NCBI GenBank assembly: GCA_002946415.1
Contig: NJPS01000044.1
Coordinates: 124,001 to 188,000, forward strand
Direction: 5' to 3'
Length of the DNA: 64,000 nt
Origin: Rutstroemia sp. NJR-2017a BVV2
Taxonomy: Eukaryota; Ascomycota; Leotiomycetes; Helotiales; Rutstroemiaceae
How positions within the stretch are numbered: position 1 is the first letter of the stretch; every line of letters begins with the position of its first letter. Below are positions 1 to 64,000 of the stretch, piece by piece. The position numbers and the translations under genes were made by a program. The notes beneath the pieces are model-generated. The model was not told the DNA's origin. It did not search any database and saw only the letters and a list, made by a program, of their open reading frames with translations.

Positions 1-2495
1 ACGAAGGCCAACATGAGGTACATGAGAGACCAGAAGTCAACGTTATGCCTGATAGTGTGTTTGGTTTCCGGGGTCAGAGGCACCGACAGTGAGATAATTT
101 CCTTGGCGAAGAAGACAGCTTGAGTTGGGTTACCACCACCACAAATGATTGCGAAGAATAATCCAATCATCATGTATTTCCATTCTGTCTTGTTGAAGGA
201 GGCAATGAGCTTAATCAAAGTCCATAGGGAATCCTGTTGTTGTTCCTGGGCCTTCTTTCCTTGAAGAGCGAGAGATGATTGGGACTTTTCTGTAGCGGTG
301 CGGTTCAGCTTATTGGCAATGTTCTTGTCGTCTGGATCTTCCATATATTCGATACCTCCACTCTTCTTGGACATTTCGCGTACAAGCTCATCATCCTTGG
401 CATCTAATTCAGCTTCTTCTTCAGCGGACATTTCCTTGGTTTCAGCAATCTTTTGAGCTTCAATCAATGAGTAGTAAGCCGCCTTCTTGGCGAGTAATTC
501 GTTGTGGGTTCCTTGTTCGACAATACGGCCTTTGGTCATGACAACAATATTGTCTGCATCCTTGATAGTAGACAATCGATGGGCAATAGAAATAGTGGTT
601 CGTCCTGCAGCGGCAACCTCAAGAGCGGCTTGAACAACACCCTCAGACTTGGTATCCAAAGCAGATGTGGCCTCGTCGAGCAGAAGAATCTTTGGATCGC
701 TAACCATGGCTCTTGCAATTGCGATACGTTGTTTTTGACCACCAGAAAGAAGACTAGCACGCTCTCCAACGTTCGTCTCGTAGCCCTCAGGTAAAGCAGT
801 AATGAAGTCATGCGCGTTAGCCATTTTTGCAGCTTCGATAACCAATTCCCTTTGACGATCCTCCTTCTCATCCTCGAATTTAGTTCCAATGAGTCCATGG
901 CGAATGTTTTCGAATATTGAGGTACCAAATAGTGTAGGCTCCTGACTGACCAAAGAGATTTGTTGTCTTAACCAGCGAAGATTCAAGGTGCTAACATCGT
1001 GTCCGTCGAGGAAGACTTGACCTCCAACGGGGTCGTAGAATCTCTCCACCAATCCGACAATAGTACTTTTACCAGATCCAGAAGCACCAACAAGAGCAGT
1101 CATTTTGCCGGCTGGGATAACCAAGCTGACATCCTCCATAACTGTCACTTCTGGTCTTGAAGGGTAGATGTGCTTAATGTTCCTCAATTCGACAGTTCCT
1201 TCGACATGGTCGAGCTTGATGCCTGCAGTTGAAGTTGGGTCCAACGGAGAGACACGGTCGATAGTGTTGAAGATCTTTGCGGCGGCAGAGATGGCGGTTG
1301 TGAAAGCTTGGATGTTAGGCGCAACGTTTCCGAGAGCAAAGGCACCGATCATGATAGACATCAAAATCGTAAGGATACTGGACAGTCCAATCTCGCCCTT
1401 GACAAGGAATCTACTACCCACCCAGAATGCCAAACCGTAGTTCAAATAAATGACCAAGAACATGCCTCCAAGCATGGTAGCCAAGGCGAACTTAACCTTG
1501 GAGCCATACTTTTCTGCTTCAGCAAGATGCTTGTCGTATTGGCGAGCGAGCTTATCTTGAGTTCCGAATGCGGTCGCATTTCTGATAGAGGAGATGACCT
1601 CCTCTGCAATAGATCCTCCGATAGCGTATGAGCCGAGAGATTGTTTGCTGTATTTGATGATGAATCTTGATCCTCCTCCCATCATGAGAACGATAGCGGC
1701 AACCGTCGACGTAAGAATCAGAGTCAATTTCCATGACTTGACGAAACCAATGACGAAAGCTGTGATGAATGTAGCCAAGGCATTCAATGTCAAGCCTACC
1801 TTCTCCGAGATACCATCCTGAACCAGATTGGTATCTGCTGTGATTCTGGTGGTGATTTCTCCCGAACCTAGCTTGTCATAGAAACCAATGTTCATGCGCA
1901 AACAAGCAGCCAAGTATTGAGATCTAACCTTTCCACTGATGTGCTCTCCAGTGTAGATGAATCCAACGGTGGAGATGTAGATGGTGATGAACTCCGCGAT
2001 ACCGATGTAAATGAAGTACAGGACCATATGGGTGATTGTGTGGTTGAAGCTTGCTTTTGTCGTCGCTCCTTGGAAGTAATCGGAGAAGGTACCGGCCAAT
2101 TGACCAAAAATAACCGTCATCAAAGGTAAGGCAGCTCCAGCCGCAATACTGCAGATGGCGCTGATTACCATGATAATCAAGTCATTTCTGGTCGCAAAGC
2201 GATACAGGTTCCCGGCACCCGATTTTATCTCTGGCAGAGTAATTTGTCTCTTCAGGATCTCGGCTTCGTGAGGTGGAAGATGGGCGTAGATATCCTGATC
2301 CTTTTCCGCCACCTTCACCACACTCGAATCTAATTTCGACAAATCTTTGTTTTGCGACGACACTGGAATTGCGCCCCCTTCCGTCTTGTTCTTTTGTGTA
2401 GAGCCATGGTCGCTGATGGACGAAGCTTCGTTGCTGTTGCTGGATGCGCGACTCGATGACCCCGCGGTCTGGGGCTTTTCTGGATCGCCAGCCAT
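1..2495 (-). CDS. ABC multidrug exporter, full-size MDR/Pmd1-like type, 3' end outside window
   Basis: Plasma-membrane ATP-driven exporter of the fungal MDR/leptomycin-resistance (Pmd1) family. The frame is open from ATG at 2495 to the left edge, about 831 codons with no intron. The N-terminus (MAGDPEKPQ, then a Ser-rich stretch) is cytosolic. Transmembrane domain 1 starts near residue 100 (IIMVISAICSIAAGAALPL). The first nucleotide-binding domain has Walker A GSGKST near base 1070, signature LSGGQKQR near 735 and Walker B ILLLDEATSAL near 675. A charged linker (Glu/Asp/Lys-rich) covers about 500-250, and the second transmembrane domain has just begun at the edge, so half the protein is outside. 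Such pumps export azoles and plant compounds; the substrate here is unknown. No divergent partner is seen upstream. Confidence 0.93.
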   Translation of the reverse strand, partial: MAGDPEKPQTAGSSSRASSNSNEASSISDHGSTQKNKTEGGAIPVSSQNKDLSKLDSSVVKVAEKDQDIYAHLPPHEAEILKRQITLPEIKSGAGNLYRFATRNDLIIMVISAICSIAAGAALPLMTVIFGQLAGTFSDYFQGATTKASFNHTITHMVLYFIYIGIAEFITIYISTVGFIYTGEHISGKVRSQYLAACLRMNIGFYDKLGSGEITTRITADTNLVQDGISEKVGLTLNALATFITAFVIGFVKSWKLTLILTSTVAAIVLMMGGGSRFIIKYSKQSLGSYAIGGSIAEEVISSIRNATAFGTQDKLARQYDKHLAEAEKYGSKVKFALATMLGGMFLVIYLNYGLAFWVGSRFLVKGEIGLSSILTILMSIMIGAFALGNVAPNIQAFTTAISAAAKIFNTIDRVSPLDPTSTAGIKLDHVEGTVELRNIKHIYPSRPEVTVMEDVSLVIPAGKMTALVGASGSGKSTIVGLVERFYDPVGGQVFLDGHDVSTLNLRWLRQQISLVSQEPTLFGTSIFENIRHGLIGTKFEDEKEDRQRELVIEAAKMANAHDFITALPEGYETNVGERASLLSGGQKQRIAIARAMVSDPKILLLDEATSALDTKSEGVVQAALEVAAAGRTTISIAHRLSTIKDADNIVVMTKGRIVEQGTHNELLAKKAAYYSLIEAQKIAETKEMSAEEEAELDAKDDELVREMSKKSGGIEYMEDPDDKNIANKLNRTATEKSQSSLALQGKKAQEQQQDSLWTLIKLIASFNKTEWKYMMIGLFFAIICGGGNPTQAVFFAKEIISLSVPLTPETKHTIRHNVDFWSLMYLMLAF

Positions 2496-5400
2496 GATAG
2501 GCTGCCGCTGCAGGAGGCGACTGGGGTTCGGAAAGTGGGCAGCCTCTTCGCAGATAAATTTTGTGGGCGTGTTGCGAATGCGAATGCGAGAGCAGAGAAT
2601 TCGAGGACGAAGATTCGAAGGTCGAAATTTGCGTTCTCGTGATGATTATTTCCTTCCCTTTTGACTGTGATGAAGTGCTTCGTATAATTGATCGCGCCGA
2701 GGTAGCGATCAAGAGGTTCTTTCAGTGTATAGAGTAGAAGTTCTATTACAAGCAGAGATAATATACGTAATATCCAAGAGTATTAAAGAAACCCGACTTT
2801 GTAGAAGATAAAGATCGAAGTTATCGAAGAAGCAATAAGGAAAGAAGTCTCAACTCATTATTTACACATGGAAATGGCAGTCTATATAATAATATACTAG
2901 GGCACTTGCCAGTCGTTTTACCTCCGTTCGAACGTCCGTGGAGGACCGAAACTGACATGACCATTGTTTTCATATCGAGGTGGACGGATGTTTGAATTAC
3001 CGACGCCTTTTATTCTTACATTATACCATTTATTCGTACTCTACCTTCGTGCTCCACTCCACTATTGGCCGTACGAGTCGTCTATCCGTACTAGTCTGCT
3101 ATCTAAACTATCTAATCTGCTGCCCAGTGCGGATGGTCGCCGGACGGGTGACGAACGAGCTTACCAGGACGAAGGAATCGGCGAATCAGAGGTGCGCAGC
3201 TTGGCCGAGTGGGATGGTGTTCTCGCATTCGCTCGTTGACCCGGTCATTCGCCAATGGCAGCGCCACATACCCAATGCCAAGCACATGGTATGAAAGGAG
3301 AATGTTCTACTCCTCGCATCGGCTTCCCTTCATAGTAACGGCGGTGCAGGGTCATCCAAAAGTCATCCAAATTCCTATACGTCCCCTGTCATCCAGCGAA
3401 AGTTAGATTTGTGATATGTGGCAGCTCAACGTCCGGATCACGATTGATGATGCATACAAGCTTTTCGCAGATCATCCGGCGGCGTATTGCTGGATCTACG
3501 AAGTACAGACTACGTTGCTGACTGCCCTGCTATCTCATCCTTTTCCTGGAGATACATGATTACATTATTCCCATGACCGCTCGTAAATCCGCCAAAATGA
3601 ACGCCCCCTTATCATCTCCTGATCCCCACCGCCTCCATTCCCACAAGCAAATCTAATCGAAATCTACCCAAGCTTGGACTCCCCCTCTAACGCAGTCTAT
3701 CCCTAATAGGCATCGTGGTTGGTCCATTCGTATTTCGTCTGCTGCTAAAGTACGAAGTACAGTATGTTAACTACATACAGGGGCTCGGATAATATAAATC
3801 CAATTGACGGCCCCGATGAAATCTCGCCCCCGTATATTACGGTAGCGAGGCCCAACATGCACGCTTAATCTTCATTGCAGCATTTGACGAGCCACCAAAC
3901 CGGTATGACTCTTCGGGAGCAGATGCATGCAGCCTCCTCCTTTGACGAACCTGTCCATCATCGATCTTGAAGCCAATCGTATCCAGATTCGTTTGCGGGT
4001 AATTTACACTGCACAGTACCAGTACAACTCCACCTGTCGGGAGGATTGTTGTTCCGCAGTGGTCCAAACCAGTTCCCAATTCATCTCATCCATACTTCGT
4101 ACAGAATCCAACAGGCCTTAACCGCGACTACCAGCGACCCAATCAAAAGCACACTTCGGGAAACCACCCAGCGCTCGGGGCCGAAACACCCCGTAAGTTC
4201 GTAACTCGTCGTAGCGAGCTGCCATTCCAGAAGAATCTTATTTCGTCCCCCTGCTCGGATGGTGGACCTCACTCAGCTTAGTGAGGAATCGAGTCTCGGA
4301 GGGTCGGGTACGGAGACTGGACATGTCCGTGATTGAGCCTCTCGCATTTCGCATGGGGATCCGATTGGTGGACATCTTTCTACGAATGGAGAGGGCAATT
4401 TGTAACTTTTACCTCGCATATTCGCATCCGGTGGGGTTTAATAAGTGCAAAATTCGATTTTATCTCTGTTAATAAATGGATCTAGATGCCCCTCAAAAAA
4501 GCTACTGTAATATCTCTCGAAGCATTTCTAGTCCAGTTCAATGGATCTAAGTTAACTAGATACTCATATCATACCTCAATCTTTTCATGTTTGAGTAGTT
4601 GAGTAGTTGACAAATATCAGAGTAAGAATTTAGGTTTGCTACGAGTAAACCCCACCGGGTGACTCCTCTGCCGCTCGCAACTTTGAATCGCTGACGACAA
4701 TTAACTTTTTGAAGCAGCAGGGCACACACCAGTTTGCTCGTTGGATTTGATCGACATGAAAAGGTGTTTCAATATACGTAATTCTGAAGTCTCAGACTCT
4801 CTCCTCGGATGGATCTGACGTTCACCTGGCAGTCGCTCTGTCATGACACTTTCCCATGGCTGAGCAGGCAGCGTCAGACCTGTTCTATTTCCAGTCGTTG
4901 GCGCGGCTAATCTCAGAAACGAGACCAGCGAAAATTGTATGATTGGGGGGAGGAGAGAAGTCTTTCTGGCTATCTGTTGATAGACATGTCCAGATCTGAC
5001 CCAAAGTTGGGTTGAAGTATCACATGGTCCTTCCTAGAAGAGAGCGTTTGAGGGCAACGGTAAGGACTTGGAAATTATAGCAGAATTGGTTTGACAGAAA
5101 CATTGAACGCATGAGCAAGGCTATCCGAAAGAATTCCTGGATCATCTGATATCAAGGGAAGTGACACGACTTAATGAGCTGGAGACAACTAGTGAGGTAT
5201 CAAGATAGCAGCGACTCCAGTGAAGCGGAATCAACGAACTTCTACGGTTGTCGCGTTCGAACCCGCTTCAACATGGGCTGTTCTCGAAGAGAACGGACTG
5301 AAGTATTACCGACGAACCTGAGTCCTCCCGGTCATGTAGAGGATATTCTCGGTAACCACAATGCTTGGTGTTCCTTCAATTCTGGACCGTTTCTCTCATC

Positions 5401-6337
5401 TTGCAGCTTAATGGCTCGGCCAACCGCGGTAGTGATAAGGTACCTAGATAACTGCCGCCGCCTGGGGATTTATGGCTTCATTGAACGGAAACTGGGTGCG
5501 ATCAGAGTCAAGCCTACTTGGCTAGAGAGTAATTTTCCTTAGAGGAGGGAGAACACATTGCCGTATGTGAAGGAATATATATAAGGGCTAATGACGGGCG
5601 AGTCCACGATGAAGAAAGATGGAGGTACATGGCTGTTGTGGCGAAGATCACTTCCCACCTTGCCGCACTCATAAAAGGTGCGTAGGTGACGAGTAAGTGA
5701 TCAAAGCTGATTTCCATTAATAGGGGTATAAGGCCCTTCTATATAGTCCTCTAGCCTCCATCATCATCCAAACTTATTATTGCTGTGCCTCTGAGTCGGA
5801 CCGACAGCTATGGTACTAGAATATGTGGACGAGAATGGTGCGAGAACTACGATCGGGTCAATTGAGAGCGTAGGGTATTCCACCTCTACTGAGGGAGTTC
5901 CCATTAGGTATATGGCATTAGGTATATGGGAAAGAAAAACTTGGAGGAGACGCTGGGAGACGGTCCCTTTTGGGAGAGTATTCGTTATTGATACCGGCAT
6001 CAAATGATATAAATTCACTTTTTGAAACTCTCAAATAATCTATATAATACTTATTTACGGAATACCATTCAACCAACAATAATACATCACGAATATAAAG
6101 AAGAAGAAAGCATCTGTTCTATTAACTACTGGCAAGAATGTTTGTCATTAATCGAGGTAGTGTCGCCGGTGTCTCACCGCCTTGATCCATTCTGCCATCT
6201 TGTCCCGAGAATCTGAGAGCTTTAGATGAACATCTTCACCTCCACTAGCCCCTCCAGTCTGCGCACTCTGTTATCTTCGACGTCTGCGGAGCTAGTATCA
6301 ATACCCCTCTCTGGAAGAAACAATATCGATCGCCAAT
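2496..6337. other. Long intergenic region, no gene recognised
   Basis: This 3.8 kb separates the ABC transporter from Arp8 and holds the promoters and leaders of both divergent genes. Only short, unrelated open frames occur (below about 125 codons), none with recognisable protein character. Bases 2480-2650 carry the Ser-rich N-terminus and leader of the transporter. A short palindrome around TTCGAA lies near 2928. Several AT-rich stretches (4440-4620, 6010-6120) look like ordinary spacer. A GTTCGAACC string near 5255 was examined as a tRNA B box and rejected. Confidence 0.6.
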
Positions 6338-8679
6338 ATGTCTTCGAGGAAGAAGTCTGGAAAGCAATTGTTAAGAGAGGAAGGACTGGAGCGAACAGAC
6401 AATGGATTGAAGCAATCGAGTTGGCCAGAGGTTACCCCCATAAACCAGAAGAATTACTACACGTAGGTTCTCACAAAATCTATACGCTCCTTCTGCTTTC
6501 TTGTGTTCTTCACCCTGTAATGCCATGGTTCCTTCCCAGCTGGCCTGCTAACTTTATCATTCACAGAGAGTTCGGAAAGCGCGACGACCAGTTGCTTGCG
6601 TCCCGACTTCAAAATGAAGCAAATCAAGAGAAAATGATTCGCGACGCGAAAAACAAGGACCGAGCACTTGCGCGACAGGGCAATGCCGATGTGCCATTAC
6701 CCTTACAAGATGGCGAAGAAGAGGAAGAGGCTACTGATGAGTTGGCGGCATCTAAAGTCATTGTCATTCACCCGGGCAGTCAGAATCTACGAATTGGTCT
6801 TGCGAGCGATGCCCTTCCAAAGACTGTCCCGATGGCGATCGCCCAACGATATCCTATTACTGAGTCCAAAGAACATCCGCCTCGACCTAAGCGCCAAGAT
6901 CCTGAAGCCTCACCAGAGCAACAGTTCGGTGAAGAGTGGTCTAAGAAATATACCAAGATGAGCGCCGACCTAAAAGTTGATATGCGCGCAAATAGGCGCA
7001 AGGTATTACCGAACTCGAAGGAGTTGGTAGTAAATTACAATCGACGGATAGAACCAGAAAAGATCCCTGAACATAACGACCCTCTCCGCATCGAATGGAC
7101 GGATATATCTACCAACACTAAAAGCGAATACACTGGTCCTGAAGCGCAGCGCATTCCAGATGACTCCGACCCACCATACAAACTATTCTGGCCTATGCAG
7201 CATGGATGGTTCAATGAAAATGATTACGAAAGCCGTGAGGCCCTGTTCAATGACTTTGAAACGATCATCGAGCAAGCCATGCGACGAGATCTTGGATTGA
7301 CTAGCAGCGCTGAGTGGGAACAATATAGTTGCGTGGTTGTTGTGCCAGACCTTTACGACAAGAAGTACGTTGAGCAAATGTTCGACATGTGTATGAGGGG
7401 ATTCGAGTTTAAACAGGTTGTTTTTATCCAGGAAAGTTTGTCTGCTACTTTTGGTGCTGGTTATACCAGTGCATGTGTGGTTGACGTTGGAGCGCAAAAG
7501 ACATCCATATGTTGCGTTGAGGATGGAATGTGTGTTGAAGATTCGCGCATCAACCTCAAGTATGGTGGTTACGACGTTACAGAAACCTTCCTTAAGATGA
7601 TGCTATACGATCATTTCCCATATGCTGACATCAACCTCAAACGGCGCTACGACTTCTTGCTTGCAGAGGAACTCAAGATGAACTGCTGTACGTTAAATCA
7701 AGCAGACATCTCTGTTCAACTGTACAACTTCCATCTGCGCGCACCCAACCAACCGACGCACAAATACCAATACAAGACTTACGATGAGGTCATCCTAGCT
7801 CCAATGGGATTCTATGATCCAAGCATTTTCGATAACAGCGATAAACTCGTAGGTCGTCGCAAGCACTTGGATCGTTCTTACAACGCATATGATATCGATA
7901 CACCAGACGATCCCACATCGTCAGCTCAACTCACCCTACTTGCGCAAATCAAACCCTCTATCCTGACAAATGCAAATGGATTTAATCCCAACGGCTTCAT
8001 CACTAATGGCATGGCTGACACCTCATTCTCCACTCCACAGAAAGAGAAACCGAACCCTTTCAATTTCCTTGGACGTATGGATACAGACAATCATGCGAAT
8101 TCTAGCGTCACCTCAGCAGCTGTATCGCCTGCTCCCGAGGGCAGTGGTACACCAGCACCATCTATCCCGTTTACTTTCCAAGGCAATGGAGCAAATACCG
8201 GATCACCAGGCCCTTCAAACGGCATCAATGGCTCACATAATGGTGGCACACCTGTCCCTCCTGCTGGCATGCTCGTAGATGCTCATGCTCGAACGGCCAA
8301 GGACCTTGCCATTGAGCGCGACTCTGTTCTACCCGTTTCCCCCCTTGATTCAGCTGTCATAACGTCTATAACTGCAGCATCGAAAGGCGACGACAGGAAG
8401 GCTCGTGACTTCTATGGTGGTATCATGCTCATTGGCGGCGGAGCCAAGACTCCAGGTTTTGGTCCCTTCCTAGAAGAACGATTAAGGAAGAAAAGACCGG
8501 ACCTTCATGATAAGATTCTGGTTGGTACTAGTCCGAGGGAGATGGATGGTCAGGTTGTAGTGTGGAAGGGAGCAAGTGTTTTTGCAAGGATGAAGATGCA
8601 TGAAAGTTGGATAGGGAGGAAGGAATTTGAGATGCTGGGACCTAGGGTGTTGTATCAGAAGATGCTTTGGCATTACTGA
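6338..8679 (+). CDS. arp8: Actin-related protein Arp8, INO80 chromatin-remodelling subunit
   Basis: Arp8 sits with Arp4 and actin on the HSA helix of the INO80 ATPase, binds nucleosomes and supports remodelling and DNA repair. Coding exons are 6338-6462 and 6567-8679, joined in frame to give 745 residues. The intron has donor GTAGGT, branch GCTAAC at 6547 and acceptor CACAG. I chose ATG 6338 (MSSRKKSGKQLLREEG) because it gives the N-terminus known for the family and reaches the conserved KRDDQ; an upstream ATG at 6226 reads a different frame through the intron and is not supported. The actin fold opens with VIHPGSQNLRIGLASDALP and shows ADVGAQ-like VDVGAQKTSICCVEDG and a C-terminal GGIMLIGGGAKTPG. 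A low-complexity Asn/Ser/Pro insertion lies around bases 7960-8270. Single-copy housekeeping gene. Confidence 0.95.
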
Positions 8680-9388
8680 GTCCATGATCAGGATATTGTG
8701 AGTGCGTATGATATCAGGAGCTGTTGGGTTTCAATGGGCTGAATGAAAAGAATTGACGAGTTAGATGTGGCGTTCACAAGGAGGGAAATGGCGTTGGGGG
8801 AAAAGCGATTTCAAGAAAGATATCTTGGGGAGCAGGTATCATAAAGTTTGTCGATCAGTTGGTACGAATAATCTTTAGTGATGGTTTGCCATGCCGTGCA
8901 ATGGAGAAGGACGAAAGATTGAAAGTTCTCAAAGGAGATGCCGCCGTCATGTATTACGCGGCGATGAGCCACGTGGAAGAAAAGAGCAAGCAACTACCCT
9001 ATAAAATCTCAGCAATGGCGAGCACTCGCAAAACTCACTGGCGCTCTCTAATGATCTTCAGTGAGGCTACAAGACTAGCATACGCTATAATTATCTCGGG
9101 ATTAGCGTGGAAGCGAGGCGGAAGGCCCATAATTTCTTCTCCCTCTGTTCAGATCATCCGAAACACCAAATGTTCACATTAACAGAAACAATCCATGGAA
9201 ATTATCAATTGAGTCAATTCATCAAATTATTATATTATGTTTCTTCAAGAATTATTTTTAGAATCCCTTCCAATTCATACATTCCTGTTCCATTCCTGAA
9301 CCTCAAACCCGAATGCCAAATCGTATCTTAACCCAACTAGCACATTGCATTTCCCTGGTGCCATCAAGGTCCTTTCCCCGCAAGCTTC
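8680..9388. other. Intergenic region between convergent genes
   Basis: About 700 bases downstream of both Arp8 (+) and the CFEM gene (-). It should hold the two 3' untranslated regions. Short open frames only; AT-rich after 9170. Nothing else seen. Confidence 0.6.
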
Positions 9389-9963
9389 TTAGAAGACAGC
9401 TAGAGCTGCAGCTCCAAGAACAACAACACTACCGAGACCCACTCTCAATTGACTTCCACCACCAGTGTATGGGAGGAGTGATGACGTTGAGTTAATGCTA
9501 CCGGTTGGGGATGCCACTCCGGATGTGACTGTGGTGGGAGCAAGGGAGGCCGAAGAGGAAGCAACGCTTTGGGTTGCAGCGGCGCTTGACGATGCTACGA
9601 CGGATGTGGATGGAGCAACCGCGGAGCTACTGGCTACTGCAGAAGATGCAGGAAGAGCCGCACAAGCTTTAGCTGCAGCGTCGGGAATGCCTTAAACTGA
9701 CGTCAGTAATGGCTCGTGATCATTATCTCTCCGTGGTGTTACTTACCCACAGCGACATCCAACGGGCAATTCGCAATGACGCAACTTGTAGCTGCTGCTT
9801 GGATCTTTGCCGTGTTCTCAGACTTGCATTGGCAAGCGACATCCGTCACTGAGCAGGGAGTGGAAGAGGTTACAGCATCATTGATGCATGTTGTCGCACA
9901 GGCTGGAATTTGAGCGGCGGCCAAAGAAACGAGGGCCAAAAGTCCGAAAGCTGAATACTGCAT
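9389..9963 (-). CDS. CFEM-domain GPI-anchored cell-surface protein
   Basis: A small secreted protein of 172 residues. Exons are 9963-9747 and 9690-9389; the donor is GTAAGT and the acceptor is TTTAAG after a CTGAC branch site. ATG 9963 starts a clear signal peptide (MQYSAFGLLALVSLAAAQ). The CFEM domain follows at about residues 19-90 with the eight cysteines in the expected order: ACATTC, TPC, VACQC, TSC, ANC and, after the splice, KACAAL. A Ser/Ala/Thr-rich stalk and a hydrophobic C-terminus (VGLGSVVVLGAAALAVF) mark a GPI signal. CFEM proteins bind haem or act at the wall and in host interaction; the Asp typical of haem-binding CFEMs lies in the TDVACQC segment. An upstream in-frame start (10104) would hide the signal peptide and is not preferred. 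Confidence 0.9.
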
Positions 9964-10881
9964 ATTGATGAAGATTTGGTCAAAGGAATTGCCTTGAAAC
10001 GAATGATTGGCAAATGATTGTACCTTAAAGAATAATATATGATGGAAAGTAAGTGATTCAGCACTCGAGAGGCCTACTCTTATATAATGGGGAAGAGCTA
10101 ACAATAATCGACATCTAGGATTGTGATTTGCGGATGTTTAATTGATCCCAAAACCATGTGTGGGATGATCAGTCAAGTCACAGATATGATTCGTTTCTTG
10201 ATCTGTACCACTGTCCGTCGAACATACCAATAAGCAGTCCATCCAGGCATTACTCCAGTTCAAGAAATGTGCAGCATTGCGGAGAATATTTCCCCTTTCT
10301 TTTCATGGCGCAGTAAGCTGGAAACAGATAGAGTTTCTGGTTCTTGGGCGACGTGCAACAATCCCAATTGGGAACAAATTCAATGCAGGAACAATATCTC
10401 ACTATCCAATGGTGCGTCCTTGAAGGATTGCCACCCGATTCTCTTCTGGTGCACACGAGTAATTATCGTGCCACTTCGTATTGCCATGACTACAGGATTG
10501 AGTAGAATAGTTACACTAACATTGTCAATTGGTTGGGTAAATGTTCTGGCTGGAAAGTCTGGGGATTCTGGGGTAGGACAAGGGCTGGATTTCGCGCATT
10601 GGGGTAACGTTAATCTTTCCTACATTAGCCTGCAGCCATCACTAAACCGAGGCGTAAACATTTTGACATATGATGCTAACTTCAGGAGTCCGGCCCGCAA
10701 CCTATGCTTACTCTGCGATATACTAGACATTCTGCAGTCTGTTGGTTTTTGCCGTTTTCCAGCATCCAGCACGACGGCCCGACTGATTAGAGCGGTCTTG
10801 CTTGGAAGCCTTCAGCTTGGAGCATTGGAGTTCCTTGGAAACCCATCTTTTTAGCTTACAGTATCGAGTGATACGAACCAC
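9964..10881. other. Intergenic region, no gene supported
   Basis: Holds the promoter of the CFEM gene. A 195-codon open frame on the plus strand (10267-10854) has no recognisable domain, no signal and no coding-like composition; I treat it as chance. Confidence 0.5.
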
Positions 10882-12490
10882 TCATCCAAATAAATGTCTT
10901 GCGCTTCCAACCAACATATATTCGGCCCTGCTTTCGTTCTGTGCAAGAGTAGTCAATTGACAGGCCCCAGGGTCTTGGTAAATCAAGACGAGCAATTGTT
11001 CTCGTTTTCGATCTATCATTTCTTCTAGATACATGGAAGCAACGTCATTGTGTTTCTGCGAGAGAAGAGGAGAGGGGATTTTTTGCGAGATTAAGAGGCG
11101 TTCTACAACCTGTGATACCCTGGTGAGATTAATGTATTGCAAATCTGCCCTCGCAAGGAATGAAGAAGACATTAACGACAGCAATTTGATGTCAAGTCGC
11201 TCTTTCAGAGGAAGTAGGCATGGAGGGAAATGATTGTGCAGCAAGTGACCCGATTCATTTGGGTTTGTTTCACGAGATCTGCAGTATCGTGTTAGCTGAC
11301 ATCATAGGCTTGGAACAACAGAGGAGACCAGATGATGAAGTACCAGATCACACTGCTGACGCGGAAAGATACTTTCACATGTTTCCTCAACTTTGACAGC
11401 AACTGTCTGGGCCAGGAGGTGACCACCACGTCTCTGACACTCACACAGACATTCATCCAAAATAAGCATCGGACTTTGTTTCACTCACTTCACCAACCAG
11501 AATTCGGATTCGCATCGCTTTTGGTGATCGTCAATTCTTGCTATACTCCCAATCCCCAGGCGCATTGAGCATTTACTGTCTTCAGTGCTATCATCTCTGC
11601 CGTTCCAGCGGGCTTGTGTATTCCTTTACATTCGGATGAAACCGATCCAAGAAAAGCAAAAACAAACGCCCAAAGCTTTCAACGCCCGGCATTTAAATAT
11701 CGAAGAGCCAGATCAATCTAGTCGTCAAATTCGTGAGCAAATTTCATGAAATCATTCTGCGTCTTCTTGTTAGCAAAGTCACGTCGGAGGTTGGATTGAC
11801 GCACAAATATCCGTGGCTGAGCAAGTCACAGCTTGACTTCCACCAAGTATCACCTTGGAATTAAGCTGTCCCTCGAAACATTCGAATGCTCAAATACTTC
11901 CGCATACCCACGAGATGATCCACGGCCAGACCGAACTGGTGCTATGGAAGAAGCCTTCCAAGTAAGTAGACGGTTGATTGGGTTGCTCGCTCTTATTCCC
12001 TTGAACCACGTAGCACTCTTCTTTATCGGTTGACCAGTCCACGTCATGTTGTTTTCCGTACTCTTCTCGGTGCTGTAAATGCGCAGTTAACTTCGTGCTC
12101 TTAATTCATGAAATACTCTCAAACATATTCGTACCTTGATGTGTACGTTGTGATGGCATTCTGCCTGAAGAACCTCTTCTTCTGTGAGAGCTTCCTTTCC
12201 ATCACAGCTCTGCTACCAATGAAGAAGCCTTCATTCTGATGCATATTCGTATGAGAGTCCATACTGCAATGACTTCCCTCGCTCGCGTCGCTACTCCTCC
12301 CTTGTCGGGTCTCATCTTCGAGACGTCCAGAGTGAACCTGAAATGAAGGCCTATTCGGACCAGTGTTATTCTCCCTCACTTCGGACGGAGTATCATCGCA
12401 GAGTAATCTCGAGAAGTTCATTGTCACTACTGGATTCGTCTTTCCACAACCCCATAAGATGCCCGCGAATAGTGACGAATTTCTCAACAA
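10882..12490 (-). CDS. Possible spliced gene of unknown function (weak model)
   Basis: I do not recognise a family. Several minus-strand pieces look coding. The last exon, 11270-10882, follows a textbook acceptor (GCTAAC branch, CTGCAG) and runs 129 codons, helix-rich, ending ARHLFG. A plausible donor GTGAGT near 11490 would join it in frame to a Cys/His-containing piece (DDHQKRCESEFWL). Further upstream, 12072-11890 (HREEYGKQHDVDW...) joins in frame across a GTACGA...TTTACAG intron to a piece ending HHNVHIK at 12135. The start would be near ATG 12421 (MNFSRLLCDD) or 12490, but the internal joins between 12210 and 12300 and between 11890 and 11640 are unsolved. It may be a regulatory protein, a decayed gene or chance. 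Confidence 0.25.
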
Positions 12491-13183
12491 AAAAGAAATT
12501 TCCGAGACAACTCGTGTAGAGACTTAACCGCACGGCAACAAGTCAAAGATTTCGATTGGGAGATATAAGCTTTATAAATCCGAGCGGCCGTCACAACAAT
12601 CTATAATAGCATTAATGTTATTAGATCTTCGCATGATAGCGCACAGTCGCCTGATACCTCTCATTTGCTAGCAGTGCATCGTCTGTGCGTTTTTTCCCGG
12701 GGAGAGCTTGAGGAGAGTTCCAGGACAAGGTTATCTTCAAACCTCTTGAGCTCTAGATACTGGCCTAGATTTACCGAATCCAGCCAATGGTATTTCATTA
12801 CGGATTGTTGACTTCCCCACTCGCCCATATCACGTTTCGTGGTTTGTTTGACCGGCGATTTTTCGTCCTATACCGAATCTTCATCGCCATTTGCATGAGA
12901 AGCTCCTTGCTGCTAAGCTTTCTGATAATGCGAGAGATTCTATAACTTACGTTTGTAGTGCCTTTATTTTATTGTCTGTTGCGATCTAAAATTGCTCCGG
13001 AGATCAATATATCGCGGGACGATGCGCTCTTCCGTGGAACCGAAAATTCCTGGGCTTTCCTATCACCTTTATCCTCCTCGATTTCTCTCACTTCTTCTTC
13101 TCCACGGCATCCTTGATGGATCAGCCATTACCGATTTTTTAATGTTTTCTTAATTTCTAGCCGGTTCGTAAGAGTGGGAGAAT
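12491..13183. other. Intergenic region
   Basis: AT-rich spacer. A TTTCTTAATTTCTAG sequence ending at 13160, just before the next ATG, could be the acceptor of a leader intron, so the following gene may have an upstream exon that I could not place. Confidence 0.45.
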
Positions 13184-14242
13184 ATGTATATTCCCTTAAG
13201 AATTCTTAAGAGGGAAGACCAGAGTGAAGATAGTTCATTCGGCACACCTCCGCCGTCGCAATATGATGATCCAGTAAATCCTAATAATGAGCCACCTACC
13301 TCAATTTCTCTAGACCTCCCCGCAGTTCCACGATCGTCTGTTCCCCCAACAGATACTCTTTCCGTGGGTTTGGATCCTCAATTGACCCTCTTCCCCACCA
13401 AAGGTCTCGACCAAGGCGCCGTAATCGGAATCGCGGTTGCTGTCGTCGCTGTCCTGATCCTCGCCCTCGGTATTCTTGATATCTTTATCCTGCCATCCGG
13501 AGTCCGCAGAGCGTTTTCTAGAAAGTCTACCACGAGCGATCCAAAGAAAGAGGAGGAGATATCCCCGCCACCAACTCCACAACCGCGCAAATCTCATGCA
13601 AAATCGAAACCAAAACCTCTGCCTACCATCCCGGAACCAATATACTTCTCGAAAGATATTCGACCATCTTTCAGACGCAATAGCTTCAATTCCGGTTACT
13701 CGTCCCGGTACTCGCGGACTATGTCTTTTGATTCTGGCGTCGGATTGTATGTTTCCGATGCACCGATCTCGAAACCAGGATACGCGAAGAGCATCGCGTC
13801 GACGGTCGGATGGCGGCCTTGGGACGAGGATGCGAGATCGAAAATAACCGCATACAACGGCCCCATAAGACCGGGTATGGGGGTAGGCAGATGGGATGAG
13901 CGGGCGGAGGGGGCGTACGAGGAGTCGATTTATACGATATATGAGGATTTGGATGAGAGGGGAATGGGGAGGGGGCTTGATGATGGGGGAAGAGGAGGAG
14001 GAGGAGGGGAGGGGATGAAAATTAGGAAATACGAGGGGAAGATCAAGCCGGGGATGGGCGTCCAGAAGAGGTTTACGATGGGGGGGTTTGTTAGCGAGGT
14101 GCAGGCGGTGGAGAGGTTTATGCGGATGCAGGAGGAGCGGGAGGAGAGGGATAAGCAGAATTTTGAGATGTATAGACGGTTTTGGAGGAGGAGTAGGAGG
14201 GGGGGTGGGGGTGGTGGAGGGGGTGGGGGGATTAGGATGTGA
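13184..14242 (+). CDS. Single-pass membrane protein with long basic cytosolic tail and poly-Gly end
   Basis: Unrecognised 352-residue protein in one exon. A Pro/Ser/Thr-rich N-terminus of about 75 residues precedes one strong transmembrane helix (GAVIGIAVAVVAVLILALGI, about residues 78-103) and a basic stop-transfer segment (RRAFSRKSTT). The tail is Pro-rich, then repeats a motif: PIRPGMGVGRW and KIKPGMGVQKR. A coiled, Arg/Glu-rich end (MRMQEEREERDK) leads to a run of about ten glycines encoded by G-tracts. The layout, an outer Ser/Thr-rich part, one helix and a disordered tail, resembles fungal surface sensors in general, but no signal peptide is visible, so the true start may be further upstream. 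Codon use turns strongly purine-rich after 13880. Confidence 0.7.
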   Translation: MYIPLRILKREDQSEDSSFGTPPPSQYDDPVNPNNEPPTSISLDLPAVPRSSVPPTDTLSVGLDPQLTLFPTKGLDQGAVIGIAVAVVAVLILALGILDIFILPSGVRRAFSRKSTTSDPKKEEEISPPPTPQPRKSHAKSKPKPLPTIPEPIYFSKDIRPSFRRNSFNSGYSSRYSRTMSFDSGVGLYVSDAPISKPGYAKSIASTVGWRPWDEDARSKITAYNGPIRPGMGVGRWDERAEGAYEESIYTIYEDLDERGMGRGLDDGGRGGGGGEGMKIRKYEGKIKPGMGVQKRFTMGGFVSEVQAVERFMRMQEEREERDKQNFEMYRRFWRRSRRGGGGGGGGGGIRM

Positions 14243-15380
14243 GTAGAAGCGGGGTGGAGGGGAAGGAGATGGACAGCTGGATACCTGGACATCGACTTTG
14301 TAATGAATGATTGGGAGGGAAGGATGGTGTAGATAGTTGAATGAGAACGTCCTTGAGTCGGGGTGTCGGATTGGCCATATGTGTATATATCGATCAGGAT
14401 TGGCGTGCAGGCCCTGCCAACAGATTCATTTAAGAACTTTGAAGACAGTTCTCCTCCCGTCCAGATGTACCCGTCAACTTCTAGCAAAGCTGATAGTGAC
14501 GCCATTTCTGATAGGCACACCAGAGAACACTACTGATCTGCTTAATGTCTCTACGGAGGCTCCTGGGATTGCTCGTGATGACGCACCGAGTTAGAACTTC
14601 TCATCTCATGAATGGAATGCGAGTTGATGTTGATTAGATCTTTTCATGGCTGCAGAAACAGGCCATATCCGGCGGTTTATGGAGTGACCTCTCAAATCCA
14701 AAGTCGAACCGCCTTGGCCCGTCTTGGATAGTGACTGTGTGGCATAATATAGTTGTTCTGTCTCACCCCTTCCCACACTCAACGATAGGCTCTTGCATCT
14801 CCAAGTATGCGATTGATTGTTAGTGCTGCAAAGACTCAGTCCTCAAAACGTACCCAAAGCAGTAAGCACTGCAGTTGCTCTGAAGAAATCGAAGCATTTA
14901 GATTATGTCGATCGTGTAGGCTATCGGTTACTCAATATACCCAGTCTTTTAAGGCAGAATCCAGGGGTTTGCAGGCAGAAGAACGCTAATGTTCCGTGTT
15001 TGGGGACGTGCTTGCTTCTAAGAGGCTTTCCAAGACGCTAAATATTCCTAATCATACTAACACGTGATAATCATGTGCTAGCTGCCTAAACCCCTGGTCA
15101 CGAGTTTAGGCGTCGACCCCGCGTTGATTCACTAATGCTTCGTGATGAAATTAGACGGTGAGAATATGGGAGAACGCGAAGTTTATAAGATGTAAGGCCA
15201 TTCTTCTCATTTCATATATCTCTTTTCTTTCATTCTCATCTGCTTCCTTCCTTTTCACGACATTTCTGCTCGTCGTCTTTTTACCTACAGTGCAGTCTCT
15301 TGCGTACGACGACCAAGGCACGATACAAGTCGGCGACACGCATTCATATAAGTTTCATATCTAATTCTTCATCGTTCACA
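14243..15380. other. Intergenic region and leader of the ankyrin gene
   Basis: No gene supported. Small plus-strand frames near 14810-15040 have no protein character. Bases 15195-15300 are pyrimidine-rich (TTTCTTTCATTCTCATCTGCTTCC type), as is usual for fungal leaders, and lead to the ATG at 15381. Confidence 0.55.
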
Positions 15381-18300
15381 ATGGCAGCCGAGGCTCTTCC
15401 AGAACGACCAGCTCCTCTTGAGCTTCCACCAATCCCAGCACCCGTCAAAGAATTCATCCCGTACCTTTCCCAAAACCCCGATAAATCCATTAGCTCCCTT
15501 GTCGAACCCTTCAAAGCATACGAATCAGAACTTCGCAAATTCTACGCTCAACAACCGGATCATGAAGTTGTCAAAGATGGAGCGGTCAACTTGGTACCAC
15601 TCTTCTCTGGCCATGAAGGTGAACTCAAGATGCGTGCTCGAGACCTTGCATCCGAGACCCAAGAACAGAAAGATAAATATATTATGCCATTGAGAGATAA
15701 CGATCGCAGACCAAATGGCTCACCTGCAGTCGTGGGGTCATTAAAAGATTTCCAGACGAATTTCAATCTTTTCTCGGAATCCTCGCTGGCTGATCTGGAC
15801 TGGAACAATGTCGTTGCGGCTGGTAGTGCGGTTACGACTTCACTTATTCCACTTCCGGAAAAATGGTCGGGCAGCAAGAGAGCTATGAGAGAGTACTACC
15901 ATGAACATCTCGCACCTGCATCAGATGTTGATCTCTTCCTTTACGGCCTTACGGAGGAAGAGGGTCTGGAGAAGATCAAGCAGATTGAAACCAAGATCAA
16001 AGACGCCATTCTGCACGAAACAACAACAATCCGTACCAAGAATGCTATCACCATTGCGAGTCAACATCCTACTCGCCATGTGCAGATTGTTCTTAGACTT
16101 TACGATTCCATCTCGCAGATCATCACCGGATTCGACGTCGATTGTTCTTGCGCAGCCTATGATGGATCGCAAGTTTATCTCAGTCCAAGAGCTGTCGGAG
16201 CATTTGTTACTCAGTGTAATACCATTGACTTGACCAGACGTTCTCCGAGTTACGAAAATCGCTTGAGCAAGTACAGTCATCGAGGGTTTGAGGTCCATTG
16301 GCCAATGTTGGATCGATCAAGGATTGATCCTACTATTTTCGAGCGTTCTTTTGGAAGAACAGAGGGCTTGGCAAGGTTGTTGATCTTGGAGAAGTTACCG
16401 AAACAAGCTGTAAGTTTTCTTTCGGATCATAAATTCGTAGACGTGCTGGTACTGACGCAGAGGAACGCAGGATCGAGAGAATTACATGGACCAGCGACGC
16501 AAGGAACGTGGCAGGCCCTCCTTGAACCGAAGCTTCCGCAATCAACGCAGATTGTATGGTAATCTCAAAGACGAAGAAGAGGACGAGGTGAGAGGCTTAA
16601 GACCAAATATCCTATCTCACTGGCTATGTGTACTAACATAATTTATAGGTCGCTGACTGGGCTGAACAGGACGATATCGCCAACTACCACACTATGACTG
16701 TTCCCTATGGACCGAAATACAATGCGGCAAAGATCAACCGATTACTCTATGCCAAGGATCTTCTACTCAATGCGGAGTGGAGCCAGCCCGAAGATCGCGA
16801 CGTCTATCTACATCGCCATCCATGTTTCTTTGGGACCGCCGAAGAGGTGATCCAGGACTGTTGTGGTTACTGTCCAGTCCCGACTACAGACGAGGAAAAA
16901 GAGGTCGCTGAGAAAGAGAGCAAAACTAACGTCTCTGGTACTCTGAAGTTTATCGTTGATGATCCAGGACGACAAGAGATTGGTAGTTTCAACCCTATCA
17001 CCGATGATGAATGGACAACTATGAGTTATGTTGGCGATACTGCGCGTCTGTGTCAAGCTATTGTAGACGGTGATCTCGAGCATGTACAAGACTGGTGTTC
17101 TCAAGAAGGAGTCGATGTTAACTGTCGAGATTTTACTGGACGCACTCCTCTACATCTGGCTGCTTTGGCTTCCACGCCAGAGATCGTCAAATGTCTTGTA
17201 GACAACGGTGCAAGAATGATCGCCAGATTGGTTGATGGCAGGACTGCTTTGCACATCGCAGCTGCGAGAGGGAATTTGGAGATGATTCGTATCCTGATGG
17301 ATAAGAGTTTGGCCAATGAAGAGGAAGAAGATCAGAAAGAGGAAAGTCGACTCGATGCTAAGAGAAGAGCTGCGGGTATCACACCAGATATTGAAAATGA
17401 ATCTGACAGTGCTTCGGAGATTACGCTTGACAGCGATCAGGAAGCTTCTGACGCTATGACGATGGGTAGTTTCGTCAAGATTCCCAAACAAAGCGAGGAT
17501 GAAGGGGCTAAGGATATTGTAAGTGTTTTTCTTTTGGCATGCAGCTTTTGTTTGCTAACTAATATTTCTAGGCTGATGTACTCGAAGATTCCGAAGAAGA
17601 TCCTGATGTTTATGATATCAATGTCATTGCTTGGGACTATGGCCTCTCCCCACTTCATCTGGCAATCTTGAACGGACATGTTGATGCCATCGAATTACTT
17701 GTTTCAGAATACGGCGCCGATGTTCTTCTTCCTGTAAAACTCGTCCAGCCTGGTACGACGAACTTTAAAGGTGCTGTTATGACCTTGGTTCTCGCTATGT
17801 CGCTTCCGAATGATCAAGCAAAGGAAGTTGTCAAACTTCTGCTTAAGTTGGGTGCGACTTGTAGCCAATCTGATAATAACCACATCACTGCGCTTCATTA
17901 CATTGTCTCGCAGGATAACAGCGATTTAATCGACGTACTATTCGAGAACGATGGTCCCATGGCCAATAGAGTGCTCAATAAACTGGGATTGGTTCATGGA
18001 TGGAGTAAACAGGATACACCACTGACCACATCAGTTGTGTCGCGCCACGACGAGATGGCCTCAAAACTCCTAAAGCTTGGAGCTAAACCGGAGATTCAAT
18101 TCGATGATTGGGTCAAGAACTACATTGCTACACATCCATGGTCCAAGAATATGTCCACAGAGGAAACTCAAAAACAATTCCGGCAGACTGTCATGCAACC
18201 AATCTTTGCTGCAATTTGTCAAGAGTCGCCCGCCATCATAAAAGAGCTTCTTGCACATGGCGCGGATCCTCAAACGCTGACGACTTCTGCTTGGGAAGTC

Positions 18301-20908
18301 ATCAACAATCCTCCAAACACGAGATATGTATGGCAATCACCTGAATCAGTACTGGATGTTATTCGCAATAAACTCAAGACCCTCCGGGAATGGAAAGAAC
18401 CTGTATCAACCCATCAGTATTATAATTGGATATGCGGTTATCAATCTTTCGACTATGAGCCGGAAACCCTTAAAGATGCAGACTTCTACACTGAAGGCAC
18501 GACGCCTGGTACTTACCAGCATTGGTACGCCTTACGGAGCTACCAAATAGAGAAAACTCGAAATGCGGAACATCATGAAGTTTACAGAAAGGCCCTTGAG
18601 GACAGAAAGAAAGAGTTGGAAAAGTACAAGAGTAACCGCGAGGCAATTAAAAAGAGTATCAAGTTGCTCGAGGAAACAGAAAAGGACCTTGTCGCAGCTG
18701 GAGCCAAAACTTTCCGCGAACTATACCCAGAGATTGAGATCAAATACGGTCACCAGAATCATGATTACAGTCATGTTCCCCATCAAAGCACCAAACCCCC
18801 TCCGTATCAGGTATCGCAGAACTTCTTAGTTCCAGATCTGAATGAAAGGAAGCGGAAAGGTTACATCAAGTTGTTTGAAGCAGTTTGGAACAACGATCTC
18901 GAGACAGTCAAGGAGATGACATTGCGCCCTTGGAAGTATGAGGACCATGAACAGCGGCCGTTGAAAATCTCTGTCGGGGATGGGCTCCAGTATCAGCCTT
19001 TCTCCATCGCACTCCTCCGTGGTCACTATGATCTTGCTCGAAAGATTGTGGACATCTGTGTTGCGCAATATAACAATTCCGGAGACGACACATTGCAAAA
19101 GACACGTCAGCGATGGGCGATCGATGTTGATGAGGAGGATTCGGAAAATCTTCCCATTTACTCGGAACTGGTCAGTGACAAATTTACCATCGATGCTTTG
19201 GAAGAAGTGGCAAACACCGTCAAGAGCGATGTCTCGCCGCTGCAAATGATAAGCTTTGTATCTATACAAGGCAGATTCATAGATGGAGAAACCCCAGACA
19301 AGGAAAGAACCGATATGGTGGACCCTTTCATGTATGCTGTGGAGAAAGACGACCTAAAAATGCTTAAGTTCCTGCTAGAGCTCGCTACAGAACAGTCTGC
19401 TCTCCTCGCCAAACACGAGGAAGACCAACGATGTTACAATATTCCTCAGAACGTTTTCTACAAAGCTATCGATCTCGGTCGAACCCAGATGCTGGCAGAA
19501 ATGATCAAGTGTTCTGGTTTTGGTATTCCTTGGACTGAACTGACAACCGCGAGTGGAGTTGAGATCAAGACTAAACCAAGATATTACGAGGGTCTGACGA
19601 TTGGTGGAAAGAAGAGAAAGGACTGGGCTGCACCTCCATCGGGTGCTGTGACGAACAATGCCAGTGAGGAAAGTGTGCCGCCTTTGATTCAAGCAGCCCA
19701 AAGAGGCAGCGTGGAATCCGTTGAATGGTTCATGAGTGACGCCCCTATGAGACGATACAAGGAGTTTGCAGAGGCAAACAAGAGCGACATCAGAGTTCGA
19801 TCGTTGGAGAAAGGAAAGGGCTTCGATAAGAGTGTTTCTCAATGGCTAAACACAAAATGTAAGATCCTCTTGAACATTCCTTGGATCCTCTTTAACTAAC
19901 GCTTATTACAGCCGACCTTCTTCTCCATTCAGCGATTCAATACTCTCCGCGGAAGGATGAAGACCCGAATAAACATCTTAACCTTATCAAGCATATCGTT
20001 TCCGTTTCGCCTGAGTCTATGCTCTCTCATAAATCTTCCAACGGATACTCACCTCTTCACTTGGCTGTTAGCAAAAACAATATTCCAATCATCAAATATC
20101 TACTTTCTGTGGGAGCATCACCTCGTTCCCGCGATAAGGCGAACAGGAACATTATCCACACTTTTGTGTCTATTAGTGCGACTGTCCAGAGCGAGCATCA
20201 GAAGCTTGATGAATTCCTCCAACTATTTGATAAGAAAGACGTCGAGGAAATGATGTTGGAGCGATGCAATGATTATCCAAGTGCACTTACTCCTATGGCA
20301 CTGTGGCTGCAATCAAACTATGCGTCCAAACCGGATGTTCTGGAAGTTATGATGAAGTACTCCACGGGCGAGGAATTAGAGATGATCAACGGTGAAGGTG
20401 ATTTGCCTTTGCATGTGGTATGTCCAATCCTTATTCCTCCTCATCGACTTAATCACTAACCTCTTCTTAGTCCATCAAAAAGAATCTCTTGCACATAACC
20501 CCCTTCCTAATATCCCGCAACCCATCACTCATCCACAGGGAATCCGCCACAGGCCGCACACCCCTCGAAATGTCGCACGATAAATACATAGCCACCTTCC
20601 TGGACTCCCCACCTACTGTCACCAACAACTTCAACTACTCCTCGAACAACCTGGCTAGTTTCACGTTGAGCAGCCAGTGGGGAAGCACGGCGCATGATAA
20701 GGCATCGGAGAAACAGAAGACGAGAGGTGTGTGGGAGGAGTGTTTGAGAGTGCAGGGAGAGTTGAAGAGGAAGCGTGAGGGTGATGCTGATGGTGAGGAT
20801 GCAGGAGGAGATAAGAAGACGGAGGGGAAGAGAAGATTGGTTACGCTGTTTGAGGCGAATGAGGTGGCGAGGAGGTTGGCGAATGGGATGAACCATGGGA
20901 GGGGTTAA
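15381..20908 (+). CDS. Large ankyrin-repeat protein with nucleotidyltransferase-like N-terminus
   Basis: A 1748-residue fungal ankyrin protein in six exons: 15381-16409, 16471-16587, 16649-17518, 17572-19858, 19912-20417 and 20471-20908; all joins keep frame. Residues 140-260 carry a pattern like the nucleotidyltransferase fold: AAGSAV (Gly148-Ser149), then DVDLF (Asp182/Asp184), then GFDVDC (Asp252/Asp254). A conserved block with SPRAVGAF and RRSPSYENRLSKY follows. Ankyrin repeats appear in exon 3 (GRTPLHLAALAS, GRTALHIAAARGN), exon 4 (GLSPLHLAILNGH, ITALHYIVSQDN and others) and exon 5 (GYSPLHLAVSKNN). A coiled-coil segment (RKKELEKYKSNREAIKK) lies in exon 4. The first intron has two near acceptors, 16460 and 16470; only the second keeps the frame. 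Function is unknown; the transferase reading is my inference. Confidence 0.88.
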
Positions 20909-21858
20909 TCCGGCGGGAGGATTCTGAGAGCGAATGGTGTTGATGACTTGATTATGTAGGCAATGGAAGGCAAGTGATGGAGAGGACAAAGAGCTTACTG
21001 TGGACTTTATGAGATATGGATGTCTGATTATTTGATGGATGGACAATGTTGCTGGTCAACTGTATTGCTGTTTTTGCCTTCTCTTACGAGGAATAGCTTG
21101 TCATCATTCTTTAGTAATACATTCATTTGCAAACGGATGAGCTGCCGGTTTGAATATCTGAGAATTTAGCGATGTATGGGTAATTTGCTCCGTCTTCTCT
21201 CTGTTCCGGGCTGATTGATTCATCGCGCTTTTGATATTTTTAGATGATGAGAAAAGGAACATTTACTAGATCATTAACGTTCATCTATCTACAAACAGAT
21301 AATTTAGATTCAGTTTACTTAAAAATCCGATATTCAAACCTCTCAATTTCAACAAACACACCTGCATACCAACAGCCAACCAACCCCACATCACGTTACT
21401 GTAATCTTACATCCCGTCGCGTCGCACCTTCCACTTCACCTTTAGTTTTCATCACTCGCAATCGATCTCCTACATTTCCACACCCATATACTATATACTA
21501 GTTATACCGCAGCATATCGAACACGGCGCAAACATCGTTAGTTTTTCTTCCCTCTTGAAGTTCCTTCTCGTACAATTTTTTTGCGCGCAAGAAATTGTAC
21601 GGTGCGAATCTCCAAAAAACGACGCGAAAAGCGGAGTGGGAAGCGCAATTGCAGCAAACGCGACGAATTGCGGATTTTTTTGACTGGAGGAGTGCGCGCC
21701 GTTTGACACTCTGCAAATAGAGAGGAAGTCTGGTGTCTCGAAGGATCTCATCGACCGCATTTTTCACCTTCGAATAGCACTTATACATACCTACGTACGA
21801 GTTGATACAACGCAAAATCCAAGCATAAGCGCAATCTGAGACAATTCCTCAATCAACT
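20909..21858. other. Intergenic region with leader of the chromodomain gene
   Basis: No gene supported. It contains a near-perfect palindrome at 21569-21601 (listed separately) about 260 bases before the chromodomain start codon. Otherwise AT-rich spacer. Confidence 0.55.
21569..21601. repeat. Near-perfect 33-bp palindrome upstream of the chromodomain gene
   Basis: The outer arms CGTACAATTT and AAATTGTACG are exact reverse complements, and the centre TTGCGCGCAA is itself a perfect palindrome. The arms are separated from the centre by two bases on one side and one on the other. It could fold into a hairpin in the leader RNA or bind a dimeric regulator. Confidence 0.7.
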
Positions 21859-23250
21859 ATGCAGCCGGCGATGGAAAAACAGAACGAAGTGGTGTCCGCA
21901 GAGGCAGGAGAGAAGGCGGTTATAATTGAGACGGAGGTGGTGGAGGTTGTGGAGGAGAAATATGAGGATGAGGATGAGAGTGCGAGTGGAAGTGGACGGG
22001 GGGAGGGATTGGGTGGTAGTCGTAGTGGTAGTGTGGTGACGCCGGGGAAATTGTTTGGGAGGTTGGTTAATTATGTGACGAATTCGGTGGATGCGGGGTC
22101 TGTGGTTGGGGGGAAGGGGAGTGGTGAGGAGGAGGATGAGGAGGATGGTAAGGGGGAGGGGGAGGGTGAGGAGGATGGTAAGGAGGATGGTAAGGGGGAG
22201 GGGGATGTTGATGGTGAGGGTGGGGATGGGAATGGGGATGAGATAGGCGATGAAGATGTGGGTGAAGATGGGGTTGCCGACAAGGGTGAAGACAGTAGTA
22301 AAGACAGTAGCGACGCTAAGGAAGATGAGGGAAACGAAGATGGAGATGAAGGGACTGAAAGCAAGGACAAGGAAGAATCCAACGACGAGATGGAAGAAGA
22401 AGAAGAAGATGAGGACGAAGAGGAAACAGAGGAAGCAGAAGAGGAAATCAAACTCACAAAACCCGTTCCAACCAAGGGAACGCTTCCAAAGGGTCTTAAT
22501 CAACTAGCAAACAAAATGAAGAGACTCGTGGATCAAGAGGAAGAAGCAGAACCTCAGCGAGCCAGCAAGAGAACCAAGACTGTGAAGGAGGCAGAACCCA
22601 AACCGGCGATCAAACCTCCGCCAAAAGCCATCAAGCCTCCGCCAAAAGCCACTCAAAAGAAAGCACCTGTCCAGAAATCAAACGTCAAGAACGGCAGAGC
22701 CGCTACGCGATCACAGAGCGTGGCAGACTCTGACAACGATGTATTAGAGACACGCTACACCCCCCTCAAAATCCACTCCTCCCGCCTCGACAAAGCAGGC
22801 AACACCGAACTACTCGTACAATGGGCAGGTTACCCCCTCGAAGAAGACTGGACTTGGGAGCCTCGCGACAGGCTACAGCAAGACGCTAAGAGTTTCGTAG
22901 AAGCATACGAAAAGGAAACAAATGCGCCTACCAAAAAGGGCAAGGGCAAGGGCAAGGCGAATAAGAAAAAGGCGGAAGAGGTAGTAGAAACGTATGAAGT
23001 TAAGGAGATTTTGGAGAAGAAAGCGATTAAGGGGAAGAATCACTATTTGGTTCGGTGGAAGGGGTTTGAGGCGAAGAAGTGGGATACTTGGGAGGAGGAG
23101 GGGAAGTTGAAGACGGATGTGCCGGGGATGGTGAAGGATTGGGAGGATAAGGTGGAAGGAGAGGGGGCGGGGGCGGGGGCGGGGAAGGCTGATGTAGCTG
23201 CAAATGGGGCGGTTGCGAAGGGTAGGGGAAGACGGAAGAAGAGGGTTTAG
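21859..23250 (+). CDS. Tandem chromodomain protein with long acidic N-terminus
   Basis: A 463-residue nuclear protein in a single exon. Residues about 1-205 are very acidic and repetitive (EEDEEDGKGEGEGEEDGKEDGK type), encoded by GAG/GAT/GGT minisatellite-like DNA. A basic Pro/Lys part (about 235-290) repeats KPPPKAIKPPPKA. Two chromodomains follow: the first at about 295-355 (LLVQWAGYPLEEDWTWEP), the second at about 377-435 (YEVKEILEKK, HYLVRWKGFEAKKWDTWEE). Both keep the aromatic cage pattern (Tyr, Trp, Tyr/Phe), so methyl-lysine reading is plausible. The C-terminus is Gly/Ala-rich and ends with a basic GRGRRKKRV signal. No chromoshadow domain is seen, so it is not a standard HP1. It could be an adaptor on heterochromatin or histone methyl marks. 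Confidence 0.88.
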   Translation: MQPAMEKQNEVVSAEAGEKAVIIETEVVEVVEEKYEDEDESASGSGRGEGLGGSRSGSVVTPGKLFGRLVNYVTNSVDAGSVVGGKGSGEEEDEEDGKGEGEGEEDGKEDGKGEGDVDGEGGDGNGDEIGDEDVGEDGVADKGEDSSKDSSDAKEDEGNEDGDEGTESKDKEESNDEMEEEEEDEDEEETEEAEEEIKLTKPVPTKGTLPKGLNQLANKMKRLVDQEEEAEPQRASKRTKTVKEAEPKPAIKPPPKAIKPPPKATQKKAPVQKSNVKNGRAATRSQSVADSDNDVLETRYTPLKIHSSRLDKAGNTELLVQWAGYPLEEDWTWEPRDRLQQDAKSFVEAYEKETNAPTKKGKGKGKANKKKAEEVVETYEVKEILEKKAIKGKNHYLVRWKGFEAKKWDTWEEEGKLKTDVPGMVKDWEDKVEGEGAGAGAGKADVAANGAVAKGRGRRKKRV

Positions 23251-24234
23251 GGAGATGTCAATATGCGGGCTGAGACGGCCGGTGGCATGACGATGGAGGA
23301 GGGGAAGAAGACGGAATAAAAGGGGACCTGGGGATAAGGGTTCCAGCTTGCTAAATATTTGCTCCTCGATCGGTGACAATAGATTTACGAAACACGCAAT
23401 TTGAATCAATTTGGGCAATGGCGTTGCAGAAATCTGCTTGCATTTGCTTTCGGGCAACTACTGGGTGGTGTATCTGGTTGGTGGTTGATTGTATGCATAT
23501 TTGATGATGAAAAGTCGGATAATATATATAGCTTCATAGGAATGACTTGGATTGTCATACGAATGGTATTTGACTAATGTTGTATCTGGTGCAGGCTGCA
23601 CAGTTACGTGGCATAATATATATCTGCGCTCAAGCAATCTTAAAAGGTGTTTGATCTATATATCGGGAATTGGTCTGCACCTTGTCTCGTCCTATCTTAT
23701 CTCGTTTCGAAAGTATCATCCGGTCCTACGTAGCGCGGGTTGTACGTTTATCTTCTTATTATTATTCTATTATCTAATTTACAGTATGCTTAGATAGATA
23801 ATATATACTATGTTATTGTCTATACCTCTCTCTGTCTGCCTATCTAGAACAATAGACCAAATTCGTATGTTCTATTCACTCAGTCCAATAATACTTATCG
23901 AGGTTGTATTGTTGGGTTTTTAGTTCTAAGTCTCGTTAATTTTACTATGCTCAAGACATAGTCCAAGTTCAACTTCAGCTTCAGCTTCTACTTCGAATCC
24001 AACTTCGGCTTCAGCTTCTGTTCCAAACATCTCAATCACACTCAACTTCAACTTCACCTTAAATCAGCCAAGAGAAGATTCTACTACAGGACATCGTATC
24101 GTCGATCTTAGTCTTCACTACGCCTTCAAAACAAACGAAAGAACAATTTCTGCAGCCAAGTCCGAGCGATCGTGTGGTTCTCTGAGTCCCAATCACATTC
24201 TATCATATCATACTCTACGTATTCTTTGAAATAA
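23251..24234. other. Intergenic region and start of a CT-rich leader
   Basis: The chromodomain 3' end is followed by AT-rich spacer to about 23930. From 23955 to 24060 the sequence repeats CTTCAGCTTC-like units. No open frame with protein character. Confidence 0.5.
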
Positions 24235-24328
24235 GTAAGACTTCCACTTTCATCCCGTTTCATTTCCCTTCTCGCCTGCTTCTCTTGCCCTCCTCTCTCC
24301 TATCTAATCCTGACTTCCAACTATACAG
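24235..24328 (+). other. Probable 5'UTR intron in a CT-rich leader
   Basis: Donor GTAAGA at 24235, branch CCTGAC near 24309 and acceptor TATACAG ending at 24328 fit a fungal intron of 94 bp. Flanking sequence is strongly pyrimidine-rich (24240-24420), as in leaders of highly expressed fungal genes. It precedes the ATG at 24444. Confidence 0.5.
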
Positions 24329-24443
24329 CTTTCTTCTCCAATAGAGCTTCCTTCTCCTACCAACGACTCTCTACTGTCTCCCAGTCCCTCCAAACCAAAC
24401 AAGAACCAAAATCAAAAATCAGAGCCAAAAACAAGAGCGAAGA

Positions 24444-24671
24444 ATGCCTGCTTCTATCCTCGCTCCTCAACAGCCGGTTCAGGTCTTCGGGGGGAGTACA
24501 TCGGTCCCGATCCCAAGGCCGCCGATGGCGGGGAGTCGGCCGGGGAATCGTGCTTGTGTTGTTATGCGGGGGGTTGGAAGTGCAGTTTGCAGTAGGGTTT
24601 GCAGTAGGGTTTGTAGTTGGGGTGGGGAGAAAAGGAAGGGGAAGGGGATTTTAAGGGGAAGGGGATTTTAA
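24444..24671 (+). CDS. Possible small protein downstream of the CT-rich leader
   Basis: A 75-codon frame begins at the first ATG after the leader (MPASILAPQQPVQVFGG). The first 35 residues are Pro-rich and protein-like. The rest is read from G-rich repeats (AGTAGGGTTTGC units, then GGGGAAGGGGATTTTAA units) and gives Cys/Arg/Gly-rich sequence (CSRVCSRVCSWGG). I do not recognise it. A further intron could remove the G-rich part, or the transcript may be non-coding. Confidence 0.3.
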   Translation: MPASILAPQQPVQVFGGSTSVPIPRPPMAGSRPGNRACVVMRGVGSAVCSRVCSRVCSWGGEKRKGKGILRGRGF

Positions 24672-26445
24672 GGGAAAGGGGGTAGGGGAAGGGAAGGGAA
24701 ATTGAGGGAAAGGGAGGAAGTGATTAGAGGAAGCGGAAAGAGGACGGAGGTAGAGGTGGTAGAGAATCGAAGTGGAAATGAAGATGAATAGATGAGAGGA
24801 TAGATGAGAATGAAGCACGAAGAATACAACTACTTTAGAGACAGTAAGGGAGGACGAATCGAAGTCAGTCGCTTGTTCATTTATTATTCATCTATTCTGC
24901 AATTTTGCTTGTGTTACAAAGTCGCTCATAGAATTCAACACCATTTACTAACGCACTCATCATGATCAATTCTAATTCCATAGTAATGAATTCATAAAAC
25001 CGAAAATCCTGAACAAACCACCGGATTCCGGTCGTCAGACCCGTGCGAACATTACTACCATGCAATCATGATCGTGACTTTCCGATGAATTGCTAGCTTA
25101 CTCACTCCGTGTATTTACAATCTTTCCAAGCGATGAGATAGATATGGGCAATTTCCAAAAGACTCGGATGCAGAGATTTCAGTAAGTTAAAGGCTGGAAA
25201 TGATGTGTTCTGGTCTGCGAATTGACTGGTGTAGGAGATAACTTGCAGTGTCGGGCTGGTTACAGTAGGAAGCTTGTAAGCGAAACCCCTTTCTTTACGT
25301 AGATTCGACCCACTCTTTTCTTGCAGGTGACTAGTCTGGTTGATCAAGGCGTTCGTCGTGGGAAAGTTAGCATATCTGCACAAAGGGACAGAAGTTTTCG
25401 ATTCCTTTGGTATGTTGCTTGATTCGCTGATTAGCGACATCGCGAAAATGACAGCGGTGACGCGAAATGCAGGAGCTAGATGTTAATCTCATTTCACAGA
25501 CAACATGAGTCGGAAACCATAGTTCTAGGCCGAGACGGGTAAGTCCCTGCTATAGTGGTTGAAGCTGTAGGATCGGTTGGTGAAGAGGATCATGAAGCAG
25601 AGTATGACTGTATAAGTGAAGAAGTGTGGAGCAGTTGCTGGTGCTGGTGCTTCTGAGATTGGTGGTAAGAAGATAGGAAGAAAGAACAGGAAGTAGGTGC
25701 GTTTGTCTATTGAGATGGATGCTGCTATTTGTCCCCTGGGCGATGGATGGGAGTTTGGAGATTTGGTATCGGAGTCTGTAAACTCTAGACTGTAACATGG
25801 AAGCATTCTCACCGTCACCTCACCTTCAGTTGTCGTGGTGTGGATGCTCAAATCTTTCTTAATTTCTGAATCTCCCAACGCTGAATTCGCTCCTTATATA
25901 ACCACGTGAATGGATGGTAGAAGATGTAAAGGGCATCTTACGAGAAGAGAAATGCATTCAGTCACTTCACTCACTCGTTTTCCTTCCCCTAACAAACCTG
26001 CCAACTTTGAATCTCGCGCTCCAAATGCCACAACCCATTCTCTTCAGCCATCTCCTCCACGTCTAGTGCCAAGAATAGCGGTAAACAATAGAGCGAAATC
26101 AATCCTCTCTTTCAGTTCTTTCTAGGTTTAACCTCGAGAGATGCAAGGCTGCAAGGTGAGCTATGAGTAAGCAGCTTAAACTGTGGCTGAGATGGCTGAG
26201 CTCCCCCGGAGCCTTATGTACATATATATAGATACGTATGATAACGCTAATCAAACAAGCTAATCAGAAGACGGGGATGAAAAAAAGTGGAACTGAAACT
26301 TTTGGCAAGAAAATGGGCATCTAGCACACCTTTTGGAAAAGATTAACATATTTCCTCAGCGGATAATCTTCCACCTCCCGTAGCGTTCACTGTTAGATCG
26401 AGAATCCCCGTTTACCTTCTACCAATAGCCCCTCATTTCTGGACC
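24672..26445. other. Intergenic region, no gene supported
   Basis: 24650-24720 continues G-rich tandem units. Minus-strand frames at 25102-25440 and 25525-25878 were considered; the second opens on TTG, not ATG, and neither shows a known domain. A TATATAAGG string on the minus strand near 25892 is the only promoter-like sign. Confidence 0.45.
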
Positions 26446-26835
26446 ATGACTGCAACAAATTCTGAGGACTGGAAATGGAATGATGAAGAACAAGATTATT
26501 ATTGTTGGTCGAAAGAGCGCGGGAGGTATGTTTGGGGAAGGGAAGTTCGCGATAAGACCCGAGCCGGCGACACGCAAACTGCTGCACAGCCCACTGGAAA
26601 CGGAAGAGGAAGTTCGAACTCGGAGAGTAAGATAACGTGTCCTGAATGCAATCATTGGACATGGGCCACATGGCACGAGTGGAACTGCGATTTTTGCGGC
26701 GCAGCGCCGCCGGAAAGTTTGGACACGAATGAACGTTTGGTCTACTTCTCCGCAGGCGCCGCCACGGTGGGGGTGGTCGGCGCCGCTGCATGGAATAATG
26801 TAGCACAAGCGCTCCGCCGCTCAGGTCGGCGGTAA
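26446..26835 (+). CDS. Small Trp-rich zinc-ribbon protein
   Basis: A 129-residue protein in one exon from ATG 26446. The N-terminus is Trp/Tyr-rich (DWKWNDEEQDYYCW, then RYVWGREV), a pattern seen in uncharacterised fungal proteins. A middle segment has two CxxC pairs, CPEC and CDFC, separated by about 14 residues rich in Trp (HWTWATWHEWN), which suggests a zinc ribbon. A Gly/Ala/Val hydrophobic stretch (AGAATVGVVGAAAW) precedes a basic tail. The minus strand is open across the same bases for 264 codons, so strand choice rests on protein character. Function unknown. Confidence 0.55.
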   Translation: MTATNSEDWKWNDEEQDYYCWSKERGRYVWGREVRDKTRAGDTQTAAQPTGNGRGSSNSESKITCPECNHWTWATWHEWNCDFCGAAPPESLDTNERLVYFSAGAATVGVVGAAAWNNVAQALRRSGRR

Positions 26836-27940
26836 GGGGGCTCTCGGATGACATTGGATGAACTGAAGTGAGTGTCAGAAATGGGTTGTTTTCAAGTTCA
26901 AGGCAATTTCTCACAGTGAAAATCGATGACTGGGTGTGTCCTTCCGATCTCAGCTCAAGAAAGTGTTGAAGTGAAGTTCCAGACGCCTGGTTGACACGAT
27001 GCTGTCTGTCCGGTAAACGACGCTGGATATGAGACCCCACCACTTCTGTTGGCCGTTTTTCCATTTCGATTACCTCGACACAGGGCATGAATGGACAATG
27101 CTGTCCCTCAGTGTGACCGCCTTTGTCATGGTCGTCTTCTGTATGATTGCCTTCGTCCTGATCGCCTTCGCCCCGCGCGCCCTTCAAAACTGCACCAGGA
27201 ATCTTGGGTACGCCATCCTCTGCAGGTTTTGCAGCTCTCTCAGTTCATTTGTCACCGGAGGCTTCGTCCCATTGCTGTTGTCAGTCTTACATCATGGAGA
27301 CTCGAGTTGTTTGGCGTCGGTAGGATGTAGATGACGGAGGGATAGAATATTTAGTCTGGAGTTAGCTATTTCCCGTCAATAAAGCTTGAAACACCTGCAA
27401 AAGTGGTCGAATGCTGTGCGTAGAACCTTGATTCCTCGTGGAGACTTGCATGTTCTCCAAATATGCTTGAAGTTTATCGTACACACCTAAGACTAAATTC
27501 TTATGGCGACGATTCTGTCTCAAATGGTGAGTACAAGTGTTCCTATATTAGTCCGACCATTGGTGAGGCACTCGAGAGTCATTTGGATCCTCATGAGAAT
27601 TGTTGTGACTTGTTATTTGTTATATCAGAACTGCGTCAGAAGTCAGAAGTAGCAGATATTTGATTGTTTCAATCATGAAAGGGCTGACCGCTCGAGTCCC
27701 CAATCGTGGATTTGAAGCTGGGAGGCCGCATGTTATCCATTTGTAGCTTAGCGTATCCAGATGTTCTCGTTGGGGGCCTGAGTTGTTTCATTCCAGCCGT
27801 CTTTCGATAGCTTAATCGTAACGTCATTACAAAAGTTTCGACGCTCTCAGAGAGTTACACATAAATTATCGCAAGTGTATACAGTAAAATCGGGATTGAG
27901 TAACAAAGACCTAGCCAGCAGTAATTTTTCCGCGATTAAC
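26836..27940. other. Intergenic region and promoter of the patatin/S8 gene
   Basis: No gene supported. A plus-strand frame at 27029-27334 has a hydrophobic stretch, and the minus strand of the same bases reads a His/Asp/Gly-rich repeat; both come from a short tandem repeat (GATTGCCTTCGTCCT-like) near 27150 and are not convincing. Confidence 0.45.
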
Positions 27941-30350
27941 ATGGTAAGTGGAAACTACATGAGATGGGGTGCTCGCTGAACTCTCCAGACTTCTATAAGT
28001 TACAGTAATGCTGGCACCTCACTTCGTATTCTGACCCTCACCGACGGCGGTGTAAGATGTCTGTCACAGCTTGCCATATTGGAGAATATAATGATACGAT
28101 TAAAGTCAAAGATGGAGTCGAAAGCACCCGAACCATATGAATGTTTTGAACTTATTGCTGGGAGTGGATGGGGTGCTATTATCGCCATTATGCTTGGGAG
28201 AATAAGAATGGTGAGAGATGCATATTGTTATTCATCGGTAAATTCTCACTATTCAAGACGGTTGCAGAATGCAAGGAATGGTTTCAGGGCCTTCACATGA
28301 CCCAGCCTAGCCTCACTTCGCGATTGCTCTTGCAAAAGGAAATCGTTGGAGCAGAACATATAGCGACAAAGTTCCGCCAGCTCGTAGAGCTCAAAATCGA
28401 CGACCCAAACGCTATATTCCATGATGAAAGATCTGGTGTAAAGACCATGGTTCTGATCGGCGATATAGATAATCCCGGTGCTCCACGGAGATTCTGTTCC
28501 TGGAGGGGAAAAACGAGAGCAGATCTTGTGGAATCGCCGGTGTGGCAGGTAGCTCAGGCTGTGATATGTGACCCTGCAAGCGATGCCCCGCTAACTATTT
28601 CACATGTGTCTGATAAAAAAGCCTTCCGATGTATGACTGCAGGATTTATGGACCACAATCCAACACCCGAGGCTTTGGCAGAGGCATGGGATCAATGGGG
28701 AATAGATGCCGTGCGCATCATTATCAACCTCGCGGATGGTGACCGATCAGATGCTCTTGACGGTAATCAAAGTCTACCGATCGGTTCTTCGCTCAATCAT
28801 CATCTCAGTATGATGAGACTTAAGTCGACAGGTGCTCTAAGCAGCAGGAGGGACGCAAAGTTGCTCACAGCCCAAAGCCGCGCTTGCGGTTACGTCTACT
28901 TTTACTTCTCGGCCAGGAGTGGTCTAGAAAAGATCTACATGGATGAGTTTGATAAAGGGGCAGATGTTCTTGATAAGACGGCTTTGTACATTACAGAAGC
29001 GGCTGTCATGGATGAGCTCAGCCATTGTGTGGAGGAGTTACACCTCGCAGATTCACCACGAAACAGCGTGGCAAGCCGCGACTGTCCGAAGTCTCTGGCC
29101 TTAGGGATTAACGCACGTCACAATGAGCCACCACCACAATCTTTTATCGGAGAACCCTCAGGTACGCAGTCTGAACAACGCTCGAAGACCAACTACCATC
29201 TATACGATACTCTCTCCGGCGCTCCAAGCAAGTATGAATATCCATTACTCCGTAAACCATCTTGTTAACTGCTGAAATATCATCCAGTCTCGATTCGGAC
29301 GCTTGGTTTCGTGAATTCGAAAACACTAAGGAATTATTTGGGACTGACTACCCTGCTCGAATAAAACTTGCTGTCCTCGACACCGGAATCATCGCCGAAC
29401 ATCCTGGCATCTGTGCCAAAAAATGGAGTCTTAAACAAGACGGGAAACAATTTTATTATGATGCTACTAAAGGCCCATTAAGCATTAACGATTACCATGA
29501 ACCGACCGATGCAGTAGGACACGGCACCCACATTGCCGGCCTCATTCTGGAAACGGCACCGAGCGTCGAGCTTTATGTGATAAGAGTTTTTACTAGTGCG
29601 AACATCAGTCCCCAGGAACAAGCGGACGCTCCAGATGTAGTGGCTCGGGTAAGCTTCCCAGTTCTATTGACGCTTGATGCCCACTCAAAGTGTTGATAGG
29701 CTATTGAATTTGCTTCAGACCCAGACGGGCTCGGCGTGAAAATAATTTCGATGTCTTTCGGCTTCGATCATCAGAACAAGGCAGTCGCGCAGGCTGTAGG
29801 AAAGGCACATAGCCGCCATGTTTTGATGTTTGCAGCCGCATCTAATAGTGGAAATCGATCGGATCTGCCTTATCCAGCTAGGGATCCAAAGGTATTTCTA
29901 GTACATTGTGCTGATGGGAACGGCAATAAATCTATTCGGAACCCGCAGTCGGTCCGTCTCAGAGACAACTTCAGTATCCTGGGCCAGGATGTGCTCTCGA
30001 CCTGGCCAAGTGAGTGCCAAGAACAGGGCATAATTCAACGAAAAGGACTCGGTACATGGAAACGTTCATCGGGAACTTCGATTGCTACCCCTATTCTGGC
30101 TTCTGTCTGCGCGCTTATCTTACAATTCGGGATGAGATGGAAGGGCCTGATTCGTGGCTATGAGCGTTTGGAAACTTGGGCTGGCATCCGGGAAATATTG
30201 CTCGATATGGCAACAGACGATGCCTCCCGGCTTTTTGAATCCGCTGACGGATTTTCTAACGTAGTGCCATGGCGAGTTTTGAACTCTGCATCTCACAATG
30301 ATATCATGCGCTCGAAATTTACGACAGCACTGGCTCGTATTAAAGCTTAA
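27941..30350 (+). CDS. Patatin-like / subtilisin-like (S8) fusion protein, candidate gasdermin-activating protease
   Basis: A 736-residue fusion in five exons: 27941-27943 (ATG only), 27989-28210, 28258-29231, 29288-29648 and 29700-30350; all joins keep frame. Residues 10-75 match the start of fungal patatin-like phospholipases: LTLTDGGVRCLSQLAIL and the helix IIAIMLGRIRM, then TVAECKEWF. The nucleophile elbow G-x-S-x-G reads GSGWG (59-63), with Gly61 in place of Ser, so lipase activity is probably lost. From about 420 a complete subtilase core appears: Asp431 (VLDTG), His478 (GHGTHIAG), Asn569 (AAASNSGN) and Ser647 (SSGTSIATP). No signal peptide, so cytosolic. No NB-ARC or NACHT domain lies between. 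The gene converges on the candidate gasdermin, ending 87 bases from it. Role in cleaving that protein is inference from the HET-Q2/HET-Q1 pair. Confidence 0.85.
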
Positions 30351-30437
30351 CTAATCATCTCGGGTGCATTGTATTTGCACATCTTGCTGCCTGAATTGGC
30401 CGCTTTCACTAGTGGTGCACTAGATCCAGGCAAATCA

Positions 30438-31307
30438 CTACACTGGTTGCAGAACCTTGACAGCAACACCATCGTCATCTTCTGCATCAACAGAACAAAA
30501 TGCATCAACTTTCTCATCTATCGCAAAGTCTTCAAAGCTCAGGCCGGCAACCTCAAAGTCTTCGTCCGCCTCTTCAGAACCTTTTACCGGCTTCTGGGAA
30601 TCTTCAATCTCCTTCCCAGGCCCATCATCGTACAACGCCCCCTTCACGTAGTCTTTACTCCTTACATTGCCCGTCTTACGGTCCAAATACACCACGCGAA
30701 TTCGGTACGCGAAAACAAAGTCGGAAGAGCCCTCGAAACTTTCGGCGTGCTCCTTAGCACGAGTCACCGACCCTTTAGGTCCGATTTGGATAGGCACGCC
30801 AGCTGGCATTCCATCTACACCAGCTTTGCCGGAGAGCTCTACACTTCTCGCGCTTTGCGCTTCCATCGCCGCATTCCGTGCGATTTTGATACCCGTCACC
30901 ATGTAGGCAGTTGATACTTTCAGGTGCTTAGCGAAAAACTCATGCACCGGTGGATGTGCCACGGCCTTCACAATATACTCCTCGTCCGGCTCGATGAAGA
31001 TAGTATCCAAACGGACAGTTCTCAATGTTGTGCCATTCGATCGCGAGAAAGCAATGTCGGCATCACCACCGATTCCAAGAATCGATGCTAGGAATTGAGT
31101 ATACACGCCGAGAGAGAAGCGCTTGTTTTCATTCGAGCTGGTTTGCCAGTTATCTTTGCGCGTTTCGATCTGGGTTGGTAGAGGCTCCAGCGGTTCAGCG
31201 AGGCGTCGAAGTGGTGCTTTTAGGTCTATGAATATTTGGCCCAATTTCATGACGGTGTCGGGCGGGCAGTCGCGGTTTGGCATCAAGAAGTAGGCTCGCT
31301 GTGCCAT
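30438..31307 (-). CDS. Candidate fungal gasdermin (RCD-1/HET-Q1 type), pore-forming cell death executor
   Basis: A 289-residue protein in one exon. I start at ATG 31307 (MAQRAYFLMP); the frame is open five codons further only through a TTG. No signal peptide. The body has alternating strand-like segments and blocks I associate with fungal gasdermin-like proteins: MKLGQIFID (20-28), FLASILGIGGDADIAF (72-87), AYMVTGIKIARNA (134-146), ESFEGSSDFVFAYRIRVV (189-206) and KGALYDD (222-228). From about 229 the protein becomes a disordered, very acidic tail of 60 residues. In HET-Q1 a short C-terminal tail is inhibitory and is removed by the neighbouring subtilase; the lengths here fit. The convergent neighbour encodes an S8 protease. 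The family call is from memory of the pattern and needs a profile or structure search. Confidence 0.65.
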   Translation of the reverse strand: MAQRAYFLMPNRDCPPDTVMKLGQIFIDLKAPLRRLAEPLEPLPTQIETRKDNWQTSSNENKRFSLGVYTQFLASILGIGGDADIAFSRSNGTTLRTVRLDTIFIEPDEEYIVKAVAHPPVHEFFAKHLKVSTAYMVTGIKIARNAAMEAQSARSVELSGKAGVDGMPAGVPIQIGPKGSVTRAKEHAESFEGSSDFVFAYRIRVVYLDRKTGNVRSKDYVKGALYDDGPGKEIEDSQKPVKGSEEADEDFEVAGLSFEDFAIDEKVDAFCSVDAEDDDGVAVKVLQPV

Positions 31308-32403
31308 TTTGGCTATGTCCAAGTAGTTTTATGGTGTCTGAAAATACTAAGTTGGGTTGTTCCCATAGGCGATGTCTGGAGCAGAAACTTTCTGCCTGGA
31401 GTATGTCTTTGACCATTTATTATTTGTCCTTAGGTCCCACACAGCCTGATCTGCGGGTTCCACGACACCCCGGCCATCTTACCTTTACTCGCGCCGAGCG
31501 TAGGCCAGCGTAAATGTGGCTGGGGCGAAGTGCATACTGCATGCACGAGATCCCGCAAAAGAAAAGTATTAGAGTTCAATGCCTCTCCCACACACTTGCG
31601 TTATCACAGCAATATCAGGCTGGAACCCGTTCTGACAATTTGAAGGAACCCACGAAACAATGGCTATTTTTGCTGATTTCGTTCGCACACCAACCCAAAC
31701 TTGTTCGGATGCCATTATGCCCAGACTAGACTTGACTTGAAAAATAGCAGAACCAACCAAACAAATATAAAGAAAGAAAGCAAGAAAAAAAGTAGAATGT
31801 ATATTACCGCCGCAGTTAGACAACTCTTTGAAGAATAAGCACAGATATACAGGTGGGGGGGGGAGTGACTTTTCCAATTGCTGCGTTTCTGCCTGCCCCT
31901 CCCCCCTTTCAACATTCTCGCTTCGATCCCAAGCGCTGTAGCCAAAACTAGAATCTTTCCCAGTCGAAAAAGCGAAGTGAGCATACTAGTAAGACGAAAC
32001 TTCCAGTAGCATGCCCGTAAACTACCTGATTATCTTTCGACCATACCTCGCTGGCATTATAATTCACTATCTTACCATGCTGTAAAACTCGATCCTAGAT
32101 AATAAGGTAATGAGAAGTAATGAAAGCTATACGTAACGCCAGTGCCTTAGATACAATGCGCATCCATGCCAACGCCAATGCTAATGAGACCATGCTTCAA
32201 TTGCCAGAACAAGACACGTCTTCCGAGCTATGGACCGTTACATCAACTAGTCTCTCACCTATGTTCAGATGTCTGATGATTGAGCAGAAAATAAACATTT
32301 TCTCTCGAATTTTCCCGCTTAAACCTAGCCAGCCGTGTTCTTAATTTCGTTTCTCGTTCCTTTATCATTACTCGTTCCCATCGTTTTGACACATCTGATA
32401 TGC
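31308..32403. other. Intergenic region, gasdermin promoter and Ubc1 3' side
   Basis: No gene supported. A poly-G/poly-C rich spot lies at 31850-31910. Minus-strand frames at 31569-31984 are hydrophobic but low-complexity and overlap each other. Confidence 0.5.
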
Positions 32404-33237
32404 TTATGGTTCGCCGAGAAGTCTCGCTGTAATGTCTCCCATATACGCTTCCTCCAGTTCGTAATCTTCTCCGCCGTTTCGATCGATATGGACATATTTG
32501 AAAGCCTCAACCACACGGTCGACATCAAAACCCATAACAACAAATCGATCGATGAGGTTTTTGTTGTAACCTTGATACCTAATTTCAAAAAGATTAGTAT
32601 CATTTGAACCTGCAAATCGGAGTGAGGCATACCTCAACGCTTCTTGCTTTGCGTCATCTTCCTTTGATTTGGTCGCAGCTGGCATTGAGTATGAGGCAGG
32701 ACTTTGGGACCATGTCGTAACTTTTGGTGCGCCTGCGAAACGAACAGCCCAATCTCGTGCCTTGGCTTTGAATTGCTCGGGATGGTTTAGAAGCATAGTA
32801 GCGACTTCGGCGTCTTGCGGATCCTTTGGTTCAGGAGAATTAAGTAAGGATTGAAGGGAGATGAGAGCAGATTTTATGGTCAAAACTGGGGACCATGCCG
32901 AACCTAAAGTGTCAAGACAGATAGCACCCTAACGGAAATATCAGCATATAGGCAGGCTCTTAAGTGTGCTGTTGCTTACAGTTTGACTGCTGACATTTGG
33001 ATGCCAGAGCTTGGTAAGGAAGTACATGGTAGGTGGACGGAATGGATAGTCGGGGGGAATCTTGACGTCTACCATATAAGTACCTCCTTCGTATGGTGTG
33101 TCTGGTGGACCAGGGAATGAGGCCTTGAGATGAGAGAGATCACTGCCATTGTCTGGCTCGCAAAAGATTTGTGATTCGGTATCATTCTGGATATCTGCCA
33201 GCTCTTTGGCGATACGACGAGTCCGGTTTGAGGACAT
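32404..33237 (-). CDS. ubc1: Ubiquitin-conjugating enzyme E2 with UBA domain (Ubc1/E2-25K type)
   Basis: A class II E2 that builds Lys48-linked ubiquitin chains for proteasomal degradation. Exons are 33237-32980, 32928-32633 and 32578-32404, joined in frame to 242 residues. The UBC fold shows FPGPPDTPYEGGTY, PPDYPFRPP, the HPN motif (WHPNVSS) and, just after the first splice, the catalytic cysteine in GAICLDTL. WSPVLTIKSALISLQSLL and PEPKDPQDAEVA are typical. The C-terminal UBA domain (NKNLIDRFVVMGF, then VVEAFKYVHIDRNGG) follows a linker. The second intron (donor GTATGC, branch TACTAAT, acceptor ATTAG) is open in frame, so a retained-intron reading is possible, but splicing gives the compact family form. 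Confidence 0.95.
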
Positions 33238-34213
33238 GACCGCGGGTGAGGTTGTTCTGGCGTGTGCCGTTGAAAGGATAAAGGAATGTTCGCTGTATAG
33301 ATTTGGGGAATCTCGAGGGTTCGATTATTCGAAGATTCGAGGCTGTGCAATGTTCGAGAAGTGGAACTAAGTTATGTTTTATGGCAGAAGAGAGCAAAGA
33401 GCCTTCCGATGATCGCGTGCGTCGAAGGACAAGAAGGACTCGTCTGTAGAGGATTGTGCTAGAGGGTGTCAGAGATGCCTATTATAGTTTGAGGCCGATG
33501 GTATGTTTGGAACAAACAGCCAAGCAAAGGCAGAATGCACACTGCTTGAGACAAGAAGCTTACCAGTAAGCCTTAGATGTAAGTTGGTTGTACCGGCGTG
33601 CAAGGGCGACGGAAACGCTTCTGGAGATTCTTTCTGGCGGGGTCCTCGATCATTCAGCTGTCCCGCTTTTGGATGGATTCGCGCATAAAAGTAGACGGAG
33701 AGACTTCGGAAGTAGATGATAACAATAAAATATTCAAGATGCAGCCTTTGATAGAGTCTGCGGCGATGACGACCGACAATTCCTGGATTCTTGCATTCAA
33801 ATGGTTTGAGTAAATGGTTGGTGGTTGTGGTTGTACAGTACTTGTTTCTCCTCATGAGGAGTGACCCCGTACCTAGCCTTCCGTACCCAAGACTCGACGA
33901 GTTTCGGGCAGTTGCGCATTGCGGTTCGGATTCTATGCATAGATGCCTCAACATTAAGGCTTTTAAATGCATGAGATTGAGGTTAATCCGGAATGGTCCG
34001 AGCTCCCGGAGCTAACATTCGCGTCGTTCCTGTCGCCTGCTGCTTTGTGGTGAAGGAACATTGACCTCGTTGTCAGGATATTACAAACACAATCCACCAA
34101 CTCCACCAACTCCTCCAACCACCACACCATCCAGGATCCATCTCCCGGATAAGGTCTATATCCTCAACTGTTTGATTTATACAGCAAAGACTCGTGGTAC
34201 CACTGCATACAAC
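33238..34213. other. Divergent promoter region between Ubc1 and Rpt2
   Basis: The two ubiquitin-proteasome genes are transcribed away from each other over about 975 bases. Open frames here (such as 33469-33972, minus) have no protein character. I do not see the yeast proteasome element GGTGGCAAA. Confidence 0.5.
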
Positions 34214-35773
34214 ATGGTAAGCTTCCAATTGACGGGTTGAATCAGCGGCAATATTGACATCACTTTTAGGGTCAACAACCATCTGGACTTGGTGGTAACC
34301 AGCAAGGAGGAGATAATAAGGATGATAAATCTAAGAAGGTTCGTGGACCCGTAGATCATTCAAGCAGACGGGAGGACTGATACATGCCCAACAGAAGGAT
34401 AAGCCAAAGTACGAACCTCCGCCACCAACAACTAGAATTGGTCGCAAGAAGCGTAAGGCTGCCGGTCCAAATGCATCAGCAAAGCTTCCCGCCGTCTATC
34501 CTACCTCTCGATGCAAGTTAAGATATCTGCGAATGCAACGAATCCACGATCATCTACTCCTCGAGGAAGAATACGTTGAGAATCAAGAACGTTTGAGGAA
34601 GGCAAAGGCTGCAAAGGAAGGAACAGCTGCACCGGCTACAGCTGGAGGAGACCCAGATGCTGTTGATAGAAACGCTGATGAGAGAGGTCGTGTCGATGAT
34701 ATGCGTGGTAGCCCAATGGGTGTTGGAACTTTGGAGGAAATGATTGATGACGATCATGCCATTGTTTCAAGCACTACAGGACCGGAATACTACGTCTCTA
34801 TCATGTCTTTCGTCGACAAAGACCTCTTGGAGCCCGGTGCAAGTGTTTTGCTCCATCACAAGTCCGTCTCAATTGTCGGTGTTCTCACTGACGACACCGA
34901 TCCTTTGGTTTCAGTAATGAAGCTAGACAAAGCACCTACGGAGTCGTACGCAGATATTGGTGGCTTGGAATCGCAAATTCAAGAAGTTCGGGAGTCAGTG
35001 GAACTACCATTGTTGCATCCGGAGTTGTACGAGGAAATGGGTATCAAGCCCCCCAAGGGTGTTATTCTGTATGGTGCGCCAGGTACTGGAAAGACTCTCT
35101 TAGCAAAGGCTGTGGCGAACCAAACAAGCGCAACCTTCTTGCGTATTGTTGGTAGTGAGTTGATTCAGAAGTACTTGGGTGATGGACCACGACTTGTCAG
35201 ACAACTTTTCCAGGTAAATACACCCTGTTTCTCTTACTTTCTAATGCTAATCACTAATCATTATAGGTCGCTGCTGAGAATGCACCATCTATTGTCTTCA
35301 TCGACGAAATCGACGCCATCGGTACGAAGCGTTACGAATCTACATCGGGTGGTGAACGTGAAATTCAGAGAACCATGTTAGAACTCTTGAACCAACTTGA
35401 TGGTTTCGATGACCGCGGAGATGTCAAGGTTATTATGGCTACCAACAAGATCGATACTCTTGACCCGGCTCTTATCCGTCCTGGTCGTATTGATCGTAAG
35501 ATTCTCTTCGAAAATCCCGACCAACACACCAAGCGCAAGATTTTCACTCTTCACACTTCCAAGATGTCCTTGAACGAAGATGTTGACCTTGAGGAATTCA
35601 TCAACCAAAAGGATGATCTCTCTGGAGCCGATATTAAGGCTATCTGTTCCGAGGCTGGTTTGATGGCACTGAGAGAACGTAGAATGCGTGTACAAATGGC
35701 GGATTTCAGAGCTGCTAGGGAACGTGTATTGAAGACGAAGAGTGAGGGTGAGCCGGAGGGATTGTACTTGTAG
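34214..35773 (+). CDS. rpt2: 26S proteasome regulatory ATPase Rpt2
   Basis: One of six AAA+ ATPases of the proteasome base; it unfolds substrates and opens the core gate. Exons are 34214-34216 (ATG alone), 34270-34338, 34395-35213 and 35267-35773, giving 465 residues. The N-terminus [10 protein letters not shown] keeps the Gly2 used for N-myristoylation in Rpt2. A Lys/Arg-rich segment ([13 protein letters not shown]), a coiled-coil ([19 protein letters not shown]) and an OB region ([17 protein letters not shown]) lead to the AAA core: Walker A GAPGTGKT, Walker [12 protein letters not shown], the arginine-finger region RPGRIDRK and sensor segments. The terminal LYL is the HbYX-type tail that docks in the 20S pocket. 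Head-to-head with Ubc1. Confidence 0.97.
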
Positions 35774-36358
35774 GTTACGGATGAGTGAGGATACTAGAGC
35801 TTTTGCTTCATTCGTGGCACTTGTATTCTAGAACGATATACCTATGGTTAATACATCTGATGGTGGATGAAGTTATTCCGCAATTAAGATTCATTTTGTG
35901 ATGTCACTGGGAACAACTACACTATAACACCAGCGCGCACTTTCTCACGATGTGTTATTACTTGAAGTTCACATCTTAGCTGTGATGCACATCTAAAGAA
36001 GAATCGATTTAACCTTAGATCAATAACTAAACAACTAGGAGAGCTTCAAGACTCAAAAGAGATTACATACACGTTGGTCCCTGCCGCTAAATCTTCGCTT
36101 ATCAGTGACATTCCGCCCTTCATCCATTGGTGGGAAGGCAATTTCTGTGCATGATTCGGTTCAATCGTCAACGTCAATGTCTGAAAGAACTCGTATCGAA
36201 AGGGAACAAATTACTTCCCAACTGCTTTTAAGAGTGGACTGCTCGAGCTCCGTATCAAATAGACGTGGCGAGCAGAAAATAAGAGACTATATACAAATTT
36301 CGGTAGTGTCGGGTGATATCTCCCCGGATTCATTCCCCTCAGTCCTTCCAACTTCTCC
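35774..36358. other. Intergenic region between convergent genes
   Basis: Holds the 3' ends of Rpt2 and the ACR3 pseudogene. Nothing else seen. Confidence 0.6.
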
Positions 36359-37668
36359 TTAGTCTTTCCACCCTCTCCTCCGTCCAATTGTTTTTACAAC
36401 GTATACCAGGCCGAGCAAAACAGGCACTTCGATGAGTGGGCCAACAATAGATGCCAAAGCTTGATCACTGTTGGGACCATATGCAGCAACTGCGACGGCG
36501 ATTGTGAGCTCGAAATTATTGCTAGCTGCTGTAAAGCTTTGCGTTGCCGCCAGCATGTACCCAAACCCAGGCTTATGCGTCACTAAGAGTGTAAGGAAGA
36601 AGATGACTCCAAAGTAGACAACTAGTGGCGCTGCGACTCTTACAACGGACACTATTTGGTGCACAACTTGCCGCCCTTGAGACGCGAACAGGACGAGGAT
36701 AGTAAAGAGAAGACCGATGAGTGACCAAGGAGCGGCGAATTTCAAGAAGATTGTATTGTACCAAATGGGATTGATAAGCTTTCGTAGACTGAAGCGAGTT
36801 ACGATTGCTGCACCAAGTGGGATTCCGAGAAACACGGCTACCGATTTGGCGACAACTTCTTAGGAGACCGTGGCATCTGCACCACTGATGACCCGAAGGA
36901 AGAGAATCGCAAGAGGAGCCAAGAGAACCATCTGCAACACTGAATTGATAGCAACGAGGATGGCGCAATATTCGTTATCGCCGCCAGCGAGCCCCGTCCA
37001 AATTAAGACCATAGCGATACACCTCGCGAGACCAACAAGAATCAAGCCATCTCGCAGACCTGACTTATCGGGAAGGAACGCCCATGCGAGACCGAGCTGC
37101 AATAGATAAGTGTTAGCAAGCTGGACAGAAAACCAGACAACATGACACTGAAGATAAACGTGCCATCAGCAAGGGCGCAACGACCCAATTAACCACGATG
37201 CTGAATCCAATCTGCACCCAGATTTTGTGCTCTCGGAAGATGTGATGGAGAGTCTCGTATCTGACTTTACACAGGATTGGATACATCATAACAAGCAATC
37301 CAATTGCTAGTCACGGGAAGAATATCAGCAAAAGATTCTCAAAGGCAAACAAGTAATTTAGCCTTACCAATTGGAACAGATACTCCCACGAATTTCCCCT
37401 TCTGCAGAGCTGGACCAGTGTTGGGAACAAAGTTCCCCAGAATGATTCCAATGGCCATGGTCAACAGTATCCATACGGCGAGAAACCGGTCCAGCAATCC
37501 GAGACTCTTGAACGCTGATGCTTTGGATGACTGAGGGTCATTTTCTGGATTTTTGTGTGCTTGGAGCTCGATATCGGGATCTAGAGGTGACGGCGGGGTG
37601 ACGTCAGAAACTGAGTGCTCCTTGCTGGGTAGCACAGGAGATTGAGGTGGATGTAGAGTGGAAGGCAT
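36359..37668 (-). pseudogene. acr3: ACR3 arsenite permease, broken by an in-frame stop
   Basis: ACR3 exports arsenite across the plasma membrane (BART superfamily, ten helices). The parts are exon 37668-37368, exon 37306-37164 and exon 37096-36359, which keep one frame over 394 codons. Family landmarks are clear: AIGLLVMMYPILCKVRYE, NWVVAPLLM, GLARCIAMVLIWTGLAGGDNEY with the essential cysteine, VAKSVAVFLGIPLGAAI and ATQSFTAASNNFELTIAVAVA. At 36862-36860 the codon before EVVAKSVAV is TAA where homologs usually have Tyr, so only 226 residues would be made, losing the last helices. I found no intron able to remove the stop. The second intron also opens with GC instead of GT (GCACGT at 37163). 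The rest is well conserved, so the lesion looks recent, or it is a sequencing error. Confidence 0.85.
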
Positions 37669-38193
37669 TCTACAAATGGAACGGGTAGAACGATGATTGA
37701 AAGTGTGCGGGGGTGATATGATATGATGTCGAAGGAACAGATTCGGGCGGAAGTCCTGGTTTATATGTGCATTGGATCGGAGTAGAAGAGGTGAGAAGAG
37801 AGAAGAAAATATTATGTGAACCATGAATTAGCTGGATAACCAAGTATAAAGGACGAGGCCATCGGCTTCCCACTTGTCTGCCCAGCCCTACAAAACGTTC
37901 CCCTGGCGAGCTCCTCTCCCTCATCGCAACGCCTTCAATAGACGTTTTCAACTATTCATTCGGAGCTGGACAAATTTTTTGGGATTGGGATCTCTTTGGC
38001 TCAGGAATATAGTTTTCATCATTCTGCATATAGCCTGCAACCTTTTCCGGGTTACATTTTAAGATTTCTCCTTTCCGTCTGCTACACTTACTTCTGTGTT
38101 CCTCAATACATGACTTTAAAAAGCCTACTGTTCAACACAAAACTATTACACCCCATTGCCAACTACTGTTCGAAATCCTCCTCCTCCGCAATA
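37669..38193. other. Region upstream of ACR3
   Basis: Promoter side of the ACR3 pseudogene. No gene supported. Confidence 0.5.
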
Positions 38194-38259
38194 ATGGTCA
38201 CAAGCAATCCCAGTGTCGGCGAACCGGCAGCAGAGAAGCCATGGCATGCCGCCTACTGT
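38194..38259 (+). pseudogene. Relic of an N-terminal coding exon of unknown gene
   Basis: From ATG 38194 about 22 codons read a protein-like start, MVTSNPSVGEPAAEKPWHAAY, after which the sequence loses coding character. The PWHAAY end reminds me of the start of fungal rhodanese-type proteins, a group that includes arsenate reductases, which would fit beside ACR3. This is weak inference from a very short piece. Confidence 0.3.
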
Positions 38260-38636
38260 ATGGATAGGTTGAGTTCCCCAAAGGAAATATTTGCTTCGAG
38301 TGGCTTTTATGGATGTCATACGTGATATGACGCAAGCCATGGTTTGCGTTTGCAATGATAGGTTCCTCTTTCTTCGAGGCATTAGTTATTCGAACACGGT
38401 CTTCGAGTTGGAGCGGTGTACTGTACAGATCATATTACCACCACCAAGAAACATGATGTCATATAGGAAGAATATGCTAAGAGAATGTAACTACCGGAGA
38501 TGTTTCAAGGTCGTCAAAGTGGAAGAGATAACTTTAGGTTAACATCATCTCTTGATTCTCTTCCACGTCGTTAACACATCAAAAAATCCGTTCAACTTGA
38601 TGATTTTCAACCATGAATTCCCTTGAAGTTCCATAG

Positions 38637-38812
38637 AGTGTAGTTATCATGGGAGCTGGTATATCTGGTAAGTAGAGCATCGTGACCTAGCCCTCATCAG
38701 CCAATACCCACAAACTGACATGTTACAAAGGTATCTGAGCTACAATCAAAATTCAGAAAAGCAAAATTCGAGGTTTTACCAAATCTCAGCTCAGCAGCTG
38801 CAATGTCTATTC
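38637..38812 (+). pseudogene. Relic of an FAD-dependent monooxygenase (dinucleotide-binding start)
   Basis: The segment reads SVVIMGAGISG, the Rossmann GxGxxG start of flavin monooxygenases, then a preserved intron (38668-38730: GTAAGT, CTGAC branch, AAAG end), then continues in frame as G-I-stop-ATIKIQKSKIRGF, as expected for the first helix and second strand. The TGA at 38736-38738 sits inside the helix. A stop also lies two codons before the piece. Nothing further of the enzyme is left downstream. Confidence 0.55.
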
Positions 38813-40276
38813 TCTGATAAGAACTGAAGAAGCTTTCTCACACAATATTCGCTGTCACTACACGCATCATATGATAAAGGTCAACGCACATCCAAGTTAT
38901 GCTCCTATTGCTTCGCCTCTTACTCCAAATGTTCAACAACATACGCAAATACCACGATATTAATAATGCTGCGTTGATTAAACGAACCTCTTTACTCCTG
39001 CAATATTTATACCATGCTTTCGTAAGTATGAGCTCTTCCGGCGTGGTTGCGCTCTACTTTCATTCCTAATGTTTTAGGTAATTAAGTCCCACATTTTTTT
39101 AACACGAAAACTATACTTGTTATGCACTTCATACATAGATATTCATGCTTCTACAGTGTTACGTTACCAGTGCTCACGCGGGGCTCCTAGTAAGGCAATA
39201 TGCCAATATTAGCTTCGTGTTGTTTGATTGAATGTCCAATTCGGTAATTTGGATGAATTATGTCATGCGCGGTGAATCTGTTGTAGAACAGTATATAAGG
39301 ACGCAAGGATAAAAATTCAAGTAAATTAGTGGCACAACTGCCAATCATGTGTTGATGCGTATGTATGACAAGTTTGTGTGACAAGCGAGTACGGCAATAT
39401 TCTAGCTATAAGGCTCTGCGGCTGAGCTAGATCTGCGCAGTTATATGTGGCTATCATAATATCAAGATGTCATTCGATCTTCTGCCTGCTTTGTATAGCA
39501 CCTAGTCAGCCAGGCCCCAATTGTTCTGCCTCTCTAGTCTCTGATCTTCTGAAATAGCTTCTTGTAGTAACTTGTAAGATAACGAACATGGAGCGGGGTA
39601 TCATCACTATGTCACTTAATTACTTAACGCACTAAGTTTTGACTTCAAACATGTTCGCCTACCGCTCAATCAAATCTTGTGAAATCCTGTATACCGAGTT
39701 ACTTAGATATTCGAGAAAAGCTTCAGCAAGAGGTAGGCCCAAATTTGCTGCTCGGTGTCGGCACGACAAATAGCCATTTCCTCTACATAGACGTGAAATA
39801 ACTTGTAGAGGCACGTTGAAACCTAGTGTAGGATTTACATCAAAGAGAGGCACGGATTTGCTTATCAAGGTAGAAAGTACTACAAATGAAGACTTACTTA
39901 ATTAAATATATGCCTCATCTCCGCACGCCCAGTTCAACGGTTGAAAGCCTTTCTTCGGTAGAATATTTCTGATGGTGGGTATCAGCCACTACTGTAAGTA
40001 ACGCATAACCTACCATACTTTAGCATTATAGTGTCACAGTGTTACACAAAAACTGCCTTTAATCGGCAAGTTTAAGCTGATAACTAAATTTAGCAATCGA
40101 CTTTTCGGGGGGCAAGAACTGGACATAAATCAGAGCAACCTACTCTTGGGAGAAATCTGGAGTTTATCCAGCTGTTTTGTATCCACGAGGCTACGCAGAC
40201 TGGCTCCCTTGAAAATCATTCCCAACACCAAAATTATCTAGAACGAAACCTACATATCTTGTCACGTACTCTTATA
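38813..40276. other. AT-rich region with no gene
   Basis: About 1.5 kb, AT-rich, dense in stops in all frames. It follows the monooxygenase relic and may be decayed coding or transposon DNA, possibly affected by RIP-type mutation, but no ends or repeats could be shown. Confidence 0.5.
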
Positions 40277-42036
40277 ATGTCAAGAAATCACAGCAACTCA
40301 AAATCTCAATCGTATGAGCCCGCCAACGTCTCCGAAGTAGACTATGAGCCACTGGCTTCGGCCTCCACTGAGTATAAGCGCTATCCAGTCTACTCCCGGA
40401 GCGAATGGCTCCTTGAAACTGTCACCTCAATTGTGAGCTTGGCCATCCTCATTGGTATCGGCTGCATCTTCTGGTTTATGGACAATAAGCCTCTCTCAGC
40501 ATGGCCTATTCCTGTTTCCATCGGCGCGACGATTTCTATCCTGACCACTGCCTGCACGGCAGCGCTGATGTACGGCGTTAGCAATTTCATCGGACAGATT
40601 AAGTGGCTTCGCTTCAAGACCACACCTCGGAAGCTTGCCCATCTGGAAACATTCGACGAGGCTAGCCGCGGCGGTATTTGGGGATGTATCATGTTACTTA
40701 CTACGATCAAGTGGAACCTAGCAACCATCGGCGCTTTTATCACTATCTTGCGACTTACTTTCGCACCCTTTGCCCAGCAAGTGGTTCAGTTTGAGCAGCG
40801 AGACGTCATCACCGCCGATGATAACGTTACCTTTGGATACACACACAAATACTTCGCCATTGAGACAACGCAAAACTTGGCAAACTCTGGTCTTAGTAAT
40901 CATTATCCACATCCTGAGCTAAGCAAAAACTGCTGCTAACAACTTCCTAACTAGAGAGCATTCCGCAGGATCCAAATATGCAATCCGCCGTCCTCCAGGG
41001 ACTCTATGGCATCAACACCCCGGCAGTTTTTAGCTGCCCCGGGGTATGTCGCTGGACCGGATCTTATAGATCACTTGGTTTCAAGAGCCAGTGTCAGAAC
41101 GTCACTCAAGAAACATTGCAGTCGGCCACTTGTCGTAAGGATAGTAATAGCGTTATCACGCAATGCAACATGACGACACCAAACGGATTGGCTATCTCAA
41201 CTCAGTCTGTCGATACCGACTCCAGTACCAACTACTTCATGAATGCAACTTCAATGGCCCTGGTGGCAAACAGAACAAGCTTGCTACCACAAAACTTTCC
41301 GGAAATTGCCAGATTCGCAATATATAGATCGACCTTGGACTACAATTTTCATCCTGTGGAAATTAATATCACGCAATGCTCTCTCTCAATCACAGCCTAC
41401 AAATACACAGACGCCAAGGGAAATGGCAGTGAGTTTGCCTTTGAGAAGATCCATGAGGTCGATTTCGGTGGCACAAATCCCTGGGAACGTATCGACACCA
41501 AAAAGCAATGGGGCACGTTACACACCAACGAGTCTAAGGCTGACAATATTCCTTCGTTTGAAATACTCTACACTAGCCTGGCAGCCTTGGGCAATTTTCT
41601 TGAGTCTCAGACGATCGTTAGTGAGTGGGTAGAAGGAAACTTTGAGAATAAAAACCTTGGTCTAGCTGCTGCTCTATCTGGTGATGTAGACCTCGACGCG
41701 CGGTTTAAGCAGATGGCGACTAGCATGACGGATTATCTGCGTAGCAGGCAAGATGCTGAGAGTGCACATGGAGAAATAATCGAGAGTCGGCCGTTTGTTT
41801 CGATTCGGTGGATGTATTTCATTCCACCTGTGGTGACCGAGCTGGTGGCGATGTTGTTTGCTGTTTTGACCATATTCAGCAATCGGAAAAACCGCCATGT
41901 TCCTCTGTGGAAGTCGTCGATACTCGCGGTGCTAGCGTGCCAATACCAAAAGCAGCATGGAATGATAAATAGCGCAGTTAAGGATATCAAAGACTTTCAA
42001 AGGTCGGCGAAGAATAGCAAAGTACAATTACGATAG
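40277..42036 (+). CDS. DUF3176-family membrane protein
   Basis: A fungal membrane protein of unknown function, 566 residues from exons 40277-40895 and 40955-42036. ATG 40277 is used; the frame is open six codons more only through a TTG. Three helices lie in the first exon: TSIVSLAILIGIGCIFWFM, ISILTTACTAALMYGVSNF and LLTTIKWNLATIGAFITILRL. A large extracellular part contains the family's CPG...CRW (CPGVCRWTGSYRSLGF) and many N-glycosylation sites (NVT, NATS, NRTS, NIT). A last helix, PPVVTELVAMLFAVLTIF, precedes a basic tail (SNRKNRHVPLWKSS). The donor is uncertain: GTAATC at 40896 and GTCTTA at 40890 both keep frame; the branch GCTAAC and the acceptor CTAG are clear. Confidence 0.85.
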
Positions 42037-42235
42037 GAATAATTTCTAATGTTGATATCTTTTATCTCGTCACGTGCAGGGCTGGGCTGAGCGTCATCGT
42101 CATTCCAACTTGTAGACTAGCACCTACTAATGTCTCGTCCTACTTTGCTTCTTACCTTTCTCTCATTCCCTCCCAATTCCAAAAGCCATGTTGTAGACCA
42201 ACAAATATCAAAAATCACGAATCAATTGAGAGAAA

Positions 42236-42885
42236 ATGGTCGTGGCAGGTATGACTTCACGTATGCAGCGAATTGTGGATCGTGTCGTGAGTCCGGAGAC
42301 GCGATCGGGTTTCTATGAGAATGTTTGGGCTTTCTTCCAGGAACAGCCGGTTCTTGCGGTATGTAGAACTTCTATTCTTTTCAATTGATCTGTCAATCGA
42401 TCTGGGTTTAATCGTCGTCTTCACGGCGCAATTCATTGTTGCTTCGCGGATTCATTTGGCGTTTATTGTGTTATCGCCATCGCAATCGCAATCATCCTCT
42501 GTTCTTCACATGCTAATTGCTTCTCCGCCTCCTGCAGACATTCTTCCTCTCCACCCTTACTATCTCTCTTCCGCCTCTCCTCTTCTTCTTAACCTTCACT
42601 CTCTCCGTCCTCGCCTTCTCCCTTGTCGCCGCCATCATCTTCTCGCTTTTCTGGATCGGCGTCGCACTTCTCCTACTCGTCCCAACCCTCTTCGTCACCG
42701 TGGGTCTCGGCGTTATCATATGGGTTTGGGCTGTTAGCTCCTGGGTTACTGCAAGATGGATTTATGGACTTTTGCCGGAGACAAAGGGAGAAGCGCATGC
42801 ACAGATCAATGGGAGAAAAGTGTTTATTAAGAAGGAAGAGGCGGACTTCATGCCTCATGGAGGAGAGGTTAGGAATGGCTTTTAG
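42236..42885 (+). CDS. Small four-helix protein, possibly promethin/LDAF1-like
   Basis: A 156-residue protein from exons 42236-42358 and 42538-42885; the intron (GTATGT, TGCTAAT, CTGCAG) is 179 bp. A basic amphipathic N-terminus (TSRMQRIVDRVVSPETRSGFYENVW) precedes two long hydrophobic hairpins: TFFLSTLTISLPPLLFFLTF to VAAIIFSLFWIGVALLLLV and FVTVGLGVIIWVWAVSSWV. The end (ARWIYGLLPETKGEAHAQINGRK) is polar. Promethins (LDAF1; yeast Ldo proteins) have this layout and work with seipin at lipid droplet birth. The assignment rests on layout, not on a signature motif. A general ER or mitochondrial membrane role is possible. Confidence 0.7.
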
Positions 42886-43765
42886 AAGCCTTGCTTTCTT
42901 TCCCGGCTGGTCTAATTTGTGTGCTTGGTAGGATGATGAAGATATTTGGCCTCCTTGGAATCCAAGCGAACCTGCTAGACCGAGAAGGACCTCGTTCAGT
43001 TGACGGGTCAGTGAAGCATTGCGGTTATGGTGTTCTTAATTTGGGTAACAATATGGTTGGGATGACACTTGGAGGGAACAAAACTCGATTTGCATGGCTT
43101 TCGGTCTGGTCGGATGGAGGGTAAATAATAGCACAAAAGTTTGGGCGCAAAGGAATCGTGGATGGAATAGGTGGGAATTCCAAAATAATTGCTTCTCAAA
43201 TCCAACAATCTCGGCGGCGAATTGTCCTTGACTCGTGGTGTTTTTTATCAATTCCTGCGTCTTCAAATTCCCATGTGCAATTGAATGTTCGTACTCAATA
43301 CAACATGGAAGTTTCCAACAAGACCGATGAATAGGCCAAGATATGAGCTTTCGGAAAGAAAGCTGTTCGGAGGGATCTCCACACATGTACATTACAGCAT
43401 TACTCTAGGTATGGGCAAAAAGCAGCCTATGGGAAAGTTGTAGTGGGGACTTCCTGCATCTTTTTATGCATCTACTACCCCGCCCGTTACAACATGCAGC
43501 ATAGCTCAATGGTCCCCTGTCATAGTCCGATCACACTAGATCACAATCTTCGATTGATAATTCACATGATGTAACCAATGTCAACTGTATTCCTTTTGAC
43601 GTCAGTGTTGTTAGATGCTGTACAATAAAAGAGTGTTGAGCCTTCCCTTGTCTGTTCTTTGCTTCTGTAGATAATCCAACCTCTCAACTTGATCCTAACT
43701 GCAGAATTGAGACATCTACCTACCAAGTTTTACTACTTTAAAGACAACATATCAAACACTTCAAT
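42886..43765. other. Intergenic region
   Basis: No gene supported. The last 100 bases before 43766 form a normal leader (TTGATCCTAACTGCAG may be a small leader-intron end near 43703). Confidence 0.5.
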
Positions 43766-44479
43766 ATGCCAGGCCAAACCAATCCGGGGGGCTATACCCA
43801 GAGTGTCTCCGAAAAGACGGGAGAATTTCACGCCCACAGACCCGGTTCCGAACCTATGACGAAGAAAGACGTACGTTCAATTCATCTCCACCCCCCCTCT
43901 CGACATTCCCTATCCATCCGTCCATCCATCCATCCATTCACTGAACCATAAACTGACACTGCATCGTCCCACAGCACAAACCCGGAAACCAAGTAGGCAA
44001 CGACGCGGTCCCAGAATTCCACGCCCAAACTCTCCCCGCTGGTTCCGCTCCCTCGGACCGCACATTCAAACCTGATCCCTCGGGCGAATATCCCTTCCAA
44101 GACAACGCCGAGGGGACCACCTCCGCACAAGACACCATCCATGGCGCCACGAGCGCGGATGTGCATACGGGGATTGGAAAGCCGATCAATGGGATGACGA
44201 GCCAGGAGATAAGAGGGGATGGAAGCAAGGGGAGTAGAGAGAAGAACGGTTTGGCGAGGGTGGGCGCTGGTGAGTGTTTTTTTATTTCTGGGGAAGGGAA
44301 ATTGTGCTAATTGAGGCTGGATGATAGATCCGAATGATTCGTTTAGAGAGAGGGCACTGGATACCGATTTCCCGGCGGGGACTAAGGGGAAGAGTGGTGA
44401 GAATAGAGGGGAGGAGATTGATGGGGCAGAGGAGAGACCGCCGGAGACGGCGGAGAGGGTTGCTGCTGAGAGGGCATAA
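43766..44479 (+). CDS. Small hydrophilic, stress-type protein
   Basis: A 183-residue, nearly fully disordered protein from exons 43766-43870, 43975-44269 and 44328-44479, all in frame. Rich in Gly, Glu, Asp, Thr and Pro, with almost no hydrophobic core, no signal and no helix. A motif is repeated: GEFHAHRPGSEP in exon 1 and PEFHAQTLPAGSAP in exon 2. Such proteins in fungi are often induced by heat, drying or conidiation and behave like hydrophilins; this role is inference. The first intron contains a CCAT microsatellite (43913-43936). The strong 238-codon frame on the opposite strand is a shadow. Confidence 0.8.
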
Positions 44480-46246
44480 GGTCGTTGTTGGACACCTGGA
44501 TAAGATACTGTATTGTTATGATTGAATGAAGAAAAGTTAAACGATGAGATGAAGCCGATGTATACCAACATGTTTGTGAATCCTAAGAGCGAAACCAAGA
44601 ACTGAATGGACTCTGTCTTTGTAGGTTTCCTGGACAGCTTCCGTTGCTATCGATCGATAGGGGGTTAGTAGTCCAGGACTGGCCAACTTTTCGAATCCTT
44701 CACACCTCTTGGGCGTCAATGGTGCGTAAAGAATACCCCTTGGTATTGTGTGAAACGGGAACTTTGGCGGTGATGTCATCACTTGAGGATGGTTCGTTGT
44801 TAAGAAAAGTGTACTTTTCTGGGTCGTTTTCATCACTCCTGAGCGTTTGTTGACTCGAAGTTCAGGTCGCTGTCTCAAGACATGAGGTTCTTGATGATTT
44901 CTTTAGTGAGGACAGGCTTCAATGTTGGTTGGCATTGACGCAGCGATGAAAACGAGGTACGCTTCGCAACCTTGGGGGGAGGGGGATAGACTTCTGATAG
45001 ATTTCATTGCCTGGTCGGCTCGTTGCTCATTTAGTGGAATTATCTGTCACTGAGGGGGACAACGATCGAGTCCCCTGGTGTTAGATGGGAATAATAGCTC
45101 GCAGGGCCAGAAGAGATCCGAATTGTGACCTGGAGTGCTCGGCGACTCCTCATCTTCAGTCTTCGTGATCATACATCCTCGCGTCAGTAGTATCAGACGC
45201 GCGCTTGTTGCCACTTAGTTCCCATCACACATTTAGGCCTTGCTACGCCGCCGGAGAGCTTTCTGGGATATTGCATCCGAACGGCACAGTGTGCTATGTG
45301 CTTCGCACCGGCCCGTGTACGATGCATAACGGCAACAAAACCTCTGTGTCTACAGCCTCGATCAATGCTTGCATATTTAGACAAATTATGAGAAGCAAAG
45401 TAGCTTTGGCCGTACTGAAGAGATGTTATCACATCATGATAAGGGCAGCAATTCGTTTGATTGGGTTTTCATGGACCAGTCTAGAATGCTGATTTGTTAC
45501 CAATACAATGGGTGATTATGTTTTGCATGCAACAATTCAACCATGCATGAGTCCATGAGATAAAGAAAGCCGAACTTGGCAGGTACGGAGGCAAAAACTC
45601 ATAAGTACATCTTCAGCATGTTTTAGCGTGAATTTCGAGCAATAAGATTGCTCAGATTAACCCGGGACGGCCAAGACCTCGGTGAGTGCAACATCTCATC
45701 ATGAGATGGGACTAGTATTTTCAGTATTTTGTATACGCCCCACTATAGTGATACGTATGGATTATTGAGGATATATTCCTGGTGATATGTATTAGATTCG
45801 ATATCACTAATACTGGCCGTATACTAATATACTGGAATGTAATACATTCCAGACCTTCCAGGAATTTGAACTTCCTAACTAGGCAATTGTGAAGCGAATC
45901 TGCAAGTCCTCAGGCAATTATTCTACATTCCATCCTAAATTCCGGTATTTTAGTATATCCCCAGTGGTATCAAATCTGATAATATATACGTACGTATGTA
46001 TTAGAAGGCCGATATCAGCCACCGTAATACGGCCGTACACTACTCCCATCACTGATCTCATGGTAGCATCCAATTGTTTTGATTCATCACCCGACGACCT
46101 TCGAATACAAGACTCAACTGGTGAAGAAGTCTCAAGTCTGGCAGATGTATATTTTTCAAACTGATTCCTCCAGAAGCTCTTTTTTCTCGAGTTCTACTTG
46201 CCTGCCTTATTCACGTTATTCGCAAACAATCTCAAAGTTGAACAAC
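44480..46246. other. Intergenic region
   Basis: No gene supported over 1.8 kb. AT-rich between 45700 and 46030, where several small palindromes cluster, including the one at 45832-45852 listed separately. Confidence 0.5.
45832..45852. repeat. Perfect 21-bp palindrome
   Basis: Arms CTGGAATGTA and TACATTCCAG flank a single A. It lies in AT-rich spacer about 400 bases before the O-methyltransferase relic. Could be a regulator site or chance. Confidence 0.6.
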
Positions 46247-47618
46247 ATGGAAGATGTCACGGCATTGGTTGGGTGCTATCGTCTCCGGTCCCGAATTTGC
46301 AAAGAATAATGAGACTAGACAAGAAGCTGTGCGTTTAAGCAGACAAATCACCACAGCTCTTCAGCAGCCTGAGTCTGTTGCTGTAGAGCTTGCATCCTCG
46401 GTAGCTAGGCCTGCCCGTAGGTATAACCATAATATTGATTTTCCCAACAGACCCTTGTTCCTATGAGTGCAAGAATAGTGGTTGATCTTGGTCTATTTAA
46501 GCATCTTGTCGACGCGCACAGGCCCCTCACTGCCGCGGATTTGGCCTCTTTGTCTGGAGCAGAAGAACTGTTCATCAAATACGTTCGAATGACTTAGCTT
46601 CGTCTTGGTAGTAATCCTCGACAGAACGGATATTGCGACCATTAGCTGCTACCCACTTCGTGAAGGAAGTCGCCGAAGACACATGGGAGGCTACGCCTGT
46701 CAGTGAGGCAATGACGCAAGATGGCATCGCTGCAGGTCATAGAATGCTGTAAGTACTTTTGCTCCCGGCAGCATCAGGGTTTCTAATGTAATTTAGATGG
46801 GAAATGCTCATTGGCGCTGCTGCCAAGGCTCCCAATTACTTCAAAGAATCGGGTCATCGATGTCCCACTAACCCACAGGACGGCTTGATGCAATACGCAT
46901 TCCAAACAAAGCTTCACTTTCGATTTCTTCAGCACAATGTCTCACATCATACGCGATTCCAATACGTTCATGGGGAACACTATGGGCACACGAGATTACT
47001 GAGTACAATGGTACCCAGTTTCGGAGCAGATACTTAATGGTGCAACAAAGGAGTATCCTTTGATAGTGGACGTCGGAGGAGGTAAGGGGCATCACTTACA
47101 AGCATTCCATGAGAAATTCCCAGCCAAGGGGAGGTTGATTCTACAGGATCTGCCACATGTTCTTGGAGAGATTGTAGAACTAGATCCGGCAATAGAGCGA
47201 ATGGCTTGTAATTTCTTCGAGCCGCAGCCCATAAAAAGTAGGGGTTCCGAACTCTGTTCATCCTCCCACTTGAATACATCTTGCTGATAATTATCTAGAT
47301 GCTAGAGTCTACCTATATCACCACATACTACACGACTGGTCGAATTATAAATGCCTAGAAATACTTCAGGTACTGAAAGGAGCGATGAAGCCAGGCTATT
47401 CCAAAGTCCTCTTACACGAGATGATTGCCTTGGAACAAGGTGCGACATCATTTCATGCGAGGCTGGACCTGACGATGATGGCATTCAATAGTGGTATTGA
47501 AAGAACCGGGAAACAATAGAAAGCCCTCCTTGACTCTGCTGGGTTTGATGTCGTCAATATGTGGAGTCATGGAGGGGATGCAGATGGTATAATTGAGGCA
47601 ATGGTGAAAACAGCATAA
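46247..47618 (+). pseudogene. SAM-dependent O-methyltransferase, decayed
   Basis: Remains of a fungal secondary-metabolism O-methyltransferase of about 400 residues. Pieces in order: an N-terminal helix region (KNNETRQEAVRLSRQI), the dimerisation domain (ARIVVDLGLFKHLVDAHRPLTAADLASLSGA), WEMLIGAAAKAP, the SAM-binding loop (IVDVGGGKGHHLQAF), the catalytic His region (YLYHHILHDWSNYKCLEIL) and the C-terminus. Lesions: a frameshift after MEDVTAL near 46265; TAG at 46595-46597; a shift by one base near 47000-47015, just before the SAM loop; and TAG at 47517-47519 in place of the Trp normal at that site. Three intron sites are still visible. Its neighbour is an MCT-type transporter, so it may be a leftover of a metabolite cluster. 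Confidence 0.85.
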
Positions 47619-48803
47619 ATGAATACATCTACTTCTCCAGATTGAAATAAATCACACTGTTGAGAGGGAATACTTCTGGAGTCTTCTCGATAATAACTTG
47701 GTTGGACATGTTGGATATAACTTAGATAGCGATGCAAGACTCAGGGTACATACGAACGTGGGTGAAGTCAAGGGAAGTGGTTGTCCGTGTGTCGGGCTAA
47801 ACCCAATCATTTCGAGTGTAGCTCCTCGGTTACGATGTTGGTGGCTGGAACTACCTCCCTTTGTGGAGCGTTGGCCGTCCCGATAGTTTGGTAAGGGTGG
47901 CAATAGTTGCACCAACATATAGTGCGTAATGTGTCTTGATATCAAAGTAGTTACTTCTCCGATTCCTGCTTACCACCGTCAGCCTTCCTATTTGATGATC
48001 TTATACGGCTATACATACCGCTTGGCTAAGTCCTTGGTCGAGGAATCAAGGCCAGATAGATAATCTGGTTCAATCCTTGATGGAGAGGAACTATACTCGA
48101 AATTTCTAAGCTTTATTAGAGATTCTGCGAGGAAAAGGTGTGCAAAAGCACATTCGCGCGACTAAGGCGGATGCCTCGACAATGCAGTTGCTTCTGCATA
48201 AGAATAATCTGTACCTGCGTGTCGCAAATCTGATAGGGTCATTTACGATTGTTGGCTGCGTGTTGGAGTCAGATTAAAACTATATGTGGTAGATCTGACC
48301 GGGTCCAACGCTTTCGCATAAGTCCATTGTTTCCACCAATGACAGGTACTACTTGTGAGATGAATTTGGCATGTCACTCTACCAAGCTGCCAAGTAGGTA
48401 AGAAAAAACCCCATATTTATGTTACAGAAAGGACTGATTACAAGTGTTCAATATGCCCTAGAAAATTGGTAAAAGCACTGCTCTGAGTAGAGGATGTAAC
48501 CTGTATCCCATATTCAGATAACCCTCTTCAGCCTTATCCCAACTGATTGATTGGAGTGGCATCATTTTTCGCATTACAGTCATGAGCTTCCCTTCCGCTT
48601 TCGTAGATCAATAGTCATCGTGATCTCTCATATCAAACAATTAGTCTGGTTGGAGTAGAGCTTAACAACGGCAAATTAGTAACAACCCCAATGTACAACA
48701 TTTGGGTCTTTCAAGGTAGTTAATTGGAAGGAGATATATTAGAAAGACCATGTATATGTGCCACGACATTCGCGCGTAGTTGATTTGTTATCGACCCATT
48801 TCC
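47619..48803. other. Intergenic region
   Basis: No gene supported. Small frames near 47650-47950 are open on both strands but have no recognisable character. AT-rich. Confidence 0.5.
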
Positions 48804-50264
48804 ATGGCATCCATCTCAAGTTCACACCCCGCATATTTCACCCGATTTTCAAGCGCGATGGAAGAAAAGCCCACACTTCAAGCTCCTCTCAAAAAAGCCG
48901 AGAAAGCGGAAAACATCATCAGTCAGCAACCCCCCCCAGATGACCACCCATCTTCTCCCGTACCCAAGGAGGACCTTACCGCTTGGCTGCAGGTCCTAGG
49001 CGCTTTCTGTCTCAATCTGAATACCTGGTATTGTACTTCTCCTCACCTGTCCTTCCTTTCAGTACCGACTAACCTCAAAACCCAGGGGTCTAATGAACGC
49101 ATTCGGCGTCTACCAAACATTCTACAAGCTCGATCTCCTGAGCTCACATTCCTCCTCAAATATATCATGGATAGGCTCCACGCAAGCGTTCTTGATGTTC
49201 CTCACATCCGTTGCGGCCGGTCCTATATTCGATGCTGGCCATCTTAGCTTTCTGCTATGGACAGGGTCCCTCTTCACAGTCTTGGGTATGTTTTTGACGA
49301 GCATTTGCAAAGTTTACTATCAGTGCTTTCTTGCTCAGGGGGTTATGATGGGACTTGGTTTCGGACTTTTGTATCTGCCTGCTCCAGCTATTGTCTCACA
49401 ATTCTTTCATACTAGGCGAGCTCTGGCGATAGGGATGTCTTCGGTTGGAAGTGCTTTGGGTAAGTTGCTGCTGGTAGGCATTCAGCTGGTTGCTCTAACA
49501 TCTGTTTAGGTGGCGTCGTATATCCGATTGTGTTCACACAGCTTCAGCCACGCATTGGCTTTGGCTGGGCCACCCGCGTGATTGCTTTTATAATCCTCGG
49601 CACATCGATCGTTCCCCTCCTCGTAATGAAGTCTCGCACGGTAGCTTCGCCGTGGCGTACCGTCCTTGACGCGACTGCTTTCAGAGATATTCCCTACATT
49701 CTCCTTAATACTGGACTTCTTTTTGGATTCATGGGCTTATGGGTTATATTTTACTATATTCAGCTGTACGCACTTCAACGAAGTAGTGTATCCTCCGAAC
49801 TAACCAGCTATCTTCTGGTTATAATTAATGCCGCTTCGCTACCGGGACGACTTTTGCCGGGGTTTTACGCCGATAAGGTTGGTAGTATCAACGTCCAAAC
49901 GGTTGTTGCTGCGTCCAGCGCGATCTTGACCTTTTGTTTGATTGCGATAAGGAGTACTGCAGGACTTATAATCTACAGTCTATTGTATGGATTTTCGGCG
50001 GGAGCGTTCATGGGTCTTCCCGCTGCGGGCGTCGCAAGGCTTTCGGAAGATCATAGTAAGATTGGCATCCGCCTCGGAATGACGCTTGGTTTCGTGGGTT
50101 CTGGTGTCTTGGTAAGCAATCCAATTGCAGGCGCTATTCTGGCAGGGGATGGGAGCTGGACGGGTTTGATTGTCTGGTGTGGAGCTTTACTCACAGCGTC
50201 TACTTTAAGCATGGCGGCGAGTCGAATGGTCAAGGTTGGGTATGGGCTCACGAAGGTTATTTGA
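48804..50264 (+). CDS. MFS monocarboxylate transporter-like (MCT) permease
   Basis: A 450-residue, twelve-helix major facilitator of the fungal MCT group. Exons 48804-49027, 49086-49459 and 49510-50264 join in frame. A polar N-terminus (with a second Met at 48858 as an alternative start) is followed by the first helix motif, DLTAWLQVLGAFCLNLNTWGLMNAFGVYQTFY, split by intron 1 at the Trp. Then come ISWIGSTQAFLMFL, GMFLTSICKVYYQCFLAQGVMMGLGFGLLYLPA, the loop FHTRRALAIGMSSVGSALGG and a C-terminal half with SLPGRLLPGFYADKVG. Fungal members move monocarboxylates, riboflavin or unknown metabolites; many are plain efflux or uptake pumps in clusters. The substrate cannot be read from sequence. Confidence 0.9.
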
Positions 50265-51988
50265 ATGCGTAAGGTCAGTGCTCGACCTTGAAAGTTCTCT
50301 GATCTGAGAGCTTCTGCATTTCAAACCCAGAAACCGAGTGCTTATCAGCAGGCACGTGCCCGGATTCTGGAGCCCCTCAGTGCATTCGAGGACAGGGGGG
50401 CTGATTTTCACCCGAGAGGGCCGTTAGTAATTTAGGCTATTGCTGACTGAATACAAACAAATGAACAGCCAACTACATCTTTGATAGCAATATACTATGT
50501 TCCGAGCCTCGACCTAGTATATGAATAACTTCCTGCGTCATCAGCTTTCTCATTGCTTATTAGAAATCGCACGACAACATGATGACAAACTCAGGCTGTA
50601 TGTACACAACCAAGATAGCATAGACAGCTTGAACTATCACTTCTGCGAGCTTCATGAGACTAGTAAATAAGGCTTCAGTCTTGATAGCACGCGCTCTTGC
50701 GACAATTCACGTGACTTGTAGAACACATGAATCTTCTCTGCTGAGCTTCTTTCTGATAAGGAGAGAAAGGCTGTTAGCCTGTTGCACCTCTCAAACTAAA
50801 ACCTACTGTCTCGATTAGAAATGTAACAAATCACTGCTAGAATGTTGAGAAGCGAAGTGACGATACCATGGGGCTGAAACATACTTCAGCTGATGGTAAT
50901 GATGCAATGTGCAACATTGAGCTTTGAGGAACTCTACAGCCGTGACAGCGTTGCACATTGATCAATTGCCGAATAGATGATGCTGTATAGGATATATTGT
51001 GCGCATGTCGCGTCTGCCGACAGCACATCCTGTGAGGGTCAGCGTAGTCGGTCACGCCAACCTGTATTTTTCCTTCAGAATCATGATGCGGGCCAGATCC
51101 AAGGTTGCAATCTTTGCTTCGGCCCCCAAGTGGAGGTGCTGGAAGAATATTTTCGACGTGATATGAGTATTACTTGCATGTTGGAGGTGTGGATGTGCGT
51201 GGTATTTCGGCAGCTCATCACCTCAGCTCTTGACTTTAAGTGGGGGGCTTGTCTGCCGTGTACGTGACCGATACAAACACTCACCGCAAGAAGTTGCCGT
51301 AGACGCCACTTCACTCATATTTCTTTTTGATGTCCTAACTTTAACTTTGACCATTTTCCATCGGCATCAAGGACATAACCATTTATAAGTATTACTTTTA
51401 GGATTCATGAACTCACATGAATCGTTACAGCTGAAAGTCTTGCTCTTCACCGAGAGAATCCTCAAACAATTTCGGTGAGCATCTCCGGAACCAGAACCAG
51501 CGAGCCGCATACTGATCTGATCTACCATGCAAAGACGCAGAAATGTAACCACAATAATTGCGTGCGGCGTGCCTTCGCGGGCTCCAGCGTCGCCAATGAT
51601 TAGTCAATTGGGGGCAAACATTTCCATCGTCGATAAGAAAGCAGCTTATTGACGATGCCTGTCTGCTTGATTCTAATTCGCTGTTTACATGGGTGTTTCT
51701 CAGCCGGCAGTAGATGGCTTGACTTCTGGTTCTGTTTCGGAAGGTCATTGCGAAAGAATTTTCGGCTTTTCCATATCAACCGCAAGGATCCTTGATGCGG
51801 CTCAAGGAGCTGAATCTAGGATCAAGCTTTCTTGAAATTTCGCCAAATTGATTCCCCTCGCATTCTTGGTCATCTAGGACGGACCCTCTTGTTCATGAGC
51901 TGCAATACTGACTCATTCGTTGTCCTGCTCCCGTACCATATATTTTTGAGATCGAAATACTATAACTTCTTTATATTTTGGTCCAGAA
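50265..51988. other. Intergenic region
   Basis: No gene supported over 1.7 kb; only short frames without character. The last 60 bases are the leader of the CorA-like gene. Confidence 0.5.
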
Positions 51989-54900
51989 ATGGCTGTCAGC
52001 AACCGGCAGACCGACAGCAGATATCTGGCCGCACCACGTGTAGCCGGCCCTGCTCCACCTCCGTCGGTCGAAGACTTTTGCGACTACAAAGTGCCAGAAA
52101 ATTCACAAAATTCAGAGAATGATCCTGTTGCTCAGTATTTCCGTGCCAGGTATGGCCACCGCCATGCAATTTTCCAGCAGCAAAACAAGGAGACACAAAA
52201 AAAAATTCGGCAAGAAGAAAAGCGAATTGTCGAGCTCAAGAGCATATTTGCTGCTTCCGAGACGACTAATAAGGAGATGCTTGAGAAGTTGGCAAAGCTG
52301 AAGAGAGCATGGAAGACGTCTGCAAAAGAAAAGTGTCCTGAAAATCAAGAATATGTCAACCAAAAATTCGGCAAAGATCTTACAGAGATTGCGAGGCATA
52401 GGATTGAGGACGACGACCCCATAGTGGAGGAGGAGGACAACCCAATAGTGGAGGACAATCCCATAGTGGAGGACAACCCCGTAGTGGAGGATAACCCCAT
52501 AGTGGAAAACAACGAGGATATTTGTAAGCCCGGTTATGGGTTCAGAATGTCGAAGATTACGCTTGACAGGCATCCAGCCCAAGATCCCCCACTCTCGAAT
52601 TATAAACTAGAAAGATTCTCCATCGACGAAGCTACGAAACCCGACTCAGCAAAGAACCCTTGGAAAAAAGACTCCACTGCTACGCCTGATGCCATTCGCT
52701 ACTTTCACTTCCCAGCCAATGACATGGAATGGATTCAAGTGAGTACTCAACAAATATTCCAATTACATTGCTAACCAGCTTGGAGGATGCTATCAAGAGG
52801 TACGAGGAACATGATGAACAAGTTTCACAGAAACTACTGTCTAGAGAGTTGTGGATTGGGCAGCAGCATGGAACACTGAACGACCCCATCCATGCTCGCC
52901 ACATGCGCCCGCATTGTACACTGATACCGTCAGGTTGGTAAAGACAAAGCAGCGCCACACTCTTTAGCTGATATAAGCAGACGCTGCTACTCATCCTGAT
53001 GCCTTTGAAAGTAACAACACATCGAATTCCCCAAGGAAGAATCCGCGTCTTGTTCTATTTGTAGGTGATACCCGTATTGCTTGGAGATTGTGGATGTTGA
53101 CTCAACGATGACAGATGCCATATCTTCACTGGGAATTGGATAGAAGACGAGCAAAAATGGCGAAATTAACAAAAGATCTTACCCAAAAGCATCGAAAACT
53201 GAAGGACCGGGATAACATCCGGAATAAGCAAAAACTCCCGGACGTTTTGAAACTTCTAAAGCAATATAAAAGCAAAGTCAGACTTCTTGAGATGAGCGGA
53301 GCTCTTGATCCTACAAAATCCGTCGACGGTCCTCGGGAAGTAGAGGAGATTACACGTAATACTTGTGGTCAATATTTACTGCAAGCTGCCAGAATTTATG
53401 AAGAGATGGAACTTGAACCAGAGGTGTTACTCGTGAAGCATCATTTGCATTGCGACCTGCCATTCCATCCTCGACGCACCCTTGACCAATCTTACTACCC
53501 CAGACTCGAGCGAACGGAGACAAGGGATGCAGATCAGGTAGTATATAGAGGGACAGTTCCACAAATGGAGATCAATCGAAATACTCGAGTGATCATGGTG
53601 GATCAGCTCTGGCTCTATATCCTAGATGACAGTAATAAATATTTTGCACCAATCCCTTGTGATGACATGGGCTGACTGAACTCTAGAAACTATTCTCACC
53701 AGTTTCCCTAAACGTATGGGCCGCAACAAGCCCGACTCATCTGGGGTGCATCGGTGCATTCGAAACAGATTAGAGAAGCTACAAAACTCGCACAATGATC
53801 AGATAAGTTCTGTCTATGATCTTGCTTTAATCATTATGGACGAGTGCTCGAAAGTATTTTTCGATCGAACAAGACCAATCGACGAACGCCCCGAAGTTTT
53901 GGATATTTTTTCAGCAGCAATTGGGAATGTGGTATGTAATACATACAACCTTCGCAGAGAAGCCCACTAACCGGAATAGTCTGAAATGAAAACAATCGCT
54001 TTTGAAGGGTTTTGGGATTGCCTCGACAGACTGAACGGCCCATCTACCAAGAAGATTAATACGAAGGTGGAACGCATGTACCTTAATATAAACCCGGAGG
54101 GTGTACTACTTCGAGAGGCTCAGGATATAATTGAGGAACTGCGAATGATGGAGCAAATCTACGACCAGCAGTAAGTAGCATGTCATCAATGCTTAATCCG
54201 GCAGAGACTATACTTTGTACTGATTCATCATTGTTCTAGGTTGACGGTTGCAGGCGATCTGTCGAAGTCGTTGGAGAAGCTGAATGGTCAGTCTGAGCCA
54301 CAACAGGAAACCATCCATGTTTTACACTCCATACTTGGTGAACTAAAGAAGGCGAACCCCCCAACACCAAGTGACAAACAAGAAGACAGTCGTACGTTGC
54401 CAACGCCGAGATCTGTAGTGCCAGCAAATACCGTACACAATTCTTTCGACTTTGTGGACAAGGTATCATCTCGACAACAGGAGCTTCAGCACCTCCAATC
54501 AAGTGCTCGCGAGGTCGCCGAACAGCTGCGTGATCTTCTAACACTGAAGCAGCAACAAGCCAGTATCATAGAGGCTGTGGCTGCTTTGAATCGTGCCGAG
54601 GAGAGTGTCAAACAAGGACGTACGATCATGGTTTTTACGGTCATCACGATCATTTTTCTGCCCTTGTCATTTATGAGTAGTCTATTTGGCATGAACGCCC
54701 AAGAATTATCAGGGTCGTCTGGTGGGATTATGAGTCTAAGGGCTCAGTTCCGACTTATGTGTATGTTCTCCACGCCCAGTTTTATATGCGCTAGTTTCAT
54801 ACTAATCCTGACCACAAGTTCCAATCTCGGTATCCTTGACTGTCTTTTTCCTGATCATCGCCTTCGCACCGCAAATAAGGAAGTTTTTGCGAGACATATT

Positions 54901-55270
54901 GCCACGAAATCTGACTCACTTTTTCATTTCACTATTCAAAGTCGTACGGCGGGGGTACCAGGATGAGGGGCCTAACTTGTTCCAGAAAGTGCTCGATGAA
55001 ATAGATAATGGTAGACCAGTCAAGAAGATGCTCTCTTTGAGGCAGCAGCGACTGCTTGAGAAATTCTACGCCAAGACGCATGAGCACTCGCGGAAGTCGA
55101 ATAAGCATACAACCAATCACGGACAGGACACTGGAAACTATGGGTTGAATGGAATACCTCGAACGCCAGCGGGCTCAACAGTGGGTAGGGAAATGTTTTT
55201 CGACGGGAAGAAAACTTCATCGCGTGGTGGATCGCGTGGTGGATCGTATACTGGTGCAGATGCAGTCTGA
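51989..55270 (+). CDS. CorA-like Mg2+ transporter family protein with long cytosolic N-terminus
   Basis: A 967-residue protein in eight exons: 51989-52738, 52786-52933, 52981-53060, 53115-53631, 53687-53931, 53980-54170, 54240-54760 and 54819-55270. All joins keep frame; intron 1 uses GAG at 52785 as acceptor rather than the nearer CAG at 52778, which breaks the frame. The N-terminus has a coiled coil (EEKRIVELKSIF...) and a DNPIVE repeat. The fungal CorA-like core shows RYFHFPANDMEWIQ, GQQHGTLNDPIHARHMRP, LVLFMPYLHWELDRRRAKM and VDQLWLYILDDKTILTSFP. The C-terminus has the two helices of CorA: IMVFTVITIIFLPLSFMSSLFGMN with the GMN selectivity motif, and SVSLTVFFLIIAFAP. A basic, Gly/Ser-rich tail ends the protein. 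Members are often linked to NLR-like or ankyrin parts; their ion and role are unproven. Confidence 0.88.
52411..52510 (+). repeat. Coding minisatellite, about five 18-bp units
   Basis: Near-identical units GACAACCCCATAGTGGAG run in frame and encode DNPIVE repeats, with small changes (DDPIVE, DNPVVE, DNPIVEN) inside exon 1 of the CorA-like gene. Unit number is likely to vary between strains. Confidence 0.85.
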
Positions 55271-55574
55271 TTATTTTTCTTTCCGCTCTTTGACTGGCTA
55301 TGTTAACTTGGGCTTGGTGTTTTGGTTCTGCTTATAACTTCAACGAGTGGTGTATAATGATAATGGCCGCAAAATTCACGACGGGGAGCCCACAAGGTTT
55401 CATTTCTATGTTTCACAATTTCCAGCGTGAGGGATTTTTTCAAATCTGGGTTCTTTGCTCCAAGACTTTACAATGTTAATCTAAAATAATAAAAATTAAT
55501 CTAATCATCTTTGCAACTGCTCTAGAACCAGGGTGTAATTCTATACTGCATTTACCAATTCCATAGCCTCAACA
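55271..55574. other. Intergenic region between convergent genes
   Basis: 304 bases of AT-rich 3' flanks. Nothing else seen. Confidence 0.6.
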
Positions 55575-56767
55575 TCATACATTCTTAACAATCTCCTTAA
55601 CCCACCGACTCACCTTCTCCGCCATCGGCTCACTAGAATGCACACAAAAACTATGATCAATCCCCTCCTCATCAATCATCATAACCGGTTTATTCCCCGC
55701 CTCACCCGAAAACGAAACACTCTCCGGGTTGACAGCAACTCCATTCCGGCCCCTCGCCGCAATCAACGCATCCCGCGTATGCTCCGCTACCCAGTGATCA
55801 TTACTCCCGAAATAAAACACCAACCGCGGCGTCTTTTTCTTCTTTTCCTCCCCCTCACCCTCTATCTCCGTCTCCGTACCCACACTCTCCGTTCCTAGAT
55901 TCTCCACCCCCCATATCTCTCCGCTCCACCGATCCTCCCCAATCGTAACCATCTCATCCTTCGCCAAATATAACGCCTGCTGCACACCCTGTCTACTTCT
56001 CAAGAAATCCCGCGTCACTTTCGCCGCCGGCGCCGGCATCCCCGTGACTTTGGGGATCAGAAAGTCGAGAAGGGGGTTGGGGGAGAGATACAGGAGGCCT
56101 TTGGCGACGCTGGAGGCGAGCAATGGGAAATTGGGGAGGGAGACGAGGGGAGAGAGTTTGAGACCGGAGGGGGATTGGGAGATGTGGGTTAGGGTGGGGA
56201 AGAGGAGGATGCCAGAGAGGAGGGCGGATGGGGGAGGGGTGAGACGGGAGAGACGTGAGAGGATCTCGAGGAGGATGTAGGAGCCGACCTGGGGGTGTTA
56301 GGTGGGTGGTGGAGGGAAGTGCGAGATGAGGAGTAAAGATGACTTACAGAATGACCGATCAAAATCACGTTTTCATACCCGCTGCTCCCATCTGGAACAT
56401 CGTGTATCCGCTCCACCAAAGCTTTCTTTACATACTCGATTTGCTCTTCTAAAGAATACAGTTTCTGGGGTATGGACGGGTCTTCGGCAATGTCGTCGTG
56501 TGTCTCGAAGCCGGCGAGTGATTGTCCGAAGATGTGGTAGTGGGGGGTGTTGGATGAGGAGAGGTGGGCGTGGAGGGTGGAGAGGAATGGTTCACTGTGG
56601 GGTTTAATGTTAATTTGGGAAGGGGAAGGGGAAGGGGGAGAGGGAAAGCGGATGGGATGGGATGGCACGTACTAATAGCTTATTAGGCCCGGGTTGCCGG
56701 TTATAAAGAATATGAGGTTGTAGGTGGGTGAGGACGAGCTTGGGCGGTAGGAGATTTGGAGGGGCAT
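55575..56767 (-). CDS. Lipid-droplet-associated hydrolase (LDAH family, alpha/beta fold)
   Basis: A 351-residue serine hydrolase of the LDAH/DUF2305 family, thought to act on lipid droplets (sterol esters or neutral lipids in other organisms). Exons 56767-56673, 56594-56348 and 56288-55575 join in frame. It starts MPLQISYRPSSSSPTYN, then LIFFITGNPGLISYYEPFLS, the family's oxyanion segment, split by intron 1. The nucleophile motif GHSVG is split by intron 2 after the Ser (LIGHS / VGSYILLEI). HIFGQSLAGFETHD and FYFGSNDHWVA (acid residue) and a C-terminal IDHSFCVHSSEPMA with the catalytic His are in place. Intron 1 holds a pyrimidine-rich repeat. A polyacidic/Lys insert (EGEGEEKKKK) lies in exon 3. 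Confidence 0.92.
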
Positions 56768-58268
56768 GATGGGGGTGATAGGGGATTGACCTAAATTGTA
56801 TAAAGATGTGATTATTAATAAGACGTTCTTATATATATTGACGGACGGTTTTTAACCTTCCTTGTGCAGCGAGTACAAAACTACGAATTAGGGAAAAGCG
56901 AGGTTTATGTGTAACACGGCGACTACGGCGACCGTAATCACATAATGACGCAGCTGGCTTTGCGCTTCACCAATCTCCCCGCGCCGCGCCGTGCCGCGCT
57001 ACTATAACCTTAACCTTTCTAGAAAGCCCTTTGGAAATGAAGAACTTCTTCTGATATTGAACAAGACTAGACACCGCGACGATATATATCATCACATGCA
57101 AACAAGCACTTCATAAACTCATTTCTGCCTCATCAGCCCGCGGAATACCTAAAATCATCGTCGCAGGAATCATACCCTGCGATTTGACCTCATTTAAGCT
57201 TTTAGTGTCTCTCCTGCAATACCACCCCCCATTCTCGCATCACGAGTCTAGCGTGAATCCTATTGGGTGAGTTTTTCTACAGATGTGCAACACAAATTTT
57301 GACGAAGGAGATCTGGCCATTGAAAGGGGAGGATGTGGATGGGTGGTGTGGGTGATGTGATGCAGCTAGGCGGATGTGCGTTGTGGATGGGTTTTCGGGA
57401 TGGCAACGGATATCGACGTCGATGATGATGGGAGTCGGTGTCGGAGAACAAGAAGAGCGAGCGAGCTCTCCCCCAGGCGCATCGGTTCGGAGAATGGGTG
57501 TAGTATATCGGATTTAGTAGCATGCCGGATGTAGCAGTACGCCGGAAGTAGAAGCTCAATCACAATTAAGCTCTTTCAGGTAATCGTTAATAGATTGCAA
57601 TTCTCTCCAGAGCTCAGATGAAGTCGGGACGCATCGTTCCCGACGGCCGAAATACGAACTTTCACTGGGGCTCGAACAGGGCGTTCACTTCACAAGGCTG
57701 GGATTTGAAACGTTGTTTGCCCTGAAGATCATCGTCGCTATCACTCCGAAGTGGAAGACGACGGCAAGAGCGTATGTCATGTGACTCAGGTCAGGCACGA
57801 GGTCAGATTCATGGCTAGCAAAGCTTAACATACATCGGCACGGATTTCCCATTATAGATTGAAGCAATTGGCCAATGGAAAGACGCCTCAATAACGCGTA
57901 CCCCTTACGAATTACCTGGTCAAAATATCCGGGACCGAGTTATCCAGTCATATATCTTGAGCTGATACAGTATGCTGTGCGCACGCTCATGGCCCACTTA
58001 AAAGATAAGCTGGGCATGACAAGCTTGGCATTCAGGTACCGGAGCTCACCTTCCTTTCGACCAATCACATCGCCTAGAGCTCTGTCCCTCCACGTCCCCA
58101 CCAACTTTACCTTCCTAAGTTGTGCCAAGCGTAATATATCTTATCGTTTGCTATCATTTCTACCCTGCATTATGATAGCTACCTGATGTTTACGTTAAAA
58201 GACGGACTTCTCCCATCTCGACGTCCATTACAGGCACGCTCTCTCACACTTGTTTCTCATCATTCAGG
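56768..58268. other. Divergent intergenic region
   Basis: Promoters of LDAH (-) and the sedolisin (+). No gene supported. A GC-rich spot (CCGCGCCGCGCCGTGCCGCGC type) lies near 56980-57000. Confidence 0.5.
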
Positions 58269-60537
58269 ATGTTGTTGCCAGTGTCACACATCGTCCTTGC
58301 CATTGCGGCAATTGTGAATGCTGCTCCATCACCAAACAGGCATGTCTTGCATGAGAAGCGGAATGCGCCGCCTTCGGATTGGGTAAAAGGTGCTCGGATC
58401 GAAGGAAGTGCAATTGTCCCCGTGCGGATTGGCTTAACCCAAACCAATCTCGAGAATGGAGCTGATTTTCTTGAGGAAGTGTAAGTGTTTGATCTAATAT
58501 ATGGTGCCAGGGACATTCAATAACTTGAAGCTAATATCCTTCAGTTCTAACCCCGCCTCCCCTAAGTATGGCCAATATTGGTCAGCCAAGGAAGTTCACG
58601 ACATGTTCGCACCACCAGAGGAGACTTTGAAATCGGTTAAAGCATGGCTTACGTCGTCTGGAATTCATCATTCGAGGATCTCGCATTACGAGAACAAGGG
58701 ATGGTTGGCATTCGATGCATCGGTTGCTGAAGCTGAGAGATTGCTTCTCACTAAGTTTCATGAGCACGAACACAAACACAGCCCGAGTGTCCGCGTCGGA
58801 TGTGACGAGTGAGTATACGGTTTATTGGATTCATGATCGAGCTAACATGATTGCCAGGTACCATGTTCCAGAGCACCTTGCGCCACACATCGACTACATC
58901 ACCCCTGGCGTTAAGCTCACTCCCGTCAAGAAGAGAAGCGTCAAGGTCAAGCGCGGAACACCATACGTCGAGAAGCGATCCAATAGAGTCGTAAAGACGT
59001 ATGAACATCAGAACTACACATGGACTCCACCTGCTGTGGCCAATCTCTCAAGCGACTTGCAAGGTTGCGGCACGAACATGACACCAACTTGTATCAAGGC
59101 GATGTACAAAATCCCAGACGCGACCAAGAAAACACCAGGAAACTCTCTCGGTCTTTATGAGCAGGGAGATTACTTCGCAGAGTCGGATATCGATCTTTTC
59201 TATGCTGAATACGCACCATGGGTCCCGCAAGGAACTTACCCTATTCCAGCACTTATTGACGGAGCCAACTACTCGGTGCCTGCTTATAGCGAGTTGAACG
59301 GTGGCGAAGCTGACATTGATATCGATATGGCGTAAGTGCTGATTCTAAATTATTGGACTATGTTTGTTGACAAGAACAGTTACGCCCTTATCTATCCTCA
59401 AACCGTTACTCTGTACCAAGTCGATGACCAAATTTATGAGCCGGAAGAGGTTGCTACTACGAACTTGTTCAACACCTTCCTTGATGCTCTTGATGGGGTA
59501 AGTGATCCGTGCTGCACGTGCGTTCATAGTCACTGACATCTTCTAGTCGTACTGTAACTACACTGCTTTCAACGAGACTGGAGATAACCCCAACATCGAC
59601 CCTGTCTACCCTGACCCACAACCAGGCGGATGGAACGGTATAACCCAATCCGATCTTGGTCTACTGCGTGTATGCTAACATTCATCCAGGTACACGTCAA
59701 TGCGGTGTCTTCAAACCAACAAACGTCATTTCCGCCTCCTACGGTCAAGCTGAATCCGATCTCCCAATCAACTACTCCAAGCGTCAGTGCAACGAATTCA
59801 TGAAGCTCGGACTCCAAGGTATCTCTATCCTTACCGCATCCGGCGATTACGGTGTTGGATCGTTCCCCGATGACGGAGATGCCAACGGATGTCTGGGTCC
59901 CGAAGGAACAATCTTCAACCCCCAATACCCCGGAAACTGCCCCTACATCACCTCCGTCGGCGGCACCATGCTGTACCCCTACCAGACCGTTCTCGACGCC
60001 GAAAGCGTCATGCACGTCAACCTAAGCGGAACCGCACAAAACTTCACCTCCTCAGGCGGTTTCTCAAATTACTTCCCCCAACCCAAGTACCAGAAAGCCG
60101 CAGTTGCGAAGTACTTCGCCACCGCCAACCTCACCTACCCATACTACTCCGAATTCGAAGTCGACGTCAACACCACCACCGGTCTATATAACCGTATCGG
60201 AAGAGGCTACCCGGATGTTTCCGCCAACGGAGCAGAATTCAGAGCGTATACTAATGGATACGATTACCATTACTATGGATCGAGTTTGGCGTCGCCGCTA
60301 TTCGCTTCGGTGTTGACGCTGATTAATGAGGAGAGATTTGCGGTGGGGAAGGGCCCGGTGGGGTTTGTGAATCCCGTGTTGTATGCGCATCCCGAGGTGC
60401 TGAATGATATTACGAATGGGACAAATGTGGGGTGTGGGAGTGAGGGGTTTAAGGCTGTGAAGGGCTGGGATCCGGCGACGGGTTTGGGGACGCCGAGTTA
60501 TCCGAAGATGAAGAAGTTGTTTTTGTCGTTGCCTTAG
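58269..60537 (+). CDS. Secreted sedolisin-type serine-carboxyl peptidase (S53)
   Basis: An acid tripeptidyl-peptidase-like enzyme of 668 residues in six exons: 58269-58480, 58545-58808, 58858-59331, 59380-59497, 59547-59637 and 59690-60537, all in frame. A signal peptide (MLLPVSHIVLAIAAIVNA) is followed by the pro-kumamolisin prodomain (SPKYGQYWSAKEVHDMFAPP, ISHYENKGWLAFDASV). The catalytic domain shows the Glu-Asp pair in GGEADIDIDMA, the oxyanion Asp in SASYGQAESDLP and the Ser in YGSSLASPLFASV. A calcium site is expected at the end (VKGWDPATGLGTPSYPKM). Several N-glycosylation sites. Such peptidases feed on protein at low pH and are common in plant-pathogenic fungi. Confidence 0.93.
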
Positions 60538-62637
60538 AGGGGAGGAGGGGGAGAAGGGGTTCATGAGTAGATTGGACTGAGGGGCATGGGGACGGTGACT
60601 TTTATGTATATATTGTATATGATATGGCATTTGGATCTTTTATGAAATAAAACAGGGGATAGTGAGTGAAGTGAAACGTAAATCGTAGAGCGTAAGTAGG
60701 ACCAGCGGTTTTCCCCAAGACCATGGACGCGGCATACCATACTATCCTGTAAGAAGTGATTATATGGTAAGACATATTTACATTACAGTAGTAGTTAGTG
60801 TAAGTGGGATTAAGGTTAAGAGTATGTAGGCTTACTTTTCATTTACAGGCCAATACTGCCCAGGGCGTGGAAGACATTGCGTGTGGGTAAGCGGTTGTGA
60901 TATTAAGTGATCTTCAGAACATGTGTGATATGTAGGTGGATTGTGGATAGTAGGTGGATAGATTGAGGCCAGGCTGCGAGAGCGGGAGGGTGAGAGGTTT
61001 TGGTGGTGGTAGTACTCCTTTCCCCTCTCCTCCTCATAACTAAATGTTACTCTTTGCTGCGTCCTACCACATGATAATTTCACCTTGATTCATCGGGAGG
61101 GGGAGCGAGTACTAGTGGGGGCTGTCAGTACCAGGGCTGCAAGTGTTAGGGCGAAGAGAGGGGAGGTAGTGGGTGCAAGTAAGTAAGTGAAGTGGATGCG
61201 AATAAAGAACTCAGCAACCGGTGAGAAATCGGCTTGGCGATGTCGCGAGCAAACTGAGTAAGACGGACGTTGCACAGTGCCAGTCCAATGGTATTACTGT
61301 ACTCCTCCAGGAATTGACCTTAAACGACTCACTATGTAACCTTATTGAGCCTCACATCCTATAATTAGTTACCACGACGGACAGGCTCCCTCACAGGAGA
61401 AATAGATAAGCGACCGGGATTGGCACACATATACCATGTGCTATAGTGCCAATCCCGGACGCTCAGTATTCCTACGAAGAGATATGTCAGATCTCCCACG
61501 CATGCCTACCTAATCGCGCAAGTCTGCGTCCAATGGAATTGAGCTGATGTCAGCAATGGGTCGTAGTCATCGGCTTTCGCTTACGCCGCGTGGTTGGCTT
61601 CCTGGCTTAAGCGAATACCGACGGTTATCATAAGATGGGCCGTGGAAGTGGGATCTGGCGTTCTGTTTATGCTGGAAGAGAAAGAGGACAGATAGTAAGT
61701 CAGGAATTTGTCATGGAAATATGATGGAAAGAACTAATGTGAAGATAGTCCTACTATATGAAGTGAAGGTACGAGTACCCCGTATGCAGATGTGCGGGTG
61801 GAACTGGGACTGACCCCGCTGAAAGTGGGGCGCGGGGCGAGAGACAACGTTTATCAAGGCTCGGCGGTGGAGAATTCCCATTTGCGCACATCCTACTGTG
61901 TAGATCGCACGGCAACTGTTCCAGGACGAGGGTTCTAGGACGAGGAGATATGATTCATCAGTGGTGATAAGGTTGTAAGAGTGAAGGAAGTACCGGGTGC
62001 TTGGCCAAAGTAGTTGTTGTCCTCGATATACATGTATACCACATACAAGGCAAGAGGCTGCTGACTATATGTCTTTCATTGAACCCGTACAGAGCAACCT
62101 TGCGACTATCTGTGGCGAGTTTTATGGCAATGGTTACACATCTTGATTTTGGAAGCGTTGGCTTATTCTTATACTCTAAAACATCGCCGCTTACGGGGCC
62201 CGTGTATGTGGATAGACACGCTAACAACCGTCTTTTAGCATAAGCACTTAAGCATATATAGGAGGTGCGTTCTCTTATGCGGCAGATGTGGCCATCAGCA
62301 ACGCCTCAAGTTATTGCGCACAAAAATTCGGTTTAATCCAACCGTCCGGCTGACCACCATTTATGAATTAGCAGCTTGCTACTGGGCCCTGCACGTAACA
62401 CAAATGCGATTGGCGTGTAGCACTCAACAGATCCTTCAGCTACTTAATTCCAAGTAATAACAATCTCATTACTATTCATTACATGCGTCATCTCCATCTC
62501 ACTCACTTCATATACCCTTCTCGAAGGAGGTTGCTGGTTTCTTCGAGAGAGAAAATTCCCCACAATTTTTTTTTCGGACTGTGTCGTGTCTGCGTTGCAT
62601 ATATATTTGAATTATATACATCTCAACAGCGACAACC
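60538..62637. other. Intergenic region
   Basis: No gene supported over 2.1 kb. It includes the inverted repeat at 61414-61458 and the leader of the rhodopsin-like gene. Confidence 0.5.
61414..61458. repeat. 13-bp perfect inverted repeat with inner hairpin
   Basis: Arms CCGGGATTGGCAC (61414-61426) and GTGCCAATCCCGG (61446-61458) are exact reverse complements. A second, overlapping pair, CACAT (61426-61430) and ATGTG (61436-61440), lies inside. Confidence 0.75.
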
Positions 62638-63994
62638 ATGAGCGACACCACACCTCCGCCAGAAGGCTGGATCAACCCTTCTGAAGCCCCGATGCACCCC
62701 AGGGCAGTGCTATTAATCGGACCCGTCACCGTGTTCTACTTTCTGGGTGTCGTCGCAATCATCCTCAGAATCTGGGCCAGGTACCTCACGAAGGTCTCCT
62801 GGCGGCTCTCGGACTATGCAGTCATCATTGCGTTTTTTTTCGGGACCGGATACGTTGCTATATGTTGGATAGGTGAGACTTGATATACATTAATTGGACT
62901 TCTGTTCTTTATCATTCTGTAACTAATACTGATCTCCTCACCCAGCGGCCGATCGTGGAGCGCTTGGCTACCCTGTGACTCGAGTAGCCGTTCCGGAGCA
63001 GATACTCATCCGCAAGGTAATCTAACCCTATTCGCATCTCTGTGACAAAAACTGCGCTAACAAAAGTTCCACTAGGTATTCTTCGCAGGCTGGCTCTTCC
63101 AATCCTGGGCTAACTCATTTATCCGGCTATCCATCCTCGACTTCATGCTGAAAGTGTTCCCCGTGAAGAAGTTCCGCCGCTTCGTGTACTTCCTCCAGGG
63201 CGCAACCATCGCCTACCTTGTTGCGTGCACAATTGTCTGGTTTGCTATCTGTCGCCCTTTCAGGTACAATTGGCTGCTTGGTCCGACGACGAGGAAGCAT
63301 TGCGGTAATCTTAGTGTTAATTTCCTTCTCAGCGCTATCTTCAATATCATTCTTGATGTCTGTATCATTGTTCTTCCCATGCCTATGCTCTGGAAACTAC
63401 ATATGAATACGCACAAGAAGGTTGCGCTTAGTTTTGTCTTTGGGCTGGGTATTTTGTAAGTCTCACAACACGGCTATGCTTTCCATCTGATAATCTAACA
63501 AACCCTCCAGCGTCTGTTTCGCTACCGGCTGGCGCACCTACAACGTCGTCGTCTTCTCCCGCCCGGAAGACCAAATCAACTTCACCGCCAGCATCATCGA
63601 AGACGCGCTGTGGTCCGGGCTAGAAATCACCCTCGGCATCATCAACGCCTGTCTCCCGGTAATCCAACCCGCCGCGCAGCGGCTCTGCAACTTCTCCTTC
63701 CTCCGCCTCATCACTTCCTCCACGAAAGCGTCCACCAAACAATCCCATATTTCCGCGGGGCCGCCGTCTAACTACTCGCGCTTTACGTCTTGGGTGCGTC
63801 TGGGCAATCCGAAGGATGAGCCAAAAGGTGGCATTCAGCGCGCGGTGGAGTATTCAGTGGATATTGAGTCGGAGTCGGGGAGGAATATTCGGTTGGATGA
63901 TATGGGGTCGATGACGGGTTTGGCGGGGCGGACTGAGGAGATTTATCATGATCCTTTGACGAATCAGTATTCGGAACGGAAGACTCTTTCTTGA
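62638..63994 (+). CDS. Fungal rhodopsin-domain seven-helix membrane protein (Pth11-like, without CFEM)
   Basis: A 389-residue integral membrane protein in four exons: 62638-62872, 62946-63016, 63076-63455 and 63511-63994, all in frame; the stop is just inside the right edge. Helices: LLIGPVTVFYFLGVVAIILRIWARY, LSDYAVIIAFFFGTGYVAICWI, FFAGWLFQSWANSFIRLSILDF, GATIAYLVACTIVWFAICRPF, FLLSAIFNIILDVCIIVLPMPMLWKL, VALSFVFGLGIFVCFATGWRTY and ASIIEDALWSGLEITLGIINACLP. The motifs SVNFLLSAIFNIILDVCIIVLPMP and WSGLEITLGIINACLP are typical of this large family, some members of which are receptors in surface sensing. A polar, acidic C-terminal tail follows. The ligand is unknown. Confidence 0.92.
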
Positions 63995-64000
63995 TGCCGG

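Follow-up and report, generated by a model that had tools for sequence, protein, structure and literature searches.

Two convergent genes of Rutstroemia sp. NJR-2017a BVV2, one for a subtilase with a patatin-like N-terminus and the other for a small protein with an acidic tail, raise the question of whether they form a protease-gasdermin cell death module and, if so, which part of that module is new. The genes lie towards the middle of the window (the whole stretch of 64,000 nucleotides that was analysed), where the GC content of 0.46-0.50 is unremarkable against the surroundings, and their parts are as follows.

27941..30350, plus strand: gene of a HET-Q2-like (Q2L) protease whose front is a pseudo-patatin, five exons, 736 aa
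27941-27943, plus strand: exon 1, the ATG triplet alone
27989..28210, plus strand: exon 2, patatin-like N-terminus with the motif TDGGVRC and a degenerate nucleophile elbow, GSGWG
28258..29231, plus strand: exon 3, the remaining patatin-like domain (TAGF) and a linker; P0018, from a close relative, is 86% identical
29288..29648, plus strand: exon 4, S8 domain with Asp431 and His478
29700..30350, plus strand: exon 5, S8 domain with Asn569 and Ser647, and the C-terminus; a phase-0 intron (29649-29699) precedes it
30438..31307, minus strand: fungal gasdermin (fGSDM) gene, single exon, 289 aa, ATG at 31307; residues 1 to ~226 are the predicted basic pore-forming domain and ~227-289 the acidic C-terminal tail

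A fungal gasdermin gene beside a subtilase gene

The gasdermin gene is an uninterrupted minus-strand frame from 31307 to 30438, whose 289-aa product matched RCD-1-1 in a phmmer search (E 2.5e-5). A profile built from this protein and 15 relatives matched RCD-1-1 (E 2.4e-21) and HET-Q1 (E 9.7e-17) in the PDB; with the E limit set to 10 it reached five PDB sequences, none of them a bacterial gasdermin, the group in which gasdermins beside proteases are also known. The AlphaFold model is of middling quality (pLDDT 66, pTM 0.56, most of the tail below 50), and its best match in the fold searches was RCD-1, with HET-Q1 absent from the best 50 matches listed in either search. As a Pfam-A scan at E up to 10 gave zero matches to this protein, its membership rests on the phmmer, PDB profile and fold searches, and by sequence profile and fold it is a member of the fungal gasdermin family of RCD-1 and HET-Q1. 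A scan of viral_contigs for relatives gave 19 pattern matches, with 0 confirmed. The last 63 residues carry a net charge of -16 (pI 4.1) behind a body of 226 residues with a pI of 9.3, the start of the tail being our own choice, 30 residues past the start of the FVFA motif; a basic body with an acidic tail was kept in all of the 18 gasdermin sequences compared.

The five exons of the protease gene, with splice sites picked by eye from the sequence without transcripts, join in frame to give 736 aa. Pfam Peptidase_S8 covers residues 425-699 (E 6.1e-23; score 82 bits, cut-off 21.8), the active site is intact (D431, H478, N569, S647), and a Pfam scan of the whole protein to E 10 returned S8 and Patatin only, with no NB-ARC or NACHT domain. 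The stop codons of the two convergent genes are 87 bases apart. An S8 (or CHAT) domain whose active site is intact and an fGSDM gene within 10 kb are two marks of a Q2L protease, and the gene has both; a third, that the protease cleaves and activates the adjoining gasdermin, is predicted here. The label "cytosolic" for this protein comes from a by-eye reading of its N-terminus.

What the original prediction had read from the letters at this locus is thus borne out: the subtilase core of Asp431, His478, Asn569 and Ser647 by the gene model and Pfam, the convergent neighbour by the stop-to-stop distance, the acidic tail by its charge, and the gasdermin-like 289-residue protein by the very profile and structure searches that had been proposed as a check, which found RCD-1 and HET-Q1 by profile and RCD-1 by fold. 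A model unlike the gasdermin pore-forming fold had been named as grounds for rejection and did not arise, and the placing of Neurospora RCD-1 in the same family holds by both profile and fold. The database matches exclude a chance likeness.

Clustering with proteases and the proposed cell-death module

In the whole genome (43.4 Mb, 79 contigs), which by gene structure and relatives looks like that of a filamentous ascomycete, the gasdermin query found three intact gasdermin genes, namely the window gene, C50:220657-221367 and C26:36601-37329, a count of those found from which more distant members could escape. One more gasdermin-like stretch, C5:1089528-1089818, matched weakly at E 5.8e-4 and contains three stops; it may be a relic or a chance hit and was left uncounted. 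The nearest S8 relatives of the protease in the genome, at C50:232507 and C26:35345, both lie near gasdermin genes: gasdermin and S8 gene are 87 bp apart in the window and ~0.6 kb apart on C26, whereas the C50 protease gene starts ~9-10 kb from its gasdermin, with the S8 part at ~11 kb. All three intact gasdermins therefore have an S8 gene within 12 kb in a genome with 12 S8 loci, for which the chance is ~4e-7 (a rough estimate for evenly placed loci), and the adjacency of gasdermin and protease is not a chance neighbourhood.

The C50 and C26 proteases both have a DUF7580 domain ahead of S8, and a phase-0 intron stands before AI(E/D) at the same place in all three S8 genes (joins picked by hand), the C50 copy being GC-AG. 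A gasdermin tree of 18 rows places the three own gasdermins in separate positions, which speaks for an origin other than recent duplication. An S8 tree of 20 rows, from which the own locus L004 (28 aligned residues) was dropped and six more of the 12 S8 loci were left out, has long branches and leaves the position of the protease's S8 domain undecided. A close relative holds both a gasdermin (P0001, 89% identical) and a patatin-like exon (P0018, 86%). These two come from the same source (JGI) with the same longest contig size, 10,822 bases, and because source and size are equal we infer that they probably stand on one contig; the linkage in neighbouring species that the original prediction had asked for is thus probable in one relative.

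Two of these neighbourhoods deserve a description of their own. On C26, ~33.4-37.5 kb (L030:2450-6459) holds a DUF7580-S8 gene followed ~0.6 kb downstream, on the same strand, by a gene for a 303-aa gasdermin. On C50, HlyIII-type and NACHT-ankyrin genes lie between the gasdermin and the DUF7580-S8 gene (220.5-233.5 kb; L033, L029), a stretch which is possibly a cluster of cell-death genes; the intervening genes count against a plain two-gene module there.

Such pairing is ordinary in kind, as a gasdermin beside an S8 gene is an already known fungal cell-death module: the portion of PMC10197012 that deals with genomic context puts ~80% of fungal gasdermin genes in clusters with protease genes and ~63% with S8 proteases. 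The fGSDM-Q2L clusters of Clave et al. 2022 likewise combine a gasdermin within 10 kb of an S8 gene with a multidomain HET-Q2-type subtilase. In a Podospora two-gene cluster a CHAT protease has been demonstrated to activate its own gasdermin (PMC12881547, in excerpt), and HET-Q1 is shortened by ~5 kDa, likely through a cut at F238 by HET-Q2 (excerpts of PMC12881547 and PMC10989679).

We favour a two-gene regulated cell-death module of this known fGSDM/Q2L type, and put the probability that it works as proposed here at roughly 0.78. The gasdermin would be made full-length and silent, with its ~60-residue acidic tail restraining the basic pore-forming domain, while the cytosolic subtilase would be kept inactive until its N-terminal pseudo-patatin perceives a trigger; candidates are an infection, a non-self partner met through cell fusion, or some host protein or lipid that has been modified. 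The triggered subtilase would then remove the gasdermin tail, and the freed N-terminal part would make pores in the plasma membrane and kill the hyphal compartment. The scheme follows HET-Q2/HET-Q1 and the Podospora CHAT cluster by analogy; that the gasdermin is cleaved, which way the regulation runs, what sets it off and that the pseudo-patatin acts as sensor are all parts that we infer.

The closest characterised counterpart, HET-Q1/HET-Q2 of Podospora anserina, shares the S8 protease and a gasdermin of similar length (278 aa against 289 aa here) and differs in the protease, HET-Q2 having 388 aa against 736 aa here (excerpt of PMC10989679). It differs in arrangement too. The original prediction described HET-Q1 as activated by a neighbouring HET-Q2, which was mistaken in this respect, as the excerpt of PMC12881547 gives het-Q1 and het-Q2 as idiomorphs, that is alternative genes of one locus, and not as neighbours; here both genes adjoin on one contig, so that the locus is no idiomorph in the het-Q sense.

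This difference bears on whether the locus serves allorecognition, as a het locus still in action at which the gasdermin or the protease has incompatible alleles or idiomorphs and death follows when unlike strains fuse, in the manner of het-Q or rcd-1. Both characterised fungal gasdermin systems govern heterokaryon incompatibility (PMC12881547, in excerpt), and the het genes of A. fumigatus include the patatin-like hetC and the CHAT protease hetB (PMC11138114, in excerpt). Such a role would be compatible with the module set out above and would supply its trigger, and we regard it as a reasonable possibility that falls well short of a favoured one, given that the two genes adjoin in one genome, and probably in a relative too, unlike the het-Q idiomorphs.

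Alternatively the gasdermin could act independently of the adjoining protease, as RCD-1 does, with the S8 protein having some other substrate. RCD-1 of Neurospora crassa has the same fold and family as the gasdermin here and is activated when two allelic variants meet, without cleavage (excerpt of PMC12881547). The acidic tail present in 18 of 18 sequences and the clustering of all three intact gasdermins with S8 genes speak against independence, which we consider unlikely.

Integrity of the protease gene

The two-gene module presupposes that the protease is a single working gene, and its 5' end is uncertain because exon 1 is a bare ATG. This short exon would also suit a different gene structure, in which a short patatin-like protein stops at 29268 and a broken S8 remnant follows, that is, two genes or a decaying one; so would the donor of intron 3, GTATGA, which is not the commonest form, and the exon 3 frame of P0018, which likewise continues beyond that position and stops in a similar way. 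Against this, the five exons join in frame with all four S8 catalytic residues intact, the exon 4/5 intron position is common to the two paralogues, and the relative's patatin-like exon has kept 86% identity. From the stop at 29253 to the catalytic Asp the S8 frame offers one TTG and no ATG from which to start, so its translation probably depends on being spliced to the exons before it. A split or decaying gene is therefore decidedly improbable, and we continue with a single protease of 736 aa.

The pseudo-patatin front

The N-terminal part of the protease is a patatin domain by homology and an atypical one in its motifs. Pfam Patatin covers residues 21-127 with 19.4 bits, under the cut-off of 27.7. 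A search with residues 1-410 (7,207 candidates, E 1e-3) gave two matches at E 6e-10, from Xylaria longipes and Daldinia grandis; both carry patatin, NB-ARC and TPR-type Pfam domains, with no S8 in the Pfam list. Identity to the patatin-NB-ARC proteins (PLP-1-like) across the elbow region is 40/80 (P0016) and 40/70 columns (P0017), and these are the nearest patatin domains found. They have their own Ser and Asp in the positions of the patatin dyad, and the front does not: where the relatives have the nucleophile Ser (GTSTG) it has Gly (GSGWG), where they read DAGF it has TAGF, with Thr for Asp, and the oxyanion-type motif LDGGGVRG has become LTDGGVRC. A patatin phospholipase is marked by a Ser-Asp dyad (GxSxG, D-G/A-G) and a score above the Pfam gathering cut-off, neither of which the front has. 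The relative's P0018 also reads TAGF, its fragment stopping short of the elbow. Exon 3 folded alone gave an unusable model (pLDDT 28.5).

From the search and these motifs we read the front as a patatin domain closest to those of NLR (patatin-NB-ARC) proteins whose catalytic dyad is lost, and it is probably no lipase because of that loss. The patatin-like front of the original prediction hence stands as homology, with its dyad lost. That the front is nonetheless an enzyme, adding a lipase effector to the gasdermin pore, is highly improbable, as its kinship with patatin domains of NB-ARC proteins and the need for patatin activity in PLP-1-caused death (PMC12881547, in excerpt) are met by the changed Ser, Asp and oxyanion-type motif, the same Asp loss in P0018 and the sub-threshold Pfam score.

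Most likely the pseudo-patatin would be a sensor or regulator of the protease, the lost dyad being the one ground for this reading. Patatin serves as an NLR effector domain and occurs almost invariably with NB-ARC according to the excerpt of PMC4986451, and A. fumigatus hetC is a patatin-like gene without other NLR parts (excerpt of PMC11138114). One version would make the front an integrated decoy or bait: a protease that activates gasdermins would have acquired, by fusion, an NLR's lipase effector domain whose active site was then lost or already gone, so that whatever binds or attacks the patatin receptors of the cell would also touch the pseudo-patatin and lead to gasdermin pores; we consider this a speculative and rather doubtful proposal.

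Patatin-like proteins whose elbow reads GTGTG in place of GTSTG are encoded elsewhere in this genome, at C53:187659-188051 (L031) and C4:439842-440060 (L032), so the loss of the elbow Ser is not unique to the fusion. The C53 protein was considered as a source of the front (33/72 columns identical, elbow GTGTG) and set aside, the patatin-NB-ARC proteins scoring higher.

How unusual is the front on a protease of this kind? A query reaching from exon 3 into exon 5 gave, among the 7,995 candidates that shared most words, 16 matches at E 1e-5, and DUF7580 is the front in seven of the 16 listed, with no other named front. Such proteins (P0019 of Echria macrotheca and the C50 and C26 paralogues) resemble the present protease in having a C-terminal S8 domain behind another domain and, for the two paralogues, in intron position and in lying near gasdermin genes; they differ in the front itself. 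The original prediction set the patatin-like part against an NLR part; NB-ARC and NACHT are absent here, and the sole named front among these matches is DUF7580 and not an NLR part. Patatin and S8 together occurred in none of the 18 matches listed in the two protein searches, which covered limited protein lengths and relied on exact-word sharing, such that longer or more distant patatin-S8 proteins would escape both; domains were taken as listed and five matches were scanned afresh.

In its excerpted part, PMC10197012 gives 18 architectures for Q2L proteases, most annotated cases having ANK, TPR or WD40 repeats and some being NLRs, so the published fronts given there are TPR, ANK, WD40 and NLR parts, compared with a dyad-less patatin here. 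In the literature searched we found no patatin-S8 protein described next to a gasdermin, and the 18 architectures of Clave et al. 2022 may include one. The side-by-side pairing is a described class (PMC10197012, in excerpt), which leaves the patatin-S8 architecture as the one feature that could be undescribed; of the original suggestion of a possibly undescribed pair there remains a pseudo-patatin front on a gasdermin-linked S8 protease, which is unusual and possibly new.

The control of protease-bearing gasdermin activators is named as open work in the excerpt of PMC12881547, and a protease this compact (736 aa), in which just one front domain can be recognised and one gasdermin adjoins, would be a convenient system in which to study what a front does. 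Here the front is a pseudoenzyme whose active relatives are cell-death effectors, and if the sensor reading is true an NLR effector domain can be reused as a non-catalytic input domain.

Beyond the pair, the frame at 26.4 kb on the protease side has no Pfam match, and the other flank is of housekeeping type, with a UBA-domain ubiquitin-conjugating enzyme at 32.4-33.2 kb and, from 34.5 kb on, a proteasomal ATPase. Further away in the window, by-eye labels mark large frames with ankyrin-like repeats at 16694-19899 (plus strand) and two long frames resembling a sedolisin-type (S53) peptidase at 58715-60537 (plus strand).
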